Below, piece after piece: positions 1 to 64,000 of a DNA stretch of 64,000 nt. Under the pieces are notes generated by a model. That model did no database searches and was not told the DNA's origin. It was given only the letters and a program-made list of their open reading frames with translations. The position numbers and the translations under genes are program-made. How positions within the stretch are numbered: the stretch's first letter is position 1; every line of letters begins with the position of its first letter. This stretch comes from Micromonospora siamensis. Lineage in GTDB: Bacteria > Actinomycetota > Actinomycetes > Mycobacteriales > Micromonosporaceae. The stretch spans positions 1,302,001-1,366,000 of the forward strand of contig NZ_LT607751.1 in NCBI RefSeq assembly GCF_900090305.1, read 5' to 3'.

Positions 1-484
1 GGCGTACGGGTGCCGGCTCGACCCGCCGGACCGATCTGACCAGCTGACGGGTGTCGTCCCAGGTCATGCCGTGGATCGCGCAGTGGCCGGACCGGACGGC
101 CGCGTCGAGCAGCGGCGAGCGGTGACGCAGGGCGGCGGCCACCGCGCGCACCCGTCCGTCGCCGTTGCCGGGGGCCAGTCGACAGCACTGGTGACCGAGG
201 ACGACCAGCAGCGGCAGGTGCAGCTGCGCGACCGCGTACTCCAGGCTGCCGAGCACGGCCGGGCCGATGCTCAGGCCGGCCGTCCGGACGGTGAACAGCT
301 CGCTGCCGCCGAACAGGATTCCGGGCTCGGGCTGTGGCTCGGCGCAGGCGAGGACCGCCGCGAGCGGTTCCGCCCCGGCGGCCGGCGCCGGGGGCTCACC
401 GGACCGGAAGCGGGCGTGGCCCGCGCGCAGGGCAGCGAGGGCGGTGCCGGGATCGGGACGGTGCGCGTGGTCGGGGACGTTCAT
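1..484 (-). CDS. Beta-carbonic anhydrase-like protein (3' end outside window)
   Basis: The gene starts at an ATG at 484 and runs off the left edge, so about 161 residues are visible. The fold signature is that of beta-carbonic anhydrase (CO2 + H2O to bicarbonate, zinc enzyme): a first zinc cysteine at C47 in ACAEPQ and a later GHQCC that keeps the HxxC zinc pair. The usual CxDxR dyad is replaced by C-A-E-P-Q, so Asp is Glu and Arg is Gln; activity may be altered or lost. It is divergent from the DabB-DabA gene, 97 bp away, which supports a role in inorganic-carbon handling. The family call is fairly sure; the catalytic competence is not. Confidence 0.75.
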   Translation of the reverse strand, partial: MNVPDHAHRPDPGTALAALRAGHARFRSGEPPAPAAGAEPLAAVLACAEPQPEPGILFGGSELFTVRTAGLSIGPAVLGSLEYAVAQLHLPLLVVLGHQCCRLAPGNGDGRVRAVAAALRHRSPLLDAAVRSGHCAIHGMTWDDTRQLVRSVRRVEPAPVR

Positions 485-581
485 CGCCGCTCCTGGGGGT
501 CTTCGTCCGATCTGTTGTGCGCCTCACGATACAGGAATTCCAAATCGTGTTCTACAGTGCGTGTATCAGAGGGAGGTGGCG
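485..581. promoter_or_regulatory. Divergent promoter region with an inverted repeat
   Basis: This 97-bp gap separates the carbonic anhydrase-like gene (minus) from the DabB-DabA gene (plus) and must hold both promoters. CACGAT at 525-530 and ATCGTG at 544-549 form a perfect 6-bp inverted repeat around GAATTC, a plausible operator shared by both genes. A strong ribosome binding site, GGGAGGTGG at 571-579, precedes the ATG at 582. No regulator gene lies next to it in the window. Confidence 0.4.
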
Positions 582-3500
582 ATGTCCGTCGCACTGGCCA
601 CAGGAGTTCTTCTCGCGACCGCGTCCGCAGCGGTCTGCGCACTGCTCGTACCGGATCGGCGGCGGGCCGCCCGCGCGGCCGGGCTGCTGCTCGCCCTGGC
701 CGCCGTCGGGGCCGCCGGGCTGCTGGTGAGCGTCGGCACCGGCGGCGCCGTGGTCGGGCTGGCCGCCCGCCCGGAGATCGCCGGGGTGCCGTTCGGCCTC
801 GGGGTACGGGTCGACCGCTTCGACGCGCTCTTCATGCTGCTGGTCAGCGGGATCGCCGCAGTGGTCGCCGGCTACGCCCGGCGCTACCTCGACGGCGAGC
901 CGGGAATGGCCGGCTTCCAGGCCCGGGTCGCCGGCGCCGCGGCGGCCACCCTGGTGATGGCCACCGCGCCCAGCCTGGTGCAGTTCGCCGTCGGTTGGAT
1001 CGCGGCCGGCCGGCTGCTGGTCGGGCTGATCGGCTACCACCGCGACCAGCACCGGGTCCGCTCCGCCGTCCGCCGGATCCGGCGGCTGTTCCTCGTCGGC
1101 GACCTCGCCCTGCTGGCCGGCTTCGCCCTGCTGGTGACCGCCGTCGGCAGCGCCGACCTGGCCGACGTCCGCGCCGCCGCGGCCGACGCCCCGGGCTGGC
1201 TGCTCGCCACCGCCGGCGGCTCGCTGCTGGTGGCCGGCATGGTGCGCTCCGCCCAGGTGCCGGTGCACGGCTGGCTGCCGAGCACCCTGGACGCCCCCAC
1301 CCCGGTCTCGGCCTTCCTGCACGCCGGGATGGTCAACGTGGCCGGCTTCCTGATGATCACGTTCGCGCCGGTCGTCGTCGCCGCGCCGGGAGTGTCCACG
1401 GCGACCCTCCTGGTGGGACTGGTCACCGCCGCCGCCGGCACCCTGTTCGCCGCGGTACGCACCGACGTCAAGGGCGCCCTGGCCCGCTCCACCGTGGCGC
1501 AGATGGGATTCATGCTGGCCCAGTGCGGGCTGGGCGCCTTCGGGCTGGCCGCCGTGCACCTGGTCGGGCACGGCGTCTACAAGGCGTACGCGTTCCTCTC
1601 CGCCGGTGGCACCGTGCAGGCCCGTTCGCAGGCGGCCGAGGCGCCGCAGCCGGTGGGACCCGCCCCGCGCCGCCGGCTCGTGGTGGCGACCGCCGTCCTG
1701 CTCGGCGTGCTCGGGCTCACCGAGGCCCTGCTCGGCGCCACCGCCACCGGGCTGCTCGCCGCGGCCCTGGCCGGCGCCGCCGGGTTCGCCGCCCTGCGGG
1801 CCGCCCTCGCCGACCGCCGGCTGCCGGCCGGGGCGGCGGCGGCCGTCACCGGCGCGGTGGCCGCCCTCGCCGGCGGCTACCTGGTCGCCGGGCACCTCGC
1901 CACCGACTGGCTGGCCCTGCCCTCGGGCGGTACGCCGCTCGCCGTGGCCGGCACGGCGGTGGTGCTGGCCGCCCTCATCGTGCTCTGCCTGATCGTGACG
2001 CGCCGCCGGGCGGCCGGGCTGTGGTGGTGGGCGTGGCGGGACGGCCGGCTGCCGGCCCGTCGGACCGGCGCCCGCACCCCCGTCCCGGCGGCGGTCGACG
2101 GCAACGCGGCCGGCGCGTCGAGCGGACCGGGGCTGGCCGGGGCCGGTCCCGCCGACGCCGCCCGCGCCGCCGCCGCGGTGACCGCCGCCGCCGACCATGT
2201 CGCCGCCACCTGGCCGCTGGACAGCTTCGTGGCGGTCAACCCGCTGGCCGGGCTGGAACGTACGCCGTTCCACCAGGCCACCGCCCGGTTGCGCGAGCTG
2301 GGCGGAGTACGCACCCACCTGCCGGCCGCGTACTGGCGGCAGCGGCTGCGCGACGGCGGGATCGGCGAGGCCGACCTGACCGCCGCACTGGCCGCCCTGC
2401 CGGCGACGACCGGTGCGGTGCCACTCGGCGGCCGGCTGGTCGACGGCATGCGGCTGCGGACGCTGGTGCTGCGCCACCCGGTGCTGGACGGGCCGCCGCC
2501 CCCGGCCGACCTGCTCGACGCGGTACGCCACCGCCTCGCCGCCCGGCCCGCCGGCAGCGCCACCACCCCCGACCTGGTCGGCGAGCGCACCCTCGCCGAG
2601 CTGCTCGACGACGCCCTGGGCACCCGGATCGGCGCGCACGTCGACGACCTGCTGGCCGGCTGGTGCACGGCGCACTGCGGTCGCCCGGCCGCGTCCTGGC
2701 CGGTGCCCGGCACCGGTACGCAGGGTTGCTGGTCGCGGTGGCGGGAGGTGGCGCGGGCCGACCCGGCCGGCGCCCCCGGCCTGGCCGACCTCGTCGACGC
2801 CCTCCCCGCCGCCCCGGAACGGGCCCTGGCCGTCCTGCTGCGTACCCTCGGCGTGCCACGGGACCGGTGGGCGGCCTACCTGTCCCGGTCACTGCTGCGG
2901 CTGCCCGGCTGGGCCGGTTACGCCCGCTGGTCCCAGGGCCACCCGGGGCAGCGGCCGGCGCTGACCGTCGCCGACCTGCTCGCCGTGCGCCTCGCCTACG
3001 AGCTGGCGTTGGGCGCCGACGCCGCCCGCCGGCACCTCGGGGTGGGCCCCGCCGTCGACCTGGTCGCCGCGGCGACGCGTACCCCGGTGGTGGTCGCACC
3101 GGCCGGCGCCGACGCCGCCGCGCTGGCCCGGCTGGCGGCCCTGCTCGGCCTGGACGCCCCCACCGTGGCCGCCCTCCCGGAGGAGGCCCTGTCGGCGCTG
3201 CACGAGGCGGTGGCCGAGCTGTCGCCGCAGCGCCAGGCGGAGGTGTGGCTGGCCGCCGCCGAACACGCCCACCGGCGGCGGCTGCGGCACCGCCTCGACC
3301 AGGCCCGGCCGGCAAGGCGGTCGCCGGGTGCGCCGCTGGCCCAGGCGGTGTTCTGCATCGACGTGCGCAGCGAGGGGTTGCGCCGGCACCTGGAGGCGGC
3401 GGGGCCGGTGCGGACCTTCGGCTTCGCCGGCTTCTTCGGCCTGCCGGTCCGCACCCTGGCCGACGGCGCCAGCCGGGGCCGGGACCGCTGCCCGGTGCTG

Positions 3501-4820
3501 ATGGCGCCGGTCGCCACGGTCGGCGAGCCGCCGGCCGCCACCGAACCCCGCCGGGTACGGCAGGCCTGGCGGCGGGCGTTCGCCGGGGCCAAGGCCAGCC
3601 CGGCCGGAGCGTTCGCCTTCGTCGAGGTGGCGGGGCTGCTCGCCACGGCCACCCTGCTGCTGCGGACGGCGGCACCCCGCCGGCTCACCCCGGCGGTCGA
3701 CGGCACCGCGGCCACCGCGGCCGAGCTGGACGCCGCGCTGACCCTGGACGAGCAGGTCTACTACGCCGAGGCGACGCTGCGCACGATCGGGCTGACCACC
3801 GACTTCGCCCCGCTGGTGCTGCTCTGCGGGCACGGCGCGACCAGCAGCAACAACCCGTACGCCGCCGCCCTCGACTGCGGGGCCTGCGGTGGCAACCGGG
3901 GCGGGGTCAGCGCCCGGCTGGCCGCCGCGATGCTGAACAACCCGCGGGTCCGTACGGCGCTCGCCGCCCGCGGCATCGAGATCCCGGACCACACGCTGGT
4001 CCTGGCCGGTGAGCACGACACCGTCACCGACCGGGTACGCCTGCTCGACCCGGACGGCGTACCGGCCACCCACCGGCCGGTGGTCGACGCGCTGTCGGCG
4101 TACCTCGACGGTGCGGGCGCCGGGCTGCGGGCCGAACGGGCCACCCGGCTGCCGGACCGGCCCACCCCGGGGCGGCTGCCCGCCCGGGCGGCGGACTGGG
4201 CGCAGGTGCGACCGGAATGGGCGCTGGCGGGCAACGCCGCCTTCGTCGCCGGGCCGCGGGACCGGAGCGCCGGACTCGACCTCGGCTGCCGCACGTTCCT
4301 GCACTCGTACGACTGGTCCACCGACCCGGACGCCGCCGCGCTGGAGGCGATCATGACCGGGCCGTTGGTGGTGGCCGCCTGGATCAACCTCCAGTACTAC
4401 TTCTCCAGCGTGGACCCGCACCGGCTCGGCGCCGGCACCAAGACCGTGCACACCGTGCTCGGCGACGGGCTGGGCGTCCTCTCCGGCACCGGCGGTGACC
4501 TGCGTACCGGCCTGCCCTGGCAGTCCGTCGGCGTCGGGGCGGACCTGGTCCACGAGCCGCTGCGCCTGCTCGGCGTGGTGTACGCGCCGACCGCCCTGGT
4601 GGACACCGTGCTGAGCCGCAACCCCGCGCTGCGTCAGCTGGTCGACGGCGGCTGGCTCGCGCTGACCGTCCGCGACCCGCACGGCGACCGCTGGTGGGAA
4701 CCCGGCCCGGCGGGTGACTGGCAGGTCGTGCCGGCGGCCACCCCGAACCGTCCCCGGACCGTCGAGTCGGTCCAGGTCCGATCCACGTCCCCGGTAGCAG
4801 AGAAGGAGCCGACCGCATGA
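582..4820 (+). CDS. DabB-DabA fusion: membrane-coupled inorganic carbon uptake protein
   Basis: This 1412-residue protein joins two proteins usually encoded separately. Residues 1 to about 490 are a multi-spanning NuoL/MrpA-type proton-channel module (DabB-like), with SAQVPVHGWLP, PTPVSAFLHAG and DVKGALARSTVAQMG; the lysine usual in the first motif is arginine (R222). A Pro/Ala/Gly-rich linker leads to DUF2309/DabA from about residue 530 (WPLDSFVAVNPLAG at 544). The DabA zinc site is visible: C925 and D927 in CIDVRSE, H1084 in CGHGATSSNNP and C1099 in DCGACGG. DabAB is known to accumulate bicarbonate using membrane energy. The ATG at 582 was chosen for its GGGAGGTGG site. It is translationally coupled to the PII-like gene. 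Confidence 0.85.
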   Translation: MSVALATGVLLATASAAVCALLVPDRRRAARAAGLLLALAAVGAAGLLVSVGTGGAVVGLAARPEIAGVPFGLGVRVDRFDALFMLLVSGIAAVVAGYARRYLDGEPGMAGFQARVAGAAAATLVMATAPSLVQFAVGWIAAGRLLVGLIGYHRDQHRVRSAVRRIRRLFLVGDLALLAGFALLVTAVGSADLADVRAAAADAPGWLLATAGGSLLVAGMVRSAQVPVHGWLPSTLDAPTPVSAFLHAGMVNVAGFLMITFAPVVVAAPGVSTATLLVGLVTAAAGTLFAAVRTDVKGALARSTVAQMGFMLAQCGLGAFGLAAVHLVGHGVYKAYAFLSAGGTVQARSQAAEAPQPVGPAPRRRLVVATAVLLGVLGLTEALLGATATGLLAAALAGAAGFAALRAALADRRLPAGAAAAVTGAVAALAGGYLVAGHLATDWLALPSGGTPLAVAGTAVVLAALIVLCLIVTRRRAAGLWWWAWRDGRLPARRTGARTPVPAAVDGNAAGASSGPGLAGAGPADAARAAAAVTAAADHVAATWPLDSFVAVNPLAGLERTPFHQATARLRELGGVRTHLPAAYWRQRLRDGGIGEADLTAALAALPATTGAVPLGGRLVDGMRLRTLVLRHPVLDGPPPPADLLDAVRHRLAARPAGSATTPDLVGERTLAELLDDALGTRIGAHVDDLLAGWCTAHCGRPAASWPVPGTGTQGCWSRWREVARADPAGAPGLADLVDALPAAPERALAVLLRTLGVPRDRWAAYLSRSLLRLPGWAGYARWSQGHPGQRPALTVADLLAVRLAYELALGADAARRHLGVGPAVDLVAAATRTPVVVAPAGADAAALARLAALLGLDAPTVAALPEEALSALHEAVAELSPQRQAEVWLAAAEHAHRRRLRHRLDQARPARRSPGAPLAQAVFCIDVRSEGLRRHLEAAGPVRTFGFAGFFGLPVRTLADGASRGRDRCPVLMAPVATVGEPPAATEPRRVRQAWRRAFAGAKASPAGAFAFVEVAGLLATATLLLRTAAPRRLTPAVDGTAATAAELDAALTLDEQVYYAEATLRTIGLTTDFAPLVLLCGHGATSSNNPYAAALDCGACGGNRGGVSARLAAAMLNNPRVRTALAARGIEIPDHTLVLAGEHDTVTDRVRLLDPDGVPATHRPVVDALSAYLDGAGAGLRAERATRLPDRPTPGRLPARAADWAQVRPEWALAGNAAFVAGPRDRSAGLDLGCRTFLHSYDWSTDPDAAALEAIMTGPLVVAAWINLQYYFSSVDPHRLGAGTKTVHTVLGDGLGVLSGTGGDLRTGLPWQSVGVGADLVHEPLRLLGVVYAPTALVDTVLSRNPALRQLVDGGWLALTVRDPHGDRWWEPGPAGDWQVVPAATPNRPRTVESVQVRSTSPVAEKEPTA

Positions 4821-5158
4821 ACGAGCTGGGACTGACCCGCATGGTCAAGGTCGAGGTGGTGACCCGCGCCGAGGACGCCGACGCCGTCCGCACGTTGCTG
4901 CACGCCTCCGGGGTGAGCGGCTGGACCAGCCTCAGCGGGGTCTCCGGCTTCGGCCACCACGGCACCCACGAGGGCCGGTTGCTCTTCAACGACCGCGCCG
5001 GGCTGGTGATGGTCATCGTCGTGCTGCCGTACGACCGGACCGAGGCCGTGGTCACCGGACTGCGGGACATCCTCGCGCACCGGCCGGGCGTCATGTTCGT
5101 CAGCGAGGCGTGGGTCAGCCGGCCGGACTACTTCGGCGCCGAGCAGTCGGCGGGCTGA
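4817..5158 (+). CDS. PII-like signalling protein of the Dab locus
   Basis: A 113-residue protein of PII-like size and alternating beta-alpha-beta pattern (MVKVEVVTRAEDADAVRTLL, then VMVIVVLP near residue 75). PII-like proteins of this kind (CPII types) are known next to bicarbonate transporter genes, where they bind adenine nucleotides and sense carbon status. The ATG overlaps the stop of the DabB-DabA gene (ATGA), so the two are co-translated; that context is the main support for the role. A histidine/glycine loop (GFGHHGTHEG) sits where PII T-loops vary. Ligand and target are unknown. Confidence 0.7.
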   Translation: MNELGLTRMVKVEVVTRAEDADAVRTLLHASGVSGWTSLSGVSGFGHHGTHEGRLLFNDRAGLVMVIVVLPYDRTEAVVTGLRDILAHRPGVMFVSEAWVSRPDYFGAEQSAG

Positions 5159-5170
5159 GGCCGTGGCCGT

Positions 5171-5205
5171 CCGGCCCGGTGGCGGTGGTCCCGCCGCCGG
5201 GCCGG
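5171..5205. terminator. Hairpin terminator between convergent genes
   Basis: Arms 5171-5185 and 5191-5205 pair over 15 bp with a single T-G wobble and a 5-nt loop. It lies just after the PII-like gene and abuts the end of the convergent DUF5872-like gene, so it can serve both. There is no T-tract, as is usual in high-GC actinobacteria. Confidence 0.65.
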
Positions 5206-5757
5206 TCAGCGGCGGTCGAGTTCGGACTGGAGCCGCTGGATAAGCGTCTTGCGCCCCTTGCCGTCGCGTTCGGCGCGCAGGGCCGCCTTCAGCTGGGTGG
5301 TGTCCAGGTCACGGACGTGCCGGGTGGCCTCGCTGACCGGCAGTTCGGTGAGCGACACGGCCGCGGCGGCGTCCCTGCGGGCCCGGCTGGCCGGCCCGGT
5401 GTTGGCGACGTACTGCCGGCCGGACCGCGACTCCCGGCGCTTACGGGCGTCGGTGGCGCGCTGCTGCTCGGGGGTGAGTTCCTTCCATGCCTGCTCGGGG
5501 AGGTAACGGTCGGTCTCGCCGTCGTGGCGGGCCCGGGTGGTGCCCTTGCGGGTCTGCCACTTCTGCTCGCCCCAGTGCCGCAGGGACTGCTGGCGCTCGT
5601 CGCGCGGGCCCTGGTAGCCGCCGCCGCGCTTCTGGTACTCCTTCGTGAGCAGCTGGGACTTACGGGCCGACCACTGCCCGGGCCGACCACCCCGGTCGGA
5701 CGCCTTGATCTCTTCCTTCAGCTGGTCCCGCAGCTCGGGCTTCGTGTAGCGCGCCAT
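5206..5757 (-). CDS. DUF5872-like conserved protein of unknown function
   Basis: 183 residues from the ATG at 5757. The N-terminal half carries the pattern KGGRPGQWSARKSQLL followed by EYQKRGGGYQGPR, which I associate with a widespread uncharacterised actinobacterial family (DUF5872). The protein is rich in Arg, Lys, Glu and Gln, has no membrane segment or signal peptide, and its C-terminal 60 residues look helical. Nucleic-acid association is possible from the charge but not shown. It stands alone, convergent with the carbon-uptake operon. Confidence 0.6.
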   Translation of the reverse strand: MARYTKPELRDQLKEEIKASDRGGRPGQWSARKSQLLTKEYQKRGGGYQGPRDERQQSLRHWGEQKWQTRKGTTRARHDGETDRYLPEQAWKELTPEQQRATDARKRRESRSGRQYVANTGPASRARRDAAAAVSLTELPVSEATRHVRDLDTTQLKAALRAERDGKGRKTLIQRLQSELDRR

Positions 5758-5914
5758 GTCCGGTGGGATACCCGCCGCCGGCGCGCGTACGCACCGGGCG
5801 TGGTGTCCGAGTGGGCAGGGGGACCGGCGCAGCTGTGCCCACTTGCGCACTGCGGGCCGGCGTCGGCGCGGCAGAGACTCGGGGGGATTTCGTTCCCGTC
5901 CCGAAAGGGGTGCC

Positions 5915-6469
5915 ATGTCCGTCTCACTCCGCGCACGCCGGGCGTTCACCGCGCTCTTCGCCGCCCTGCTCGCCGCGCTGAGCATCACCACCATCGCCTC
6001 GCCCGCCCAGGCGGCCGTCACCATCCAGGGCGACCGGATGATCATGAACTACACGGACTTCTGGGGAACCCACGAGGTCGGCTGGTACGACTACAAGCTG
6101 AACCTGGACTTCGTCAACAACCGGCCCAGCGTCTACGGGGCGATCCTGGCGATCCAGCCGTACAACGGGTGGAACGCGGTCGGCTACGGCAGCCAGACCC
6201 TGGTGCAGTGCACCAACGGCCTGTGGAGCGGCTCGTACTACTTCTCCCGCTGCTACGTGAAGGCCAAGATGGAGAAGCCGGGCAACGTGGTCGGCAGCAT
6301 CAGCGGCAGCTACAAGGGCGTCACCTTCAGCGGCGGGTACGACTCGGGCAGCGGCCGGTCGTACATGTTCTTCACCGGTGAGGTCACCGTCCGCCGCGAC
6401 AGCTGGGGCTCCCCGTACACCGTCTGCTACGTGTACGGCAACGCCAGGTGCCAGAACTACTTCGGCTGA
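5915..6469 (+). CDS. Secreted protein of unknown function
   Basis: 184 residues from ATG 5915, preceded by GAAAGGGG at 5903-5910. Residues 1 to about 33 are a clear Sec signal peptide (Arg-rich start, Ala/Leu core, ending SPAQA before AVTIQ). The mature part is rich in Tyr, Trp, Gly, Ser and Asn and looks beta-stranded (NYTDFWGTHEVGWYDYKL). Four cysteines (in QCTNG, SRCYV, TVCYV and ARCQN) could form two disulfides. I do not recognise the family. It is monocistronic, with a terminator directly after it. Confidence 0.65.
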   Translation: MSVSLRARRAFTALFAALLAALSITTIASPAQAAVTIQGDRMIMNYTDFWGTHEVGWYDYKLNLDFVNNRPSVYGAILAIQPYNGWNAVGYGSQTLVQCTNGLWSGSYYFSRCYVKAKMEKPGNVVGSISGSYKGVTFSGGYDSGSGRSYMFFTGEVTVRRDSWGSPYTVCYVYGNARCQNYFG

Positions 6470-6477
6470 GCGAGCCC

Positions 6478-6515
6478 GGGGTGCCGGGCCGGACCTGGGG
6501 GCCGGCCCGGCACCC
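6478..6515. terminator. Strong bidirectional hairpin terminator
   Basis: Arms 6479-6492 (GGGTGCCGGGCCGG) and 6502-6515 (CCGGCCCGGCACCC) are a perfect 14-bp inverted repeat with a 9-nt loop. It sits between the convergent secreted-protein and PucR-type genes and can terminate both. Confidence 0.8.
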
Positions 6516-6520
6516 GCGCG

Positions 6521-7660
6521 TCAGCCGATGCCCCGGCACAGCCGCCGGGCGCAGAGCGCCGCGTTGAGCACCAGGGAACCCCGGGCGGTGGTGGGCGAGT
6601 GGCCGGTCAGCTCGCTGATCCGGTGCAGGCGCAGTTGCAGGGTCCGCCGGTGCAGGAAGAGCGCCTGTGCCGACCGGGTCCGGTCGAAGTCGTTGGCGAA
6701 GAAGGTCTCCAGCGTCTCGATCAGGTCGGGGCGGCCGTCGAGTCCGTCGAGCACGCCGGCCAGCCGTTCGGCGGCGGCGCCGGCACCCACCACCGTGGAC
6801 TCCAGCAACACGTCGGCCGACGCGTGCACCCGGGCGTACGCGCCGGTGGCCACCGCGAGCCGGGCCACCCGCCCGGCCTCGGACCGGGCCTGCGGCACCT
6901 CCGCCCGGGTCGCCGCGAAGGCCCGCCCGGCGGTCAGCTCGGTGGCGTCCCGCGCCAGTGTCTCCACCAGTTCCTGCGCGGCGGCCTCCACGGCGCGTCG
7001 CCGCGCTCCGGGGTTCCCGGTGGCCGGGACTCCGAACAGGAACACCTGCTCGTCCCCCGTGCCGACGTGCAGCACCCCGTCGGGCAGCGGGCCGTCGGCC
7101 GGGCCGCCCCGCACGGCAAGCACCAGGAACGACGCGGGCAGCGCGAGGCCGGCGGTGGCGGCGAGCGCCTCGACGTCCGCGCCGGTGAGCAGGCCCTCGA
7201 CCAGCAGGCGCCGGATCCGCACGGAGCCGAACTGTCGCCGCAGCTCGGCGCAGTAGCCCCGGCTGGCCGCCGCCAGGGTGGCGGGCAGGTGCTGGTGCAG
7301 CCAGCTGCTGAGGCGGAGCAGCTCCTCGGTGCCGTTCTCGTCGATCACCGACCAGAGGGTCTGGAGGCCGACGTTGACGCAGACCCGTACCCCGAGGTCC
7401 AGCGCGCCGGCTCCGGCGCCGTACGCCGCCGCCCGCGCGCCCTGCCGGGCGATCAGGTCGAGGTCGGCGGCTGTCCACGGGGTGCCGGCCGCGGCCCGGC
7501 GCAGTGCCCGGCGCAGCAGCGCCCGCAGCAGCCGGCGGGGGGCGTCGCGGGACGGCTGCGGTGGGCCGACGAGTGCCGGGAGGTCGCGGGCCAGGACGTG
7601 GTCCACGGCGGACGCGGTCGGCCCGACGTGTCGGAGCAGGGACGAGTGGTGGCGGTGCAT
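6521..7660 (-). CDS. PucR-family transcriptional regulator
   Basis: 379 residues from ATG 7660, with AGAAAGGGG upstream. The C-terminal 60 residues are the PucR helix-turn-helix (FFANDFDRTRSAQALFLHRR then TLQLRLHRISELTG), used in actinobacteria to regulate diverse metabolic genes. The N-terminal part resembles the RsbRD-like N-terminal domain of these regulators, followed by a GGDEF-like central region lacking catalytic motifs. It is divergent from the SARP gene across 181 bp, so mutual or autoregulation is possible. The inducer is unknown. Confidence 0.8.
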   Translation of the reverse strand: MHRHHSSLLRHVGPTASAVDHVLARDLPALVGPPQPSRDAPRRLLRALLRRALRRAAAGTPWTAADLDLIARQGARAAAYGAGAGALDLGVRVCVNVGLQTLWSVIDENGTEELLRLSSWLHQHLPATLAAASRGYCAELRRQFGSVRIRRLLVEGLLTGADVEALAATAGLALPASFLVLAVRGGPADGPLPDGVLHVGTGDEQVFLFGVPATGNPGARRRAVEAAAQELVETLARDATELTAGRAFAATRAEVPQARSEAGRVARLAVATGAYARVHASADVLLESTVVGAGAAAERLAGVLDGLDGRPDLIETLETFFANDFDRTRSAQALFLHRRTLQLRLHRISELTGHSPTTARGSLVLNAALCARRLCRGIG

Positions 7661-7841
7661 GTCCGACAGGACCCCTTTCTTCGCCGAGGGTCGTCACCGC
7701 TGGTGACTTGGAGCGTTCAAATCCGCACCGTGCGTGTCGTCTTGCAGTTTCGGAAACGGGCGTCCGCCGAGGCAACGCTTAGCGTCCCGGCGTAAGCGCG
7801 GTGAAAGCGGCCGGTTGCGGGTGGCTCACCGAGCGGTCAGC

Positions 7842-9962
7842 ATGATTCACATGCATCGATCAAGTTGGCGGGCCGTGGACGGTCGGCGGGAACGCGGCCA
7901 CCTGCTCGGTGACCTGGGCTGGGAGGTGGACGGCATCGCCCTGACCGTCACCGGACGGCAGCGCCGGCTGCTGCTCGGCCTGCTCATGCTGCACGCCCCC
8001 GCGGCGGTGCCGGTGGCCCGGATCACCACCGCGCTCTGGCCGGGCCGCGACCCCGCAGAGGCTCGACCGGCGGTCCAGGTGCAGATCCACCGGCTCCGCC
8101 GGGCACTGCCGGCCCTGGACCTCCCCGGCGGCCGGATCGACGCCGAGCCGACCGGGTACGCGCTGCGCCTGCTCGCACTCGACCTCGACGTGCTGGTCTT
8201 CCGGCACCGCCACCACGACGCCCTCCGGGCGGCGGCCGAGGGTCGGGTGGACCGGGCGGCGCGGCTGCTCCACGAGGCCCTCGACCTCTGGGCCGGCCCG
8301 GTCTTCGGCGCCCTCCACCCACGGGTGCGCCACTGGCCCGAGGTCACCGCGCTCGACGAGGCCCGCAGACGCGCCGTGGCGACCCTGGTCGACCTGGAAC
8401 TCGGCCTCGACCGGCCGGCCGCGGTCCTGCCGGTGCTGCGCCGCGTGCTCGCCGACCATCCGGACCACGACGGCCTCCGGGAGCGGCTGGCGATCGTCCT
8501 GCGCCGGTGCGACCGGTCCGAGGCGGTGGCCGCGCACCGGCCGTACCCGATCCGGGCGGCCGGGACGGTCACCGCGCCGCCGGGCCCCGCGCCGCGCGAC
8601 CCGCACCGGACGTCACGGCACCGGGGCCCGGACCCCCGCCGGGCCGGCCGGCCGCAGCCACCGGCGCACGCCGACGGGGACAGCGCCGCCGCCCGGTGGG
8701 CACTGCTGCGCGCCGCCGACTTCGCCGAGCGCATGGGCGGGCACGGCCAGGCTCTGGACTGCCTGGCGGCCGTCCTCGCGACGACCGGGCCCGACCACCC
8801 CGACCGCGCCCGGCTCCTGGTACGGCTGGCCGACCAGCGCGCCCGGGACAGCGGGGCCGGCACGGCCGAGGCCCGGGAGGCCGCGCGGCTCTTCGCCCAG
8901 CGGGGCGACCTGCTCGGCACGGTCGAGGCCGAACTGACCACCGCCCGGATCGCCTGGTGCCGCAGCGACCGGGCGGCGGCCCTCGACGCCCTCGCCGCCG
9001 CCCGCCGGCTGTTGTCGTCCCGCCCCCGCACCACCTGGCCGGTGCCACTGGTCGCCTCGCTGGCCGGCCTGCTCGCGGTGACCCGGCAGCCGGAGGCGGC
9101 CGTCGACCAGGCCGACGCGGTACTGCGGAACGGGGAGCGGACGCCCGACGACGCGGACCGCAACCGCCTGCTCAGCAACCGGGGCATCGCCCGGCTGGAC
9201 CTCGGCGACCCCGGCGGGCTGCACGACTGCCTCACCGCCATGACCGAGCACGAACGCCTCGCCGGGTGGGTGCCCGTCGTCTTCGCCGTGAACGCCATGG
9301 ACGCGGCCGCCGGCCTCGGCGACCTGCCCCGCTACGGCCGGCTGCTCGACCGCGCCCGGGCCACCGCCGGCACCCGCGGCTGCCCGCAGGACCTGCGGTA
9401 CCTGGCCGCCGCCGGCGCGTGGTGGGCGTTCTGGTCAGGCGACCGGGCCGACGCGCAGCGCCGGGTACGCAGCTGGCTGGCCCACGACGACGGGCACTTC
9501 CTGACCGACCAGTGCCTCTATCTCGAGGGTCGGCTGCAACTGCGGCGGGGCGACCGGGGTGGGGCGGCGCAGACCCTGGAACGGTTGACCGAGCAGAGCC
9601 GCCGGGGGAGCCGCTGGCACGCCCGGGCGTACGCGCCCATGCTCGCCGCGGCGCTGGCCGCCGGCCGGAGCGGGACCGTCCGACGGGTGCCGGCCCTTGT
9701 CGAGGAGGCGATCGACGTCATCGGCGCCAGCTTCCTCCCACCCGAGATCGGCGTGGAACTGCCGATCCTGATGCGGGCCGCCGGCGTACCCGCGACCGCG
9801 CTGTCCCGGATCGCGTCGAGCCCCTGGCGGGACGGGGCCGAGGCGTACCTGCGCGGCTACCACCACCAGGCGACGAAGCTCTACCGGACGATCGGCTCCC
9901 GCGCCGACCTGTCGCTGTGCCGACGACGGGTGAGCGCCCGCCCGCCGAGCGATCGGGCCTAG
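7842..9962 (+). CDS. SARP-type regulator with BTAD and TPR-like domains
   Basis: About 706 residues. Residues ~10-100 are an OmpR-like winged helix of the AfsR/DnrI type (TGRQRRLLLGLLMLHA, ITTALWPG, VQIHRLRRALP), residues ~105-250 a bacterial transcriptional activation domain, and the rest a TPR-like helical array (AARWALLRAADFAERMGG onward). I see no Walker A, so unlike AfsR there is no NB-ARC ATPase. SARPs typically activate specialised-metabolite genes, but none lie beside this one. Start chosen at ATG 7842; ATG 7851 or the upstream in-frame ATG/GTG codons are alternatives, and the site is weak. Confidence 0.75.
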   Translation: MIHMHRSSWRAVDGRRERGHLLGDLGWEVDGIALTVTGRQRRLLLGLLMLHAPAAVPVARITTALWPGRDPAEARPAVQVQIHRLRRALPALDLPGGRIDAEPTGYALRLLALDLDVLVFRHRHHDALRAAAEGRVDRAARLLHEALDLWAGPVFGALHPRVRHWPEVTALDEARRRAVATLVDLELGLDRPAAVLPVLRRVLADHPDHDGLRERLAIVLRRCDRSEAVAAHRPYPIRAAGTVTAPPGPAPRDPHRTSRHRGPDPRRAGRPQPPAHADGDSAAARWALLRAADFAERMGGHGQALDCLAAVLATTGPDHPDRARLLVRLADQRARDSGAGTAEAREAARLFAQRGDLLGTVEAELTTARIAWCRSDRAAALDALAAARRLLSSRPRTTWPVPLVASLAGLLAVTRQPEAAVDQADAVLRNGERTPDDADRNRLLSNRGIARLDLGDPGGLHDCLTAMTEHERLAGWVPVVFAVNAMDAAAGLGDLPRYGRLLDRARATAGTRGCPQDLRYLAAAGAWWAFWSGDRADAQRRVRSWLAHDDGHFLTDQCLYLEGRLQLRRGDRGGAAQTLERLTEQSRRGSRWHARAYAPMLAAALAAGRSGTVRRVPALVEEAIDVIGASFLPPEIGVELPILMRAAGVPATALSRIASSPWRDGAEAYLRGYHHQATKLYRTIGSRADLSLCRRRVSARPPSDRA

Positions 9963-10040
9963 TCTCTGGCACGGTGGGTACGGCGTGCACAGCGGGGACC
10001 GGCATCGCCGGATGTCCGTCACCCGCGTTGAGGAGGTTTC

Positions 10041-10391
10041 ATGGACTTCGCGTTGAGCACCAGAGAGGGGCGTACCAGCACGGTGGTCGAGGTGGCCGGT
10101 GACCTGGACATGAGCACCACTCCGCAGCTGCGCGACCGGCTGGAGGCGGTGGTGGAGGCCGGCGCCCGGACGGTGGTGGTGGACCTGACCGGCGTCGGCT
10201 TCCTGGACTCCAGCGGCCTGGGCGCGCTTGTGGTCGCCCACAAGGACCTGCGCGCCCGCGACGGCTGGCTCCGGCTGGCCGGCGTCCGCCGGCCGGTACG
10301 CACGGTGTTGTCGATCACCTCGGTGGACCGGGTCATCGGCATCTTCGACACCGTGCGGGAGGCCGAGGAGGCCTCGCCCTCCGGTCCGTGA
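10041..10391 (+). CDS. STAS-domain anti-sigma factor antagonist
   Basis: 116 residues after a strong GAGGAGG (10029-10035) and ATG 10041. It is a single STAS domain of the SpoIIAA/RsbV type: GDLDMSTTPQLRDRL, then VVVDLTGVGFLDSSGLGAL with the phosphorylatable Ser in DSSG. Such proteins release anti-sigma kinases when dephosphorylated. The convergent neighbour is a SpoIIE-type phosphatase, the natural partner that would dephosphorylate it. Confidence 0.9.
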   Translation: MDFALSTREGRTSTVVEVAGDLDMSTTPQLRDRLEAVVEAGARTVVVDLTGVGFLDSSGLGALVVAHKDLRARDGWLRLAGVRRPVRTVLSITSVDRVIGIFDTVREAEEASPSGP

Positions 10392-10397
10392 GCCCGC

Positions 10398-11750
10398 TCA
10401 GCGGGGCAGGTCGCTGGCCCGGGCGGTGTCCGCGCCGGCGCTGCTGCGCCGCGGTCCCTGGTCGCCGTACCAGTCGATCATGAGTAGGGTGGCGTCGTCG
10501 GCCAGGACCGGCCCGGCGGTCGCCAGCACGGCGTCCGACAGGGCCCGGACCGCCTCGCGGGGATGCAGGTGCCCGATCCGCAGCAGCTCGGCGGGAAGGT
10601 CCAGGTCGGCGGCGTTGCGTTCGCGCATGCCGTCGGTGACGACGAGCAGCCGGTCGCCGGGGAGCAGCGCCAGCTCCGCGCTGCGGTAGCCCTCCTCGGG
10701 GAACATCCCCAGCGGGAAGTTGGCTGGCAGTTCCATCGGGGTGACCCGACCGTCGCGGACCAGCATCGGCGGAACGTGCCCGGCGTTGAGCAGTTCGCAG
10801 CGTCCGGTGGCCAGGTCGATCCGGCCGAGCACGGCGGTCATGTACGCCCCGCGCACGTTGGCGTGCTCGGCGATGGCCTGGTTGGTCTCCTTGGCCTGCC
10901 CGACCAGGCTGTCGCCCCGGCGACGGGAGTTGCGCAGGCTGCCCACGCCCAGCGTGGCGGTCAGCGCGCTGGCCACGCTGTGCCCCATCGCGTCGGTGAC
11001 GCTGAAGTGCAGCACGTCCCGGGCCACGCTGTAGTCGAAGGTGTCCCCGCCGACGCTGGCCGCCGGCTCCAGCCAGCCGGAGAGGGCGAACGCACCGGCC
11101 TCGCAGGTGAACGCCGCGGGCAGCAGCCGACGCTGGATCTCGGCCGAGAGAGTGAGCGGGGTGCTGCGCTGGCCCCACTCGAACAGGTCGGTGTGCCGAC
11201 GGTTGGCGATCACCACGAACGCCAGCGCGTGCGCGGTACGCGCGATCTGCGCCACCACCCGTGGGTCCGGCTCGGCGGGCAGACCGATCTCCAGCAGGCC
11301 GATGGCCTCGCCCCGTTCGGTGACCGGTGCCAGTACCGTCCAGCTCTCGTCACCCGGGAGGATCCGGGTGGTCTGCCGGCGCAGCGCCTGCTCGTACGGG
11401 CCGCCGTCGAAGGGAAGGACCTCGGCGGCCTCCTCACCCTGACGCCGGCCCGGGCTTGCGGTGGCCGGCTGGTGGGTCAGCCGGACCAGGGCCCGACCGT
11501 TCAGGTCGGCGATCAGCAGCGATACGTGGCGTGCCTGCAACGCCACGGCGATGGTGCCGGTGACCGCCTCGACCGCCTCGACCGGCGCGGCGTCCTCGGC
11601 CGACTGGAGCATCCCGGCCAGCACGGCCTGCTCGCCTTCCGCCACCTGGGCCGATTCGTCGAACTGCTGGGCGAGGTCGTCCAGGTACGCCACGCCACCC
11701 TGGTCCTCGACGGAGGGCTGCCCCCGTCCACTGCTCTCGTCGGCTGCCAT
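10398..11750 (-). CDS. GAF-SpoIIE (PP2C) serine phosphatase
   Basis: 450 residues from ATG 11750. Residues ~45-190 look like a GAF sensor (TGTIAVALQARHVSLLIADL; EAIGLLEIGLPAE). Residues ~210-430 are a SpoIIE/PP2C phosphatase: ASVGGDTFDYSV, SVTDAMGHSVASALTA, NAGHVPPMLVRDG and VVTDGMRERN hold the metal-binding Asp residues. It should dephosphorylate STAS anti-anti-sigma proteins, and the STAS gene lies convergently 6 bp from its end. No kinase is encoded nearby. Confidence 0.9.
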   Translation of the reverse strand: MAADESSGRGQPSVEDQGGVAYLDDLAQQFDESAQVAEGEQAVLAGMLQSAEDAAPVEAVEAVTGTIAVALQARHVSLLIADLNGRALVRLTHQPATASPGRRQGEEAAEVLPFDGGPYEQALRRQTTRILPGDESWTVLAPVTERGEAIGLLEIGLPAEPDPRVVAQIARTAHALAFVVIANRRHTDLFEWGQRSTPLTLSAEIQRRLLPAAFTCEAGAFALSGWLEPAASVGGDTFDYSVARDVLHFSVTDAMGHSVASALTATLGVGSLRNSRRRGDSLVGQAKETNQAIAEHANVRGAYMTAVLGRIDLATGRCELLNAGHVPPMLVRDGRVTPMELPANFPLGMFPEEGYRSAELALLPGDRLLVVTDGMRERNAADLDLPAELLRIGHLHPREAVRALSDAVLATAGPVLADDATLLMIDWYGDQGPRRSSAGADTARASDLPR

Positions 11751-11944
11751 CGGTGGCCTCCGTCCGCTCTGCTCACCGCGCTGCGTGTGTTACCCGACGT
11801 GTCGCCGGGCCAATCCCGCACCGGTGGGGACGCGGCGGGGTGTTCGTCCGGGGTGCACCGCGGTCGCGTACGCGCCCGCCGGTCGCAGCGCCGCCCCCGG
11901 GCGGCGGGATCGCCCTCGGGGTCCGGGGTGCGGACGTAAGACAG

Positions 11945-13237
11945 TCACCGGTCGAGGTAGGCGGCCAGGCCGCCGAGTTCCTCGCTGGCGATGAAGACCG
12001 ACCGCACGTGGAGGATGGCCTCCTCGACGTGGTCGTCGCACCCCCACGCCGAGTCGCCCCACGAGTCGGCCACCTTGATCCTGGCCGGTGCCGGGCATCC
12101 CTGGGCGCCACCGAGCTGGCAGTGCTCGGGATGCGGTCGGGCCGCCTGGGTGGCCGCCGCGGCGCGCATCCGGTCGGCGAGCTCCGCCGCGGCGGCGGCG
12201 CGCCGCTCGGCCTCGGCACGGAGCTGCCGCTCCGCGCGTACCGCCCTGGCCAGCTCGTCGTGGGCCGCCGCCGCGCGCGCCTCGGCGGCGGTCTTCGCCT
12301 CCTCGACGTGGTGGCGTTCGATGGCCAGGGCCGCGGTGCCGGCGAAGACCCGGGAGAGGGCGAGGTCGCTGTCCTGCGGGACGCGCGGGGTGCGGTGGTA
12401 CATGGCGAAGGTGCCGAGCAGGCTGCCGTCCCGGGCCAGGATCGGGGTCGACCAGCAGGCGGCCAGTCCCGCCCGGCCGGCGAGATCCCGGAAGTCGGCC
12501 CAGAACGGGTCGGTGGCGATGTCGGTGACGACGACCGGTTCCCGCCGGTGGGCGGCGGTGCCGCACGAACCGACGCCCTCGCCGGTGGCGATCCCGTCGA
12601 TGGCCTCGTTGTAGAACCCGGGCAGGCTCGGTGCGGCGCCGTGGCGCAGGTGCCGGCCGTCCGGGTCGGCGAGCAGCACCGAGACCAGCACCTCCTGCGG
12701 CGCCAGGTTCTCGATGCAGCGCGCCATCCCGTCGAGCACCTCGGTCAGCGGCGCCTGCCGGGCGATCTGCTCCAGCATGGCCCGGTGCTCGGCCATCAGC
12801 AGTTGGGCGTGCTTGACCTGGGTGGTCTCCACCCCGATCACCCGGATCCCGGTGACTGCGCCGGTGGCGTCGCGGCGCGGCTCGTAGGTGAAGTCGAAGA
12901 ACGCCTCGCGCGCGTGCGGGCCGGTGCCCAGCACCACCCTGGCGTCCTGGCCGGTGTACGGCTCACCCGTGCGGTAGACCTCGTCCAGCAGCGCGATGAA
13001 GCCCTGACCGGCCAGCTCGGGCAGCAGCTCGCCGATCGGGACCCCGACCCGCGCCCGGTCCTCCCCGACGGTGGCGAGGAACGCCGGGTTCGCCGCCTCC
13101 ACCACGTGAGTCGGCCCCGCGAGCGCGGCGAACACGGCGATCGACTGCCCGAACAGCGCCCGCAGGTCCTCCGCCGCCGCCTGCTCGGCAGCCGAGGAAT
13201 CCACGGCATCCGTCCGCTGGCCCGGTACCGCCGTCAT
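11945..13237 (-). CDS. PAS-GAF sensor protein with a Cys/His C-terminal tail
   Basis: 430 residues from ATG 13237. Residues ~30-140 are a PAS domain (SIAVFAALAGPTHVVEAANP through GIRVIGVETTQVKHAQ), ~155-310 a GAF domain (CIENLAPQEVLVSVLLADPD; TPILARDGSLLGTFAMYHR), then an Ala/Glu/Arg coiled coil. The last ~60 residues hold HPEHCQLGGAQGCPAP and WGDSAWGCDDHVEEAI, a small Cys/His-containing module that might bind metal. There is no kinase, HTH or cyclase domain, so the output is unknown. It may work with the adjacent STAS/SpoIIE genes. Confidence 0.7.
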   Translation of the reverse strand: MTAVPGQRTDAVDSSAAEQAAAEDLRALFGQSIAVFAALAGPTHVVEAANPAFLATVGEDRARVGVPIGELLPELAGQGFIALLDEVYRTGEPYTGQDARVVLGTGPHAREAFFDFTYEPRRDATGAVTGIRVIGVETTQVKHAQLLMAEHRAMLEQIARQAPLTEVLDGMARCIENLAPQEVLVSVLLADPDGRHLRHGAAPSLPGFYNEAIDGIATGEGVGSCGTAAHRREPVVVTDIATDPFWADFRDLAGRAGLAACWSTPILARDGSLLGTFAMYHRTPRVPQDSDLALSRVFAGTAALAIERHHVEEAKTAAEARAAAAHDELARAVRAERQLRAEAERRAAAAAELADRMRAAAATQAARPHPEHCQLGGAQGCPAPARIKVADSWGDSAWGCDDHVEEAILHVRSVFIASEELGGLAAYLDR

Positions 13238-13378
13238 GCTGTGGTCCCTCCCCGGTAGGGCATCGTCGACCGGCCGATGGGTCGCCCGCCGGACCGTCGC
13301 CAGCGTACGGGGAGGGCCGGGCGACCGCTGTGCGGGTGAGTGCAGGCTGCGGAAGCCCGGGCCGACCAGGTTCCAGCG

Positions 13379-13407
13379 GGCGGCCGGCCCGGGTGGGGCC
13401 GGCCGCC
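13379..13407. terminator. Hairpin terminator next to a gene remnant
   Basis: Arms 13379-13390 and 13396-13407 form a perfect 12-bp G/C inverted repeat with a 5-nt loop. It lies just past the stop of the minus-strand alpha/beta-hydrolase remnant, so it is probably that lost gene's terminator. Confidence 0.6.
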
Positions 13408-13424
13408 TGCGGTTCCGTTCCGGC

Positions 13425-13565
13425 TCAGGCGCCGATGAACTCGAGCAGGTGGCGGTTGACCAGCTCCGGGTGGGTCCAGGCGATGTTGTCCGGGCCGCCC
13501 GGGATGACCTCGAAGCGCAGGTCCGCGATGAGCCCCGGCAGCCGGTTGGCGGTGGCGTCGATCGC
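13425..13565 (-). pseudogene. Alpha/beta-hydrolase C-terminal remnant
   Basis: Only the last ~45 codons remain, reading RFEVIPGGPDNIAWTHPELV followed by NRHLLEFIGA and a stop at 13425. This is the typical end of a haloperoxidase-like alpha/beta hydrolase. Upstream the frame runs into unrelated sequence that encodes the YcnI remnant on the other strand, so the gene was cut by a rearrangement at about 13565-13620. Confidence 0.5.
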
Positions 13566-13619
13566 GGTCCGCGTCGCCGTGCAGCTCCCAGCTGGCCCTG
13601 GTGCCGTACGTGCTCTTCC

Positions 13620-13934
13620 CCCGGCCCGCTGCCCCAGACCGACCAGGTCGTCTTCAAGGCCCTGCAGACCTACTCCAACGGCGACGTCGTGCGGTGGATC
13701 GACGAGCCCGCCGCCGGTCAGGAACCGGAGCACCCCGCGCCCGTGCTCAATCTGATTACGAGCAAGGACGACACGGCTCCCGCCCAGCCCGTCGCCGCTG
13801 CGGCACAGAACAGCGACGACGCCGACTCCGACGGCGGCAACGGCACCGCGTACGGCATCGCCGGCATCCTCCTCGGCCTGGCGGGCCTGGTCGCCGGGCT
13901 CCTCGCCTACCGCCGTACGAACCACGCGAGCTGA
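13620..13934 (+). pseudogene. YcnI (DUF1775) C-terminal remnant
   Basis: About 104 codons in frame with the stop at 13934 carry the end of a YcnI-type copper-associated membrane protein: PLPQTDQVVFKALQTYSNGD, VVRWIDEP, an acidic/Ala linker, one membrane helix (AYGIAGILLGLAGLVAGLLA) and a basic tail. The N-terminal domain and signal peptide are missing. YcnI genes commonly accompany PCuAC, CopC and CopD, whose intact genes follow on the other strand, so this is likely the broken member of that copper set. Confidence 0.6.
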
Positions 13935-14006
13935 CGGCGTCGATCCGCTCCGCCCCCCTGCGTACCTGGGATATCGGCACGCGGCCGTGGTGGCAGCGCC
14001 GTCGGG

Positions 14007-16247
14007 TCAGCTGCCGGCTGGCCGGTCGGAGCCGCGCGCGTCGGTGTCGGCGCGCGCGGCGGCGGCCAGGAACCTGTTGTAGCGGGCCAGGTCGTCGTCC
14101 TCCCCGGTGGCCTCGGCCCGGTCCGCGGCCCGGTCGACCCTGCGCTGCTCACGCTGGTCGGCCCTGATCCACTGCCGGACCAGCAGGACCATGACGACGG
14201 CTGCGGGGATCTCGCCGAACGCCCAGGCGATGCCGGCGCCCAGTCTTTGGTCGGCCAGGAGCGTGGACGCCCAGTCGGGGTGGACGCCGAGGTACCAGTC
14301 GGGGGCGATGACGGTGGTGGTCTGCATGAGCGCGAGGCCGAAGAAGCCGTGGGCCATCATCGACGCGAGGTGGATGAGCACCAGGATCGGGTGGGGCAGC
14401 CGGGGCCGGCCGGGGTCGATGCCGATGAGCACCCAGAACAGCAGGTAGCCGGAGACCACGAAGTGCCCCAGCATGGCCAGGTGCCCGAGGTGGGAGCGCA
14501 TCAGCGTGCCGAGTAGGTCACTGAAGTAGAGGCCGAAGAGGCTGACGGTGTAGATGCCGAGCGCCGCCAGCGGATGGGTGAGCACCCGGGTGGGGCGGCT
14601 GTGCAGGGCGAGCAGCAGCCATTCCCGGGGCCCGCGTACCTCCGGTTCGGTGGGGCGGTGCAGGGCCCGTAGCGCGAGGGTGACCGGGGCGCCGCCGACC
14701 AGCAGGATCGGCACCAGCATGGACAGCACCATGTGCTGGGCCATGTGGGCGCTGAACAGCACGTACGCGTAGCGGGCGAAGCCCAGGCCGGTGGCGGCGG
14801 CGAGCACCAGCAGGCCCCCCACCCAGCTCGCGGTGCGGGCCACCGGCCACTGGTGCCCGGCCCGGCGCAACCGACGGACCCCGGTCAGGTAGCCGGCGAT
14901 GCCGACCGCGGTGACGGTGAGGAAGATCAGGTCGGGCAGCGGCTGGCCGAGCAGGTGCGCCGGGGTGGGGGCGGCGGGCATGCCGAAGCCGAGCACCGCG
15001 GTCACCGGATCGGCGTCGACGGGCTCGGTGACCGGCGTCGGGCTGCGGGACAGGGCCACGGCCAGGCCGACCGTGGCGGCGAAGACCACCAGCTCGCCGG
15101 CGGCGAGCCGCGCGAAGGCGCCGCGTCTCCCGGCGGCCAGGGCCGGCAGGGCACGCGTCCGGTGTGCCGCGCCGAGCAGGCCGAGCATCGCGAGCGCGGC
15201 CAGCTTGCCCAGCACCAGCCACCCGTAGCGGGACTGCCACAACTGGTCGACGGCGCCGAGGCGCACCGCGGCGTTGGCCAGGCCGCTGAACCCGACGGTG
15301 ACGAAGCAGCCCAGCGCGAGCCGGCTGTAGCGGGCGGCGGCCCCGGGCAGGTGGCGGCTGCGCCGGATGGTCAGCAGCGCGGCCAGCCCGCCGGCCCACA
15401 GTGCGGCGGCGAGCACGTGCAGCGCCAGGCTCGATACGGCGATCTGATGGTTGCCAGCCCCGGCGGCGTGCCCGGTCAACGCCGGCGGCAACATCCCGGC
15501 CAACGCCGCCGCCGAGGCGAGCGCGGCGGCCCGGCGGGACAGCGCGACCCGGGCCGTCACCGCCACCGCTGCCGCCAGCCCGGCCTGCGCCAACAAGGCA
15601 CGCCCCTGCGTGATGTCCATACCGAAGCTGACCACGGGTGCCGCACCGAGCCGGCCGAGGGGAACGCCGAGCAGATCGGAGACCGTGAGCACCAGCAGCG
15701 TCAGGGACGCCGCCGCCCAGCCGGTCGCCGTGAGGCCGGCGCGGCGCAGCAGGAGCCACCCGTGCGCGGAGACGCCCGGCCCGTCACCGGGCAGCAGGAA
15801 TGCCGCCGTCACCGCGAAACCGACGGTGAGCGTCGCCCACCCGTCGGCGAGCAGCCGTACCGCCGGCAGCGCCCACGTCGTGACCGGCCCCGGGTCGGGC
15901 AGGCCCGGGATCGCGGCGGCGACCGCGCCGCCGAGGCGCAGCGCCAGCAGCAGCACCACCACCGCCGAACCGGTCGCTACCACCCAGGCCAACCAGCCAC
16001 TCGCCACCGGCCCGCCTGGGCCCGGGCTGCCCTGACCGGCGGTTGTCGGGTGCACACCCACCCGTGCGGTGCTGGCCGGCCCCGCGCCGACGGGCCGGCC
16101 GGCAACAGCTTCCCGGCTGCCCGGCCCGTCGGTGGCAGGCTCTGCGCCGACCGAGCTGAGGCTGGCCGGTTCGGCCGTACCCCCGCCGGGGGTGCCGGAC
16201 GGGCGGGGGGAGCGGGGCGCCGGGGAAGGCGACGGAGACTGACGCAC
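14007..16247 (-). CDS. CopD-CtaG fusion membrane protein (copper uptake/oxidase assembly)
   Basis: About 746 residues from a GTG at 16247. After a ~90-residue Pro/Ser/Gly-rich N-terminus, the first half is a CopD copper-transport domain with eight or so helices (SSLALHVLAAALWAGGLAAL is typical), and the second half, from about residue 400, is a CtaG/caa3-oxidase assembly domain (FSAHMAQHMVLSMLVPILLV; MRSHLGHLAMLGHFVVSGY). Together they suggest copper import and delivery to cytochrome oxidase. It follows CopC by 49 bp in the same operon. An upstream ATG inside copC is possible but would give a 140-bp overlap. Confidence 0.85.
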   Translation of the reverse strand: MRQSPSPSPAPRSPRPSGTPGGGTAEPASLSSVGAEPATDGPGSREAVAGRPVGAGPASTARVGVHPTTAGQGSPGPGGPVASGWLAWVVATGSAVVVLLLALRLGGAVAAAIPGLPDPGPVTTWALPAVRLLADGWATLTVGFAVTAAFLLPGDGPGVSAHGWLLLRRAGLTATGWAAASLTLLVLTVSDLLGVPLGRLGAAPVVSFGMDITQGRALLAQAGLAAAVAVTARVALSRRAAALASAAALAGMLPPALTGHAAGAGNHQIAVSSLALHVLAAALWAGGLAALLTIRRSRHLPGAAARYSRLALGCFVTVGFSGLANAAVRLGAVDQLWQSRYGWLVLGKLAALAMLGLLGAAHRTRALPALAAGRRGAFARLAAGELVVFAATVGLAVALSRSPTPVTEPVDADPVTAVLGFGMPAAPTPAHLLGQPLPDLIFLTVTAVGIAGYLTGVRRLRRAGHQWPVARTASWVGGLLVLAAATGLGFARYAYVLFSAHMAQHMVLSMLVPILLVGGAPVTLALRALHRPTEPEVRGPREWLLLALHSRPTRVLTHPLAALGIYTVSLFGLYFSDLLGTLMRSHLGHLAMLGHFVVSGYLLFWVLIGIDPGRPRLPHPILVLIHLASMMAHGFFGLALMQTTTVIAPDWYLGVHPDWASTLLADQRLGAGIAWAFGEIPAAVVMVLLVRQWIRADQREQRRVDRAADRAEATGEDDDLARYNRFLAAAARADTDARGSDRPAGS

Positions 16248-16296
16248 GGGCTGGACCTGGTTTCGGATCGGGGCGCCGGGCGGCCGGCGACGTGGT

Positions 16297-16884
16297 TCAG
16301 GAGGCGCGGCGGCGCCGGAGCAGCAGCAGGGCCGCGCCGGCGACGGCCACGACAGCGACCGCGCCGGCGGCCAGCAGGACGGCGGGTGGGCCGCCGTCAC
16401 CGCCTTCGCCGGCGGCCACCGGGCTCGCCGGTCCACCGCTGCGGGTCGCCGTCGCGGGCGGTGGGGGCGACGCCGCGGACGCGGCCGGGTCGGCGACGGT
16501 GAACCGGTACGAGCCCTGCACCGGGTGGCCGTCGGCGGAGACCACCCGGTAGGCGACGGTGTAGGTGCCGTTGACCAGCGGCTCTTCGACGGTCACGCTG
16601 CCCGCCGTGCCGTCCACGGCCGGCGCGCCGGTCGGCACCTTCCGCCGGTCGGCGTCGCTGAGCACGATGGTGGTGAACTGCGGATCGAGCCGCTGCAGGA
16701 AGCGCAGCGTCACCGAGGTCGGCGCGGCGGTCAGCCGGGCATCCTGGGCCGGTGCGGCCGACTGCAACGAGTTGTGCGCCGCGGCGGGTGCGGCCGGCAC
16801 CAGCAGCAGCGTGGTGAGCAGCGCGGTGAGGATTGCGGTGACGCGGGTACGCATCGAGAAAGTAACCTTCCGGGCGGCGGTCAT
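16297..16884 (-). CDS. copC: CopC-domain periplasmic copper-binding protein
   Basis: 195 residues from ATG 16884, which overlaps the peroxidase stop (ATGA). An internal ATG at 16854 (MRTRVTA) has a GGAAGG upstream and a tidier signal peptide, so it is a fair alternative. After cleavage near APAAA the mature protein begins HNSLQSAAPAQDARL; CopC proteins bind Cu(II) through an N-terminal His. The fold motif HPVQGSYRFTV is present, then a Pro/Ala linker and a C-terminal helix ending RRRRAS, so it is membrane anchored. It likely passes copper to the adjoining CopD domain. Confidence 0.88.
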   Translation of the reverse strand: MTAARKVTFSMRTRVTAILTALLTTLLLVPAAPAAAHNSLQSAAPAQDARLTAAPTSVTLRFLQRLDPQFTTIVLSDADRRKVPTGAPAVDGTAGSVTVEEPLVNGTYTVAYRVVSADGHPVQGSYRFTVADPAASAASPPPPATATRSGGPASPVAAGEGGDGGPPAVLLAAGAVAVVAVAGAALLLLRRRRAS

Positions 16885-18110
16885 CCGAGCACCTGCTGGC
16901 CGATCCAGCCGCCCTCGGGGCAGCCGGGCGGTACGGCGAACACGGCGGAGCCGATCGGGGTGGTCCACTCGTTGAGCAGGTCCCGTTCGGCCAGCCGGCG
17001 CTGAATGGGCAGGAACTGCCGGGTGATGTCGGCCTGGTAGGAGGCGAAGATCAGCCCACTGTCCGCGTGGCCCTCGGCGGTCGGCACGCCGTCGTAGTTG
17101 TAGGGCCGGCGCAGAATTTTCAGCCGGTCGTCGGTGACGTGCGCCCGGGTCAGGTGCGAGAAGTCCGGGATGACGGTGAGCCCGTCCGGGCCGAGCGCGG
17201 CGAAGTCCGGCTCGTCGTGCTCGGCGGCGCCGGTCAGCGGCGCGCCGGTGTCCAGCCGGCGGCCGACCGCGACTTCCCGGTCGGTGCGACCGAGCAGGTC
17301 CCAGGTCTCCAGGTTCATGCTGATCCGCCGCACCACGAGGGTGGTGGAGTCGCGCAGCCAGTCCGGCCCGTCGGTCACCCACACGGCGGTGTCGGCGGGG
17401 GCGCCGGGCTTCGGGTTGGCGGTGCCGTCGAGCTGGCCGAACAGGTTGCGCTGGGTGCGGCCCGGTTCGGCCCCGGCGGCCCGCCGGAAGCCCTGCTGCA
17501 CCCAACGGACGGAGGCGAACGGCCGGCTGTCCTTGACCAGGACCCGCTGGGCGTGAGCGACGGTCAACGGGTCGTCGGCGCAGATCTGCAGCAGCAGGTC
17601 CCCGCCGGACCAGCGCGGTTGCAGCCGGTCGATGCGGAACGCCGGCAGGTCGGCCACGGACGGCGTCCGGCGGTCGGCGCGGCCGGCGGCGGCGTAGAGG
17701 CCGGGGCCGAAACCGAACGTGACGGTCAGCCGGGCGGGCAGCAGGCCGAGTTCCGGCTCGGTGTCGGCCAGCGACGGGCGGCCCTGGGTGAGCCGGGCGG
17801 CGTCGTCGGACAGCAACCGCAGCATCCGCCCCAGCGACGCCCGGTCGGTGCCCGGCTTGAGGGTGAACGCGACGAACGCCGCGTGCGCCTGCGGCTCGGT
17901 GGTCACCCCGGACTGCCGGCCGCCGTGGAACGGCTCGACCGCGCCGCCCACCTGGGCCACCGGGATCGGGTCGCCGGGGCGCCCGGAATCGTCGGGACGG
18001 GCGGCGGCGATCGCGGCGCCGCCGGCCAGCGCGCCCCCGGCGGCGACAGCGCCGCCGGTGAGCAGCCCACGCCGGCTCACCCCGCGGGGCGGCTTGATCG
18101 CGTCGGTCAT
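16881..18110 (-). CDS. Tat-exported Dyp-type heme peroxidase (EfeB-like)
   Basis: 409 residues from ATG 18110. SRRGLLTGGAVAAGGALAGG is a twin-arginine signal. The Dyp signature GXXDG is present as GQLDGTAN, the proximal heme His in DFSHLTRAHV, and a conserved RRPYNYD follows. Dyp peroxidases of this class oxidise organic substrates or act on heme/iron. It overlaps PCuAC upstream and CopC downstream by 4 bp each, so it is translated with the copper genes rather than with an EfeUO iron system, none of which is visible. Confidence 0.9.
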   Translation of the reverse strand: MTDAIKPPRGVSRRGLLTGGAVAAGGALAGGAAIAAARPDDSGRPGDPIPVAQVGGAVEPFHGGRQSGVTTEPQAHAAFVAFTLKPGTDRASLGRMLRLLSDDAARLTQGRPSLADTEPELGLLPARLTVTFGFGPGLYAAAGRADRRTPSVADLPAFRIDRLQPRWSGGDLLLQICADDPLTVAHAQRVLVKDSRPFASVRWVQQGFRRAAGAEPGRTQRNLFGQLDGTANPKPGAPADTAVWVTDGPDWLRDSTTLVVRRISMNLETWDLLGRTDREVAVGRRLDTGAPLTGAAEHDEPDFAALGPDGLTVIPDFSHLTRAHVTDDRLKILRRPYNYDGVPTAEGHADSGLIFASYQADITRQFLPIQRRLAERDLLNEWTTPIGSAVFAVPPGCPEGGWIGQQVLG

Positions 18111-18709
18111 GACGCCGGGCTCATGCTCATTCCCGGGGTCGCGCTCATGCCCGGCATCGGCTCGCCGTGACCCGGGGCGTAGGACTCCTGCGCGCCGGTG
18201 AACGGCTTCGCCACCGCCGTGAACGTCTGGGTACGGCCGTCGGCGAAGGTGAGCGTGAAGCTGAGTTCGTCGCCGGCGCGTACCGGCTTGGCGAGGTTCA
18301 TCAGCATCAGGTGGTCGCCGCCGGGCTCCAGCGTGGCGCGGGAGTGCGCCTTGACGACGATGCCGCCCTTCTTGGGCTGCATGACCATCTTCCCGTCCTT
18401 CATGGTCATCTCGTGCAGCTCCATGGGGGACACGTCGGTGGCCGCCCCGGTGATGGTGACGTCGGCGTCGCCGTCGTTGACCAGCGTGCCGAACGCGGCG
18501 GTCATGCCCTTGTCGGCGGCCTTGACCCACGGGTCGCGGATTCCCAGCGCTCCGGCGGCGGCGCTCGTCGAGGCCGGGGCGGTGGTGTCTGGTGCCGCGG
18601 TCGTGGCCCCGCCCGAGGACCCGCATCCCGCCGCGCCGAGGGTGAGGACCGCGGCGGCGGTGAGCAGGACGGCCGGGCGCAGCCGGCGAACGTCGGTGAA
18701 GCTGGGCAT
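18107..18709 (-). CDS. PCu(A)C copper chaperone lipoprotein
   Basis: 200 residues from ATG 18709. A lipobox (LGAAGC) ends the signal peptide. The PCuAC copper motif is visible as MELHEMTM and, 30 or so residues on, GGDHLMLMNL, giving the His/Met ligands. The C-terminus adds a Met/His-rich tail (GHGEPMPGMS ... MSMSPAS). Such proteins insert Cu(I) into the CuA/CuB sites of cytochrome oxidase. It is the first gene of the coupled PCuAC-Dyp-CopC-CopD/CtaG set. Confidence 0.9.
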   Translation of the reverse strand: MPSFTDVRRLRPAVLLTAAAVLTLGAAGCGSSGGATTAAPDTTAPASTSAAAGALGIRDPWVKAADKGMTAAFGTLVNDGDADVTITGAATDVSPMELHEMTMKDGKMVMQPKKGGIVVKAHSRATLEPGGDHLMLMNLAKPVRAGDELSFTLTFADGRTQTFTAVAKPFTGAQESYAPGHGEPMPGMSATPGMSMSPAS

Positions 18710-18809
18710 GAAAGGTCCCTTCAGTCAGATGGTGTCCGATGGTTGGTCGGCGTACCCGGGCGGCAGGTTCCGCGCGAAGCGGTGACCCCGCGCACCGGCA
18801 GGCCGCCGG

Positions 18810-19562
18810 TCAGGCCGCGGTACGCCCCCGCTGGTGGCCGGTTCCCGGGTGCGGCGGCGGCAGCAGCCGCAGACCCGGGGCGGGCACCTCGCCTTCGCCG
18901 GGGATGCGCCAGCGGGGCACGTCCGGCCGCGAACGGGAGGAGGGGCCGCCGGGGCGCAGGCCCGACCGGGACATCGCGACCACGATCGCGTATCCGGCGA
19001 GCAGGAAGGCGTGGCTGACCAGACGGGAGGTGTCGACCCGCCCGGTCACCAGGTCGTTGACCGACAGCAGCACCAGCGTGGCGACGAACGCGCTCAACAT
19101 CGGCACCAGCCCCGTCGGCGGCGTCCGGCGGGCCGCCACGAACAGGAACCCGGCGCCGACGGCCACGTTCCACGCCGCCGCCTCGTGCCACAGATGCCCC
19201 GATGCCAACGGACCCGCCGCGTGCACGTGCGGGCCGGACGCGCCCCGGCCGACCTGCACCAGACCCAACACCACCTGTGCCGCGCCGATCAGCCCGAGCG
19301 CCACCCGCAGCGACACCGCCACCCGCTCCCGCCAGCGGCGCGCCGGCCGGGCGGGCAACGCGCCGAGGACCAGGTCGGTGAGGTCGGGACCGGCGACGTG
19401 CACCGACATCCGCGCCCGCCGGGTGACCGCCGCCGCCTGGTCCAGCCACACCCGGCAGCCATCGCAGCCGGCCAGGTGTTCCTCGGCGCCGGCGCGTTCC
19501 TCGGGCGACTCCTGCCCGTCCAACTGCGCTGACAGCACCTCACGCCACTGCTCGCACCCCAT
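18810..19562 (-). CDS. zf-HC2 anti-sigma factor, membrane bound
   Basis: 250 residues from ATG 19562. The N-terminus is a zinc-binding anti-sigma domain with HLAGCDGC (HxxxCxxC), followed by four or more membrane helices and a Pro/Arg-rich cytoplasmic tail. It lies 78 bp downstream of the ECF sigma gene and would hold that factor inactive until a signal, plausibly copper or envelope stress given the neighbours, releases it. Confidence 0.85.
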   Translation of the reverse strand: MGCEQWREVLSAQLDGQESPEERAGAEEHLAGCDGCRVWLDQAAAVTRRARMSVHVAGPDLTDLVLGALPARPARRWRERVAVSLRVALGLIGAAQVVLGLVQVGRGASGPHVHAAGPLASGHLWHEAAAWNVAVGAGFLFVAARRTPPTGLVPMLSAFVATLVLLSVNDLVTGRVDTSRLVSHAFLLAGYAIVVAMSRSGLRPGGPSSRSRPDVPRWRIPGEGEVPAPGLRLLPPPHPGTGHQRGRTAA

Positions 19563-19640
19563 ACACCGGTAGTCGGCCCGAGGGCGGCGGCAGTTCCCGC
19601 CAATTCACGTGTCGGCGCAGGTCACACCACCACGGTCGGC

Positions 19641-20201
19641 TCAACCGGCGGTCGTGTCGCCCCTGCGTCCGGCCCGGGGGTCACTCATCGCCGCGACGAG
19701 ATCCGCACGGGCCCGCGCCACCCGGGACCGGATCGTGCCCACCGGGCACCCGCACACCTCGGCGGCCTCGACGTACGACAAACCCAGGACCTGGGTGGCG
19801 ACGAACGCCTCCCGCCGCTCCGCCGGCAGCGCCGCGATCAGCCGCTCCACCACCACCTGCCGGTCGAAGCCGTCCCGCGCGGTGTCCGCCACGTCATAGC
19901 CGTCCGACATCGGCACCGTACGCGGCCGAGACGTCGCGGTACGGATGTGATCGACGGCGACCCGCCGAGCGATCGACAACAGCCACGTCCGCGCCGAGGA
20001 CCGGCCGGCGAACGACGGCAACGACCGCACCGCCCGCAGGAACGTCTCCTGCGCCAGGTCCTCCGCCTCACCCGCAGAGATCAACGCTGCCAGGAACCGG
20101 CGCACCTGATCCTGCGTCGCGGCGACGAAACGGGCAGCCCCGTCCCGATCGCCCCGCCCGGCGGCCAGCGCCCAAGCGGTGATCTCCGCGTCGTCCGCCA
20201 T
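19641..20201 (-). CDS. ECF RNA polymerase sigma factor
   Basis: 186 residues from ATG 20201, preceded by GGAGGT. Region 2 is recognisable (EAEDLAQETFLRAVRSLPSF; RTWLLSIARRVAVDHIR) and region 4 has the helix-turn-helix VLGLSYVEAAEVCGCPVGTI followed by RSRVARARADL. Paired with the zf-HC2 anti-sigma gene, it probably controls the downstream copper genes and itself; that target set is inferred from position only. Confidence 0.9.
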   Translation of the reverse strand: MADDAEITAWALAAGRGDRDGAARFVAATQDQVRRFLAALISAGEAEDLAQETFLRAVRSLPSFAGRSSARTWLLSIARRVAVDHIRTATSRPRTVPMSDGYDVADTARDGFDRQVVVERLIAALPAERREAFVATQVLGLSYVEAAEVCGCPVGTIRSRVARARADLVAAMSDPRAGRRGDTTAG

Positions 20202-20402
20202 CCGTACCTCCGGCCGAGCCGACCCACAACGGCAGCACGACACCCTGTAGTAGTGACTGGACGGAAGCGTACCGTAGGTGACAACGCCCTCCGTCTGCCC
20301 ATCGGTACGTAGCCAATCCCGCCACGGATCAACCTGACGCTCCCCTCCGCTGACGAAGCTGGTTTCTTCTGTCAGGCCCGACCAGGATCACCACGGCGTG
20401 GA

Positions 20403-20430
20403 CGTGGGACGAACCGGGGTTCGTCCCACG
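20403..20430. terminator. Hairpin terminator of the alkaline phosphatase gene
   Basis: CGTGGGACGAACC (20403-20415) and GGTTCGTCCCACG (20418-20430) are a perfect 13-bp inverted repeat with a 2-nt apparent loop. It lies 20 bp beyond the phosphatase stop on the minus strand. Confidence 0.75.
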
Positions 20431-20449
20431 CCGGTCACGGTCAGGTGGG

Positions 20450-21817
20450 TTACCGTTCGAGGCCGAGCGCGCGGCCCATCGTGTGGAACAGGTCGGTCTG
20501 ATCGGTGACGCCGAGGACGTTCGCGGCCTGCGGGCCGCCGGCCGCGATCCGGACCTCGCTGCCGGTGTGCTGCTGCGACCCCGGCAGGGCGGTGGTGGCG
20601 TAGCTGATGGTCATGTCGGCACCGTCCGCGGTCACCAGGGTGGCGGTGACGCCGGGGGTGGTCGAACCGGCCTCGACGATCTGGCTGGTGTGCGAGTGGT
20701 CGGCCGTGACGACCACGAGGGTGTCGGGGTGCGAACGCTGGTAGCGCAGGGCCTCGCCGACGGCGGCGTCGAAGCCCGCCGTCTCGCCGATCTGGCCGCA
20801 CGGGTTGGCGGCGTGGTCCTGCTTGTCGATGGAAGCGCCCTCGATCTGCAGGAAGAAGCCCTTGCGCTCGCCCCGTGACTGCCGGTCCAGCGTCTGGATG
20901 GCGGTCCTGGTCATGTCGACCAGGTGCGGCTGCGCGGCCGAGCGCGCCGGGTTGACCTCGCACCGGGCCGGGTCGGTGTTGTCGGCCGTCGGCGTCGGGC
21001 CGACGTACTCCAGGTCCATGTTGCCGGCGGCGAAGGCGCCCAGGATCGGCTTGCGGTGATCCGCGCCGGCCAGCCCGGCCGCGTCGGTCACCACCTGGTA
21101 GCCGGCCACCTGCGCCTGCTGCAGCACGGTCAGTCCCCTGAACCGGCCCGCACCGACGGTCTGGTCGAAGTACTTCTTGCCGCCGCCCAGCAGAACGTCG
21201 GGGCGGGTCTGCACGAGCTGCTCCGCGATGGAGCCGGCGCCGCCGTTCTCCTTGGCGTTGACCGGACACCTCGCCAGCGTCTCGACCGGGCCCTTGCAGT
21301 CACGCTCGGTCACGTGCGCTCCGAGCACGGCCGGGGTGGCGTCCTGTACCTCGGCGGTGGACACGTCGCCCGTGCGGTAGCCGGCCTGCTTGGCCAGCTC
21401 CAGGATCGTCGGCACCGGCTTGCCGTTCGGCAGGACGGAGATTGCCCCGTCGTAGCTCTTGCGGCCCGTCGCCCAGGCGGTGCCGGTCGCCGCGGAGTCC
21501 GGCACGTAGTCCGGCAGCTTCGGGTTGTCCTTCTCCACCGAGTAGGTGGTCATGGCCCCGGTCAGCGGCAGCCGGTCCATGTTGAGGGTGCCCGCCGCGC
21601 CCTTGAGGTAGTTGCGGGCGATGGTGATCTCGGAGTCGCCCATCCCGTCGCCGATGAGCAGGATGACGTTGCGGGCCTTGCCGCCCTGGATGGCCTGGCG
21701 TGCTTCACGGGTGTGGTCCTGGTACTTGCTCGTCGCAGTGGCGGCGGCCGGGGCGGCGACCGCCACCAGCGCGACCGCGGTCACCGCCGCGGCGCGGCGG
21801 GCACGAGGGAACTGCAC
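20450..21817 (-). CDS. phoA: Secreted PhoA-type alkaline phosphatase
   Basis: 455 residues from GTG 21817, with GGGAG 7 bp upstream. The signal peptide ends near VAAPAAATA. Catalytic features of the family: metal Asp in LLIGDGMGDSEI, the phosphorylated Ser in DSAATGTAWATG, EGASIDKQDHAAN, and TADHSHTSQI. It hydrolyses phosphate monoesters outside the cell to supply phosphate. It is divergent from the VWA lipoprotein operon over 325 bp. Phosphate control is likely for the family but the site seen nearby is weak. Confidence 0.92.
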   Translation of the reverse strand: MQFPRARRAAAVTAVALVAVAAPAAATATSKYQDHTREARQAIQGGKARNVILLIGDGMGDSEITIARNYLKGAAGTLNMDRLPLTGAMTTYSVEKDNPKLPDYVPDSAATGTAWATGRKSYDGAISVLPNGKPVPTILELAKQAGYRTGDVSTAEVQDATPAVLGAHVTERDCKGPVETLARCPVNAKENGGAGSIAEQLVQTRPDVLLGGGKKYFDQTVGAGRFRGLTVLQQAQVAGYQVVTDAAGLAGADHRKPILGAFAAGNMDLEYVGPTPTADNTDPARCEVNPARSAAQPHLVDMTRTAIQTLDRQSRGERKGFFLQIEGASIDKQDHAANPCGQIGETAGFDAAVGEALRYQRSHPDTLVVVTADHSHTSQIVEAGSTTPGVTATLVTADGADMTISYATTALPGSQQHTGSEVRIAAGGPQAANVLGVTDQTDLFHTMGRALGLER

Positions 21818-22142
21818 GTGACACTCCCAACTCGGGGGTGGCATCGATCGGTTCGACCGACGCCGGGTCACCACCAGCCCACCCCTTTGCCTCGCGGGGG
21901 ACCACCGACGGCGGATGAGCAGGCGGCAACATTCCGGCAAACCACGACCTGGGATCTGCCTTCCCCGTGGCAGGGCCGGACCGTCCGTCACGCCGGGAGA
22001 GCCGACCACGAAGGCTCTCTGTCGATCCCTGGTGCGACACCTGTTGATCACCCTGTGTTCGCCGTGCAGTTTGCTCACCGGTGCTACCAACGACCTCGGA
22101 TCCACGGACCGTGGTGTCGGACCGAACGGAAACGAGGAGTAC
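21818..22142. promoter_or_regulatory. Divergent intergenic region with possible PhoP-type repeats
   Basis: This 325-bp gap holds promoters for phoA (minus) and the VWA/TelA operon (plus). At 22043-22079 three units ending in CACC or CGCC (GTTGATCACC, GTGTTCGCC, GTTTGCTCACC) recur at roughly 11-14-bp steps, reminiscent of actinobacterial PHO boxes (GTTCACC repeats at 11 bp) but imperfect. GAGGAG at 22134-22139 is the ribosome site for GTG 22143. No other gene is seen. Confidence 0.3.
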
Positions 22143-23771
22143 GTGCGGGCCACGAGGTTCACGGCGCTTGCCGCCATGGTGCTGGTGCTGGTCACCGGCT
22201 GCACGAACGACAAGGGCCAGCCGGCGGACCGCGACACGCCGAAGGCCGGCACGCTGCGGATCGTCGCCGGCAGCGAGCAGCAGAGCGTGGTCGACACCAT
22301 CGTCAAGCCCTGGTGCGAAAGTAAGAGATACACCTGCGAGGTGACCCTCAAGGGGTCGGTCGACCAGGCCCGGATCCTCTCCGGCGGCAGTCGCGACTAC
22401 GACGCGTACTGGTTCGCCTCCAGCGTCTTCCTGCAGCTGGGCGACAAGTCGAGCGCGTTGCAGGACGTCAAGCCGATGTTCCTCACCCCGGTGGTCTTCG
22501 CCGCCTGGCGCTCCGAGATGACCAAGCTCGGTTTCGCCGGCCGTACCGACGTGCCGATCGGGGACATCCTGGCCGCCGTCGAGTCCGGCAGGACCCGGGT
22601 GTGGATCACCAACCCGACCCAGTCGAACTCCGGCGCCACCGTGCTGTTCGGCTTCATGAACCACTTCGCCGGCAACGGCCCCGGTAAACCGCTCACCCAG
22701 CAGCAGCTCGACTCGCCCGCGGTCGAGCAGGGGGTCACCCGGTTCGTCAAGGCGATGGACCAGACCCCGCCGTCCACCGGCACCCTGATGACCGAGTGCC
22801 TCGCGCACGCCGACCAGTGCCGGGCCATGTTCACCTACGAGGACCTGGTCATCGAGAAGAACGCCGAACTGGTCAAGGCCGGCCGGGAACCGCTGCTGGT
22901 GGCGTACCCCCGGGGGTCGCTCGCGGTGAGCGACGCGCCGCTGGGCTTCCTGCCGCAGCCCGGCAACGACGACGCCCGGAAGATCTTCACCGAGCTGCAG
23001 GACCACCTCCTCAAGGATGCGGACGCGCAGGCCGCCCTGCTCAAGCTGGGCCGCCGGCCGGCCGCCAGCGTCGGGCTCACCCTGGACAAGCCCGACCCGG
23101 CGGTCTTCAACCCGGCCTGGGGCATCCAGGGCACCATCAACGAGCAGGGCATCCAGTACCCGTCGGCAGCGGTCATCCAGGCCGCGCTGGACCGCTACCA
23201 GACCCGCTACCGCCGCCCGGTCGCCGCCTACTACTGCCTGGACGGCAGCGGCTCGATGGGCGACAACGACGGGTGGACCGGCATCGAGGCCGCCGCCGGC
23301 CAGGTCTTCGACCCCGACCAGGCCGCGCAGAACTTCCTGCAGACCCACCCGCAGGACGCCACCACGGTCGCCATCTTCAACGGCGGGATCACCGGCGGCA
23401 GCCCCTGGCAGGTCCGCGGCAACGACGGCGACGCCCTGCGCGATTTGGCCCGCAAGGTGGCCGACTACGAACCCGAGGGCGGCACCAACATGTACGCCTG
23501 CCTGCTGCGCGCCACCGAGGAGCTGACCGGTGCGCAGAACGGCGACCGCAAGCGGCTGGTGGTGCTGATGACCGACGGCCAGTCCAACACCAAGCAGCGG
23601 GGCGACGCGCTCGCCGCGCTGAAGTCCGCAGGCGTGCCGGTGGTCGCGATCGCCTTCGGGCGGGACGCCGACCCGCGCCAGCTGGAGGAGGTCGCCTCGG
23701 CCACCAACGGCACGTTCGTCCGGCAGGACGACCTGGTCGCCGCGCTGCGGCAGGCAGCGGGGTACAAGTGA
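22143..23771 (+). CDS. Lipoprotein: solute-binding domain fused to VWA domain
   Basis: 542 residues from GTG 22143. A lipobox (LVLVTGC) anchors it outside the membrane. Residues ~30-330 resemble an extracellular type-2 solute-binding protein (GTLRIVAGSEQQSVVDTIV; NPTQSNSGATVLFGFMNHF). Residues ~355-540 are a von Willebrand A domain with a MIDAS start CLDGSGSMGDNDG, a GGTNMY threonine and VVLMTDGQSN. It is the first gene of an operon with XpaC-like, second solute-binding and TelA genes. The ligand is unknown; the pairing suggests envelope stress rather than nutrient import, as no permease or ATPase follows. Confidence 0.8.
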   Translation: MRATRFTALAAMVLVLVTGCTNDKGQPADRDTPKAGTLRIVAGSEQQSVVDTIVKPWCESKRYTCEVTLKGSVDQARILSGGSRDYDAYWFASSVFLQLGDKSSALQDVKPMFLTPVVFAAWRSEMTKLGFAGRTDVPIGDILAAVESGRTRVWITNPTQSNSGATVLFGFMNHFAGNGPGKPLTQQQLDSPAVEQGVTRFVKAMDQTPPSTGTLMTECLAHADQCRAMFTYEDLVIEKNAELVKAGREPLLVAYPRGSLAVSDAPLGFLPQPGNDDARKIFTELQDHLLKDADAQAALLKLGRRPAASVGLTLDKPDPAVFNPAWGIQGTINEQGIQYPSAAVIQAALDRYQTRYRRPVAAYYCLDGSGSMGDNDGWTGIEAAAGQVFDPDQAAQNFLQTHPQDATTVAIFNGGITGGSPWQVRGNDGDALRDLARKVADYEPEGGTNMYACLLRATEELTGAQNGDRKRLVVLMTDGQSNTKQRGDALAALKSAGVPVVAIAFGRDADPRQLEEVASATNGTFVRQDDLVAALRQAAGYK

Positions 23772-24367
23772 GGCACCGGCTCGCCGCCCCCGTGGCGCTG
23801 GTCGCCGCGGTGGCCGTCTTCGCGGTGGTCTTCCTGGTCACCGGCAGCCTGATCTGGTCACCGCTGCTCGCCCTCGGCAGCGCCGTCGGGCTCTACCTGA
23901 TGCTCGACGACCGCACCTCCGCCCGGGTGGACAGCGACAGCTACGCCGACGACGCGCGTGGCCGGGTGGAGGAGGCGCTTCGGGTGGTGCGCGGCATCGA
24001 ACGGCTCGCCAGGGATGTCCGTCGCCCCGAGGCCCGCCAGGCGTTGGAGGACGCCTGCCGCTACGTACCGGAGCTGTTCGACCGAGTGAAGGACCGTTCA
24101 CCGGACAGCCTCTACTCCACCGCCGCCCAGATTGGCGGGCACCTGCGCAGCCTCGACGGGGTGGTCCGGCAGTACCTGGACATCCAGCGCCAGCCGGTGC
24201 TCTACCACGACCCGCAGCGGCTGCAACGCGACGGCGAGCAGGCGTTCCGCCGGTTCGCCGACTTCGCCCTGGAGAGCGTCCGGTTGGTCAACCAGGGCGA
24301 GATCGCGCAGTACACCGCCAACCTGGACACCGTCGCCCCACCGAGCCTGCCCGACCTGGGCCGATGA
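23768..24367 (+). CDS. XpaC-like membrane protein
   Basis: 199 residues from GTG 23768, overlapping the previous stop (GTGA). Two N-terminal helices (APVALVAAVAVFAVVFLVTG; IWSPLLALGSAVGLYLMLDD) precede a soluble helical domain (ARGRVEEALRVVRGIERLAR). This layout and its place in a TelA operon match XpaC/HrmX, a poorly understood partner of TelA proteins. The sequence is divergent, so the family call leans on layout and context. Confidence 0.6.
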   Translation: MRHRLAAPVALVAAVAVFAVVFLVTGSLIWSPLLALGSAVGLYLMLDDRTSARVDSDSYADDARGRVEEALRVVRGIERLARDVRRPEARQALEDACRYVPELFDRVKDRSPDSLYSTAAQIGGHLRSLDGVVRQYLDIQRQPVLYHDPQRLQRDGEQAFRRFADFALESVRLVNQGEIAQYTANLDTVAPPSLPDLGR

Positions 24368-24377
24368 AGGAGTCACG

Positions 24378-25520
24378 TTGAGATTGCCGAGCACCCGGTT
24401 CCTGATCGGACTGGTCACGGTGATCGCCGTCTGTGTCGTCGCGGCGGTGCTGTGGAAGCGGTCGGCCGACGCGCCCGCGGCCGCCGCCCCGCCCACCACC
24501 GTCAGCTGTGTCGGCGGCTCGGAGAAGTCGGAGTTGATGGCCGACCCGGAGGTGAAGCGGATCCTGCGCGACGACTACCGGCTGGAGGTCACCTTCACGC
24601 CGCTCGGCTCGTACGACCAGGTGCAGCTGAGCACCGACGAGATCAAGGCCCGCAAACTGGACTGTCTCTGGCCGTCCAGCGCCAGCGCGCAAGGCGTCTT
24701 CGAGGCCCAGCACGCCGGTGCGTTCTCCGGCTACCGGGCGGAGAACGTGCTGCAGTCCCCGGAGGTCATCTACGCTGGCCCGCGCGGCACCGACGCGCTG
24801 CTGCGCAAGGGCATCGTGCAGCGCCGCGGCGACCGCTACTTCGTGGTGGACATGAAGGGGCTGCTGCTCAACCAGGTGGTCAAGCGCGGCACCTGGGAGG
24901 CGCTCGGCGCGGCCGACCTGCGTGGCCCGATCACCGTCTCCAGCACCGACCCGGCCAAGTCCAACAGCGGCTTCACCATGGCTCAGCTGCAACTGGGCAT
25001 CATCGCCACCGACGACGGCTTCTCCGCGCCGAGCCTGGCCCAGGCTCGCAAGGCGCTGCCCACCATGCGCGCCCTGCACGACGCGCAGGGCCTCCAGTCG
25101 CGCAGCTCCGACTCCGGGTTCCGGGAGTGGCTCACTCAGGGCGGCGAGTTCAAGGCGCCGCTGTACGCCGGCTACGAGAACCAGATCATCCAGCAGGTGG
25201 TGCAGAGCGGCGACGCCAGCGCCGCCCTGCTGAAGAACGTCCGGGTGCTCTATCCCGACCCGACCATCTACAGCGACCACCCGGTGCTGGCCCTCGACCC
25301 GGACGCCGGCCGGTTCGCCGACGCGATGAAGGACGCCAAGATCCAGCAGATCGCCTGGAAGAAGTACGGCTTCCGCTCGGCGGTCCAGGTCGGCGCCAAC
25401 GACGTCGGCGACTTCCCCGGCATCGGCCTGGCCGACCAGGTCCGCGCCGCGCCCGCGCCGGCCGCCGACGTGACGCTCGCCCTGCTCAGCTGCCTGAAAG
25501 ACGCCAACACCTGCCGATGA
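24378..25520 (+). CDS. Membrane-anchored extracellular solute-binding protein
   Basis: 380 residues from a TTG at 24378, chosen because AAGGAG (24367-24372) sits 5 bp upstream and the frame then opens with a helix (RFLIGLVTVIAVCVVAAVLW). The rest is a binding-protein fold of the same kind as the N-terminal half of the VWA lipoprotein: CVGGSEKSELMADPEVKRIL and ISSTDPAKSNSGFTMAQLQ-type motifs (the text reads VSSTDPAKSNSGFTMAQ). It retains an uncleaved anchor or signal. Two such proteins in one TelA operon is notable. The ligand is unknown. Confidence 0.7.
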   Translation: MRLPSTRFLIGLVTVIAVCVVAAVLWKRSADAPAAAAPPTTVSCVGGSEKSELMADPEVKRILRDDYRLEVTFTPLGSYDQVQLSTDEIKARKLDCLWPSSASAQGVFEAQHAGAFSGYRAENVLQSPEVIYAGPRGTDALLRKGIVQRRGDRYFVVDMKGLLLNQVVKRGTWEALGAADLRGPITVSSTDPAKSNSGFTMAQLQLGIIATDDGFSAPSLAQARKALPTMRALHDAQGLQSRSSDSGFREWLTQGGEFKAPLYAGYENQIIQQVVQSGDASAALLKNVRVLYPDPTIYSDHPVLALDPDAGRFADAMKDAKIQQIAWKKYGFRSAVQVGANDVGDFPGIGLADQVRAAPAPAADVTLALLSCLKDANTCR

Positions 25521-25532
25521 AGGGGACCGACC

Positions 25533-26843
25533 ATGAGTGAGGGACTGCAGATCGACTTCGGCACGATCGTGGGTGGGCAGGCCGACCCGCCGACCGGCGC
25601 CGCCGATTCCGCCATCACCACCGCGCTGGCCACCGGCGCCGAGCCGGCCACCTTCGCCTGCCGGGACCTGCTCACCCCGGCGCAGCTGGAGCAGGCGCGG
25701 CAGGCCGCCCGACAGCTCTACCCGACCATGCTGGCGAACACCGAGGCGCTGGCAAGCTTCGGCAACCAGGCGCTAAACCAGGTGAACGCCCAGGTCAGCC
25801 GGATCTTCCGGGAGGTCGGCCGGGTGGACATCCCCGAGCTGACCAGCATCATGCACGAGATCAACGACCGGATGCGCGGCTTCCGTCGCAAGTACGACCC
25901 GAGCGACCCCAAGGTGCGGGAGACCTTCACCAAGTTCTCCGACGCCATCCGGGGCCTGTTCCGCAAGGGCCGCGACCTGCTGGAGATGCTCTTCGAGGAG
26001 GCGCGCACCGTCGAGCAGCAGCTCGACCGGGTCGCCGGACAGCTTGGCGACAAGCAGCGCGAGCTGCGCCGCAACGTGGTGCTCTGCGACGAGCTCTACA
26101 AGGCGAACGAGGCCGCCATCGGCCAGCTGGTCGGCGCGATCGCGGTGATGGAGCTGGTCCGCGACGAGGCGCTGGCCGAGGCGAGGTCCATCCAGGTCAC
26201 CCCGGGCGCGCCCGACGAGCGGGACCGCCGGGAGCGGCTGTCGGTGGTCACCGAGTTCAGCCAGGCCCTCGAGGTACGGATCAACGAGTTCCAGCAGCGG
26301 CTCTTCGTCGCCTGGTCCACCTCACCGCAGGTACGCAACATCCGCACCCTCAACTACGGGCTCGGCCAGCGGCTGGCGCTGTTGATCAACCTGACCATCC
26401 CGACGATGAAGCTGACCATCGCCCAGTGGGCGCTGCTGCAGCAGGCCAACCAGGCCGCCGACATGCAGAGGGCGGTCGCCGACGGCGCCAACGACGTGCT
26501 GTCGGCGTACGCGTCGGCCTCGAAGACGGCGGTGCCGCAGATCGCCCGGGTGATTCAGACCCCGACCGTCCGGCCGGAGACCATCCTGGAGGTCGCCGAG
26601 TCGATCGACGTCCAGGCTCGGGGCATCGAGGACGCCGTGCGCCACGGCCAGCAGGCGCGGGCCGAGGTCGTCGGCGCGATCGTCACCGCCAACCGGTCCA
26701 TGTCGGAGTCGTCGGAGCGGCTCAGCCGTACCGTGGTGGAGCTGGTCAGCCGGGCCAAGGCGCCGATGGCGCTGCCAGCCGTACCGCAGTTGCCGGCGGC
26801 GGTACTGGAGCAGGCTCCGGCGGTCGTGCCGCAGCAGCGCTGA
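25533..26843 (+). CDS. telA: TelA/KlaA-family toxic anion resistance protein
   Basis: 436 residues from ATG 25533, with GAAGGGG upstream. Almost wholly helical and coiled-coil, it shows TelA-family blocks: LYPTMLANTEALASFGNQAL, GFRRKYDPSDPKVRETF and LNYGLGQRLALLINLTIPTM. TelA proteins are linked to tellurite and other envelope or chemical stress, but the biochemical role is unknown. It ends the operon that begins with the solute-binding/VWA lipoprotein. Confidence 0.88.
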   Translation: MSEGLQIDFGTIVGGQADPPTGAADSAITTALATGAEPATFACRDLLTPAQLEQARQAARQLYPTMLANTEALASFGNQALNQVNAQVSRIFREVGRVDIPELTSIMHEINDRMRGFRRKYDPSDPKVRETFTKFSDAIRGLFRKGRDLLEMLFEEARTVEQQLDRVAGQLGDKQRELRRNVVLCDELYKANEAAIGQLVGAIAVMELVRDEALAEARSIQVTPGAPDERDRRERLSVVTEFSQALEVRINEFQQRLFVAWSTSPQVRNIRTLNYGLGQRLALLINLTIPTMKLTIAQWALLQQANQAADMQRAVADGANDVLSAYASASKTAVPQIARVIQTPTVRPETILEVAESIDVQARGIEDAVRHGQQARAEVVGAIVTANRSMSESSERLSRTVVELVSRAKAPMALPAVPQLPAAVLEQAPAVVPQQR

Positions 26844-27230
26844 CCGCGGCGATCACCACCCCCGGCTGGACCCGGCGCCCCGCGTGTTCGGATCGCGGTT
26901 CGGGAGCAGCTCGTCGAGGACCTTTGTCCCTGGTCCGCCCTATACCCCCGCCCGCATCGTCAGGGTGTCTATCGAGGAGGTAGACGATGCGCGCGACCGG
27001 CAGACATCACGTTCCCCGGCCGAACGCGAAGACGGCGTCGATGAATCCGTCCGGCGCTGCGTCGAGTTCGCCCTGGGAGAACGGCCAGAGCCCGACGGTT
27101 TCCATCCGACCGGGCAACGCGTCCGGCGCAGCCACCATGCCGAAAAGCCGAGATGGGCCGGTGAGCAGGTGCCGGCCAGGACGGGGATCCTCGTCGACGG
27201 CAGCCTTGATGGCCAACAGGAGATCCGGAG
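26844..27230 (-). pseudogene. Intergenic stretch with a truncated unrecognised gene end (27007-27225)
   Basis: Bases 26844-27006 hold no gene I can support. On the minus strand an open frame from the junction with the IS110 copy (about 27225) to a stop at 27007 encodes ~70 residues ending VGLWPFSQGELDAAPDGFID then AVFAFGRGT, with protein-like composition. It has no start of its own that fits, and appears to be the C-terminal remnant of a gene cut by the insertion or deletion that also truncated the IS110 copy. I do not recognise the family. Confidence 0.35.
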
Positions 27231-27909
27231 CGCGCAGTGGCAGACCCCGCCGGGCTGCGCCGTGCTGGTGAAGCCCGCATCCTGGCCTATCCGTGTCAGC
27301 ACGGCGTGCGGGCCGCCAGGGCGCTGACCGTCAAAGTCCTCACCGCCGCGCGGAGGCAGACCGTCGCCCTCGCGGGGGAGGCCACCGTGGCCGGGATCCT
27401 GGCGCAGATGGCCACCGATCTGGAAGCGGTCAACGACCGCATCGCCGCCATCGAGGAAACCATCGCCGCGGTGGTCGCTGAGCACGAGCTGGGCGAGATC
27501 GTCACCAGCCTGCCCGGCATCGGCACCACCCTGGCTGCCGAGTTTCTTGCCCACGCCGGCACCCTCACCACCTACCCGAGCGCTGCGGCGCTCGCCGCGC
27601 ACGCCGGGCTCGCCCCGATCTCCCGAGACTCCGGCCGCAGGCAGGGCCACCAGGTTCGGCCGCACCGCTACCACCGTGGTCTGCGTCGGGTGTTCAGCAT
27701 GTCCAGCTTCGCCGCCCTGATCCACTGCCCACGATCCCGCGCCTACTACGACAAGAAGAGAGCCGAGGGAAAGACCCACCGCCAGGCCACCGCCGCCCTG
27801 TCCAGACAACGCCTCAGCGCCCTCTGGGCCTGCATCCGCGACAAGACCCCTACCAGCCCAAACAACCAAGATTGGTAGAGGTGGCGCTGTGTGAACTCGC
27901 GTAGAGACT
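27231..27909 (+). mobile_element. Truncated IS110-family element (3' half)
   Basis: Bases 27231-27909 closely match 51295-51976 of the complete IS110 copy at the right of the window, including the right end GTAGAGACT. The transposase fragment (27237-27878, 213 codons) keeps the C-terminal Tnp domain (LPGIGTTLAAEFLAHAGTL; RVFSMSSF with the catalytic Ser) but lacks the N-terminal DEDD RuvC-like domain, so it cannot move itself. Its stop comes earlier than in the intact copy. Confidence 0.85.
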
Positions 27910-27953
27910 CCGTAGCCCGGCCCGACGTCGGCCGCCTTGCGCCGAGTTCGTCG

Positions 27954-28346
27954 TCAGGGCGTGGCGACGACCTCGCGGCCGAGTGGCCAGAACGCGGCGG
28001 GGACGAGCTTGAAGTTGGCGATCCCGAACGGGATGCCGATGATCGTCACGCACAGCGCGACGCCGGCGAGGATGTGGGACAGAGCCAGCCACCAGCCGGC
28101 GAGCACCACCCACAGGATGTTGGCCAGGCCGGACGCGACGCCGGCGCCGGGCTTGGGCACGAGGGTGCGGCCAAAGGGCCACAGGGAGTAGACGGCCAGC
28201 CGCAGCGACGCGACGCCGAACGGGATCGTGACGACCAGGGCGAAACAGATCAGCGCGGCGAGACCGTAACCGGCGGCGAGAACGAGGCCACCGCCGAAGA
28301 CGAGCCACAGTACGTTGAGCACAAACCGGATCATGTCCTCAAGCAT
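27954..28346 (-). CDS. YccF-domain inner membrane protein
   Basis: 130 residues from ATG 28346, or 126 from ATG 28334. It is a tandem of two similar halves, each with membrane helices and the repeated phrase LWPFGR/FWPLGR and IPFGVASLRL / IPFGIANFKL, the mark of YccF (DUF307) proteins. Function unknown; it is a small integral membrane protein divergent from the CNNM-like transporter. Confidence 0.85.
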   Translation of the reverse strand: MLEDMIRFVLNVLWLVFGGGLVLAAGYGLAALICFALVVTIPFGVASLRLAVYSLWPFGRTLVPKPGAGVASGLANILWVVLAGWWLALSHILAGVALCVTIIGIPFGIANFKLVPAAFWPLGREVVATP

Positions 28347-28493
28347 GACCGTCCGACGCCACCCTCGGATCGCGTCGCATCGGCGCTGGCGGGCGGTTCG
28401 GGTGACGCCGCTCGTGCCGGAATGGTCGGCCCGCGCGAGGCGGCTACGGTTGTTGTTCCGGAGGGTCCGGCCTAGGGAGGCGTGGAACAGGCC

Positions 28494-29810
28494 GTGGGTG
28501 GCTATGGCGTGCAAGTCACGCTGGTGTTCGTGTTGGTGCTGGTGAACGCGGTGTTCGCGGGCAGCGAGATGGCGTTGGTGTCGCTGCGGGAGAGCCAGTT
28601 GCAGCGCCTGGAGCGGACCTCGCGGGCTGGGCGGGTGCTGGCGAGGCTCGCCCGGGATCCGAACCGGTTCCTGGCCACGATCCAGATCGGTATCACCCTG
28701 GCAGGTTTTCTCGCGTCCGCGGCGGCGGCGGTGTCCCTGGCTCAGCCTCTCGTGGGCCCCTTGGGCTTCCTCGGCGGCGCGGCGGAGCCCGTGTCGATCG
28801 TGATCGTCACCATCGTGCTGACCTTCGTCACCCTGGTGCTGGGCGAGCTGGCGCCGAAGCGGATCGCGATGCAGCGCGCCGAAGGCTGGGCGCTGCTGGT
28901 CGCCCGCCCCCTCGATGCGTTGTCGGCGTTCTCGCGACCTGCGGTGTGGCTGCTGAGCAAGGCCAGCGACGCGGTCGTGCGCCTGACCGGCGGCGACCCC
29001 CGCGCCCGGCGGGAGGAGGTCACCACCGAGGAGTTGCGGGAAATGGTCGCCGCGCAACGCAACCTCACCCCCGAACACCGGATGATCATCTCGGGGGCGT
29101 TCGAGGTGGCCGAACGGATCCTGCGGGAGATCCTCGTCCCGCGCCGCGAGGTCGTCACCCTGTCCGCGTCGTTGACCGCGCCGCAGGCGCTGCGCGAGCT
29201 CGGGGCGTCGGGGCAGACCCGCGCCCCGGTCGTGGGCCGCGGGGGCCTGGACGACACTGTCGGCGTAGTGCACATGCGGGACCTCCTCGACCAGGACGGC
29301 CCGGTCGCCGAGCACGCCGGCGCCGCGTTGTACCTGCCGGAGACGCTGCGGGTGACCGAGGCGATCCGGGAGATGCGCGCCCAGCGGCAGCAGTTCGCCC
29401 TCGTGGTGGACGAGCGGGGATCCATCGACGGGATCGTCACGATGGAGGACCTGGTCGAGGAGATCGTCGGAGAGATCTACGACGAGACCGACCGTGACGT
29501 GCAGTCCGTCGTGCGCGAGGCCGACGGGGCACTGCTGGTGCCAGGTGGCTTCCCCCTGCACGACCTGACCGACGTGGGCGTCGACCTCGACGAGGGCGCC
29601 CTCGATGCCGGCGACTACACCACCGTGGCCGGGCTGGTCCTGGCCCACCTTGGCCACATCCCGAAGACCTCCGGCGAGGTGATCGAACTGCCGGGCCTGA
29701 CCGCCGAGGTCGCCGAGGTGACCGGCCGGGCCATCACCCGGGTACGCCTGCGTACCACGCCGACGGCCGGCAGCGGGCCCGAGGTCGGCGGGGACGGGAC
29801 GGCCTCCTGA
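28494..29810 (+). CDS. CNNM/CorC-type transporter (DUF21 + CBS pair + CorC_HlyC)
   Basis: About 438 residues. The N-terminal DUF21 domain has three to four helices (VTLVFVLVLVNAVFAGSEMA; IQIGITLAGFLASAAAAVSL) and the family motif LVLGELAPKRIAM. Two CBS domains follow (ILVPRREVVTL; FALVVDERGSIDGIVTMEDL) and then a CorC_HlyC domain to the end. This family is tied to Mg2+/Co2+ efflux or transport. Start: GTG 28482 lies only 1 bp from GGGAGG (28475-28480), so GTG 28494 is preferred. Confidence 0.85.
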   Translation: MGGYGVQVTLVFVLVLVNAVFAGSEMALVSLRESQLQRLERTSRAGRVLARLARDPNRFLATIQIGITLAGFLASAAAAVSLAQPLVGPLGFLGGAAEPVSIVIVTIVLTFVTLVLGELAPKRIAMQRAEGWALLVARPLDALSAFSRPAVWLLSKASDAVVRLTGGDPRARREEVTTEELREMVAAQRNLTPEHRMIISGAFEVAERILREILVPRREVVTLSASLTAPQALRELGASGQTRAPVVGRGGLDDTVGVVHMRDLLDQDGPVAEHAGAALYLPETLRVTEAIREMRAQRQQFALVVDERGSIDGIVTMEDLVEEIVGEIYDETDRDVQSVVREADGALLVPGGFPLHDLTDVGVDLDEGALDAGDYTTVAGLVLAHLGHIPKTSGEVIELPGLTAEVAEVTGRAITRVRLRTTPTAGSGPEVGGDGTAS

Positions 29811-30073
29811 CGGAGCAGGCCGACGACTGCCACACGCTCGATGTGGGGTGGCGGGCCGCATTTGTGCGCGCAAGCCATGCCCGACATCCCCGCTGCACTA
29901 CCCGAGAGTGGCCGTGCGGATGCAATCAGCTGCTTTTCAGGTGGCGTTGGTAGGTTCTCGGCGCGACGGCTTCCATTATGGACGTCGTTGATCTCGTTGT
30001 GAAACAAGGGTTTCGCGTAGAAGTTTCACCAAAGCCGAGTGTCGCGCGTCGGTGTTCGTCGAGGGAGAGGTTC
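29811..30073. other. Intergenic region upstream of spo0M
   Basis: No gene seen. GAGGGAGAGG at 30061-30070 is the ribosome site for spo0M. A comparatively AT-rich patch at about 29960-30020 is the likely promoter area. Confidence 0.3.
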
Positions 30074-31150
30074 GTGGTGTTCAAGAAGATGCTGGGCGCG
30101 TTCGGGGTGGGCGGCCCCAGCGTCGATACCGTCCTGTCCAATCCGAACACCCGCCCAGGGCTGATGCTGAACGGGCAGGTGAACCTGACCGGCGGCAGCC
30201 ACGACGTGGAGATCGACCACATCACCGTCGGCCTGGTCACCCGGGTGGAGATGGAGGGCGGGGAGCAGGAGTACGACGCGTTCGTCGAGTTCCACCGCGT
30301 CGGCGTCGCGGGCGGCCTGCACCTGCGCGAGGGGCAGCACCTGTCGCTGCCGTTCCAGGTCCCCATGCCGTGGGAGACCCCGGTGACCGACCTGTACGGG
30401 CAGCGCCTGCACGGCATGACGATGGGTCTGCGTACCGAGGTGTCCATCCGGGGCGCGGTCGACAAGGGCGACCTCGACCCGGTGTACGTGCACCCCCTGC
30501 CCGTGCAGGAGCGCATCCTGGAGGCCTTCGGCCGGCTCGGCTTCGGATTCAAGGGCGCCGACCTGGAGCGCGGTTACATCGCGGGGCTGCGCCAGAGCCT
30601 GCCGTTCTACCAGGAGATCGAGTACTACGCCGCGCCGCAGTACGCCCACACCGTCAACGAGGTCGAGCTGACGTTCGTCGCCAACGAGCACGGCGTGGAC
30701 ATCGTGCTGGAGTTCGACAAGCGCGGCGGCCTGTTCACCGGTGGCCACGACTCCTACGGCCGCTACCACGTCGCACACACCGACGCCGACCGCGTCGACT
30801 GGGCCGCGCAGGTCGACGGTTGGGTCCGCCAGGCCCTCGACGGCTACCAGAGCCTGCACGCCGACCACGGCTACGCCCCGCCCGTCCAGGGCCACGGCGC
30901 TGCCGGCTACCCGCCCCCGCCGCCCGGCTACGGGCAGCCCGCCTACGGCGCCCCCGGCTACGGGCACGCGGCGTACGGCCACCCCGGCGGGCACTACAAG
31001 GAGGAGCACCACGAGCGGCATGGCGGCTCCGGGATGGGTGCCGTCGCCGCGGGTGTGGTCGGGGGCGCCGCGCTCGGCTTCGCCGGCGGCATGATCGCCG
31101 ACGAGGTGTTCGACTTCGGCGACGAGGAGAGCGGCGACGACGAGGGCTGA
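30074..31150 (+). CDS. spo0M: Spo0M-family (sporulation-control, arrestin-like) protein
   Basis: 358 residues from GTG 30074. Residues 1 to ~240 are the Spo0M arrestin-like beta-sandwich: MVFKKMLGAFGVGGPSVDTV at the start, then HLREGQHLSLPFQVPMPWET and FDKRGGLF. The C-terminus adds a Tyr/Gly/Pro/His-rich low-complexity segment (GYPPPPPGYGQPAYG), a Gly-rich helix and an acidic end (FDFGDEESGDDEG). Spo0M influences sporulation or cytoskeletal control in Bacillus; its role in actinomycetes is unclear. Confidence 0.88.
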   Translation: MVFKKMLGAFGVGGPSVDTVLSNPNTRPGLMLNGQVNLTGGSHDVEIDHITVGLVTRVEMEGGEQEYDAFVEFHRVGVAGGLHLREGQHLSLPFQVPMPWETPVTDLYGQRLHGMTMGLRTEVSIRGAVDKGDLDPVYVHPLPVQERILEAFGRLGFGFKGADLERGYIAGLRQSLPFYQEIEYYAAPQYAHTVNEVELTFVANEHGVDIVLEFDKRGGLFTGGHDSYGRYHVAHTDADRVDWAAQVDGWVRQALDGYQSLHADHGYAPPVQGHGAAGYPPPPPGYGQPAYGAPGYGHAAYGHPGGHYKEEHHERHGGSGMGAVAAGVVGGAALGFAGGMIADEVFDFGDEESGDDEG

Positions 31151-31161
31151 CCCCACGCGCG

Positions 31162-31204
31162 CGCGGGCCGGCGCACCGCGAGCGCGTGCTCGCGCCGGCC
31201 CGCG
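31162..31204 (+). terminator. Hairpin terminator after spo0M
   Basis: A perfect 13-bp inverted repeat, arms 31162-31174 and 31192-31204, with a 17-nt loop that itself is G/C rich. It lies 11 bp past the spo0M stop. Confidence 0.7.
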
Positions 31205-31372
31205 ACACCGCCTACCGATGCCTGGCCGTCAGGAGAATGCCGCCTGCCGGCCAGGCGGCCACCTGTTGGCCCGACAACGGGCCTGGGCGGCAGGATGTCG
31301 AGTGGGGTTTCGCCGCTCGACAGGTGGGGCAATGACCGGGCCGACGACAACCCCTCTGGAGGGACGGCTCTC

Positions 31373-31645
31373 GTGCACGTTACCGGCATCCTCACCGCCA
31401 TCATCATCGGTCTGGTCATCGGCGCCCTGGGCCGGTTGGTCGTACCGGGCAAGCAGAACATCCCGATCTGGCTCACCCTCGTCATCGGCGTGGTCGCCGC
31501 GATCCTCGGCACGATCGTCGCTGGCGCGATGGGCGTCGCCGACACCAATGGCATCGACTGGATCGAGCTGCTGATCCAGGTGATCTTCGCCGCGATCGGC
31601 GTCGCGATCGCCGCCGGCGCCTACGGTCGCCGCCGCGTCCACTGA
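31373..31645 (+). CDS. GlsB/YeaQ/YmgE-family small membrane protein
   Basis: 90 residues from GTG 31373, with TGGAGGGA at 31356-31363. Three helices with family signature GLVIGALGRLVVPGKQNIPI and LGTIVAGAMGV. These so-called transglycosylase-associated proteins are stress-linked and of unknown activity. It sits among CsbD and cation-transport genes, a general-stress flavour. Confidence 0.88.
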   Translation: MHVTGILTAIIIGLVIGALGRLVVPGKQNIPIWLTLVIGVVAAILGTIVAGAMGVADTNGIDWIELLIQVIFAAIGVAIAAGAYGRRRVH

Positions 31646-31661
31646 CCCCCAGTTCCCTGGT

Positions 31662-31690
31662 GCCGGTCCACCTCTGCGGGGTGGGCCGGC
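31662..31690 (+). terminator. Hairpin terminator after the GlsB-like gene
   Basis: GCCGGTCCACC (31662-31672) pairs with GGTGGGCCGGC (31680-31690), 11 bp with one T-G wobble and a 7-nt loop. Confidence 0.6.
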
Positions 31691-31792
31691 GCCATGCTGT
31701 CCGGCAGCACCGGGCCGGACACTCTGGACGAGAAACACCGGTGCGCCCGGCACACTGACCACCCCCGACGACAGCAAGGGAGACCCAGACCG

Positions 31793-32740
31793 ATGGCGGC
31801 GGAAGGCAGCACCAAGGCCGTGGTGACGGCGCTGGCGGCGAACCTGGGCATCGCGGTGAGCAAGTTCGTCGCCGCGGCGGTCACCGGGTCGGCGTCGATG
31901 CTCGCCGAGGGCGTGCACTCGGTCGCGGACTCGACCAACCAGGCGCTGCTGCTCATCGGCGGCAAACGTGCCCGCCGCGCCCCTTCGGCGCTGCACCCCT
32001 TCGGGTACGCCCGTGAGCGCTACATCTACGCGTTCCTCGTGGCGATCATCCTCTTCACCCTCGGCGGCCTCTACGCCCTCTACGAGAGCTACCTCAAGAT
32101 CACCCACCCGCACGAGCTGACCTCGCCGCTGGTCGCCGTGGTCGTGCTGCTCGTCGCCATGGCCCTGGAGGGCTACGCCCTGCGCACCGCCGTCGGGCAG
32201 GCCAACCGCACCCGCGGCAGTCGCAGCTGGATCGCGTTCGTACGCCGCTCCCGCGCCCCCGAACTACCGGTGATCCTCCTCGAGGACGCCGGCGCGCTGA
32301 TCGGCCTCGTCCTCGCGCTGCTCGGCGTCGGCCTGAGCGTGCTCACCGGCAACGGCATCTACGACGGCATCGCCACCGGCTGCATCGGCCTGCTCCTGGT
32401 CAGCGCCGCCATCATCCTGGCCACCGAGATCAAGAGCCTGCTCATCGGCGAGGCCGCTCTGCCGGAACAGGTCACGGCGATGCACACCGCTCTGCTGTCC
32501 ACCCCCGGCGTCGACCGGGTCATCCACCTGCGCACCATGCACCTGGGCCCCGACGAACTCCTCGTCGCGGCGAAGATCGCCATCGACGCCGACGACGACG
32601 GTGCCACCATCGCCGCGACCATCGACGACGCCGAGGCCCGCCTGCGCCGCGCCCTGCCGACCGCCAAGGTCGTCTACCTCGAGCCCGACATCGACCGGCA
32701 GCCCGCTTCCGCCCATGCCGAACCCGGCCTGACGACCTGA
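31793..32740 (+). CDS. Cation diffusion facilitator (CDF) transporter, ZnT9-like
   Basis: 315 residues from ATG 31793. Six membrane helices; TM2 has EGVHSVADSTNQ (metal His/Asp) and the loop HPFGYARERYIYAF is typical of CDF exporters. In TM5 the usual HxxxD is replaced by LLEDAGALIG, as in the SLC30A9/ZnT9-like branch. The cytoplasmic C-terminal domain (PGVDRVIHLRTMHLGPDELL) follows. It probably exchanges a divalent metal against protons; the metal cannot be read from sequence. Confidence 0.85.
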   Translation: MAAEGSTKAVVTALAANLGIAVSKFVAAAVTGSASMLAEGVHSVADSTNQALLLIGGKRARRAPSALHPFGYARERYIYAFLVAIILFTLGGLYALYESYLKITHPHELTSPLVAVVVLLVAMALEGYALRTAVGQANRTRGSRSWIAFVRRSRAPELPVILLEDAGALIGLVLALLGVGLSVLTGNGIYDGIATGCIGLLLVSAAIILATEIKSLLIGEAALPEQVTAMHTALLSTPGVDRVIHLRTMHLGPDELLVAAKIAIDADDDGATIAATIDDAEARLRRALPTAKVVYLEPDIDRQPASAHAEPGLTT

Positions 32741-32814
32741 GCACCTGACGCGTCGACAAATGGTCCGGTACCGGCGCCGGGGGTACTGACGCCGGTGTAG
32801 CGCAAGCCATCGAC

Positions 32815-33000
32815 GTGGGAGGCTCCACGGGTATCGACGACACGATCGGCAACGCCTCCGAGGAGGCCGCCGACAAACTGAAGGAAGGCGCCGGCCGGGC
32901 CACCGACGACGAACGGCTCGAAGCCAAGGGCCGCAGCGATCAGGCCAGCGCCAACGTCAAGCAGGCCGGCGAGAAGATCAGGGATGCCTTCAACAGCTGA
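32815..33000 (+). CDS. CsbD-family stress protein
   Basis: 61 residues from GTG 32815; no good ribosome site precedes it. It is a short, charged, helical protein with the CsbD pattern DKLKEGAGRATDDERLEAKG ... QASANVKQAGEKIRDAF. CsbD proteins are general-stress proteins of unknown function. The gene follows the CDF transporter by 74 bp. Confidence 0.8.
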   Translation: MGGSTGIDDTIGNASEEAADKLKEGAGRATDDERLEAKGRSDQASANVKQAGEKIRDAFNS

Positions 33001-33294
33001 CCGCACCCCGCAGGCGCGGCAGGTGAGATGACACAACGGCCACGGCGGCACCCCCGTCGTGGCCAGTGCCAGCCGGGACTGTCGTCGACGGCGACCACCT
33101 GACCAGATCCCGGTTCCTGGCGATGTACGTGCGGCCCCTCTTCGGCGTACCGATCGCCCTGCTCGCCTCCTGGCTGGTCTCGCCCTGTACGCCCGGGCCC
33201 GCAGCGACGGCCGTCCAGGGCTCGTTGCAGACGCTGGGGCTGGACCACATCGACCTGATGCTTCTCGGTACGCCGGCGGGCCCGGTGCGGCGAC
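33001..33294 (+). pseudogene. Gene debris incl. aldo/keto reductase fragment (33210-33290)
   Basis: In one frame a short stretch reads VQGSLQTLGLDHIDLMLLGT, a clear internal piece of an aldo/keto reductase (the SLxxLGLDxIDL block). Neither the N-terminal catalytic part nor the C-terminus is present. Just before it the frame reads LTRSRFLAMYVRPLFGVPIA, from an unrelated and unrecognised source. The stretch looks like decayed gene pieces joined together. Confidence 0.4.
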
Positions 33295-33828
33295 ATGGCT
33301 ACCATGGCTTGCATGGCTTCATGGAGCCGGCTGGGTCGCGTCGGCAACCTCGCTGCCACCATCATTGCCGTTGCAGGTTGCGGTGCCGACGATGTCCCCT
33401 TGACTCCGGAGCCCGGGGTGGCGGCGAGAAAGGTCACGGTCATCCGAGGGGACCAGACCTACCCCATGACCGCCGAGGTGATCGACTGGGAGACGAGGCC
33501 TCACCCGCAGGTGCCCGAGCGGGGCATGGCGGTGCACATCACCTATCGTTTTCGGTCCACCAGCTCCGATTCCTCGGCCATCTCAGAGCATGTCGAACTT
33601 CAGGCCTGTGCGGTCGACGGTCGCAGAGTCGTCCTCTTGTGTACGTCGATCTTCAACGGCTCGTCCAAGGACTGCTGGCTCGGGCCCAGTGCAGATCCGG
33701 ACCTCGCCCGCACAGCTGATGTCCTGATCCTGCCGGATCAGATGTACGCCGGGCCCCACGCGGGTGATCCCAAGGACCACGATGGCTACGTTCCACCGAG
33801 AAATCTCGGACCAGGAGACCAGCTCTGA
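33295..33828 (+). CDS. Putative lipoprotein of unknown function
   Basis: 177 residues from ATG 33295 (in-frame ATGs at 33304 and 33313 are alternatives). A signal peptide ends in a lipobox-like IIAVAGC near residue 29. The mature part has several cysteines (LQACAVDG, VLLCTS, KDCWLG) and no family I recognise. No strong ribosome site is visible, and it follows gene debris, so expression is uncertain. Confidence 0.45.
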   Translation: MATMACMASWSRLGRVGNLAATIIAVAGCGADDVPLTPEPGVAARKVTVIRGDQTYPMTAEVIDWETRPHPQVPERGMAVHITYRFRSTSSDSSAISEHVELQACAVDGRRVVLLCTSIFNGSSKDCWLGPSADPDLARTADVLILPDQMYAGPHAGDPKDHDGYVPPRNLGPGDQL

Positions 33829-34056
33829 CTCGCCAATCCTCAACCGGTACGTCGATGAGTGGGTGGTCGCCGTCACGGAGTTGGGCGAGCGTGGCAGGTC
33901 TGAGAGGGCAGTCTGCAGTGAATAGATCTGATCTATGCGTTGCGTCCGGTTGGTGTTTTTCCGGCGTGTTCGTTGTTGATAGTGGCCGGTAGGTCCAAAC
34001 AGGTCAATGGTCGGTAGTCCACTTGTTCATGCCGGGATGGTGATTCGCCGATACGT
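33829..34056. other. Intergenic, comparatively AT-rich
   Basis: No gene seen. Around 33920-34000 base composition is notably less G/C rich than the surroundings (for example TGTTTTTCC, GTTGTTGATAG), suggesting acquired or decayed sequence. Confidence 0.3.
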
Positions 34057-34902
34057 TCAAGATCTGTGTTCGGTGGTTTGGGTCAGGAAGTTGGTCAACA
34101 GGGCTGCCGTCTCAATCTCGCGCTCGACGTGCGGCAGGTGACCGGTCTGGTCGAGAACCTGTATCTCGGCACCCGGCAGACTCTTCCTGAGAGTGGTGTC
34201 TTCAGGCAGAGGTGCGATGCGGTCCTCGCGGCCCCACAGCACCAATGTCGGGATGCCCCGGCCGCTGACGCGGGCATAGAGCGATGTCGCGTCCTGGATG
34301 GGCATTCGGCGGATCGACGACAGCACGGCCCGTTGGAATCCCGGTGCTGACGCGTACGGCCGGAATTTGTCCCGCAGCGCGTCGATCACGTCGGTGCGGT
34401 GAGAGTAGCGGGGCAGCCGGGACAGCAGGATCTTGGTGCCTGCGGCGTGGAGCAGGAGTTCGCCGACGCCGGGAAGGTTCATGAGGCGATGGAACCGGGT
34501 GGTGTGGACGCCGAAACCGTCCGGGGCTATGTAGGTCAGGCTCGCGAGTCGTTCGGGATGCCGGTCGGCGAAGTCCGCTGCGATGATCGTCCCGAACGCC
34601 AGCGCCACCAGGTGGACCGGTCTCGCGACGGCCAGCCGCTGAAGGAGTTCGGCAAGTTGGCGGTGGTAGAGGTCCGCACCGTAGGTCACCCGCGGGCTCG
34701 CGGAGGCACCCCGACCGAGCAGGTCGTAGCGCACCACGCGGTATCCGGCGTCGATGAGCGGTTCGGCGAGTCCGTCCCAGACGAACATTGGCAGGGTGGC
34801 GCCGGGGATCAGGATGACGACGGGTCCGCCGGGAGGGCCGTCGAGGCGGTAGTGGGTGCGTCCGCTGGGCAGGTCGAGGGACTGGTCGGTCAGTCTGGGC
34901 AT
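34057..34902 (-). CDS. Alpha/beta-hydrolase-fold protein lacking the nucleophile Ser
   Basis: 281 residues from ATG 34902. The fold is clear: oxyanion-type loop VILIPGATLPMFVWDG, YDLLGRGASASP, acid D227 in WGREDRIAP and H255 in TGHLPHVE. The nucleophile elbow, normally GxSxG, reads VALAFGT with alanine (GCG) at residue 102, so classical hydrolysis is unlikely. It lies 7 bp after a MarR-type gene in the same direction and is presumably controlled by it. It may be a non-hydrolytic member or a decayed enzyme. Confidence 0.82.
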   Translation of the reverse strand: MPRLTDQSLDLPSGRTHYRLDGPPGGPVVILIPGATLPMFVWDGLAEPLIDAGYRVVRYDLLGRGASASPRVTYGADLYHRQLAELLQRLAVARPVHLVALAFGTIIAADFADRHPERLASLTYIAPDGFGVHTTRFHRLMNLPGVGELLLHAAGTKILLSRLPRYSHRTDVIDALRDKFRPYASAPGFQRAVLSSIRRMPIQDATSLYARVSGRGIPTLVLWGREDRIAPLPEDTTLRKSLPGAEIQVLDQTGHLPHVEREIETAALLTNFLTQTTEHRS

Positions 34903-34909
34903 CGCCTGG

Positions 34910-35368
34910 TCAGCTTTCGATGAGGTGGCGCGTGCTGGGTGGGGAGGCTGCGAGAGTGGATCCGGCGAGGCTGCGCATCACCGCACGCCAGCCGGCGAGA
35001 GCGGCAGGGCCGGCGATGGCCGCGACCTGCTCGAGTTGTGTCAGCTGGGGGGCGGTTGCCGCACGTTCGACGGACGCACCCGCCGCAGTGGCCGACAACG
35101 CCCGCTCACGGCCGCTTCTCGCAGACGCTGACCGGGTGACGTATCCGCGACGGAGCAGGCCGGACAACGGGCGATGCAGGGCCTGCCGGCTGATGCCGAG
35201 CGCGCCAGCGAGTTCGCTGACGGTGATGCCGGGCTGCCGGACAACGACGTACAGAATGCGGTGGTCCACCCGCCCGAGCCCGTGCTCGGCGAGGGCCGTG
35301 TCCGCGGTGTCGACGAAGCCGCGCCAGCCCAGGAAGAACAAAGCGATGTCGCGCTCGTCAATCAACAT
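34910..35368 (-). CDS. MarR-family transcriptional regulator
   Basis: 152 residues from ATG 35368. The winged helix-turn-helix is visible: DHRILYVVVRQPGITVSELA, GALGISRQALHRPLSGLLRR and GYVTRSASARSGRERAL (wing). MarR proteins act as dimers that release DNA upon ligand binding. Its start codon lies inside a perfect palindrome, so it likely represses itself and the alpha/beta-hydrolase gene that follows by 7 bp. Confidence 0.88.
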   Translation of the reverse strand: MLIDERDIALFFLGWRGFVDTADTALAEHGLGRVDHRILYVVVRQPGITVSELAGALGISRQALHRPLSGLLRRGYVTRSASARSGRERALSATAAGASVERAATAPQLTQLEQVAAIAGPAALAGWRAVMRSLAGSTLAASPPSTRHLIES

Positions 35369-35382
35369 GTAAATAATGTTGA
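35362..35382. promoter_or_regulatory. Palindromic MarR-type operator over the marR start
   Basis: TCAACAT (35362-35368) and ATGTTGA (35376-35382) are perfect inverted arms with a 7-bp AT spacer; a second overlapping pair is AACATGT (35364-35370) with ACATGTT (35382-35388). The ATG of the MarR gene is inside the left arm, so bound repressor would block transcription or initiation directly. The transcript may be nearly leaderless. Confidence 0.65.
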
Positions 35383-35388
35383 CATGTT

Positions 35389-35631
35389 CTGTCGGCGCAA
35401 GCAAGATCCCCTCCAGCCGTCCCGTCGGCGAAGCGGTTCCGGCTCGTGATCCACTCCGACGCCCGGCGGGTTCAGCCACGCGGTGGCCACGGCGGCGGGC
35501 CCGGGAGGACGCCGGGAGCGACTCCTGACTCCAGCGTGACCGACTCGCATCGCCAGGCCGGCTCTTCAGAGAAGAGAGCCGGAAAATGGCCGCCGCAGAC
35601 CCGGAGTCATCGCCAGACACGATTGCCGAGG
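35389..35631. other. Intergenic region between MFS gene end and marR promoter
   Basis: About 240 bp with no gene I can support in either strand. The MFS gene reads toward it from the right and its terminator should lie here, but no strong hairpin was noticed. Confidence 0.3.
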
Positions 35632-36873
35632 TCACGAGTCTGCTCGCGCCCGACGGCAGCGACCACTGAGCCGCAATTCCTGCTCCTTCTCGGTGGCAAC
35701 GGCGGAGGCGGAGAGAAGCGTCGCAGCGGCGAGGCTGCCCCAGAGGACAGCCGGTCCGCGGGAGGCGAGAGCGGTGATGACCGCCGGGGAGACGGCGAGG
35801 CCGATGCCCGTGGAGAGTTGGAAGTGGGCGAGGGCGCGCCCCAGGACGTGGGCGGGGGTGAGGGCGGTGACGAGCGCGGTGGCGCTGCCGGCATAGATGA
35901 TCTCGCCGATGGTGCAGACCACGGACACCGTGGTGACGGCCGGGGCGCTCCAGCCGTGTCCCGGTGAGGTGGCCGCGAGAAAGCCGAGGTAGGACGCGGT
36001 GAGCACCACGCCGGCGAGAATGAGCACGCTCCGCCGGGAGAAGCGGGACATCAGGACGGTGACCGGAACCTGCAGGGTGACCACCAGCACGGTGTTCGCC
36101 ACGAAGATGGCCGCCGCCCACACTGGGGATGCGTGCAACTGAGTTACCAGTACCAGGGGGAGCGCGACTTCGGGGACGTTGAGGCAGAAGACGTAGACGA
36201 CGTTGGCGATCAGCAGCGCGCGCATCCGGGGTGCGGGCCCGTCGGCCCCGTCCCTGCCCGGAGTAACGGCTGGATGAGCGTGCACGTGGACCGACCGGGC
36301 CAAGGCCGCCGCAGCGAGATAGGCGAGTCCGGTAACGGCTGCCAGGGCCTGCAATGCGGTGGTGCCGCCCGCCAGGCATGCGGTAGCGAGGAGGCCGCCC
36401 ACACCCAGGCCGGCGTTACGCAGGGCGCGGCCTCCCGCGAGAGCGGCGTCGCGTTCGCGGCCTTGAGCGACCGTGGCCACGAGGGCTGCGTGGGCGGCCG
36501 GCCATGCCTGGTTGCCGATGCCGAGGAAGAGTGCCGCCGTCGCGAACAGCCACACGTTTCCCGTCGGGGTGGCCAGCAGCAGCGCCACGCCCAACACCCG
36601 CACCAGCATTGACGCTGCTACGACCGTGCTGCGTGCGCCCCGATCGAGCCATCGGCCGACTGCCGGCATGCACACCAGAGCCATGATGGCGCCGACGGTC
36701 ATGGTGATGCCGGTGGTCGACGCGGACAGCCTCAGCACCGTCACCCCGTAGAGCAGCAGGAAGGGCCGCAGCAGCCCGGTGCCGAGCGCATCCACGGCCA
36801 GGGCGACGGCATAGCGGGGGCCACCGGAGGCGCGGACGAGGGCGCGGGGATCGATCTTGGTGGTGATTGCCAT
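35632..36873 (-). CDS. MFS drug/metabolite efflux transporter
   Basis: 413 residues from ATG 36873, 1 bp after the SDR stop. About twelve helices with an MFS loop motif (VGRWLDRGARSTVV after TM2) and no solute-binding signature that would identify the substrate. It forms an operon with the SDR gene and is divergent from the HxlR regulator, so efflux is probably induced together with the SDR. Confidence 0.85.
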   Translation of the reverse strand: MAITTKIDPRALVRASGGPRYAVALAVDALGTGLLRPFLLLYGVTVLRLSASTTGITMTVGAIMALVCMPAVGRWLDRGARSTVVAASMLVRVLGVALLLATPTGNVWLFATAALFLGIGNQAWPAAHAALVATVAQGRERDAALAGGRALRNAGLGVGGLLATACLAGGTTALQALAAVTGLAYLAAAALARSVHVHAHPAVTPGRDGADGPAPRMRALLIANVVYVFCLNVPEVALPLVLVTQLHASPVWAAAIFVANTVLVVTLQVPVTVLMSRFSRRSVLILAGVVLTASYLGFLAATSPGHGWSAPAVTTVSVVCTIGEIIYAGSATALVTALTPAHVLGRALAHFQLSTGIGLAVSPAVITALASRGPAVLWGSLAAATLLSASAVATEKEQELRLSGRCRRARADS

Positions 36874-36874
36874 G

Positions 36875-37555
36875 TCAGCGGTGCCGGGCGCCGCCGTCGA
36901 CATGGACCGTCTCGCCCGTCACCCAGCCCGCACCCAGGAGCCACAGGGCGGCGTCGGTGACGTCCTCGAGCGTACCGACCCGGCCGGCGAGGGAGGCTGC
37001 GGCGGCACTGTCGTACAAGGCGCGGCGACGCTCGTCCGGAAGTCGATTCCAGGTGCCGGAGTCGGTGAGACCGGGGGCGATGGCGTTGACACGCAACGGT
37101 GCGAGTTCGACGGCCAGGTGGGTGACCAGCGCGGCCAGGGCGGCATTCGCGGTGCCTTTGACGACGGTGCCGGGCTTCGGCTGCCAGCCCACGATGCCGG
37201 AGAAGAACAGGAACGATCCGTCGGCCGGCATCCGTGGGGCGAAGTGCTTGGCCAGCAGCAGTGGGCCGATGACCTTGGCGGAGAAAGCGGCCTGGACCTT
37301 GCCGTGTTCCAGGTCGGGCACCGGTACGTCATGGTGGGCCGACGCGGTGGAGATCACGTGGTCGAAGGCGTCGAGCGACTCTGCAGCCCACGCGATGGTG
37401 GTCTCGTCGGCGACGTCGATCTTGACCTCGAGTCCAGACCGTGCGGCGACGACGACATCCGCGCCGGCCTGCCCGGTGCGTCGGACGATCTCAGCGCCGA
37501 TACCGCGGGCCCCGCCGACGACCAGGATCCGCTTGCCTCTCAGGTTCTCGCTCAT
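36875..37555 (-). CDS. Short-chain dehydrogenase-like protein without the YxxxK Tyr
   Basis: 226 residues from ATG 37555. The Rossmann start VVGGARGIGAEIVRR and NAIAPGLTDSGTW are typical SDR. The catalytic region reads FSGIVGWQPKPGTVVKGTAN: the Lys is kept but glycine sits where the Tyr should be, a pattern known in some SDR-like proteins that may not act as standard dehydrogenases. It is divergent from the HxlR gene (55 bp) and upstream of the MFS gene. Confidence 0.82.
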   Translation of the reverse strand: MSENLRGKRILVVGGARGIGAEIVRRTGQAGADVVVAARSGLEVKIDVADETTIAWAAESLDAFDHVISTASAHHDVPVPDLEHGKVQAAFSAKVIGPLLLAKHFAPRMPADGSFLFFSGIVGWQPKPGTVVKGTANAALAALVTHLAVELAPLRVNAIAPGLTDSGTWNRLPDERRRALYDSAAAASLAGRVGTLEDVTDAALWLLGAGWVTGETVHVDGGARHR

Positions 37556-37610
37556 GAGCGTGACGGTATAGATTTGCTACCGGTATCTTCAACGCTACCG
37601 AGGGGACCCG
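37556..37610. promoter_or_regulatory. Divergent operator candidate for HxlR
   Basis: Between the SDR (minus) and HxlR (plus) starts lie repeated GGTA/TACC elements: ACGGTATAG (37563-37571), the palindrome TACCGGTA (37578-37585) and GCTACCG (37594-37600). HxlR proteins bind such spaced repeats as dimers, so this is a likely shared operator. Confidence 0.5.
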
Positions 37611-37979
37611 ATGAGCAAGGCGTACAACGTCATGGCGGCGACGTGCCCGAGTCGCACTGTGCTGCACCGGATCGGGGCGCGTTGGACGGTGTTCGCCGTC
37701 AACGCACTGGAGGGCGGACCGATGCGCTTCACCGAGCTCAAAGCGCACATTTGCGGAATCACCCCGAAGGCCCTCACCGAGACGCTGCGCGCCATGGAGG
37801 CGGACGGTCTGCTCGCCCGTACCGACCTGGGCGGCAACCCACCCCACGTCGAATACGCCCTGACCGAGCTCGGCCGTTCCCTGCTGGTTCCGCTGCGTGC
37901 CGTGCGGCAGTGGGCCGAGATGCATGTCCCCGACATCCTCACCGCGCGCGAACGAGCCGGCATCCGGCACCCGGGGTGA
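37611..37979 (+). CDS. HxlR-family transcriptional regulator
   Basis: 122 residues from ATG 37611, with GAGGGGA at 37600-37606. Winged helix of the HxlR type: CPSRTVLHRIGARWTVFAVN, MRFTELKAHICGITPKALTE then TLRAMEADGLLAR, and VEYALTELGRSL. Two cysteines (C12, C47) are in positions used for redox or electrophile sensing in some HxlR proteins. It probably controls the divergent SDR-MFS pair. Confidence 0.9.
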   Translation: MSKAYNVMAATCPSRTVLHRIGARWTVFAVNALEGGPMRFTELKAHICGITPKALTETLRAMEADGLLARTDLGGNPPHVEYALTELGRSLLVPLRAVRQWAEMHVPDILTARERAGIRHPG

Positions 37980-38202
37980 CGATGCCCACCAGCGTGTCGG
38001 CAGCAGTGTCACCGGTAAGCCGGCCTCGCCTTCACCCGGCTACGTGTCGATGTCCTCCGGGCGCTCATCCGCGACCACAGGACCGTCGGTCGACCAGCAC
38101 CAGCAATCCGCGCCGGAGCTTGGATCAGACCGCTCCGCGCCGAAGCGACCGAGTCCCGTCGGCCGATCCATCCTGCCCACCAAGACCAGCTGGAGTCACA
38201 TG
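37980..38202. other. Non-coding stretch left of the tRNA-linked repeat
   Basis: No gene or RNA seen. It runs from the HxlR stop to the start of the 238-bp repeat; its last bases (ACATG before GAGACT) resemble the left flank of the distant IS110 copy. Confidence 0.3.
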
Positions 38203-38440
38203 GAGACTCCTCCAGCGGATGCCAACCCGGGTGAACCGGTGCCAGCGCGGGTCACTGCGGCCGGCCGCCGGTCGCAACCCGGGGTTCGTGTGCTCCGGGT
38301 GTGGTCCTGGGCTGGGAGAACGGCGGTCCGGGCGACGTGGGTGAACGTGGGGCACTCCCTGCCACCCCACGTAAACCCCAGGTCGCTAGACTGGGCCCTC
38401 GCGCCCCCGTAGCTAAGGGGATAGAGCATCGGTTTCCTAA
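38203..38440. repeat. Left copy of a ~240-bp direct repeat ending inside tRNA-Arg
   Basis: From GAGACTCCTCCAGCGGATGC to the anticodon loop of the broken tRNA this block matches 51971-52210 with scattered differences (my by-eye estimate is close to 88-90% identity). Similarity stops abruptly after CGGTTTCCTAA. It contains the tRNA upstream region (GGTCGCTAGACT) and the 5' half of the tRNA, and marks the left edge of the accessory block. Confidence 0.8.
38403..38440 (+). pseudogene. 5' half of tRNA-Arg(CCT)
   Basis: GCCCCCGTAGCTAAGGGGAT and AGAGCATCGGTTTCCTAA match the first half of the intact tRNA at 52172 except for one change in the D arm (CTCAGG to CTAAGG). The sequence then departs into GACGACGC, so the anticodon stem, T arm and acceptor 3' strand are missing. 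It cannot make a tRNA. Confidence 0.85.
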
Positions 38441-38638
38441 GACGACGCTCTATCTGTACCCGGAGGCTGACTACCTGCCGGTTCCTATTTTCTTTTCGTG
38501 TTAGCGGGTCGCACACGCGTGTTGCTGTGCTCGCTTGCTGAAGATCAGCAGAACGGGCTTAAGTCCTGCTCAGGCCAAGCTTCGGTCGGTCCGACGCGTC
38601 CTCACCGGGATCCGGTGAAGGTGCCGCGCCGCGTCAGT
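38441..38638. other. Intergenic between broken tRNA and retron RT end
   Basis: 198 bp with no gene seen. It lies downstream of the reverse transcriptase (minus strand) and upstream is the truncated tRNA. No integrase gene or recognisable att core beyond the tRNA break was found. Confidence 0.3.
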
Positions 38639-39952
38639 TTACGGTGTCGCGAAAGCTTGGGCCAGCAGCGTGGCGAGTTTGGCTGCGCGTGCCGGATGGT
38701 GATGGCCGACCCAGAGAACTCGTCCGATGAGGTATTGAGCAAAGTCGGGGTGGCCGGTCCGATTCTGCGCGGCCAGGCCGGTGCGGGCGGCGTTGTGGAG
38801 GATGGCGCGGAGCCGGTCGTACTCGTCGCGGGGTGTGGCGGGGTGGTGGTTGACGACGAGTCCGGCGAGGAGTTGTCGGTCGGCTCGGCTACGGACGCGG
38901 GTCTTGGCTGGATGGACTCGGAAGCCCTCGTCGCGGGCGATGTCGGTGACATCGGCGATCAGGTCGTGGATGCGGCGGGTGGTGAGGCTGCCGGAGAAGG
39001 CGAGGTCGTCGGCGTAGCGGGTGTAGGTGGTCTCGAAGGCGTCGGCGAGGCCGGTGAGGCGTCGGTCGAGTCGGTAGGCGCACAGGTTGGCCAGTGCGGG
39101 TGAGGTTGGCGCGCCTTGCGGCAAATGGCCGGTGCGCAGCGCGGCGAGCCGGGTGGCCCGGTGGGGTAGGTCGGTGGGTGCGTGGCGGAGGACGGGGTTC
39201 GGGGTGCGGGTGGTGCAGAGTCCGGTGAGGGTGTGGGCGGCTGGTTCGGGGTAGCCGGCGGTGCGGAACAGTCCATGGACGCGGGTGGCGGGGATGTGGG
39301 TGAAGAAGGCGAGCAGGTCGATCCGGACGACGACCGGCTGCGCGGTGTGGGCGGCGGCGAAGGTGTGGGCGGAGCGGCCGGGTACGAATCCGTGGGCGGC
39401 GGGGTGGACCGGGATGGGGCCGAGGACCTCGGTGAGGAGCCGGCGTTGAAGGGTGCGCAGCCGAGACTTCGGTGCCTCGATGAGCCGGCCACCCTCGGTC
39501 CAGCGGTAGTGGTAGTGGTGCAGCCGGTGGGCGGTGGCGCGTCGGTTCATGGCGCGTCGGTCGGCGTACCAGTCGAGGTGCTCGATGCTCAGGTCGAGCA
39601 TCGCGGCCAGGTCTCCGACCGTGTCGATGACCGGAGTGTGCCAGGGACGGCGGACCGTGCGGGTCGACGTCAGAGGACGCGTGTAGAGGACGATCGACCG
39701 CTGATGCTGGCGGGCGGCGGCGACTGCCGCGCGCAGCGGGTCGAGGGTGCTCAGGAACGTGGCGAGCTCGCGTGGCCGGTCGGTGGGTGGGCGTGGGTAG
39801 GCGACCAGCACCGTGTCCGCGACGGGCCACAGCCACCGCCGTCGGACCCCGAGGACGAGCCCACCCTGGTCAACGAGATCGGCGCGGCGCCATCCGTCGC
39901 CGGCGAGGAACGCGTCGGCGAGCGCGGTGGCCAGGGCGTGGATGGTGGTCAC
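38639..39952 (-). CDS. Retron-type reverse transcriptase with N-terminal extension
   Basis: 437 residues from GTG 39952. The RT domain begins near residue 112 and shows D212 in RIDLLAFFTHI, LPQGAPTSP (277-285), the active site YADD (313-316) and AKTRV; LLAGLVVN (361-368) occupies the place of the retron VTGLVVN motif, followed by PRDEYDRLRAILH. RTs of this type copy part of their own ncRNA into msDNA. That ncRNA is seen directly upstream. The first ~110 residues (MTTIHALATALADAF onward, with SIVLYTRPL) are not RT and not recognised. No separate effector gene follows. The ribosome site is weak, so the start could be earlier. Confidence 0.88.
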   Translation of the reverse strand: MTTIHALATALADAFLAGDGWRRADLVDQGGLVLGVRRRWLWPVADTVLVAYPRPPTDRPRELATFLSTLDPLRAAVAAARQHQRSIVLYTRPLTSTRTVRRPWHTPVIDTVGDLAAMLDLSIEHLDWYADRRAMNRRATAHRLHHYHYRWTEGGRLIEAPKSRLRTLQRRLLTEVLGPIPVHPAAHGFVPGRSAHTFAAAHTAQPVVVRIDLLAFFTHIPATRVHGLFRTAGYPEPAAHTLTGLCTTRTPNPVLRHAPTDLPHRATRLAALRTGHLPQGAPTSPALANLCAYRLDRRLTGLADAFETTYTRYADDLAFSGSLTTRRIHDLIADVTDIARDEGFRVHPAKTRVRSRADRQLLAGLVVNHHPATPRDEYDRLRAILHNAARTGLAAQNRTGHPDFAQYLIGRVLWVGHHHPARAAKLATLLAQAFATP

Positions 39953-39966
39953 GATCGGGCCGGTGG

Positions 39967-40139
39967 TGGCAGCGTGTCCCGACGATGCCCGGTCGTGCGG
40001 GTGCACAGGCTCGCGGAGCGTGCCGACGCACCTGTGGTGTGGTGCCGAGGTGAGTATCGCGTCCCCGGGGTTGCCCCGGAGAGACCGTGACCGGACCCCA
40101 CGCGGGGGACCGGCCTGGTCAGCTCGGGACACGCTGCCA
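39967..40139 (-). ncRNA. Retron msr-msd RNA with a1/a2 inverted repeat
   Basis: The 173-nt segment just upstream of the RT is bounded by a perfect 16-nt inverted repeat: TGGCAGCGTGTCCCGA read on the minus strand from 40139 (a1) and its complement at 39967-39982 (a2). Right after a1 comes AGC, where retrons place the branching guanosine; here it would be the base opposite 40123. Two msr-like hairpins follow (40091-40113, CCGG/CCCC arms; 40062-40082, 9 bp with a 3-nt loop), then a probable msd region with a hairpin at 40004-40036. The order a1-msr-msd-a2-RT matches known retrons. Confidence 0.8.
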
Positions 40140-40240
40140 TGGGAGCAGCGTAGAGAACGGAGACCGCGATCGGTGTCCGCGATGCGTGTGGCGCGGCGCA
40201 AAGAACCGTTTCGCCGAGTGATGCGTCCTAACCTTGCGTG
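40140..40240. promoter_or_regulatory. Divergent promoter region: retron ncRNA / ECF sigma operon
   Basis: GAACC (40203-40207) and CGTCC (40224-40228), 16 bp apart, resemble an ECF-type promoter reading toward the sigma gene; the ATG lies 12 bp beyond the -10 element, so the mRNA would be almost leaderless. The same 100 bp must also hold the minus-strand promoter for the retron RNA, whose elements I could not single out. Confidence 0.45.
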
Positions 40241-40774
40241 ATGGACGTGGACGACGAGGAGCTGTTGCGCCTCGTCGGGAAGGGTGACCGCGGGGCGTTC
40301 GACGTGCTGTATGCGCGTAACGCGCCGTGGTTGGTGCTGCGTCTGCGCCGCCGGTGCCGGGATCCGGAGTTGGTCCGGGAGGTGGTGCAGGAGACGTTCC
40401 TGACGGTGTGGCGGGCCGCGGCCGGCTACCGCGGGGACGGTGCCGCGGTGGGCTGGCTGTGGTCCGTGGCCGCCGGTCGGCTGATCGACGCGCGGCGTCG
40501 CGCGTTGGCCCGTCCGCAGAGTGCGGGGGCGCCGGGTGACGACGTGTTGGCGTGGTCTCCGTCGGCGGAGGACGAGGTCTTGGCGGGCGCGTATGACGCC
40601 GAGTTGGAGCGTGCGCTGCATCGGCTTGCTCCGGAGTTGCGGGCGGTGTTGCAGGCGACGGTGCTGGACGGCCTGACGGTGCGGGAAGCCGCGGTGTTGC
40701 TGGGTGTGCCGGAGGGCACGGTGAAGACCCGGGCGATGCGAGCGCGCCGCGAGTTGAGGGAGGCCCTGTCGTGA
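40241..40774 (+). CDS. ECF RNA polymerase sigma factor
   Basis: 177 residues from ATG 40241 (GTG 40238 is an alternative). Region 2: ELVREVVQETFLTVWRAAAG and VGWLWSVAAGRLIDARRRAL; region 4: LDGLTVREAAVLLGVPEGTV then KTRAMRARRELREAL. It heads an operon with a zf-HC2 anti-sigma protein and an ABC transporter, all overlapping by 4 bp. An ECF-like promoter in front suggests autoregulation. Confidence 0.9.
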   Translation: MDVDDEELLRLVGKGDRGAFDVLYARNAPWLVLRLRRRCRDPELVREVVQETFLTVWRAAAGYRGDGAAVGWLWSVAAGRLIDARRRALARPQSAGAPGDDVLAWSPSAEDEVLAGAYDAELERALHRLAPELRAVLQATVLDGLTVREAAVLLGVPEGTVKTRAMRARRELREALS

Positions 40775-41556
40775 CCGGGTTCCACATCGACGCCGGGGTG
40801 CTGGCGGCGTACGCCGAAGGCGACCTCGCTGACGTTGACGCGTGGTCGGTGGAGGCGCACCTCGACCGTTGTGTGGACTGCCGGACGAGCATCGCACCGG
40901 ACGCATCCACGGCCCTGGTGGTGGAGGCGGTCGCGGTATCACTGGGCAGCCGATTGCCGACGCAAGGGCGGGTGCGGCAGACGACCGGGTGGCGGCGAAT
41001 CAGGGTGTTGGTGGGTGCGGGGCCCGCAGCGCGTGCGGCGTGGTTGCTGTCGGTGGCCGTCACCGGGATGATCACCGCGGGGTTGGCGGTCAGCCCGACG
41101 GTGGTTCCGCCGTGGTTGCTCCTGCTGATCGCGCCGGCACTGCCCGCTGTCGGTACGGCCCTGTCGTACGGGCGGCGAACTGATCCACTGCACGAGTTGA
41201 TCGCGGGGACACCGCAGGGCGGCCTGCGCATCGTTCTGTGGCGCACGTTGACGGTCCTTGCGGTCGCGGCGCCCGTAGCGGTCCTGGCTGGCGCGGTGAC
41301 GGGCATCGGTACGCCTGGGCTGTGGCTGCTTCCCTGTGTCGCGTTGACGGTCCTGACGCTGGCGCTCGGCTCGCTGATCGAGCCCGCGTACGCCGCGCTC
41401 GCGGTGGCGAGCGCGTGGGCGGTGGTGGTGCTGGCACCGCCGGTCGGCGGTGTGGCAGTCCTGGTGTCGAGCGGTCCGGGGTGGCTGGGCGTCACCGCGG
41501 TGGCCGCGGCGGTGGTGTATGTGCGTCGGGAACGGGTGGGAAGGCAACCGGCATGA
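40771..41556 (+). CDS. zf-HC2 anti-sigma-like membrane protein
   Basis: 261 residues from GTG 40771, overlapping the sigma stop. N-terminal zinc-finger anti-sigma part with AHLDRCVDC (HxxxCxxC), then six or so membrane helices (AAWLLSVAVTGMITAGLAVS; LWLLPCVALTVLTLALGSLI). It should sequester the adjacent ECF factor at the membrane. The many helices suggest it may also work with the ABC transporter that follows. Confidence 0.85.
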   Translation: MTGFHIDAGVLAAYAEGDLADVDAWSVEAHLDRCVDCRTSIAPDASTALVVEAVAVSLGSRLPTQGRVRQTTGWRRIRVLVGAGPAARAAWLLSVAVTGMITAGLAVSPTVVPPWLLLLIAPALPAVGTALSYGRRTDPLHELIAGTPQGGLRIVLWRTLTVLAVAAPVAVLAGAVTGIGTPGLWLLPCVALTVLTLALGSLIEPAYAALAVASAWAVVVLAPPVGGVAVLVSSGPGWLGVTAVAAAVVYVRRERVGRQPA

Positions 41557-42308
41557 CGACGGTGAGCGTCGACGGGCTGCGGGTCAGCTACGGCAAGCGA
41601 GTCGTCTTCGACGACCTGGACCTCGATCTCGGTGTGGGGGTGCATGGGTTGCTCGGCCCGAACGGCGCCGGTAAGACCACCCTCATGCGGGTCCTGGCCA
41701 CGGTGCTGCGACCTGACCGAGGTGACGTCCGGCTGCTGGGCCACCGCATCGGCGACCCCGCGGCATTGCGGCAGGCGCGCCGCCAACTGGGTTACCTGCC
41801 GCAGGCATTCGGGTTCTACCCGCGCTTCACCGTGCGCGAGTTTGTCGAGTACTTCGCCTGGCTGAAGGAGATGCCTCCGGCGCGGATCCCGCTGGCGGTG
41901 GACCGGGCGATCGAGCGGGTCGGCCTGCTGGAGCGCGCCGACGACCGGATGAAGCACCTCTCCGGCGGGATGCTGCGCCGCGCCGGCATCGCCCAGGCCA
42001 TCGTGAACGACCCTCGGCTGCTGCTGTTGGACGAGCCGACCGCCGGTCTGGACCCGGAGCAGCGGGTGCAGTTTCGGGCGCTGCTGCGGGAACTGGGCCT
42101 CGATACGGTCGTTCTGGTCAGCACGCATCTGGTCGAGGACGTCGTCGCGGCGTGCACCCGGGTGAACCTGCTCGACGGCGGGCGGCTGGTCTTCACCGGC
42201 CTTCCCGACGAGCTGATCGCCGCCGGTGGGGACGGCGACAGCGGCGACTCCCCGATTGAGCGGGGCTACACGGCGGTGCTGCGGGGCGCGCGGACGGCAC
42301 CGCGGTGA
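41553..42308 (+). CDS. ABC transporter ATP-binding protein
   Basis: 251 residues from ATG 41553 (ATGA overlap). Walker A GPNGAGKTTL, Q-loop YLPQAFGFYP, signature LSGGMLRRAGIAQA, Walker B LLLLDEPTAGLDPEQ and H-loop STHLVED are all intact. It resembles ATPases of two-component exporters of the drug or bacteriocin-immunity kind. Its permease partner is the next gene, which is broken by an insertion, so the transporter is probably not functional now. Confidence 0.92.
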   Translation: MTTVSVDGLRVSYGKRVVFDDLDLDLGVGVHGLLGPNGAGKTTLMRVLATVLRPDRGDVRLLGHRIGDPAALRQARRQLGYLPQAFGFYPRFTVREFVEYFAWLKEMPPARIPLAVDRAIERVGLLERADDRMKHLSGGMLRRAGIAQAIVNDPRLLLLDEPTAGLDPEQRVQFRALLRELGLDTVVLVSTHLVEDVVAACTRVNLLDGGRLVFTGLPDELIAAGGDGDSGDSPIERGYTAVLRGARTAPR

Positions 42309-42547
42309 GGCGCGCGCTGAGGGTGGAGCTACGCCGGGGTACTGCACCACTTGCTGCGGTGGCGATGTTCGGTGCCGGAGTGTGGATGCTGGCCGTGCAC
42401 CCGGACGACTGGGCCGGCCGGTGGGCGGGCCTCGCCAACTACCTGCGGGTGTCGCTGCTGATCCTGTGCGCTCTCATGATCGCTGCCGGGGCGTGGCATG
42501 CCGGCCGGGAACGGCGGCGCGACATCGACGAGCTGATCGCCTTGGTC
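42305..42547 (+). pseudogene. ABC permease, truncated by IS701-type insertion
   Basis: The frame opens at GTG 42305 (overlap with the ATPase stop) and reads a permease N-terminus: RRALRVELRRGTAPLAAVAM, one helix, WAGRWAGLANYLRVSLLILC, a second helix, and AGRERRRDIDELIALVG. It then runs into transposase sequence at about 42547. No continuation is found to the right of the element, so the rest of the permease is lost. Confidence 0.8.
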
Positions 42548-42549
42548 GG

Positions 42550-43806
42550 TGGGAGCGGGTGCTGGCCGAGGTGCTGGGTTGTTTCACGGGCCGGTTCGGG
42601 CGGGTGGAACCGCGCCGTGCAGCGGGACAGTTCGTGACAGGGCTGCTGGCTGACGTTGAGGTCAAGACGTGTTGGCAGTTGGCCGAGCAGGCCGGGCATG
42701 CCCGGCCTGATGCGATGCAGCGGTTGTTGTACTGGGCGGTGTGGGACGCCGACGCCGTCCGCGACGACCTGCGGCAACTGATCGCCGGCCGGTTCGGCGT
42801 CCCGGACGCGGTCCTGGCCGTCGACGAGACCGGCGATCTGAAGAAGGGCATGCACACGGTCGGGGTGCAACGCCAGTACACCGGCACAGCAGGGCGGATC
42901 GAGAACAGTCAGGTTGGGGTGTTCCTGGGCTACGCCGGCGCCGACGGGCATACGCTGATCGACCGGCGGGTGTATCTGCCAGCGTCGTGGACCGATGACC
43001 GCGACCGGTGTGTTGCTGCCGGGGTGCCCGACGACGTCGAGTTCGCCACCAAGCCGGAGCTGGCCGCCGAAATGATCACCGAGGCCTTGAACGCCGGGGT
43101 GCCAGCGGCGTGGGTGGCCGCGGACGAGGCTTACGGCAACAGCGCCGCCTTCCGCGCTGGCCTGCGCGAACACGAGATCGGCTACGTCCTTGCGGTGTCC
43201 CGCAGCCACCTCATCCCGCTCGACGGCGGCAAGACCCGGGTCCGCGCCGACCAGATCGCCGCTGACCTACCTGCCTCGGCATGGCAGCGCCGCAGCGCCG
43301 GCGCCGGGTCGAAAGGGCCGCGTTTCTACGACTGGGCCTGGCTCGACGACGTGTGCACCGACACCGACCCCGACGACGGCGGCCGGCACAGCCTCCTGAT
43401 CCGCCGCAACATCACCACCGGTGAGCTGGCCTTCTACCGCTGCTGGACCCCGAGACTGGCCACCCTCGCCTAGCTCGTGCGGGTCGCCGGGATCCGCTGG
43501 AGCATCGAGGAGAGCTTCCAGGCCGCCAAGAGCCAGGTCGGCCTGGACCAGCACCAGGTCCGCCGCTGGAACTCCTGGCACCGGTTCACCACCCTCGCCC
43601 TGGCCGCCCTCGCCGTGCTGACAATCAGCGCCGCTGACGCCACCCACGACGAGCCCACCGAAACGGGACTGATCAAGCTGACCGTCAACGAGGTCCGCCG
43701 CCTGATCAACGCCTGCCTCATCCGCCCGATCACCGACCTCGCCCATCGCTTGCACTGGTCAGGCTGGCGGCGACGGCATCAAGCCCGAGCCCGACGAGCC
43801 CACTAA
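42550..43806 (+). pseudogene. IS701-family transposase interrupted by an in-frame TAG
   Basis: Reading from about 42550, the frame encodes RVLAEVLGCFTGRFGRVEPR, LAVDETGDLKKGMHTVG (first Asp) and WVAADEAYGNSAAF (second Asp), then hits TAG at 43471-43473. The same frame continues LVRVAGIRWSIEESFQAAKS, which holds the catalytic Glu, to a stop at 43804-43806. Relatives have an amino acid such as Glu here (LAEL), so GAG to TAG is the likely change. The product would lack the Glu. No terminal inverted repeats were identified, and the N-terminus looks slightly short. Confidence 0.85.
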
Positions 43807-44385
43807 ACACGCCGGCTCAACCTCGAACTTCAGCCATGATCCCGAACGGCGGCTGCCGTACTAGTGACACGCCCCGCCACCGGACCAACCCACGTTTCCC
43901 CAGCTCAATCCGCCTTCTCGCGGACCAGCCAACCACCTGATCTGTGGAACCCGGGATGGTGCAATCCCTGGGACAGCACCCCCAGGAATCTACCGCAAGA
44001 AGGTAGCGAACTCCTGGCGCGTCATCCCCAGACGCCCAGACGTAAAGACCCGAGCAGCCAGAGCATGACGCACTATTGCGGTCCCGTGCCCAGGGGAAAT
44101 TAGATGCCGAGACCAAGCAGCCGGGCCCGGATTACGGTTCCTTATCCGGGCTAAGTCTCCGCGATGTGGTAACCACCGATGGTGTTGCCAGGAACGCCGT
44201 AGTCGCAACTGCGGATCTCCACCACGACCGAGTTCGGTGCCAGCGCGATGCGGCAGATCCGACAGCAGCACGCCCGGCCTGGCCCCACATGATCGCCACC
44301 TGCGTGCGCACCACCAGCCTGCGGCCCGGCGCGCGCAGAGCCAACCAGGCCCTTTCACTGAGCGGAAACCCCGGTCAGCGGCAAT
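43807..44385. other. Long intergenic region, decayed sequence
   Basis: About 580 bp without a supported gene. On the minus strand a short frame at about 44015 reads MTRQEFATFLR and stops, reminiscent of the start of an XRE-type regulator, but nothing convincing follows. Base composition is lower in G/C than the flanks. It separates the IS701 remnant from the two-component genes. Confidence 0.35.
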
Positions 44386-44402
44386 TCTCATCGAACTCAC
44401 AT
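44386..44402 (+). promoter_or_regulatory. Response-regulator box upstream of the two-component genes
   Basis: TCTCATC-GAA-CTCAC (44386-44400) is a direct-repeat-like element 27 bp before the regulator ATG. The same pattern, TCTCATC-ACG-CTCGC, occurs at 46553-46567 before the DUF2993-MMPL genes. OmpR-class regulators bind tandem half sites at 10-11 bp spacing, as here. Confidence 0.45.
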
Positions 44403-44427
44403 GTGGGTGTGATCTCCTGGGGTGGCT

Positions 44428-45123
44428 ATGAGCACCGGTGCGCGAATCCTCGTCGTCGACGATCAGCCGAACATCGTAGACATGTTGATCACCGTGTTGA
44501 CCTTTCACGGGTTCACGGTCACCTCGGCGTCGACTGCCGCGCAGGCGCAGGCGCGTGCTGAGGAGGACAAGCCAGACCTGGTCGTGCTCGATGTGATGCT
44601 TCCCGATGGCGACGGTTTCGAGGTCTGCCGGCAACTGCGCGCCCGCGGCCATCGGTTCGGGATCGTTTTCCTCACCGCCAAAGACACCCGCCAGGATCTC
44701 GTGTCCGGGCTCACCTACGGCGCCGATGACTATGTGGCCAAGCCGTTCGCCGTGGAGGAATTACTGGCCCGGATCAGGGCAGTGCTCCGCCGCGTCAACA
44801 GCGTGCAGGAGACGCCATCGCCGGTCCTGCGCTACGCGGACCTGGAGCTTGACGAGGAAACCCTTCTGGTACGCCGGGCCGGCCAGCCGGTGTCGTTGTC
44901 GCCGACCGAGTTCAAGGTGCTGCGCTACCTCATGCTCAACGCCGGGCGTGTGCTGTCGCGCACCCAGATCCTGGAGGCGGTCTGGAGCTATGACTTCGGC
45001 GGCGACTCGAATGTTGTCGACACCTACGTCGGGTATCTGCGCCGCAAACTGGATCGGCTGGGCGAACCGCTTTTCGTGACCCATCGCGGCTTCGGCTACG
45101 CGCTGCGGTTGGACCGGGGATGA
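44428..45123 (+). CDS. OmpR-family response regulator
   Basis: 231 residues from ATG 44428 (GTG 44422 is an alternative). Receiver domain: acidic pocket VVDDQP, phosphorylated Asp in VVLDVMLPDG, Thr in FLTAKD and Lys in AKPFAVEELLARI. C-terminal winged helix: VSLSPTEFKVLRYLMLNAGR, SNVVDTYVGYLRRKL and THRGFGYAL. It overlaps the kinase gene by 4 bp. The matching boxes upstream of itself and of the DUF2993-MMPL genes suggest it controls both. Confidence 0.93.
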   Translation: MSTGARILVVDDQPNIVDMLITVLTFHGFTVTSASTAAQAQARAEEDKPDLVVLDVMLPDGDGFEVCRQLRARGHRFGIVFLTAKDTRQDLVSGLTYGADDYVAKPFAVEELLARIRAVLRRVNSVQETPSPVLRYADLELDEETLLVRRAGQPVSLSPTEFKVLRYLMLNAGRVLSRTQILEAVWSYDFGGDSNVVDTYVGYLRRKLDRLGEPLFVTHRGFGYALRLDRG

Positions 45124-46547
45124 AGCGCTGGTCCCTGCGCGGTTCGCTGACCTTCGCCGTGGCCGGGCTAACCATCGGTGCGTTGCTCGTGGCCAGTGTC
45201 GCCAGCATCCTGGCCTTGCGTGCGTACCTGCTGGACCGCATCGACAGCCAGCTGGTCGCGGCGGCGGCGCTGGTGTCCGAGCGCGGACAGGCGCTGGCCG
45301 GCTCCGGCGACTGGGACCAAGCCGTGCGCACCGCCGTAGCGCCGACCGAATTCCTGGTGGAGGTGCGCCAGCGCAACGGTGCGCTCTCGCGCGTGGCAGG
45401 CACCACGCGGCTGCCGGCGCGGCCACTGCTCGACCTGGCGCCTTCACCGCCGCCTGGCGGTGTGTCCGCCCTCACCACGATCACCTCGACCGGGCTGGAC
45501 GACCGATACCGGGTGGTGACGGTCGATTCCGGCGGAAACACAATCCTTATCGGACAGTCATTTGGCTCGGTGCAGGCCACCGTGGGCAAGCTCGCCGCCG
45601 TCGAGGCAGTGGTGTCGGCGCTCGTGGTGGCGCTGCTGGTGCTGCTGTCGCGACTCCTTGTGGCGCGCAGGCTGCGCCCGCTGGAGGAGATCGCCGCCGC
45701 GGCGACCGCCATCGCCGACGGCGACCTGGAGCGCCGGGTCCCGGCCGAACCAGACCATCCGGAAGGGACAGAGCTAGGCCGGTTGACCACTGCCGTCAAC
45801 GGGATGCTGGAACGCATCCATTCCGCGTTGGCCGCCCGGGCCGAGTCAGAGGATCGCATGCGCAGGTTCGCTGCGGACGCCTCCCATGAGCTGCGCACCC
45901 CGCTAACATCGATCCGTGGCTACGCGCAGTTGCTGCGCTCGGGCACGATCGATATGGAGAACCGGCCCGACGTGCTCGCCCGCATCGAGGACGAGTCCAC
46001 CCGGATGAGCAAGATCGTTAACGACCTCCTCTTTCTGGCGCGCCTGGACGCGTCCCGGCCCGGCGATGCTCGCCTCGATGCGGCGCCGCTGGCGCGGTCC
46101 GATCTGGTGGACCTGGCCGTCGTCGTGCGTGACTCGGTGGCCGACGCCCTGGCCGCGCAGCCGGAGCGGGAGATCGCGCTGGACTCGCCGCCGCATGTGC
46201 TCGTCCGCGGGGACGAAGCGATGCTGCGGCAGGTGATGGCCAACCTGCTGGCCAACGTCCGCACGCACACCCCGGTCGATGCGGCAGCCTGTGTCGCCGT
46301 GGCAAAGCACGCCGCCGACGTGCGAGTCGAGGTCCGCGACGACGGCCCCGGGCTGCCTGAGCCGGCGCGTGGCCGGATCTTCGAGCGTTTCTACCGGGCC
46401 GATCCGGCGCGTAGCGGCGCCGGCAGCGGGCTTGGCCTGGCCATCGTCGCCGAGGCGGTCCGCGCGCACGGTGGCAGCGCCGGTGTGGAAAGCGAACCCG
46501 ACGGCGGCACCACCGTTTGGTTCATGCTGCCCTTACCCACTTCTTAA
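45120..46547 (+). CDS. Sensor histidine kinase
   Basis: 475 residues from ATG 45120. Two membrane helices (about residues 10-35 and 155-185) flank an extracellular sensor of ~115 residues; a HAMP domain follows (RRLRPLEEIAAAATAIADGD). H box ADASHELRTPLTSIRGYAQL, N box NLLANVRTHTP, G boxes DDGPGLP and GSGLGLAIV are all present. Layout matches MprB/TcrY-like actinobacterial kinases. The signal is unknown. Confidence 0.93.
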   Translation: MKRWSLRGSLTFAVAGLTIGALLVASVASILALRAYLLDRIDSQLVAAAALVSERGQALAGSGDWDQAVRTAVAPTEFLVEVRQRNGALSRVAGTTRLPARPLLDLAPSPPPGGVSALTTITSTGLDDRYRVVTVDSGGNTILIGQSFGSVQATVGKLAAVEAVVSALVVALLVLLSRLLVARRLRPLEEIAAAATAIADGDLERRVPAEPDHPEGTELGRLTTAVNGMLERIHSALAARAESEDRMRRFAADASHELRTPLTSIRGYAQLLRSGTIDMENRPDVLARIEDESTRMSKIVNDLLFLARLDASRPGDARLDAAPLARSDLVDLAVVVRDSVADALAAQPEREIALDSPPHVLVRGDEAMLRQVMANLLANVRTHTPVDAAACVAVAKHAADVRVEVRDDGPGLPEPARGRIFERFYRADPARSGAGSGLGLAIVAEAVRAHGGSAGVESEPDGGTTVWFMLPLPTS

Positions 46548-46552
46548 CAAAC

Positions 46553-46568
46553 TCTCATCACGCTCGCG
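46553..46568 (+). promoter_or_regulatory. Response-regulator box upstream of DUF2993-MMPL genes
   Basis: TCTCATC-ACG-CTCGC lies 6 bp past the kinase stop and 48 bp before the DUF2993 ATG, matching the element at 44386-44400. This would let the regulator drive its downstream genes separately from itself. Confidence 0.4.
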
Positions 46569-46615
46569 TCTGGCTCCGGCCGGCTGTTGGTTGCATAGGC
46601 CGGGTGTGGACGAGA

Positions 46616-47353
46616 ATGCCGCGTGCATGGCGGCGAAGGATTGTGGTGGCAGCGGCGGTACTGGTGAGCGGTGGCATGGCCGTCGCCGTCGATCAGGCCG
46701 CCGCGGGATTCGCGGAGGACAAGCTCGCCAGCCGGCTGGCGTGCGTGGCGGGCCTGCCCCAGGTGCCGGAGGTGAACATTCATGGAGCGCCGTTCTTCGC
46801 CCAGGCGATGGACGGCCGCTACGGCGCGGTGTCAGTGCTGGCTCGGCGGATCAGCCTTGCCAAGCTGACTGTCCGCGAGGCCAGCGCGACGGCGCACGAC
46901 GTGTCCGTGCCGGGCGGCGAGGGGCAGGTGCGCATTGGGCGGGTGGAAGCCAGCCTCGTCATGGACTATTCCTCGCTCGTGACGCAGGCGCCGGCCGGGG
47001 CGAGACTGTCGGGCTCGGATGGTCTGGTGGCGATCGAGACCACGGCGGAGCTCTTGGGCCGCCGAGTCCCGGTGACCGTCTTCGCCGAGGCGTTGCTGTC
47101 CGGCGCTACGTTGCGGGTAGTGCCGTTGGAGGTCGAGGTGCTGGGTCTGCGAACCTCCGTCGATGCCCTGCCCGCCAAGATCCCTGGTGCCAGCGGCATT
47201 TCCCGCCAGCTGCCCCCGCTGCCGGGCGGCTTGAGCTACCGGCAGGTCACGGCGGCAGACGATGGCCTGCGGCTGTCGATCGGTGGCGAGGATCTCTCAC
47301 TGGAAACCGACGGCGGCAATGACGGTGCGAAGTCCTGTGGAAGCGCGGCATGA
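46616..47353 (+). CDS. DUF2993 (LmeA-like) secreted/anchored protein
   Basis: 245 residues from ATG 46616 (GTG 46604 is also possible; both lack a strong site). An N-terminal helix VVAAAVLVSGGMAVAVDQ acts as signal or anchor. The body matches DUF2993, with PEVNIHGAPFFAQAMDGRYG as the characteristic opening block. The mycobacterial relative LmeA supports envelope lipoglycan synthesis under stress. It overlaps the MMPL gene by 4 bp, so an envelope-lipid role for the pair is a reasonable inference. Confidence 0.8.
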   Translation: MPRAWRRRIVVAAAVLVSGGMAVAVDQAAAGFAEDKLASRLACVAGLPQVPEVNIHGAPFFAQAMDGRYGAVSVLARRISLAKLTVREASATAHDVSVPGGEGQVRIGRVEASLVMDYSSLVTQAPAGARLSGSDGLVAIETTAELLGRRVPVTVFAEALLSGATLRVVPLEVEVLGLRTSVDALPAKIPGASGISRQLPPLPGGLSYRQVTAADDGLRLSIGGEDLSLETDGGNDGAKSCGSAA

Positions 47354-49470
47354 ACGCCGTCGAGACCGGGGCGACGCGCCGCGCCATGACGTGCCTCGGC
47401 CGCCTGGCCGTGCGGCGGCCGTGGCAGGTGATCATCGGCTGGCTGTTGCTGACTGCAACCATCGGCGCTATCGTGGCCGGCTTCGGCAGGCCGGTCGAGG
47501 AGGACGTCTCTCTGCCCGGCAGCGACGCCCAGCTGGGACGAGATCTGGTCGAAGCGCACGTTCCCGGCGCGAGCAACGCTACCGGGCAGATCATCCTGAA
47601 GATTCCGCAAGGACGCCTCGACGACCCGCCGAATCAAGCCGCGATCGCCGCCGCGGCGGCGCAGGTGCGGCAGGTCGAGCACGTCGTCGAAGTCGTGCCG
47701 CCCAGCGCGCAGCTAGGCACGATTAGCGCTGATGGCCGCATCGGCTACACGACGGTCAACTTCGACCTCGGCCCGCGAGAGGTGGGCCACGACCTGTCCG
47801 ATCGGGTCGTCGCCGCCGCGTCGCCGGCCGCCGAGGCCGGCATCCAAACCGTACCCGGCGGCGCCCTTGCCCTGCCGGAGACCGAGACGCGCACCAGCGA
47901 GCTGCTGGGACTGGCCGTAGCGCTGGCCGTGCTGCTGTTCGCATTCGGCGGGCTGGTGGCGGCAGGATTGCCCCTGCTCACCGCTGTGGTCACGCTCGTG
48001 TGCGGACTTGGCCTAATCGGACTGGCCGGCCACGTCACCGGCATGCCGAGCGTGGCGACCACCCTCGCCACGATGATCGGGCTTGGCGTGGGCATCGACT
48101 ACGCCTTGTTTCTTCTGACGCGGTACCGGGCGCTGCTCGCCGCCGGCACGCCGGGTAAACAGGCGATCGTGGAAACCGTTGCCTCGTCGGGCAGCGCCGT
48201 GGCCTTCGCCGGCGGCACGGTGATCGTCGCCCTGGGCGGGCTGGCGATCGCCGGGGTGCCAATCCTCACCACGCTGGGCTGGACGGCGGGACTCACCGTG
48301 GTGCTCGCGGTCGCCTCGGCGACGACATTGCTTCCGGCGCTGCTTGCCGTGCTCGGCCCACGGGTCAACTCGTTGCGGCTGTTCCGCGCACGCGACGGGG
48401 AGATCGACGACTCCCGGTGGGGGCGGATCGCCGACCGGGTCACCCGTCATCCCTTGCGGTACGCGATTGCCGCGTCGATCGTGGTGCTGGCCCTGGCGGC
48501 GCCGGTGCTCGGGATGAAGCTCGGCCAAACCGACGCGGGCAACCAGCCGAAGGGGACAGCTGCCCGCACCGGCTATGAGATCCTCGCCGAGGGCTTCGGG
48601 CCGGGAATCAACGGGCCGATCAGCGTCGTCGCCGAGCCGGACAGCCCGATCACAGGACCCGCCGACCCGCGCCTTGCCTCACTCACCCAGCATTTGAAGG
48701 CCACACCCGGTGTCGCCCGCGTGGAGCAGCCGCGCGTCGCTCCGGACGGCGCCCTGGTCACGGTCCGGGTGATCCCGGCGACCGCGCCCAGCGATCCGGC
48801 CACCATCGCCGTCAAGGAGTCCGCATTGGATACGCCGGTCGAGGGGATGCGCCTGCACGCGACCGGCCAGACCGCGATCCGCGGCGCCATGGCCGACCGC
48901 ATCGCCGACCGGATGCCGTGGCTGATCGGCATCGTAGTCCTGGTGTCCGCGCTGTTGCTGCTGATCGCTTTCCGCGCTCCCGTCATCGCGGTCAAGGCCG
49001 CGCTGATGAACCTGTTGTCGATCGGGGCCGCCTACGGCGCGCTGACGGCCGTGTTCACCTGGGGCTGGGGCGCGGAGCTGACCGGCCTCGACGGCCCGAT
49101 CCCGGTGGAGGCCTACCTACCGATGATGTTATTCGCCCTCCTGTTCGGACTCTCCATGGACTATGAGGTGTTCCTGCTGACTGCGGTGCAGGAGTCGTGG
49201 CAGGCCACCCGGGACAATCGGGTCAGCGTTCGGCGGGGCCTGGCCGGCACCGGCAAGGTGATAACCTCCGCAGCCCTGATCATGGTGTGTGTCTTCGCAA
49301 GCTTCGTGCTGCACACCAATCCGGTGGTGAAGATGTTCGGCCTGGGCATGGCCGTTGCCATCGCCGTCGATGCCACAATCATCCGCGGCCTGCTCGTCCC
49401 GGCGACCATGGCGTTGTTGGGCAGGGCGAACTGGTGGTCGCCGGCCTGGCGGCGGGGACGGCAGCCGTGA
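47350..49470 (+). CDS. MMPL-family RND transporter
   Basis: 706 residues from ATG 47350. Typical MMPL layout of twelve helices in two halves, each with a large extracellular loop (residues ~45-180 and ~395-520). Motifs: GLGVGIDYALFLLTRYR in the first half and LLFGLSMDYEVFLLTAVQES in the second, the Asp-Tyr pairs used in proton relay. Such proteins export lipids or hydrophobic compounds across the membrane. It is co-translated with DUF2993 and a short sigma-like gene. Confidence 0.92.
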   Translation: MNAVETGATRRAMTCLGRLAVRRPWQVIIGWLLLTATIGAIVAGFGRPVEEDVSLPGSDAQLGRDLVEAHVPGASNATGQIILKIPQGRLDDPPNQAAIAAAAAQVRQVEHVVEVVPPSAQLGTISADGRIGYTTVNFDLGPREVGHDLSDRVVAAASPAAEAGIQTVPGGALALPETETRTSELLGLAVALAVLLFAFGGLVAAGLPLLTAVVTLVCGLGLIGLAGHVTGMPSVATTLATMIGLGVGIDYALFLLTRYRALLAAGTPGKQAIVETVASSGSAVAFAGGTVIVALGGLAIAGVPILTTLGWTAGLTVVLAVASATTLLPALLAVLGPRVNSLRLFRARDGEIDDSRWGRIADRVTRHPLRYAIAASIVVLALAAPVLGMKLGQTDAGNQPKGTAARTGYEILAEGFGPGINGPISVVAEPDSPITGPADPRLASLTQHLKATPGVARVEQPRVAPDGALVTVRVIPATAPSDPATIAVKESALDTPVEGMRLHATGQTAIRGAMADRIADRMPWLIGIVVLVSALLLLIAFRAPVIAVKAALMNLLSIGAAYGALTAVFTWGWGAELTGLDGPIPVEAYLPMMLFALLFGLSMDYEVFLLTAVQESWQATRDNRVSVRRGLAGTGKVITSAALIMVCVFASFVLHTNPVVKMFGLGMAVAIAVDATIIRGLLVPATMALLGRANWWSPAWRRGRQP

Positions 49471-49817
49471 TCGATGAGTACGACTTCGATCGCTGCTACG
49501 AGGTCTACTATCCGCGGCTGGTCCAGCTGGCCTACACCTCAACCGGCGACCCCGCGTCGGCCCATGCCATCGCACAGACAGCCTTCCGCGAGGCATGGCG
49601 GCACTGGAATCTGCTCTCAGCCGCTGATCCCATCGGCTGGCTGCGTCAGCGCGTGGTGTCGCTGTCAGCCGCACGCCACGGTTCACCTGACGCGACGCGG
49701 CCGGCGCCGGGCCTCGATCCGCGCCCCCCGCTGACCGCGGCGCAACTGCGCAATCAAGCGCGTCACGGTTTCGCGGCATGGCTGCCGGCGTGGTGGCGCC
49801 GACCCAGAATCGACTAG
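49467..49817 (+). CDS. Short sigma-70 region-2-like protein
   Basis: 116 residues from GTG 49467, overlapping the MMPL stop. Residues ~5-70 resemble ECF region 2 (CYEVYYPRLVQLAYTSTGDP; AFREAWRHWNLLSAADPIGW then LRQRVVSL). A region-4 helix-turn-helix is absent; the remainder is Pro/Arg-rich and ends at a TAG directly abutting an in-frame glycoside hydrolase fragment. It may be a truncated sigma factor whose 3' part was lost, or a small sigma-like protein. Confidence 0.5.
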   Translation: MIDEYDFDRCYEVYYPRLVQLAYTSTGDPASAHAIAQTAFREAWRHWNLLSAADPIGWLRQRVVSLSAARHGSPDATRPAPGLDPRPPLTAAQLRNQARHGFAAWLPAWWRRPRID

Positions 49818-50096
49818 TACTTCGACGACCGGCCGAGCACCGACGGGACCGTCCACGACACCGACCGGACGGCGTTCCTCGCCGAGCGCATCCGCGCGGT
49901 CGCCCGGGCCCGACAGGAAGGGGCCGACGTCCGCGGTTACCTCGCCTGGTCACTGTTCGACAACTTCGATTGGGCCGAGGGGTACGCCAAATGCTTCGGC
50001 ATCGTCCGGGTCGACTACGACACCCAGACCCGCGTTCCCAAGGACAGCGCGCTCTGGTACCGCGACCTCATCCAGCGCGTACGCCAGGATCACTGA
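49818..50096 (+). pseudogene. Glycoside hydrolase family 1 (beta-glucosidase) C-terminal fragment
   Basis: The 92 codons before the stop at 50094-50096 read YFDDRPSTDGTVHDTDRTAF, GYLAWSLFDNFDWAEGYAKC and FGIVRVDYDTQTRVPKDSAL, which is the end of a GH1 beta-glucosidase including the aglycone/glycone-site WSLFDNFDWAEGY. The first ~350 residues, with both catalytic Glu residues, are missing. It is in the same frame as the preceding sigma-like gene, separated by one TAG. Confidence 0.85.
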
Positions 50097-50675
50097 GCCG
50101 ACGCCCGCCCGGCCATCGACCCGCAGCGCTCTGACGACGACCGGGTGACCGCGGCGCCATCCGCGGTCATCCGGCTCAGGCCCAGGCGCAAGTACTGCGG
50201 CGTGCCGTCGATCAGGCCACCTGCACGTGTAGTGGGTGGTCCTCGACCGGAGCCGGGCCGGGCACCGCTCCACCCTGGCCGCAGGGCGATCGTCCCCCGA
50301 GAGGCGCCGGCGTCTACGGACCCGCATGTCAACCGGCGGCCCGATCACGCCGTACGCCCGTGTCGGCGGTTCTCTTTTCCGTGCGGCCTCGACAGCTGAC
50401 GCGCGACTCGCCGCCCGGAGACCGGCGCCGCAATTTGCGGGAAGGACCTGAGGGGCTGCGGCGTACCGGAGCCGCCCAGAAAGCCGATGCCGACCGCAGC
50501 AGACTCCAGGGGTTCCGCCGGCACCCGCAACCGGACATCGAGATGTGTCGTTTGGTGGGGTGGACCCGGAGGGTCGGGTGACTGTCTGGGTGTGTGCTGC
50601 CGATGTCATGGCCAGCTTGGAGTAGGACGCCCCGGCCCTCGCTGGCGACCGCTGTCTCAGCACTGGATGGAGACT
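50097..50675. other. Long intergenic region before IS110
   Basis: About 580 bp without a gene I can support. It ends with ATGGAGACT (50667-50675), which equals the bases at 38200-38208 and is the left flank of the IS110 insertion. Short minus-strand frames here look like composition artefacts. Confidence 0.35.
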
Positions 50676-51976
50676 TGCGACCGATCGCCCTTTCCGAAGT
50701 TGTGGCTACTGAACCGCGGCGGGTCCACGCCCCTTGACCAGCACGAGCGGAAAGGGTGATGCCCGATGGGCAGCCTGTGGGCCGGCGTCGACGTCGGCAA
50801 GACCCACCACCACGTGTGCGTCGTCGTCGACGACGGCACCGTTGTCCTGTCCGAGAAGATCCCCAACGACCAGCAGGCCATCTCCGGCATCGCCGGGCGG
50901 CTCGGCAAACGCCGCAAGCCGATCCGCTGGGCCGTCGACCTGCGCGGCGGACCCGCGTCGCTGTTGCTTGCGGTCCTGCTCGACCGGGGCGCGGACGTGC
51001 GCTACGTCAGCGGCACGGTCACCTCGCGGATGGCGGAGGCGTTCCACGGCGAACGCAAGACCGATGCCCACGACGCCTACGTCATCGCCCAGACCCTGCG
51101 CATGCGCGCCGATCTACCGACCCTCACCCTCGCGGACGGGGTGCAGCAGCAGCTGAAGCTGCACGTCTCCCGCCGCCTCGACCTGGTCGCCGACCGGGTC
51201 CGCATCACCGCCCGCATCCAGGACCTCCTGACCATGATCAGCCCCGCCCTGGAGAAGACGCTGAACCTGCGCAGTAAAGGTGCGCTGCGGCTGCTCGCGC
51301 AGTGGCAGACCCCTGGCGGGCTGCGCCGCGCCGGCGAAGCCCGCATCCTGGCCTACCTGCGCCAGCACGGCGTGCGGGCAGCCAAGGCACTCACCACCAA
51401 AGTCCTCGCCGCCGCGCGCACGCAGACCGTCGCCGTCGCGGGGGAGACCACCGCGGCCGGGATCGTGGCGCAGATGGCCACCGATCTGGAAGCGGTCAAC
51501 GACCGCATCACCGCCATCGAAGAAACCATCGCCGCGGTTGTCGCCGAGCACGAACTGGGCGAGATCGTCACCAGCCTGCCCGGCATCGGCACCACCCTCG
51601 CCGCCGAGTTCCTCGCCCACGCCGGCACCCTCACCACCTACACCAGCCCCGCGGCACTCGCCGCCCATGCCGGCCTCGCCCCGATCTCCCGAGACTCCGG
51701 ACGCCGGCAAGGTCATCAGATCCGGCCGCACCGTTACCACCGGGGTCTACGCCGGGTGTTCAGCATGTCCAGCTTCACCGCCCTGACCCACTGCCCACGA
51801 TCCCGCGCCTACTACGACAAGAAGAGAGCCGAAGGAAAGACCCACCGCCAAGCCACTGCCGCCCTGTCCAGACAACGCCTCAACGTCCTCTGGGCCTGCA
51901 TTCGCGACAAGACCTCCTACCAGCCCAAACAACCAAGATCAGCAGAGCTGGCGCCATGCGAACTCGCGTAGAGACT
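50676..51976 (+). mobile_element. Complete IS110-family insertion sequence
   Basis: Boundaries are inferred by comparison: the left flank ends ATGGAGACT (50667-50675) and the right end is GTAGAGACT (51968-51976) followed by CCTCCAGCGG. The repeat copy at 38200-38218 reads ATGGAGACT then CCTCCAGCGG without the element, giving the empty site. The element is about 1.3 kb, has no terminal inverted repeats, and its target core is the shared GAGACT (IS110 elements favour a short core such as CT). The non-coding left end is only ~90 nt and the transposase stop reaches the right end. Confidence 0.75.
50766..51971 (+). CDS. IS110-family DEDD transposase
   Basis: 401 residues from ATG 50766, with GCGGAAAGG ahead. 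N-terminal RuvC-like DEDD domain: AGVDVGKTHHHV (first Asp), VDLRGGPASLLLAVL and ERKTDAHDAYVIAQTLRM (further acidic residues), a coiled-coil middle, and the C-terminal Tnp domain LPGIGTTLAAEFLAHAGTL with RVFSMSSF supplying the catalytic Ser. It appears intact. A truncated sister copy lies at 27231-27909. Confidence 0.92.
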   Translation: MGSLWAGVDVGKTHHHVCVVVDDGTVVLSEKIPNDQQAISGIAGRLGKRRKPIRWAVDLRGGPASLLLAVLLDRGADVRYVSGTVTSRMAEAFHGERKTDAHDAYVIAQTLRMRADLPTLTLADGVQQQLKLHVSRRLDLVADRVRITARIQDLLTMISPALEKTLNLRSKGALRLLAQWQTPGGLRRAGEARILAYLRQHGVRAAKALTTKVLAAARTQTVAVAGETTAAGIVAQMATDLEAVNDRITAIEETIAAVVAEHELGEIVTSLPGIGTTLAAEFLAHAGTLTTYTSPAALAAHAGLAPISRDSGRRQGHQIRPHRYHRGLRRVFSMSSFTALTHCPRSRAYYDKKRAEGKTHRQATAALSRQRLNVLWACIRDKTSYQPKQPRSAELAPCELA

Positions 51977-52210
51977 CCTCCAGCGGATGCCAACCGGGGT
52001 GAACCGGTGCCACCGCGTGTCACCACGGCCGACCGCCGGTCGCAAACCGGGGTTCGTGTGCTCGGGGTGTGCTCCTGGGCTGCGACAACGGCGGTCCGGG
52101 GAACCTGGGTGAACCCGGGCCACTCCCTGCCACCCCAGCTGAACCCCCAGGTCGCTAGACTAGGCGCTCGCGCCCCCGTAGCTCAGGGGATAGAGCATCG
52201 GTTTCCTAAA
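51971..52210. repeat. Right copy of the ~240-bp direct repeat leading into tRNA-Arg
   Basis: Matches 38203-38440 from GAGACTCCTCCAGCGG through CGGTTTCCTAA. Unlike the left copy, it continues into the complete tRNA. The two copies bound about 13.8 kb of accessory DNA. Confidence 0.8.
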
Positions 52211-52247
52211 CCGTGTGTCGCAGGTTCGAATCCTGCCGGGGGCACCA
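52172..52247 (+). tRNA. tRNA-Arg(CCT)
   Basis: A 76-nt cloverleaf: acceptor GCCCCCG (52172-52178) pairs with CGGGGGC (52237-52243), D arm GCTCAGGGGATAGAGC, anticodon loop TTCCTAA with CCT at 52205-52207, T arm CAGGTTCGAATCCTG, and an encoded CCA (52245-52247). The 27-43 pair appears to be a mismatch. It reads AGG arginine codons. The 5' half is duplicated in broken form at 38403. Confidence 0.95.
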
Positions 52248-52466
52248 GGTCCGACCCTTGATCAGCCGATCGCTCGCCCTTCTCACCGGGCTTGCGCGCC
52301 CGATCGCCTCGTTACCGTCGCCCTGTTCGGTCCAGGTGCAGCGCGACCTCAGCGTCCCGGCCATCGACGGCACGGGCTTGGGCGGTCTGAGCGACTGCCC
52401 GACGAGGAGATCCTTCCTCCGCCCGGAGCCCTTCCCTGCTTGCGCGACAGGCGGATACTGCGGTGC

Positions 52467-52694
52467 ATGGGCACGATCCAGGACCCGAGCCCCGACCGCG
52501 ACTGGTTGAAGCGCAGCTGTGTCGATACGAGCACCAACCCGTACTCCATCGATGCGCGCACGGAGATGACGGGTCGACTCGCTGGGGGCACGGGAGGCAG
52601 TCCGGCCATGCGCGCCGTCATGCGCGCTGTCGCCGGCATCACGCTGGTCGCGATCGCCGTGTCGGTCGTCCTGGGGGCGTGGGGCCTCCGGTGA
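52467..52694 (+). CDS. Small membrane protein, hypothetical
   Basis: 75 residues from ATG 52467 with no strong ribosome site. The C-terminal third is one hydrophobic helix (VAGITLVAIAVSVVLGAWGL). The family is not recognised; a shorter start at ATG 52608 would encode just the helix. The reality of the gene is uncertain. Confidence 0.35.
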   Translation: MGTIQDPSPDRDWLKRSCVDTSTNPYSIDARTEMTGRLAGGTGGSPAMRAVMRAVAGITLVAIAVSVVLGAWGLR

Positions 52695-52799
52695 GCCGCT
52701 CGGCCCGTCTGCGCATTGGCGTTCTCCGCAGCACCTCGTCCTGACAGCCGCGCCACGAGTGCCGAGAGCCGTGCTGCAAGACCCCGTAAGGTGTGGCCG

Positions 52800-53531
52800 G
52801 TGGGGTGGGAGGCGCTGCGGCAGTGGGGTGACGACGTCGCTCGCATCGAACCGCTCACCGGCGGAGTCGCCAACGACGTGTGGAGCGTACGCGTCGACGG
52901 GCGCCTCGCGGTCGCTCGTCTCGGTCGCCGGAGCGACGCCGACCTGGCCTGGGAGAGCGCCCTCCTGCGACACCTGGACGGCGCCGGGCTGACCGTGCCG
53001 GTGCCGATCCCGACCGTGGACGCCCGCCTCTTCGCCGACGGTCTGGTGGTGATGACCTATCTGGAGGGTGTGCCGCCGGAGACGCCGGCCGACTGGCGTC
53101 GGGTGGCCGGCACGCTGCGCGAGCTGCACCGCCTGACACGGGGCTGGCCGCAGCGCCCGGGCTGGCGGTCGTCGACCGACCTGCTGCACGCCGAGACCGG
53201 GACGAAGGTCGACCTCGGCGCGATGCCGCTGGAGGGGGTGGCCCGGTGCCGGGCGGCGTGGGCGCGGCTGGCCGGTCGCCCGACCTGCGTCGTCCACGGC
53301 GACCCCAACCCCGGCAACGTCCGGATGACCGCCGATCGGGTCGCGCTGATCGACTGGGACGAGGCGCACGTCGACGTCCCGGACCTCGACCTCGTGCTGC
53401 CCGACAACGCCGCCGGCCTCGACGACGGCGCGTACGACGTCGCCGCGCAGGCGTCGGCCGCCTGGGAGGCTGCGGTGTGCTGGGACGACGACTATTCGGT
53501 GCGGCGGCTCGCCGAGGTCCGGGCGGTCTGA
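52800..53531 (+). CDS. Aminoglycoside phosphotransferase-family kinase
   Basis: About 243 residues from GTG 52800 (GTG 52791 is possible; TAAGG precedes both). APH/choline-kinase fold: LTGGVANDVWSVRV in the nucleotide loop, catalytic loop VVHGDPNPGNVRM (HGDxxxxN) and metal site LIDWDEAHV. Substrates of this family range from aminoglycosides to sugars and amino acids; nothing here indicates which. It is convergent with the biosynthetic operon by 23 bp. Confidence 0.85.
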   Translation: MGWEALRQWGDDVARIEPLTGGVANDVWSVRVDGRLAVARLGRRSDADLAWESALLRHLDGAGLTVPVPIPTVDARLFADGLVVMTYLEGVPPETPADWRRVAGTLRELHRLTRGWPQRPGWRSSTDLLHAETGTKVDLGAMPLEGVARCRAAWARLAGRPTCVVHGDPNPGNVRMTADRVALIDWDEAHVDVPDLDLVLPDNAAGLDDGAYDVAAQASAAWEAAVCWDDDYSVRRLAEVRAV

Positions 53532-53554
53532 GTACAACAGCCACAGCGCCATGG

Positions 53555-54637
53555 TCAGCGGCGCAGCGCCCGGGCGGCCTCCTCGGTCAGGGGCACGACC
53601 CAGGCGTCCCGCGGCCTGGTCGCCGCCCGCCGATGCTGCTTGGTGTCGTCGGCGGAGATGGACAGGTCGATGGTGTCCACCCCGACCCGGTACGCCCAGG
53701 CGATCGGCTGGTGGAAGACGGTCCCGAAGTACACCGGCACGCCGGCGCAGGCCGCCGCGTCGAAGCCGCCCTGCCGGATGTACGCCGTCCGGCCGTGCCG
53801 GACGATCGAGGCGAAGCCGACCAGCCGGCCGTCGCGGTGCGCCCGGACCAGCAGGGCGTCCTCGCCGAGGTGGCGAAGGTACGCCTCGTGCAGGGCCCGC
53901 GCCTCGGTCCGGTGGTAGTGGTGCCCGTACTTCTCGTACTGGTCGAGTTCCAGCGGCAGGATCTCGTCGAGGTCGTCCGGGACGAGCGGGCGCAGTTCGA
54001 AGGTGACGCCCGCGTCGGCGAGCTTGCGCTGCTCGGCGGTGACGTTGGTGCGTCGCCGCCGGGGCAGCGCCGCCAGCCAGTCGTCGAAGCCGGTGCCGGG
54101 CAGGTGCAGCACGTTGAGCCCGGGCGACGGGAGGCGTACGCCGTCGTGGGCGCGGAACGCGGCGGCCAGGTCCTCGTCGTCGCTGTCGCAGTAGAGGGCG
54201 GCGAGGGTGGCCGCTCCGGCCGCCGCGGCGGCCTCGACGGCGGCGCCCACCACCCGGGTGAGGAGCTGACGGCGGTGCGGCGCGGGGGCGTCGCAAAGGA
54301 TCTCGCTGTGCCCGGGCCGCCGGCCACCGAGCAGGTAGGCGGGCAGTACGTCGTGGCCCGTCTCCAGGCCGGCGTTGGCGGCGAGGAAGAGGTCGAGCCG
54401 GCTGGCGGCCCACGGGTTGTCGCCGGCGTCGAACCGGTAGGCCGGGGCGTACGCGGCGCCCTCGTCGTTCACCGCCCAGGCGTGGACGGAGGCGTTCGGG
54501 TGCGCGTCCTGCTCCACCCGCAGCCACCGTTCGTGCAGGTAGAGGTCGGGGCTGGTGCGGGTCAGGGCCCGGGCGGCGGGCGGCACGTCGACAAGGGAGA
54601 CCGTGGTGCCGGTCGGGGCCAGCTGGTCGGTGGTCAT
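53555..54637 (-). CDS. FemAB/BioF2-like acyltransferase (GNAT fold)
   Basis: 360 residues from ATG 54637, overlapping the MFS stop (ATGA). It resembles the double-GNAT acyltransferase families (FemAB/BioF2, COG3146-like): VHAWAVNDEGAAYAPAYRF near the start and LLVRAHRDGRLVGFASIVRH with VDTIDLSISADDTKQHRRA at the end. Such enzymes move aminoacyl or acyl groups. As last gene of the biosynthetic operon it may acylate or amidate the product. The acyl donor is unknown. Confidence 0.7.
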   Translation of the reverse strand: MTTDQLAPTGTTVSLVDVPPAARALTRTSPDLYLHERWLRVEQDAHPNASVHAWAVNDEGAAYAPAYRFDAGDNPWAASRLDLFLAANAGLETGHDVLPAYLLGGRRPGHSEILCDAPAPHRRQLLTRVVGAAVEAAAAAGAATLAALYCDSDDEDLAAAFRAHDGVRLPSPGLNVLHLPGTGFDDWLAALPRRRRTNVTAEQRKLADAGVTFELRPLVPDDLDEILPLELDQYEKYGHHYHRTEARALHEAYLRHLGEDALLVRAHRDGRLVGFASIVRHGRTAYIRQGGFDAAACAGVPVYFGTVFHQPIAWAYRVGVDTIDLSISADDTKQHRRAATRPRDAWVVPLTEEAARALRR

Positions 54638-55866
54638 GGGGTGGGCACCTTCTCTCGCGGGGTGGCCAGTGTCATGGCGGCGCCGGCGGCCAAAACGAGC
54701 GCTCCGGCGATCGGGAAGACGAGACGGGACGAGGCGAACCCGGCAACCAGGCCGGCCAGCCCCGACCCCAGCGGCAGGCCACCGAAGGCGAACATCCGGT
54801 ACGCGGCCGTCACCCGGCCGAGCATCTCGTCCGGCACCGCCCGCTGCCGGTACGACACGGTGACCACGCTGATCAGCACCACCGCGCCGGTGGCGACGAC
54901 GCCGAGGGCGACCAGCGGGACGCGGTCCGTCACGGCGGGCACGGCGAACCCGGCGGCGAGCAGCAGGGCCGCGGCGGCGATGCAGTGGCGTACGGAGAAC
55001 CGGCGGGCCAGGGTGGGCGACGCCATGCTGGTGAGCAGGCCGCCGATGCCGCCGACGGCCAGCAGCAGGCCGTAGCCCCCGGGGGTGAGGCCCAGCCCGC
55101 CCGGCTCCAGGGCCAGGATCGGCAGCGCCACATAGTAGGCGGCGAAGCCGCAGTTCACGGCGCAACCGCCGAGGGCGTACGCCAGCAGCGGCCGGTCCCG
55201 CCACAGCGCCGCCAGTCCGGTGCGCAGCGCCCGGCCGACGCTCTCCCGGGCCGCGGGCGGCGGCACGTGCGGGATCCGGAGGCCGAGCAGAGCGGTGAAG
55301 GCGGCGAGGTAGAGCGCCCCGACCGCGCCGAAGGCGGCCGCCGTGGCCGCGCCCACCAGCACACCGCCCAGCGCCGGGCCGAGGAACCGGTTGGCGACGG
55401 TCTCGGTCGCCTGCAACCGGCTGTTGGCCGTCTCCAGCCGTTCGCCGGGCACCACCCGGGGCGTGCTGCTGTGCAGGGCGGTGTCGAAGACGGTCTCGCA
55501 GACGCCCAGGGTGAGTGCCACGGCGGCGAGCGCCGGGATGCTGCCCCAGCCGGCGGTGAGCAGCCCGGCGAGGACGGCCAGGACGGCGAAGCGTACGCCG
55601 CTGACCAGGAGCAGCAGCCGCCGCCGGTCGACCCGGTCGACGAGCACCCCGACGTGCAGGGAGGCGACCAGCCACGGCGCCCGGGCGGCCATCAGGACCA
55701 GGGCGACGCTGCCCGCGCCGCCGCCCAGGTGGAGGGCGGCGACGGGCAGCGCGACCTGGTAGATGCCGTCGGCGAGGGTGCCCGCGCCGAAGGCTCCCCA
55801 CAGCCGGGCGAACGCGCAGTGGGTCGGCGTCGTGGGGCGGGGCAGCGCCAGGGTGGTGCTGCTCAT
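54634..55866 (-). CDS. MFS exporter of the biosynthetic operon
   Basis: 410 residues from ATG 55866, overlapping the thioesterase stop by 4 bp. About twelve helices; motif VGVLVDRVDRRRLLLL after TM2 and DTALHSSTPRVVP of the DHA3-like/enterobactin-exporter-type MFS group. Its coupled position suggests it exports the operon's product and may give self-protection. Confidence 0.85.
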   Translation of the reverse strand: MSSTTLALPRPTTPTHCAFARLWGAFGAGTLADGIYQVALPVAALHLGGGAGSVALVLMAARAPWLVASLHVGVLVDRVDRRRLLLLVSGVRFAVLAVLAGLLTAGWGSIPALAAVALTLGVCETVFDTALHSSTPRVVPGERLETANSRLQATETVANRFLGPALGGVLVGAATAAAFGAVGALYLAAFTALLGLRIPHVPPPAARESVGRALRTGLAALWRDRPLLAYALGGCAVNCGFAAYYVALPILALEPGGLGLTPGGYGLLLAVGGIGGLLTSMASPTLARRFSVRHCIAAAALLLAAGFAVPAVTDRVPLVALGVVATGAVVLISVVTVSYRQRAVPDEMLGRVTAAYRMFAFGGLPLGSGLAGLVAGFASSRLVFPIAGALVLAAGAAMTLATPREKVPTP

Positions 55867-56270
55867 CGCGGCACCGGTCCGGCGAGCGCCTTGCTGTCCA
55901 GCCGCTCGACGAAGCGGTCGCGGTCCACCACCGCGCGTACGTGCTCCCCGGAGAAGACGACGTCGCGGTCGTCCTCGGCGGTCACCTCGAAGTGCAGCAG
56001 CTTCTTGTCGACCCGGGTGAGCCGGGCGTGCAGGCGTACCGTCCAGCCCTGCGGGGTGGCGGCCAGGTGGGTGGCGGTGTGGCCGTAGCCGACGGTCATC
56101 TCCCCCTCGTCCAGGTGGTCCTCGATCACCCGCATGGCGGTGATCTCGGCCAGCCAGAGCAGCACCGGCGTGGCCAGGACGGGCAGGTCGTTACCCCAGT
56201 TCGTCGCGCAGTCGGCGGCCTCCACCAGGTGGGTGTGGGTGGCGCTCGCCCCGACGTCGATCGGTCGCAT
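55863..56270 (-). CDS. FlK-like hotdog thioesterase
   Basis: 135 residues from ATG 56270. The hotdog core shows LATPVLLWLAEITAMRVIE and VGYGHTATHLAATPQGW, matching the Thr, Glu and His positions of the fluoroacetyl-CoA thioesterase FlK family. It hydrolyses a small acyl thioester. Here, between an acyl-CoA dehydrogenase and an exporter gene, it likely releases or edits an acyl intermediate; fluoroacetate itself is not implied. Confidence 0.8.
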   Translation of the reverse strand: MRPIDVGASATHTHLVEAADCATNWGNDLPVLATPVLLWLAEITAMRVIEDHLDEGEMTVGYGHTATHLAATPQGWTVRLHARLTRVDKKLLHFEVTAEDDRDVVFSGEHVRAVVDRDRFVERLDSKALAGPVPR

Positions 56271-56273
56271 CGG

Positions 56274-57452
56274 TCATCGCTCCTGGTTGCTCAGCATCTG
56301 GTTCAGGATGTTCTTGCGCTGCATCTCGGACGTGCCGCCCGCGATGAGGGTGCCCAGGGCGTCCTGGAGGTCACGGGTGGTGTCGCCCCGCATGTAGCCG
56401 AGGTGACCGCGCAGCCGCATCAGGTTCTGCGCGGACTCGACGAGTCCCTCCGAGCCGAGCAGCTTCGCCACCGAGCAGCGCAGCGAGGCCTGCGGGTCGC
56501 GGCGGACCAGCGCGTCGATGCCGGTGAGCGCCAGGGCGCGGGACACCTCGATCGAGATGCGGATGTCGGTGAGCCGGCCCTGCACGTACTGGTGGTCGAT
56601 GATCGGGCTGCCGAACGCCTGCCGCTCCTGGGTGTAGCGCACCACCTCGTCCAGGCGGGGCTCCAGGTAGGCGGCGGCGACCAGGCCGTACAGGGCGCGG
56701 TCGAAGCTGATGATGTCGTACAGGGTGGAGAGTCCGTCGCCGGGCCGGCCGAGCACCGACTCGGCCGGCAGGCGTACGTCGTCCAGGTACAGCGGGCCGG
56801 TGGGGCTGGTCCGCAGCCCCAGCAGCTGCTCCGGGTCGCCCCGGCGCACGCCTGGGCTGTGCAGGTTCACCACGAACAGGGTGATGTCGCGGCGGCCGAG
56901 TTCCGGCACCCGGGCCAGGATGAGGGCCCGGTCGGCGACCGGGGCGTTGGTGATGTGGTCCTTCGCCCCGGAGAGCACCCAGCCGTCGTCGTCGGCCCGG
57001 GCCCGGGTCTGGATCCGGGCCACGTCCGAGCCGCCCTGGGTCTCGGTGAGCGCGGTGGCGCCGACGGCGCCGTTGAGCAGCGACGGCAGCACCGTGCGGT
57101 GGTGCCAGGCGGTGCCGTGCTCGACCAGCGCCCGGACGAAGCCGGCGTGGGCGATCAGCGACAGGGTGAAGCCCAGGTCACCGCCGCCCCGGGCCACGTC
57201 GGCCAGCGCCTCGGCCAGGTCGAGCCAGGTGCCGCCGTCGCCGCCGAGCGCGGTGGGCACCCCGAGCCGCCACAGGCCGTGGTCGGCCATGTCGCGCCAG
57301 GAGACACGGTCGAGGATCTCGGCGTCGTACGCGAGCCGGGCGCGCGGGGACACGCAGCGGGCGGCGAGCCGGTCGAAGTCGGCGGGCGGTCGGCGGTCGG
57401 GCGGCTCCGGGCGTACGTCCGAAGTGGTCGGGGGCATCAGGGTGAGGGTCAT
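56274..57452 (-). CDS. Acyl-CoA dehydrogenase family flavoprotein
   Basis: 392 residues from ATG 57452. Standard ACAD features: ATALTETQGGSDVARIQTRA (flavin/substrate loop), DITLFVVNLHSPGVRRGD, FDRALYGLVAAAYLE, RQAFGSPIIDHQYVQGRLTD and the C-terminal AGGTSEMQRKNILNQML (FAD-binding, with a Glu near the base position). It probably introduces a double bond into, or oxidises, a thioester or amine intermediate. It lies 3 bp before the thioesterase gene. Confidence 0.88.
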   Translation of the reverse strand: MTLTLMPPTTSDVRPEPPDRRPPADFDRLAARCVSPRARLAYDAEILDRVSWRDMADHGLWRLGVPTALGGDGGTWLDLAEALADVARGGGDLGFTLSLIAHAGFVRALVEHGTAWHHRTVLPSLLNGAVGATALTETQGGSDVARIQTRARADDDGWVLSGAKDHITNAPVADRALILARVPELGRRDITLFVVNLHSPGVRRGDPEQLLGLRTSPTGPLYLDDVRLPAESVLGRPGDGLSTLYDIISFDRALYGLVAAAYLEPRLDEVVRYTQERQAFGSPIIDHQYVQGRLTDIRISIEVSRALALTGIDALVRRDPQASLRCSVAKLLGSEGLVESAQNLMRLRGHLGYMRGDTTRDLQDALGTLIAGGTSEMQRKNILNQMLSNQER

Positions 57453-57478
57453 CGGGGCTCCGCTCGGTCGTGGAGGGG

Positions 57479-58462
57479 TCAGTACCAGCGCAGGACGACG
57501 GTTCCTGCGGTCATGCCGCCGCCGACGGCGGCGAGGACGACGATGTCGCCGCGGCGCAGCCGGCCGGCCGCCACCGCCTCGTCGAGGGTGATCGGCACCG
57601 AGGCGGCCGCGGTGTTGCCGTACCGTTCGACGGTCGTCGGCACCTTCTCCCGCGGCATGCCGAGGCCGTGGGCGACCGCGTCGATCAGCCGAAGGTTCGC
57701 CTGGTGGGTGATGAGCAGGTCGACGTCGGCCACGCCGAGCCCGGTCGCCGCCAGCGCCTGCTTGATGGAGACCGGCAGCGCGGTGGTGGCGAAGTCCCAG
57801 ACCCGTGGCCCGTCCATCCGGAAGTGGTGCCGGCGGCCGGCGAGGGTGTCGGCGCTGGTCGGTTCGGCGGTGCCGCCGGCCGGGATGCCCACCACGTCGC
57901 GCTGGGTGCCGTCGGTGGTCAGGTGCGAGCCGAGGATGCCGTACCCGTCGGGCACGTGGCCGAGGACCACGGCGCCGGCGCCGTCGCCGAAGAACACGCA
58001 GGAGGTACGGTCCCGGTAGTCGAGGATCTTGCTGTAGACCTCGCACCCGGTGACGAGCATCCGCCGGTACTGCCCGGAGGCGCACATCAGGCCCTGGGCG
58101 ACCGCCACCCCGTAGACGAACCCGGCGCAGACCGCCGAGACGTCGAACGCCGGTCCGGTCATCAGCCCCAGTTCGGCCTGCACCCGGCAGGCGGTGGCCG
58201 GTTGCACCTGGTCGGGGGAGGAGCTGGCGACGACCAGGCCGTCGATCTGTTCGGTGCTCAGGCCGGCCGCCGAGACGGCGCGCCGGGAGGCCAGGATGCC
58301 GAGGTCGGAACTGCGGGTGTCCGCGCCGGCCCGGCGGCGCTCCCGGATGCCGGTGTGCGAGACGATCCACTCGTCGCTGGTGTCGACGACGCGCGCCAGG
58401 TCGTCGTTGGTGACGACCTGCTCCGGCAGGTACGAGCCGGTGCCGAGGATGCCGATGGCCAT
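57479..58462 (-). CDS. Beta-ketoacyl-ACP synthase III (FabH-like)
   Basis: 327 residues from ATG 58462. The catalytic triad is complete: C112 in SAVCAGF, H253 in ITHQANLRL and N283 in YGNTAAASVP; the GDGAGAVVL and C-terminal VGGGMTAGT loops fit KASIII. These enzymes start fatty acid or polyketide chains, or in secondary pathways make ester, amide or C-C bonds from acyl thioesters. No acyl carrier protein gene is in the window, so a CoA substrate or a carrier encoded elsewhere is implied. Confidence 0.9.
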   Translation of the reverse strand: MAIGILGTGSYLPEQVVTNDDLARVVDTSDEWIVSHTGIRERRRAGADTRSSDLGILASRRAVSAAGLSTEQIDGLVVASSSPDQVQPATACRVQAELGLMTGPAFDVSAVCAGFVYGVAVAQGLMCASGQYRRMLVTGCEVYSKILDYRDRTSCVFFGDGAGAVVLGHVPDGYGILGSHLTTDGTQRDVVGIPAGGTAEPTSADTLAGRRHHFRMDGPRVWDFATTALPVSIKQALAATGLGVADVDLLITHQANLRLIDAVAHGLGMPREKVPTTVERYGNTAAASVPITLDEAVAAGRLRRGDIVVLAAVGGGMTAGTVVLRWY

Positions 58463-58472
58463 CGTCCGCCCC

Positions 58473-59813
58473 CTACTCCGCCGCGCCGAGCCGGCCGCGG
58501 CGGTACCGCTCGTACGCGGTGGCCAGCCGGTCGACCATGCGTTCCAGCTCGTCGTCGGAGCTGACCAGCGGCGGGGCGAGGACCAGCGTGTCGCCCATGG
58601 CCCGCAGCAGCAGCCCCTCGGCGCGGGCCGCCTCCAGCAGCGCCGGCCCGACCTGCCCGGTGCCGGCGCCGAACCGGGCCGGATCGACCTCGACGGCGCC
58701 GAGCAGCCCGTACGAGCGGACGTCGCGGATGCCGTCGGCGCCCCGGAACTTGTCCAGCGCGTTCGCCAGCACCGTGCCGGCGGCCCGGACCCGGCCGGGG
58801 ATGTCGCGTTCGCGCAGGATGGCGATGGTCTCCCGGGCCACGGCCGCGGCGACCGGGTGGCCGGAGTAGGTGAAGCCGTGCCCGAAGGTGCTGAGCTCCC
58901 GCGACCCTTCGGCGAGCGCGGCGCAGACCCGCTCACCGACCAGCACCGCCGAGATCGGCAGGTACGCCGAGGAGAGTCCCTTGGCCACGGTGACCAGGTC
59001 CGGCCGCAGGCCGAACTCCGTGGTGCCGAACATCGAGCCGGTACGACCGAAGCCGGTGATCACCTCGTCGGCGATGAAGAGGATGTCGTGCCGGGCCAGG
59101 ACCTCCTGGACCCGCTGGTAGTAGCCGTCCGGCGGGATGATCAGGCCGCCCGCGCCGAGGATCGGCTCGCCGATGAACGCGGCGATGGTCTCCGGGCCCT
59201 CCTCGGCGATCAGCTCCTCCAGCTCCTGGACCAGCCAGTCGACGAAGCGTTCCGGCCCGAGGTCCCGGGCGACCGGCGAGAGCGGGTCGGGGCAGTGCAC
59301 CCGGACGAAGCCGGGCATCGGGGTGCCGAAACCGGCGTGGATGTGGCTCAGCCCGGTGGCGGAGGCGGCGGCCGTGGTGGTGCCGTGGTAGCCGCACCGG
59401 TGGGACAGGATCTTGCGGCGTTGCCGCCGGCCCAGCGCCTGGTGGTAGTACCAGGCGAACTTCATGGCGCTGTCGTTGGCCTCGGACCCGGAGTTGGCGA
59501 AGAAGGTGCGCCCCATCGGGATCGGGGCGATCTCGGCGATGTCCTCGGCGAGGGCGAGCGCGACGTCGTTGGTGCGGTGGTTGAACGAGCCGTAGAACGG
59601 CAGCCTTTCCAGCTGTCGGGTGGCGGCCTCGACGAGCCGCGGCTCGCTGTAGCCCAGCGTCACGCACCACAGGCCGGCGACGCCGTCGAGGTACTCCCGC
59701 CCGTCGGCGTCCCAGACGGTGACGCCCTGGCCGCGGGTGATGACGTGGGGGGCGGAGGACAGGTGTACGGGGGTGTGCGGTTCCAGCATGGTGGCACCGG
59801 AGGATTCGCTCAT
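58473..59813 (-). CDS. Class III PLP-dependent aminotransferase
   Basis: 446 residues from ATG 59813. Omega-aminotransferase features: [49 protein letters not shown] (PLP Asp) and K278 in [12 protein letters not shown] as the Schiff-base lysine. It transfers an amino group to or from a ketone or aldehyde, probably one generated within the pathway by the SDR or KASIII. It lies 10 bp before the KASIII gene. Confidence 0.9.
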
Positions 59814-59851
59814 GACACTCCTGTCGGGGAGGGGGGAGTCGGCGGGCGCGC

Positions 59852-60601
59852 TCAGCGCCCTCCGCCGACTTCCAGCACGGAGCCGGTGACGTACGAAGAG
59901 GCGTCGGAGAGGAGGAACCAGACCGCCTCGGCCACCTCGTCGGGTGTGCCGATCCGGCCCAGCGGGACGGTGGGGCGCAGCAGCTCCGGCCGTTGCGGGA
60001 CGCCGTTGTCCCGGTGCAGGTCGGTGTCGATCAGGCCGGGGGCGACCGCGTTGATCCGGATCCCCTCTCCGGCGAGTTCGCGGGCGGCGCCCCAGGTGTG
60101 CGCGTTGACGGCCGCCTTGAGGGCGGCGTAGTGCACCCATTCCCCGGTCCCGCCGGTGCGGGCGCCGGTGGAGGAGACGTTGACGATGCGGCCGCCGACG
60201 CCACCGCGGCTGACCGCCATCCGGCGGGCCGCCTCGCGGGTGCAGAGCAGCACGCTGCGCAGCACGGTGCGGTACGCCAGGTCGGCCTGGTCCATCGTCA
60301 GGTCCATCACGGAGGCCAGGCCACCGGTGCTGGAGGCGTTGTTCACGAGCGCCGTCAGTGGCCCGAGCCGCTCGACGGCGGTGTCGAAGAGCCGGCGTAC
60401 GTCCTCCTCGACGGAAACGTCGCCGCCGACTGCGACGGCGTCGCCTCCCTTGTCGCGGATCTCGGTGACCAGCGCCTCGGCGGCGCTGCGGCTACGGAGA
60501 TAGTTGACGCAGACGGGCGTTCCCTCGCTCGCGGCCCGTCGGGCCACGGCGGCGCCGATCCCGCGTCCAGCACCGGTGACGATCAGCATGACCGGCCCCA
60601 C
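59852..60601 (-). CDS. Short-chain dehydrogenase/reductase
   Basis: 249 residues from GTG 60601, directly after the oxygenase stop; ATG 60589 (MLIVTGAG) is an equally good start. Classical [20 protein letters not shown], active-site VNVSSTGA and YAALK, and [13 protein letters not shown]. It resembles 3-oxoacyl-ACP (FabG-type) reductases, using NAD(P)H. It likely reduces a beta-keto or oxidises a hydroxyl intermediate. Confidence 0.9.
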
Positions 60602-61606
60602 TCACCCGTTCACGACGCCGTACCGGTCCTCCAGGAAGAACTCCTCGAAGGCCTGCAGGCTGTAGACGTTGTGGGTCTTGAGCAGCCACCGGTGCCGCAG
60701 CGAGTCGACGTCGCGGATCTCGCGTACCTCGCGGCCGTGGATGACGTGGTGGTTGGAGAAGGTGACCGAGTCGCCCGGCCGGGACACCCGCAGCTTCTTG
60801 CGCCGGTGCAGCGCGGCGATGAAGGCGTCCAGCGCCGCCTGGGCCTCCTCGTCCAGCCCCTCGGTACGCCCCTCGAAGACCTTGGCGCCCTGTCCCTCGA
60901 TCAGCACCGCGTGGTCCTTGGCCCGGCCCAGCCGGACGTTGGCGCTGTGCCGGGTGACGTCGTCGAAGGGGGTGTAGAAGCGCGGCGAGGAGAGGATCTC
61001 GACCTGCCGGTCGGTCAGCTCCTCCACGGCGTGCTTGGTGACGGTGAAGGTGGAGTAGACCTCGTTCTCCGGGGTGTCCCGCAGGGTCAGCGTGTTGACG
61101 AAGTCGGGGCAGACGAAGTGGTTGGTGAAGTCGCGGTGGAACCGCAGGGTGCCCAGCGTCTTCTGCGACTGGGTGTCGTACATGGACTGCTTGGGGTAGA
61201 TGTCGTGGAACAGGTCGCCGTCGTTGACGCTGAGGTGCCCGATCATCTCGGTCCGGGTGAGTACGGCGTACAGGCCGAGGAAGCCCTCCGCCACGAAGGT
61301 CTTCTTCCGGGCGCGCTTCTCGGCGACCGGGTCGTCGGTGGTGAAGACCGGCAGGTCCCGGTCGATCGGGGCGTTGCCGATCACCACGAACGGCTCGGTG
61401 GAGAAGTCGCGCAGCATGGACAGCTCGCAGAACTCGACGAACCGGGCGGGCAGCCGGGTGTCGTCCTTGAGCCGGGCCAGTTCGTCGAGGTAGGTGGTGA
61501 TGTCGCCGTACGGGCTGGCGGTGACGTCGCGCAGGGCGTCGTGCAGGCCGGCCGACTCGGCCGGGGTGAAGACGAAGTCGTAGTCGATGAACTCGGGCTC
61601 GGGCAT
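60602..61606 (-). CDS. Fe(II)/2-oxoglutarate-dependent oxygenase (clavaminate synthase-like)
   Basis: 334 residues from ATG 61606. The iron triad is readable: H157 and D159 in LRFHRDFTNHF (HxD) and H290 in VIHGREVR, with R306 placed to bind 2-oxoglutarate. The sequence between (SVNDGDLFHDIYPKQSMYDT) recalls amino-acid hydroxylases of the clavaminate synthase/TauD superfamily. A free or ligated amino acid is the likely substrate, which fits the ATP-grasp ligase before it. Confidence 0.85.
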   Translation of the reverse strand: MPEPEFIDYDFVFTPAESAGLHDALRDVTASPYGDITTYLDELARLKDDTRLPARFVEFCELSMLRDFSTEPFVVIGNAPIDRDLPVFTTDDPVAEKRARKKTFVAEGFLGLYAVLTRTEMIGHLSVNDGDLFHDIYPKQSMYDTQSQKTLGTLRFHRDFTNHFVCPDFVNTLTLRDTPENEVYSTFTVTKHAVEELTDRQVEILSSPRFYTPFDDVTRHSANVRLGRAKDHAVLIEGQGAKVFEGRTEGLDEEAQAALDAFIAALHRRKKLRVSRPGDSVTFSNHHVIHGREVREIRDVDSLRHRWLLKTHNVYSLQAFEEFFLEDRYGVVNG

Positions 61607-61668
61607 GGTGGTCTCCCAGGGTGGCGCCGGCCTCGGGCGGCCGGTCTCGGATGGAGGAGTCGGGGCGG

Positions 61669-62916
61669 TCACGCCGCCGTGGTGCGCAGGGGCTGGTGCT
61701 TGTCCAGGCGATACAGGTCCTTTCGCAGTTCCTCGATGTCGTCGTTCCAGAGCAGGACGGAGGCGGCGAAGTCGCGGATGTCGGTGGCGGCGGCGGTGAC
61801 GTCGCCGACCTCGGCGTTCCAGGTCCAGCGGTGGTCGGAGCGCAGGTCGAGGGCGGTCCGGTCGACCACCCGTCCACCGGGCTTCGGGAAGTACACGTAG
61901 GCGGCGTACGGGCCGCGCCGGGTGGGGACGCCGACCTGCTCGCCGCGTTGCAGGCGGAACAGCGCCTCCTCGACGTTGACGCCGTAGCGGATCTGGCTGG
62001 TGAAGGGGATGAGGGCCGCGGGGGCGCGGGCGGCGATCTCCAGGAAGACCAGCTCGCCGTCGGGGAGCCGGAACACCTCGTGGTGGAACACGCCCCGGGC
62101 GGGCTTGTCGGGCAGCGCGTCGAGGACCCGACGGTTGAACGCGAGCAGCGGCTCGTGCGCCGGGTCCTCCTCGGGGAGGGTGAAGCTGCAGCTCAGCTTG
62201 CCGGCGATGTAGTCGTAGCAGGGGTAGAGGTTCTCGTTGACGCCGACGTGCAGGATGCGTCCGTCCTCGACCAGGGTGTCCAGGTGGTAGAGGGTGCCGG
62301 TGACGAACTCGTCGATCTCCCAGCCGCCGCGGGCGTCGTCCCGGAGCCGGTCGGCGGCCCATTCGGCGAGGTCGGCCCGGGTGTCGATCCGTCGGGTGCC
62401 GACGCTGCCGGACTCGTTGGTGGGCTTGGCGAAGGCGGGCAGCCCCACCCGGTCGACGATCCCGTCGAGGTACGCCTCCGGGTCGGTCCGGCAGGCCTCG
62501 GCGTCCCAGGCGACGTGCCGCGGCAGGCGTACGCCGGCGTCGCGGAGCGCGGCCTTCATGGCGAGCTTGTCGACGAAGGGCTGGACGTTGTGCGGCAGGT
62601 CGCCGGGTATGCCGAGGTCGGCCCGGACCTGCGCGACGGTGCCGAGCGAGTACTCGTCGTGGCAGAGCAGGCGGACGTCGTCGCGCTCGGCGGGGTCGAG
62701 TCCGGCGCGGATGGCGGTGACCGCCTCGGTCAGCCCGGCGACGTCGAACCGCTCGGGCACGACGATGTGGGCGAAGACGTCCTGCCGGTTGCGGCGGCGC
62801 AGCCGGTCGAGGTTGGCCGGGCTGGTGACCAGCGCGAGGCGACGGTCCGGGCGGGCCAGCAGCGCCGGATCGATGCGGAAGGACGCCACGTCCTGGACGA
62901 CGATGTCTGTTCGCAC
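61669..62916 (-). CDS. ATP-grasp carboxylate-amine ligase
   Basis: 415 residues from ATG 62916. ATP-grasp features: FVDKLAMKAALRDAGVRLPR, lysine and loop in FAKPTNESGSVGTRRI, EIDEFVTGTLYHLDTLVEDG and the metal-binding EIAARAPAALIPF. Such ligases activate a carboxylate as acyl phosphate and join it to an amine, as in dipeptide ligases. As first gene of the nine-gene operon it may set the amide bond of the product. It is divergent from a small secreted-peptide gene. Confidence 0.88.
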   Translation of the reverse strand: MRTDIVVQDVASFRIDPALLARPDRRLALVTSPANLDRLRRRNRQDVFAHIVVPERFDVAGLTEAVTAIRAGLDPAERDDVRLLCHDEYSLGTVAQVRADLGIPGDLPHNVQPFVDKLAMKAALRDAGVRLPRHVAWDAEACRTDPEAYLDGIVDRVGLPAFAKPTNESGSVGTRRIDTRADLAEWAADRLRDDARGGWEIDEFVTGTLYHLDTLVEDGRILHVGVNENLYPCYDYIAGKLSCSFTLPEEDPAHEPLLAFNRRVLDALPDKPARGVFHHEVFRLPDGELVFLEIAARAPAALIPFTSQIRYGVNVEEALFRLQRGEQVGVPTRRGPYAAYVYFPKPGGRVVDRTALDLRSDHRWTWNAEVGDVTAAATDIRDFAASVLLWNDDIEELRKDLYRLDKHQPLRTTAA

Positions 62917-63186
62917 GGGAACCCCTCATCCGTGACGATCGCGTGCCGGAGACACGCGAGTGCCGGTGACCGCATCGATCGGCGGTCGTCTCTTCGGGTA
63001 GGACGCTAGGCCCGTCGGCTCGTCTTGTCAACGTTTGGCAAATCGATCGGCAACCCGAGTCAAGATTTATTCCGTTCTGGGTTGCCGACCACGGAGGGCG
63101 GCCTTACGGTGGCGCTTGGCAACCTTGGTCGAGCCGGCGTCCCGCGCCGGTCCGCTGTCCCGCCGACCTACATTGCGAGGAATCCC
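62917..63186. promoter_or_regulatory. Divergent promoter region with a long inverted repeat
   Basis: This 270-bp gap serves the biosynthetic operon (minus) and the small peptide gene (plus). CGGCAACCC (63048-63056) and GGGTTGCCG (63079-63087) are a perfect 9-bp inverted repeat around an AT-rich 22-bp centre; a further GGCAACC lies near 63117. It is a good candidate operator, perhaps for the XRE regulator nearby. GAGG (63177-63180) precedes ATG 63187. Confidence 0.5.
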
Positions 63187-63354
63187 ATGGCATCGAAACT
63201 GTCGCTCGGCGTCCTGCTCAGCCTGCTTCTGCTGCTGGGTCTCGCCGGCCCCGCCGCGAGCTCGGCGACGGCGCCGCCGCCGGCCCCTTCCGCCGGCGCG
63301 GTGCAGCCCGAGGCGGGCGGCGACGCGATCAACAACGACATCGACTGGCCTTGA
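63187..63354 (+). CDS. Small secreted peptide beside the biosynthetic operon
   Basis: 55 residues from ATG 63187 with GAGG upstream. Residues 1 to ~29 are a signal peptide (SLGVLLSLLLLLGLAGPAAS), then an Ala/Pro-rich stretch and an acidic end DAINNDIDWP. Not recognised. It may be an exported signal or simply an envelope peptide. No Cys, and no leader features of a known RiPP class. It sits between the operon and an XRE regulator of a type sometimes paired with small exported peptides. Confidence 0.5.
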   Translation: MASKLSLGVLLSLLLLLGLAGPAASSATAPPPAPSAGAVQPEAGGDAINNDIDWP

Positions 63355-63515
63355 TCGACTCCGGGGTCGGCCGTGCCCGCGCGGTGCGGTATGGTGCGGC
63401 CGACCCCGCGAGCGAGCCGTCCTGACTGGTGACCTTTGACAAGGTCTTACCAAGTAGGCAACACTTCTTGCGAGCATGCGGCGGGGGGAGACGCCGGGCA
63501 GAAGCAGGTGACAGG

Positions 63516-64000
63516 GTGAGCGAGCCACTAGAGCAACCGGAGTTCGGCCAACGGCTGCGGGCGTTGCGCCGGGAACGTGGCCTGTCCCAGGCCGACGTGG
63601 TCGGTCCGGGAATGTCGGCGGCCTACCTCTCCCGCCTGGAGTCCGGCGCCCGGCCCCCGACCGCCCGGGCCGTCCAGTACCTCGCGGAGAAGCTGGAGCT
63701 TCCGCTGTCCGCGTTCAGCGCCGAGCAGCCCGACGACCTGAGCACGGTGCTGGCGACCATCACCTCCAGCGAGGACGGCGACACCGTCGAGCCGATCATG
63801 TCGGCCGTACGCGCCGACGGCCAGGCCGCCGCCGCCACCCGCTGGCAGGCCCTCTGGATCCTCGCCCGCCTCCAGATCAAGCAGGGCCGGCACGGCGAGG
63901 CACTCAAGACCCTGGACGCCCTGGCCGAGCTCAGCACCGAGGTGGCCTCACCCGAGCTGGAGATCCGGGCACGCAACCAGCTGGCCCGCTGCCAACGCTC
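63516..64000 (+). CDS. XRE-type regulator with helical C-terminus (3' end outside window)
   Basis: Starts at GTG 63516 and is open to the window end, 161 residues visible. Residues ~8-65 form an XRE helix-turn-helix (FGQRLRALRRERGLSQADVV, AAYLSRLESGARPPTARAVQ). Later residues (RWQALWILARLQIKQGRHGE, ALKTLDALAEL) look like TPR helices. Such HTH-TPR regulators can respond to peptides. Divergence from the operon and the neighbouring peptide gene make it the likely pathway regulator. Confidence 0.82.
   Translation, partial: MSEPLEQPEFGQRLRALRRERGLSQADVVGPGMSAAYLSRLESGARPPTARAVQYLAEKLELPLSAFSAEQPDDLSTVLATITSSEDGDTVEPIMSAVRADGQAAAATRWQALWILARLQIKQGRHGEALKTLDALAELSTEVASPELEIRARNQLARCQR

Follow-up and report, generated by a model that had tools for sequence, protein, structure and literature searches.

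A predicted retron with an adjacent msr-msd RNA and no linked partner gene in Micromonospora siamensis

Retrons copy a portion of their own RNA into short single-stranded DNA. Most studies of them concern enterobacteria, and they are presented as tripartite systems. A 64,000-nucleotide stretch of the Micromonospora siamensis chromosome (contig NZ_LT607751.1, positions 1,302,001 to 1,366,000; genome of 6.25 Mb in a single contig), here called the window, carries a reverse transcriptase (RT) gene behind a long inverted repeat, which a first-pass annotation had read as the frame of a retron RNA. Is this element a retron, and with which partner, if any, would it work? Here, we report a computational analysis of the locus and its relatives. 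Taken as a whole, the element is, with high confidence, best explained as a retron that would make the predicted msDNA and that belongs to a large clade found mostly in actinomycetes.

The inverted repeat is perfect (16 of 16 positions complementary) and lies exactly where the first-pass annotation had placed it, with a repeat-to-repeat span of 173 nt (Table 1). The AGC that the same annotation put right after a1 is present (40124 to 40122), with its A being the final base of a1 and not a base beyond it. For 39967 to 40139, the computed folding energy is −104.8 kcal/mol (z, −3.94), and 0 of 200 shuffles were as low. The predicted order of two msr-like hairpins and then an msd-like hairpin was borne out (SL1, SL2, and the msd hairpin), and all three covary in relatives. 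A promoter probably lies directly before a1, as suggested by a −10-like box; TANNNT occurs within the last 25 nt ahead of the RNA at 60 of 93 loci and in the control stretch (−60 to −36) at 3 of 93.

A single repeat in GC-rich DNA is not strong evidence, and chance origin is excluded here by conservation and covariation in relatives. Stem scores of at least 40 were found upstream of the RT at 63 of 97 RT loci from the order and beyond; control places taken from related loci reached this score in 19 of 388 cases (best control, 71). Micromonospora copies conserve the unit from a1 to a2 while the sequence upstream of a1 is divergent. For covariation, the 79 loci with a plausible a1/a2-like repeat were kept (alignment A2) and the other 18 of 97 were dropped beforehand, a choice that favours a1/a2 pairing and leaves the internal helices unaffected. 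RNAalifold gave 28 pairs, 23 of them changed on both sides. The proportion of cells paired was 92.0%, versus 72.6% in shuffles and 35 to 47% with partners slid by 1 to 3 columns; the covariation score was 0.491 versus 0.168 in shuffles (0 of 500 as high). Most of this very strong signal lies in the internal helices, which were not selected for. Within a1/a2 there are compensatory changes as well (A-T to G-C in L003, L004, and L005; T-A to C-G in L024 and L025). The G after a1 is invariant (79/79), the base next to it being A in 48, C in 20, G in 9, and T in 2, and the window's AGC corresponds to AG or GG plus A or C across the wider clade, consistent with a predicted priming-type G.

Table 1. 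Features of the predicted retron and its flank (window coordinates)
Feature	Position	Strand	Basis
Retron-type RT, 437 aa, YADD	38639..39952	−	Profile matches, tree, fold, dN/dS
msr-msd RNA, 173 nt	39967..40139	−	Repeat, fold, covariation, covariance model R1 (113.2 bits, the window being one of the 79 model-building sequences)
a1 repeat	40124..40139	−	16/16 complementarity; compensatory changes in relatives
a2 repeat	39967..39982	−	16/16 complementarity with a1
AGC guanosine, predicted branch point	40123	−	Invariant G, 79/79, alignment column 32
msr hairpin SL1	40083..40120	−	Both sides changed in 5/5 consensus pairs
msr hairpin SL2, CUCCGGGG-CAA-CCCCGGGG	40063..40081	−	8 pairs, 5 double-sided changes, 99.2% of cells paired
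msd hairpin	39994..40036	−	Helices 4 and 5: double-sided changes at 9/11 pairs, pairing in 88% of cells
msd tip GCUCCGC, cDNA d(GCGGAGC), GNA minihairpin motif	40013..40019	−	Tip columns of relatives
Putative reverse-transcribed stretch, upper limit 80 nt (SL2 to a2)	39983..40062	−	Retron anatomy
−10-like TACGCT, 8 to 13 nt ahead of a1	40147..40152	−	TANNNT enrichment in relatives
Conserved non-coding tail behind RT, ending in 5′ half of tRNA-Arg(CCT) gene	38405..38638		Comparison with relatives

The RT belongs with retron RTs. It starts at a GTG codon at 39952, and its stop codon ends at 38639; a 767-aa frame from 40942 in the open reading frame list was rejected as the RT, the start being placed near 39952 by relatives. 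Full-length matches were obtained with the PADLOC profiles RT_other (PDLC02949; 572 bits) and RT_outgroup (PDLC03740, labelled retron; 534 bits), which describe the same RT group, followed by types XIII (RT_XIII, 302 bits) and III-A (235 bits). RT_other and RT_outgroup both match 54 of 54 relatives, which many other retron models match too. NCBIfam retron models stayed below their cut-offs (154.7 of 600, 148.7 of 235, and 140.7 of 450 bits). In a tree that took in retron and group II intron RTs (DGR and Abi RTs left out), the window RT fell inside the retron RTs, from which group II introns were well separated (100/100, on a branch of length 2.67), and the position of the clade among retrons had weak support (83/95). 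The RT does not group with group II intron RTs in this tree, and the group II intron model gave it 44.8 bits where 300 is the cut-off. The best matches of solved structure by sequence were all retron RTs (14/14), as were the first 18 Foldseek and the first 14 VIA matches in the fold search, with DGR and group II RTs lower.

Both motifs singled out by the first-pass annotation, YADD and LAGLVVN, are found in the RT. Its VTG position reads LAG, with the G at least 90% conserved and exact VTG absent; the triplet is exact in 47% of 102 retron-like RTs (PMC4244168). The NAXXH position reads FAAAH, with A and H kept (H202 is invariant in relatives), N replaced, and exact NAXXH absent; the N is likewise replaced in 2 of 16 validated RTs (PMC6868368). 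Residues 1 to ~100 form an N-terminal extension that is helical and matches no Pfam family; it was modelled poorly on its own (pLDDT, 54). The RT is under purifying selection (dN/dS, 0.23 to 0.27 for the window versus 11 Micromonospora relatives; 0.21, 0.24, 0.29, 0.35, and 0.65 for five other pairs). The RT placement and a1/a2 covariation, the two checks named beforehand as able to refute a retron, were both run and neither did so; RT kinship and RNA covariation both favour the reading. By the features tested (RT group, a neighbouring RNA that lies between a1 and a2 and carries msr and msd hairpins, and priming-type G), the window element would be classed as a retron.

How widely the RNA and RT travel together was followed with R1, a covariance model of the RNA. 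Rfam held no retron-like family for the window (only a tRNA at gathering scores, and nothing up to an E value of 1 on 39900 to 40200). R1 matched 92 of the 96 RT loci besides the window, including 14 of the 18 not used in building it, and missed L169 to L172, whose RTs belong to another group in the tree; these four loci represent another actinomycete RT group without this RNA. RNA and RT share a strand in 92 of 92 loci, and in 77 of these they are −3 to 30 nt apart, a distance that is short partly by construction, the first start codon after the RNA having been chosen; the independent view of the protein alignment also has the RNA ending a few nucleotides before the RT start in most loci. At L112, the RNA match (10229 to 10403, 57 bits) and the RT (4998 to 6350) are 3.9 kb apart with ABC-type genes between them. 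Genome-wide, 33 of 121 genomes from the order gave an R1 match. Of these matches, 32 adjoin this RT on the same strand (they overlap the profile match or are within ~210 nt of it), and the one in G589 is located 142 nt from the end of a contig. Twenty-five of the 33 genomes were in the training set; among the 8 outside it, 7 matches are beside the RT and the eighth is that of G589. RT-bearing genomes without an R1 match include, among those listed, at least G009 (a fragment) and G548.

The PADLOC profile matched 5 of 396 genomes in the phylum and, in the order Mycobacteriales, 92 of 397 genomes in 27 of 85 genera, a count that includes at least two genomes with fragments only (G009 and G050) and three with weak matches only (G071, G104, and G712; the RTs of G071 and G712 fall in another RT group). 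The R1 RNA also stands ahead of RTs on plasmids, one from Tsukamurella (75.5 bits) and two from Burkholderia (49.5 and 45.0 bits); R1 found no RNA at the Methylobacterium and Herpetosiphon RT relatives. The Burkholderia RTs are 50 to 51% identical to the window RT and carry the same RNA, which marks a transfer across phyla.

The tip of the msd hairpin carries a pattern that bears on the form in which this stretch acts. Among 92 relatives, 80 have GCUNCGC in its seven columns and 82 have C-UNC-G, where N is C in 67, U in 9, G in 4, and A in 2; the UNC tip is absent in 10. Counted across all 92 loci, the flanking U is kept at 84 and the flanking C at 90, with N being C at just 70, the freedom of N resting on 15 loci. 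In a tree of 46 rows, N to U needs at least 5 changes and N to G needs 4, of which starred branches force at least 3. Read as cDNA, GCUNCGC is d(GC-GNA-GC). GNA-loop minihairpins with at least two G-C pairs are described as extraordinarily stable and nuclease resistant; for GCGAAGC, a melting temperature near 78°C and a G-A loop pair are given (PMC4686876). The SL2 loop, expected to remain RNA, has no GNA-type motif. No rule for RNA loops that would require UNC with a free N is known to us. Since the fixed U and C around a free N match a d(GNA) loop, they may be taken as a sign that the msd stretch acts as DNA, and the pattern is what would be expected if the loop works in that form.

No gene besides the RT was common to the clade within ~5 kb, as judged by clustering of open reading frames and by a short-frame search. 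Among 27 loci (frames of at least 70 aa), the next cluster after the RT had 7 members; among 97 loci (at least 80 aa), it had 14, ABC-type ATPases at scattered positions, and further clusters were syntenic neighbours within a single genus (13 loci of g264 and 5 of g271), a sign that the element is stably inherited on the chromosome in these two genera. Short frames (at least 25 aa) in the 1.2-kb flanks (194 flanks) gave 20 cross-family pairs and no general partner: 6 pairs involved L012 (Klenkia, whose family was left blank when pairing and is probably that of its matches), 5 joined L104 to g271 loci through an error-prone DNA polymerase gene, and 3 linked L169 to L171, whose recovery indicates that a shared partner is detectable by this search. 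The gene shared upstream of L169 to L171 across families is a possible partner in that other RT group. The error-prone DNA polymerase gene (named from the best match, below cut-off, of 330-aa pieces to NCBIfam PRK05672) stands upstream on the same strand at 7 of 97 loci from three genera and two families (L104, L105, L118, L122, L130, L133, and L135). Thiolase-type genes of one cluster stand upstream of the retron at L056, L064, L059, and L109, in two distant groups. The N-terminal extension is ruled out as a universal effector, being missing in six g271 RTs of only 334 to 341 aa, which are short because the RNA occupies the place where the extension would be encoded. Neither a conserved partner gene nor a fused effector domain, one of which marks the tripartite types I to XIII, was found. 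With no partner gene common to the clade, either the RT-RNA-DNA particle acts alone or its effector is encoded elsewhere.

In several Micromonospora loci, homology is limited to ~2 kb (window 38214 to 40198). The tail behind the RT contains the 5′ half of a tRNA-Arg(CCT) gene and ~190 bp of DNA upstream of it, duplicating the sequence that leads up to the intact tRNA gene (52172 to 52247). The duplication spans the promoter and 5′ half (38210 to 38440 versus 51978 to 52247), the intact gene being 13.8 kb away and preceded by an IS110-type transposase gene (50766 to 51971). Several Micromonospora copies have similar half-tRNA layouts.

Within the genus, an operon next to the retron could be its effector: genes with Pfam matches to an ECF sigma factor, a zf-HC2 anti-sigma factor, and an ABC system lie at 40238 to 42540, and this segment accompanies the retron in four other Micromonospora loci (G110, G139, G127, and G047). 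However, homology ends near or before the sigma gene start in the other Micromonospora copies compared, and no such cluster accompanies the RT elsewhere in the 27- and 97-locus comparisons; a role for this operon is very unlikely, and as a general retron effector it was rejected, as it accompanies the retron in few Micromonospora loci only. The element might instead be a hitch-hiking, decaying remnant without present function, and the genus offers some ground for this, as only 13 of the 22 matching genomes (of 151; E values up to 1e-30) have a full-length, open RT and the others are broken or partial. We give this reading very little chance, given dN/dS near 0.25 and the conserved place of the g264 and g271 loci.

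Two further readings keep the RNA and dispense with the msDNA. The RNA could be a mere regulatory leader of the RT mRNA; it stops a few nucleotides before the RT in most loci, and a leader could covary likewise. Yet the RNA has its own −10 box at a1, and the UNC tip with a free N suits a DNA GNA loop, with no matching RNA loop known to us, which leaves a mere leader extremely improbable. It could also serve as template or cofactor of a DRT2- or DRT9-like RT system, with neither 2′-5′ priming nor msDNA, as non-retron RTs with structured upstream RNAs exist and DRT2 and DRT9 chains occur in the fold-search list; we hold this to be almost certainly not the case. The case for a retron is built on RNA anatomy, covariation, RNA-RT adjacency, RT kinship, RT selection, and the DNA-type loop together.

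As a retron, the element would work as follows. Transcription of the RNA would begin at the promoter just before a1; a1 would pair with a2, and two hairpins would form the msr. By analogy with known retrons, the RT would start DNA synthesis at the 2′-OH of the invariant G40123 and copy the msd hairpin towards SL2. The predicted product is a branched RNA-DNA with up to ~80 nt of DNA in a long hairpin, closed by a nuclease-resistant d(GC-GNA-GC) cap. Given a retron, a sensor role linked to phage or DNA damage is the most likely and, by analogy, somewhat probable; our best guess on the same footing is a sensor or inhibitor role of that kind, with the effector unlinked or none.

The RT group itself is already catalogued in PADLOC, whose RT_outgroup and RT_other profiles give no effector, type, RNA, or function. 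Retron-Eco1 (Ec86) works with a partner effector (the two are in complex in 7v9x), whereas none was found for the window retron, and its RT differs from the window RT, which has an N-terminal extension. Partner genes of types XIII and III-A (for III-A, the one we presume for that type) were not seen beside the clade RTs in the 27- and 97-locus comparisons, and membership in a typed tripartite retron is not shown, as the search for a conserved partner gave none. A phosphoribosyltransferase gene adjoins the Rhizobium reference RT. Myxobacterial retrons of the Mx162 kind have an N-terminally extended RT, no known effector, and stable inheritance, and the clade may resemble them in these respects. 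Excerpts returned by a literature search held no description of the clade's RNA, its breadth, the missing linked effector, or the GNA tip, which is no proof of absence.

We tentatively propose, as a possibility somewhat short of an even chance, a widespread, largely chromosomal Mycobacteriales clade without a linked effector, in which the GNA-capped msDNA or the RT-RNA-DNA particle would be the working product and not the guard of a neighbouring toxin. With its 27 of 85 sampled genera in one order and a covariance model, the clade provides a test case for a retron without a partner gene. For DNA production, it also supplies RTs that are adapted to high-GC hosts, and the GNA tip would be a natural nuclease-resistant cap for retron DNA.
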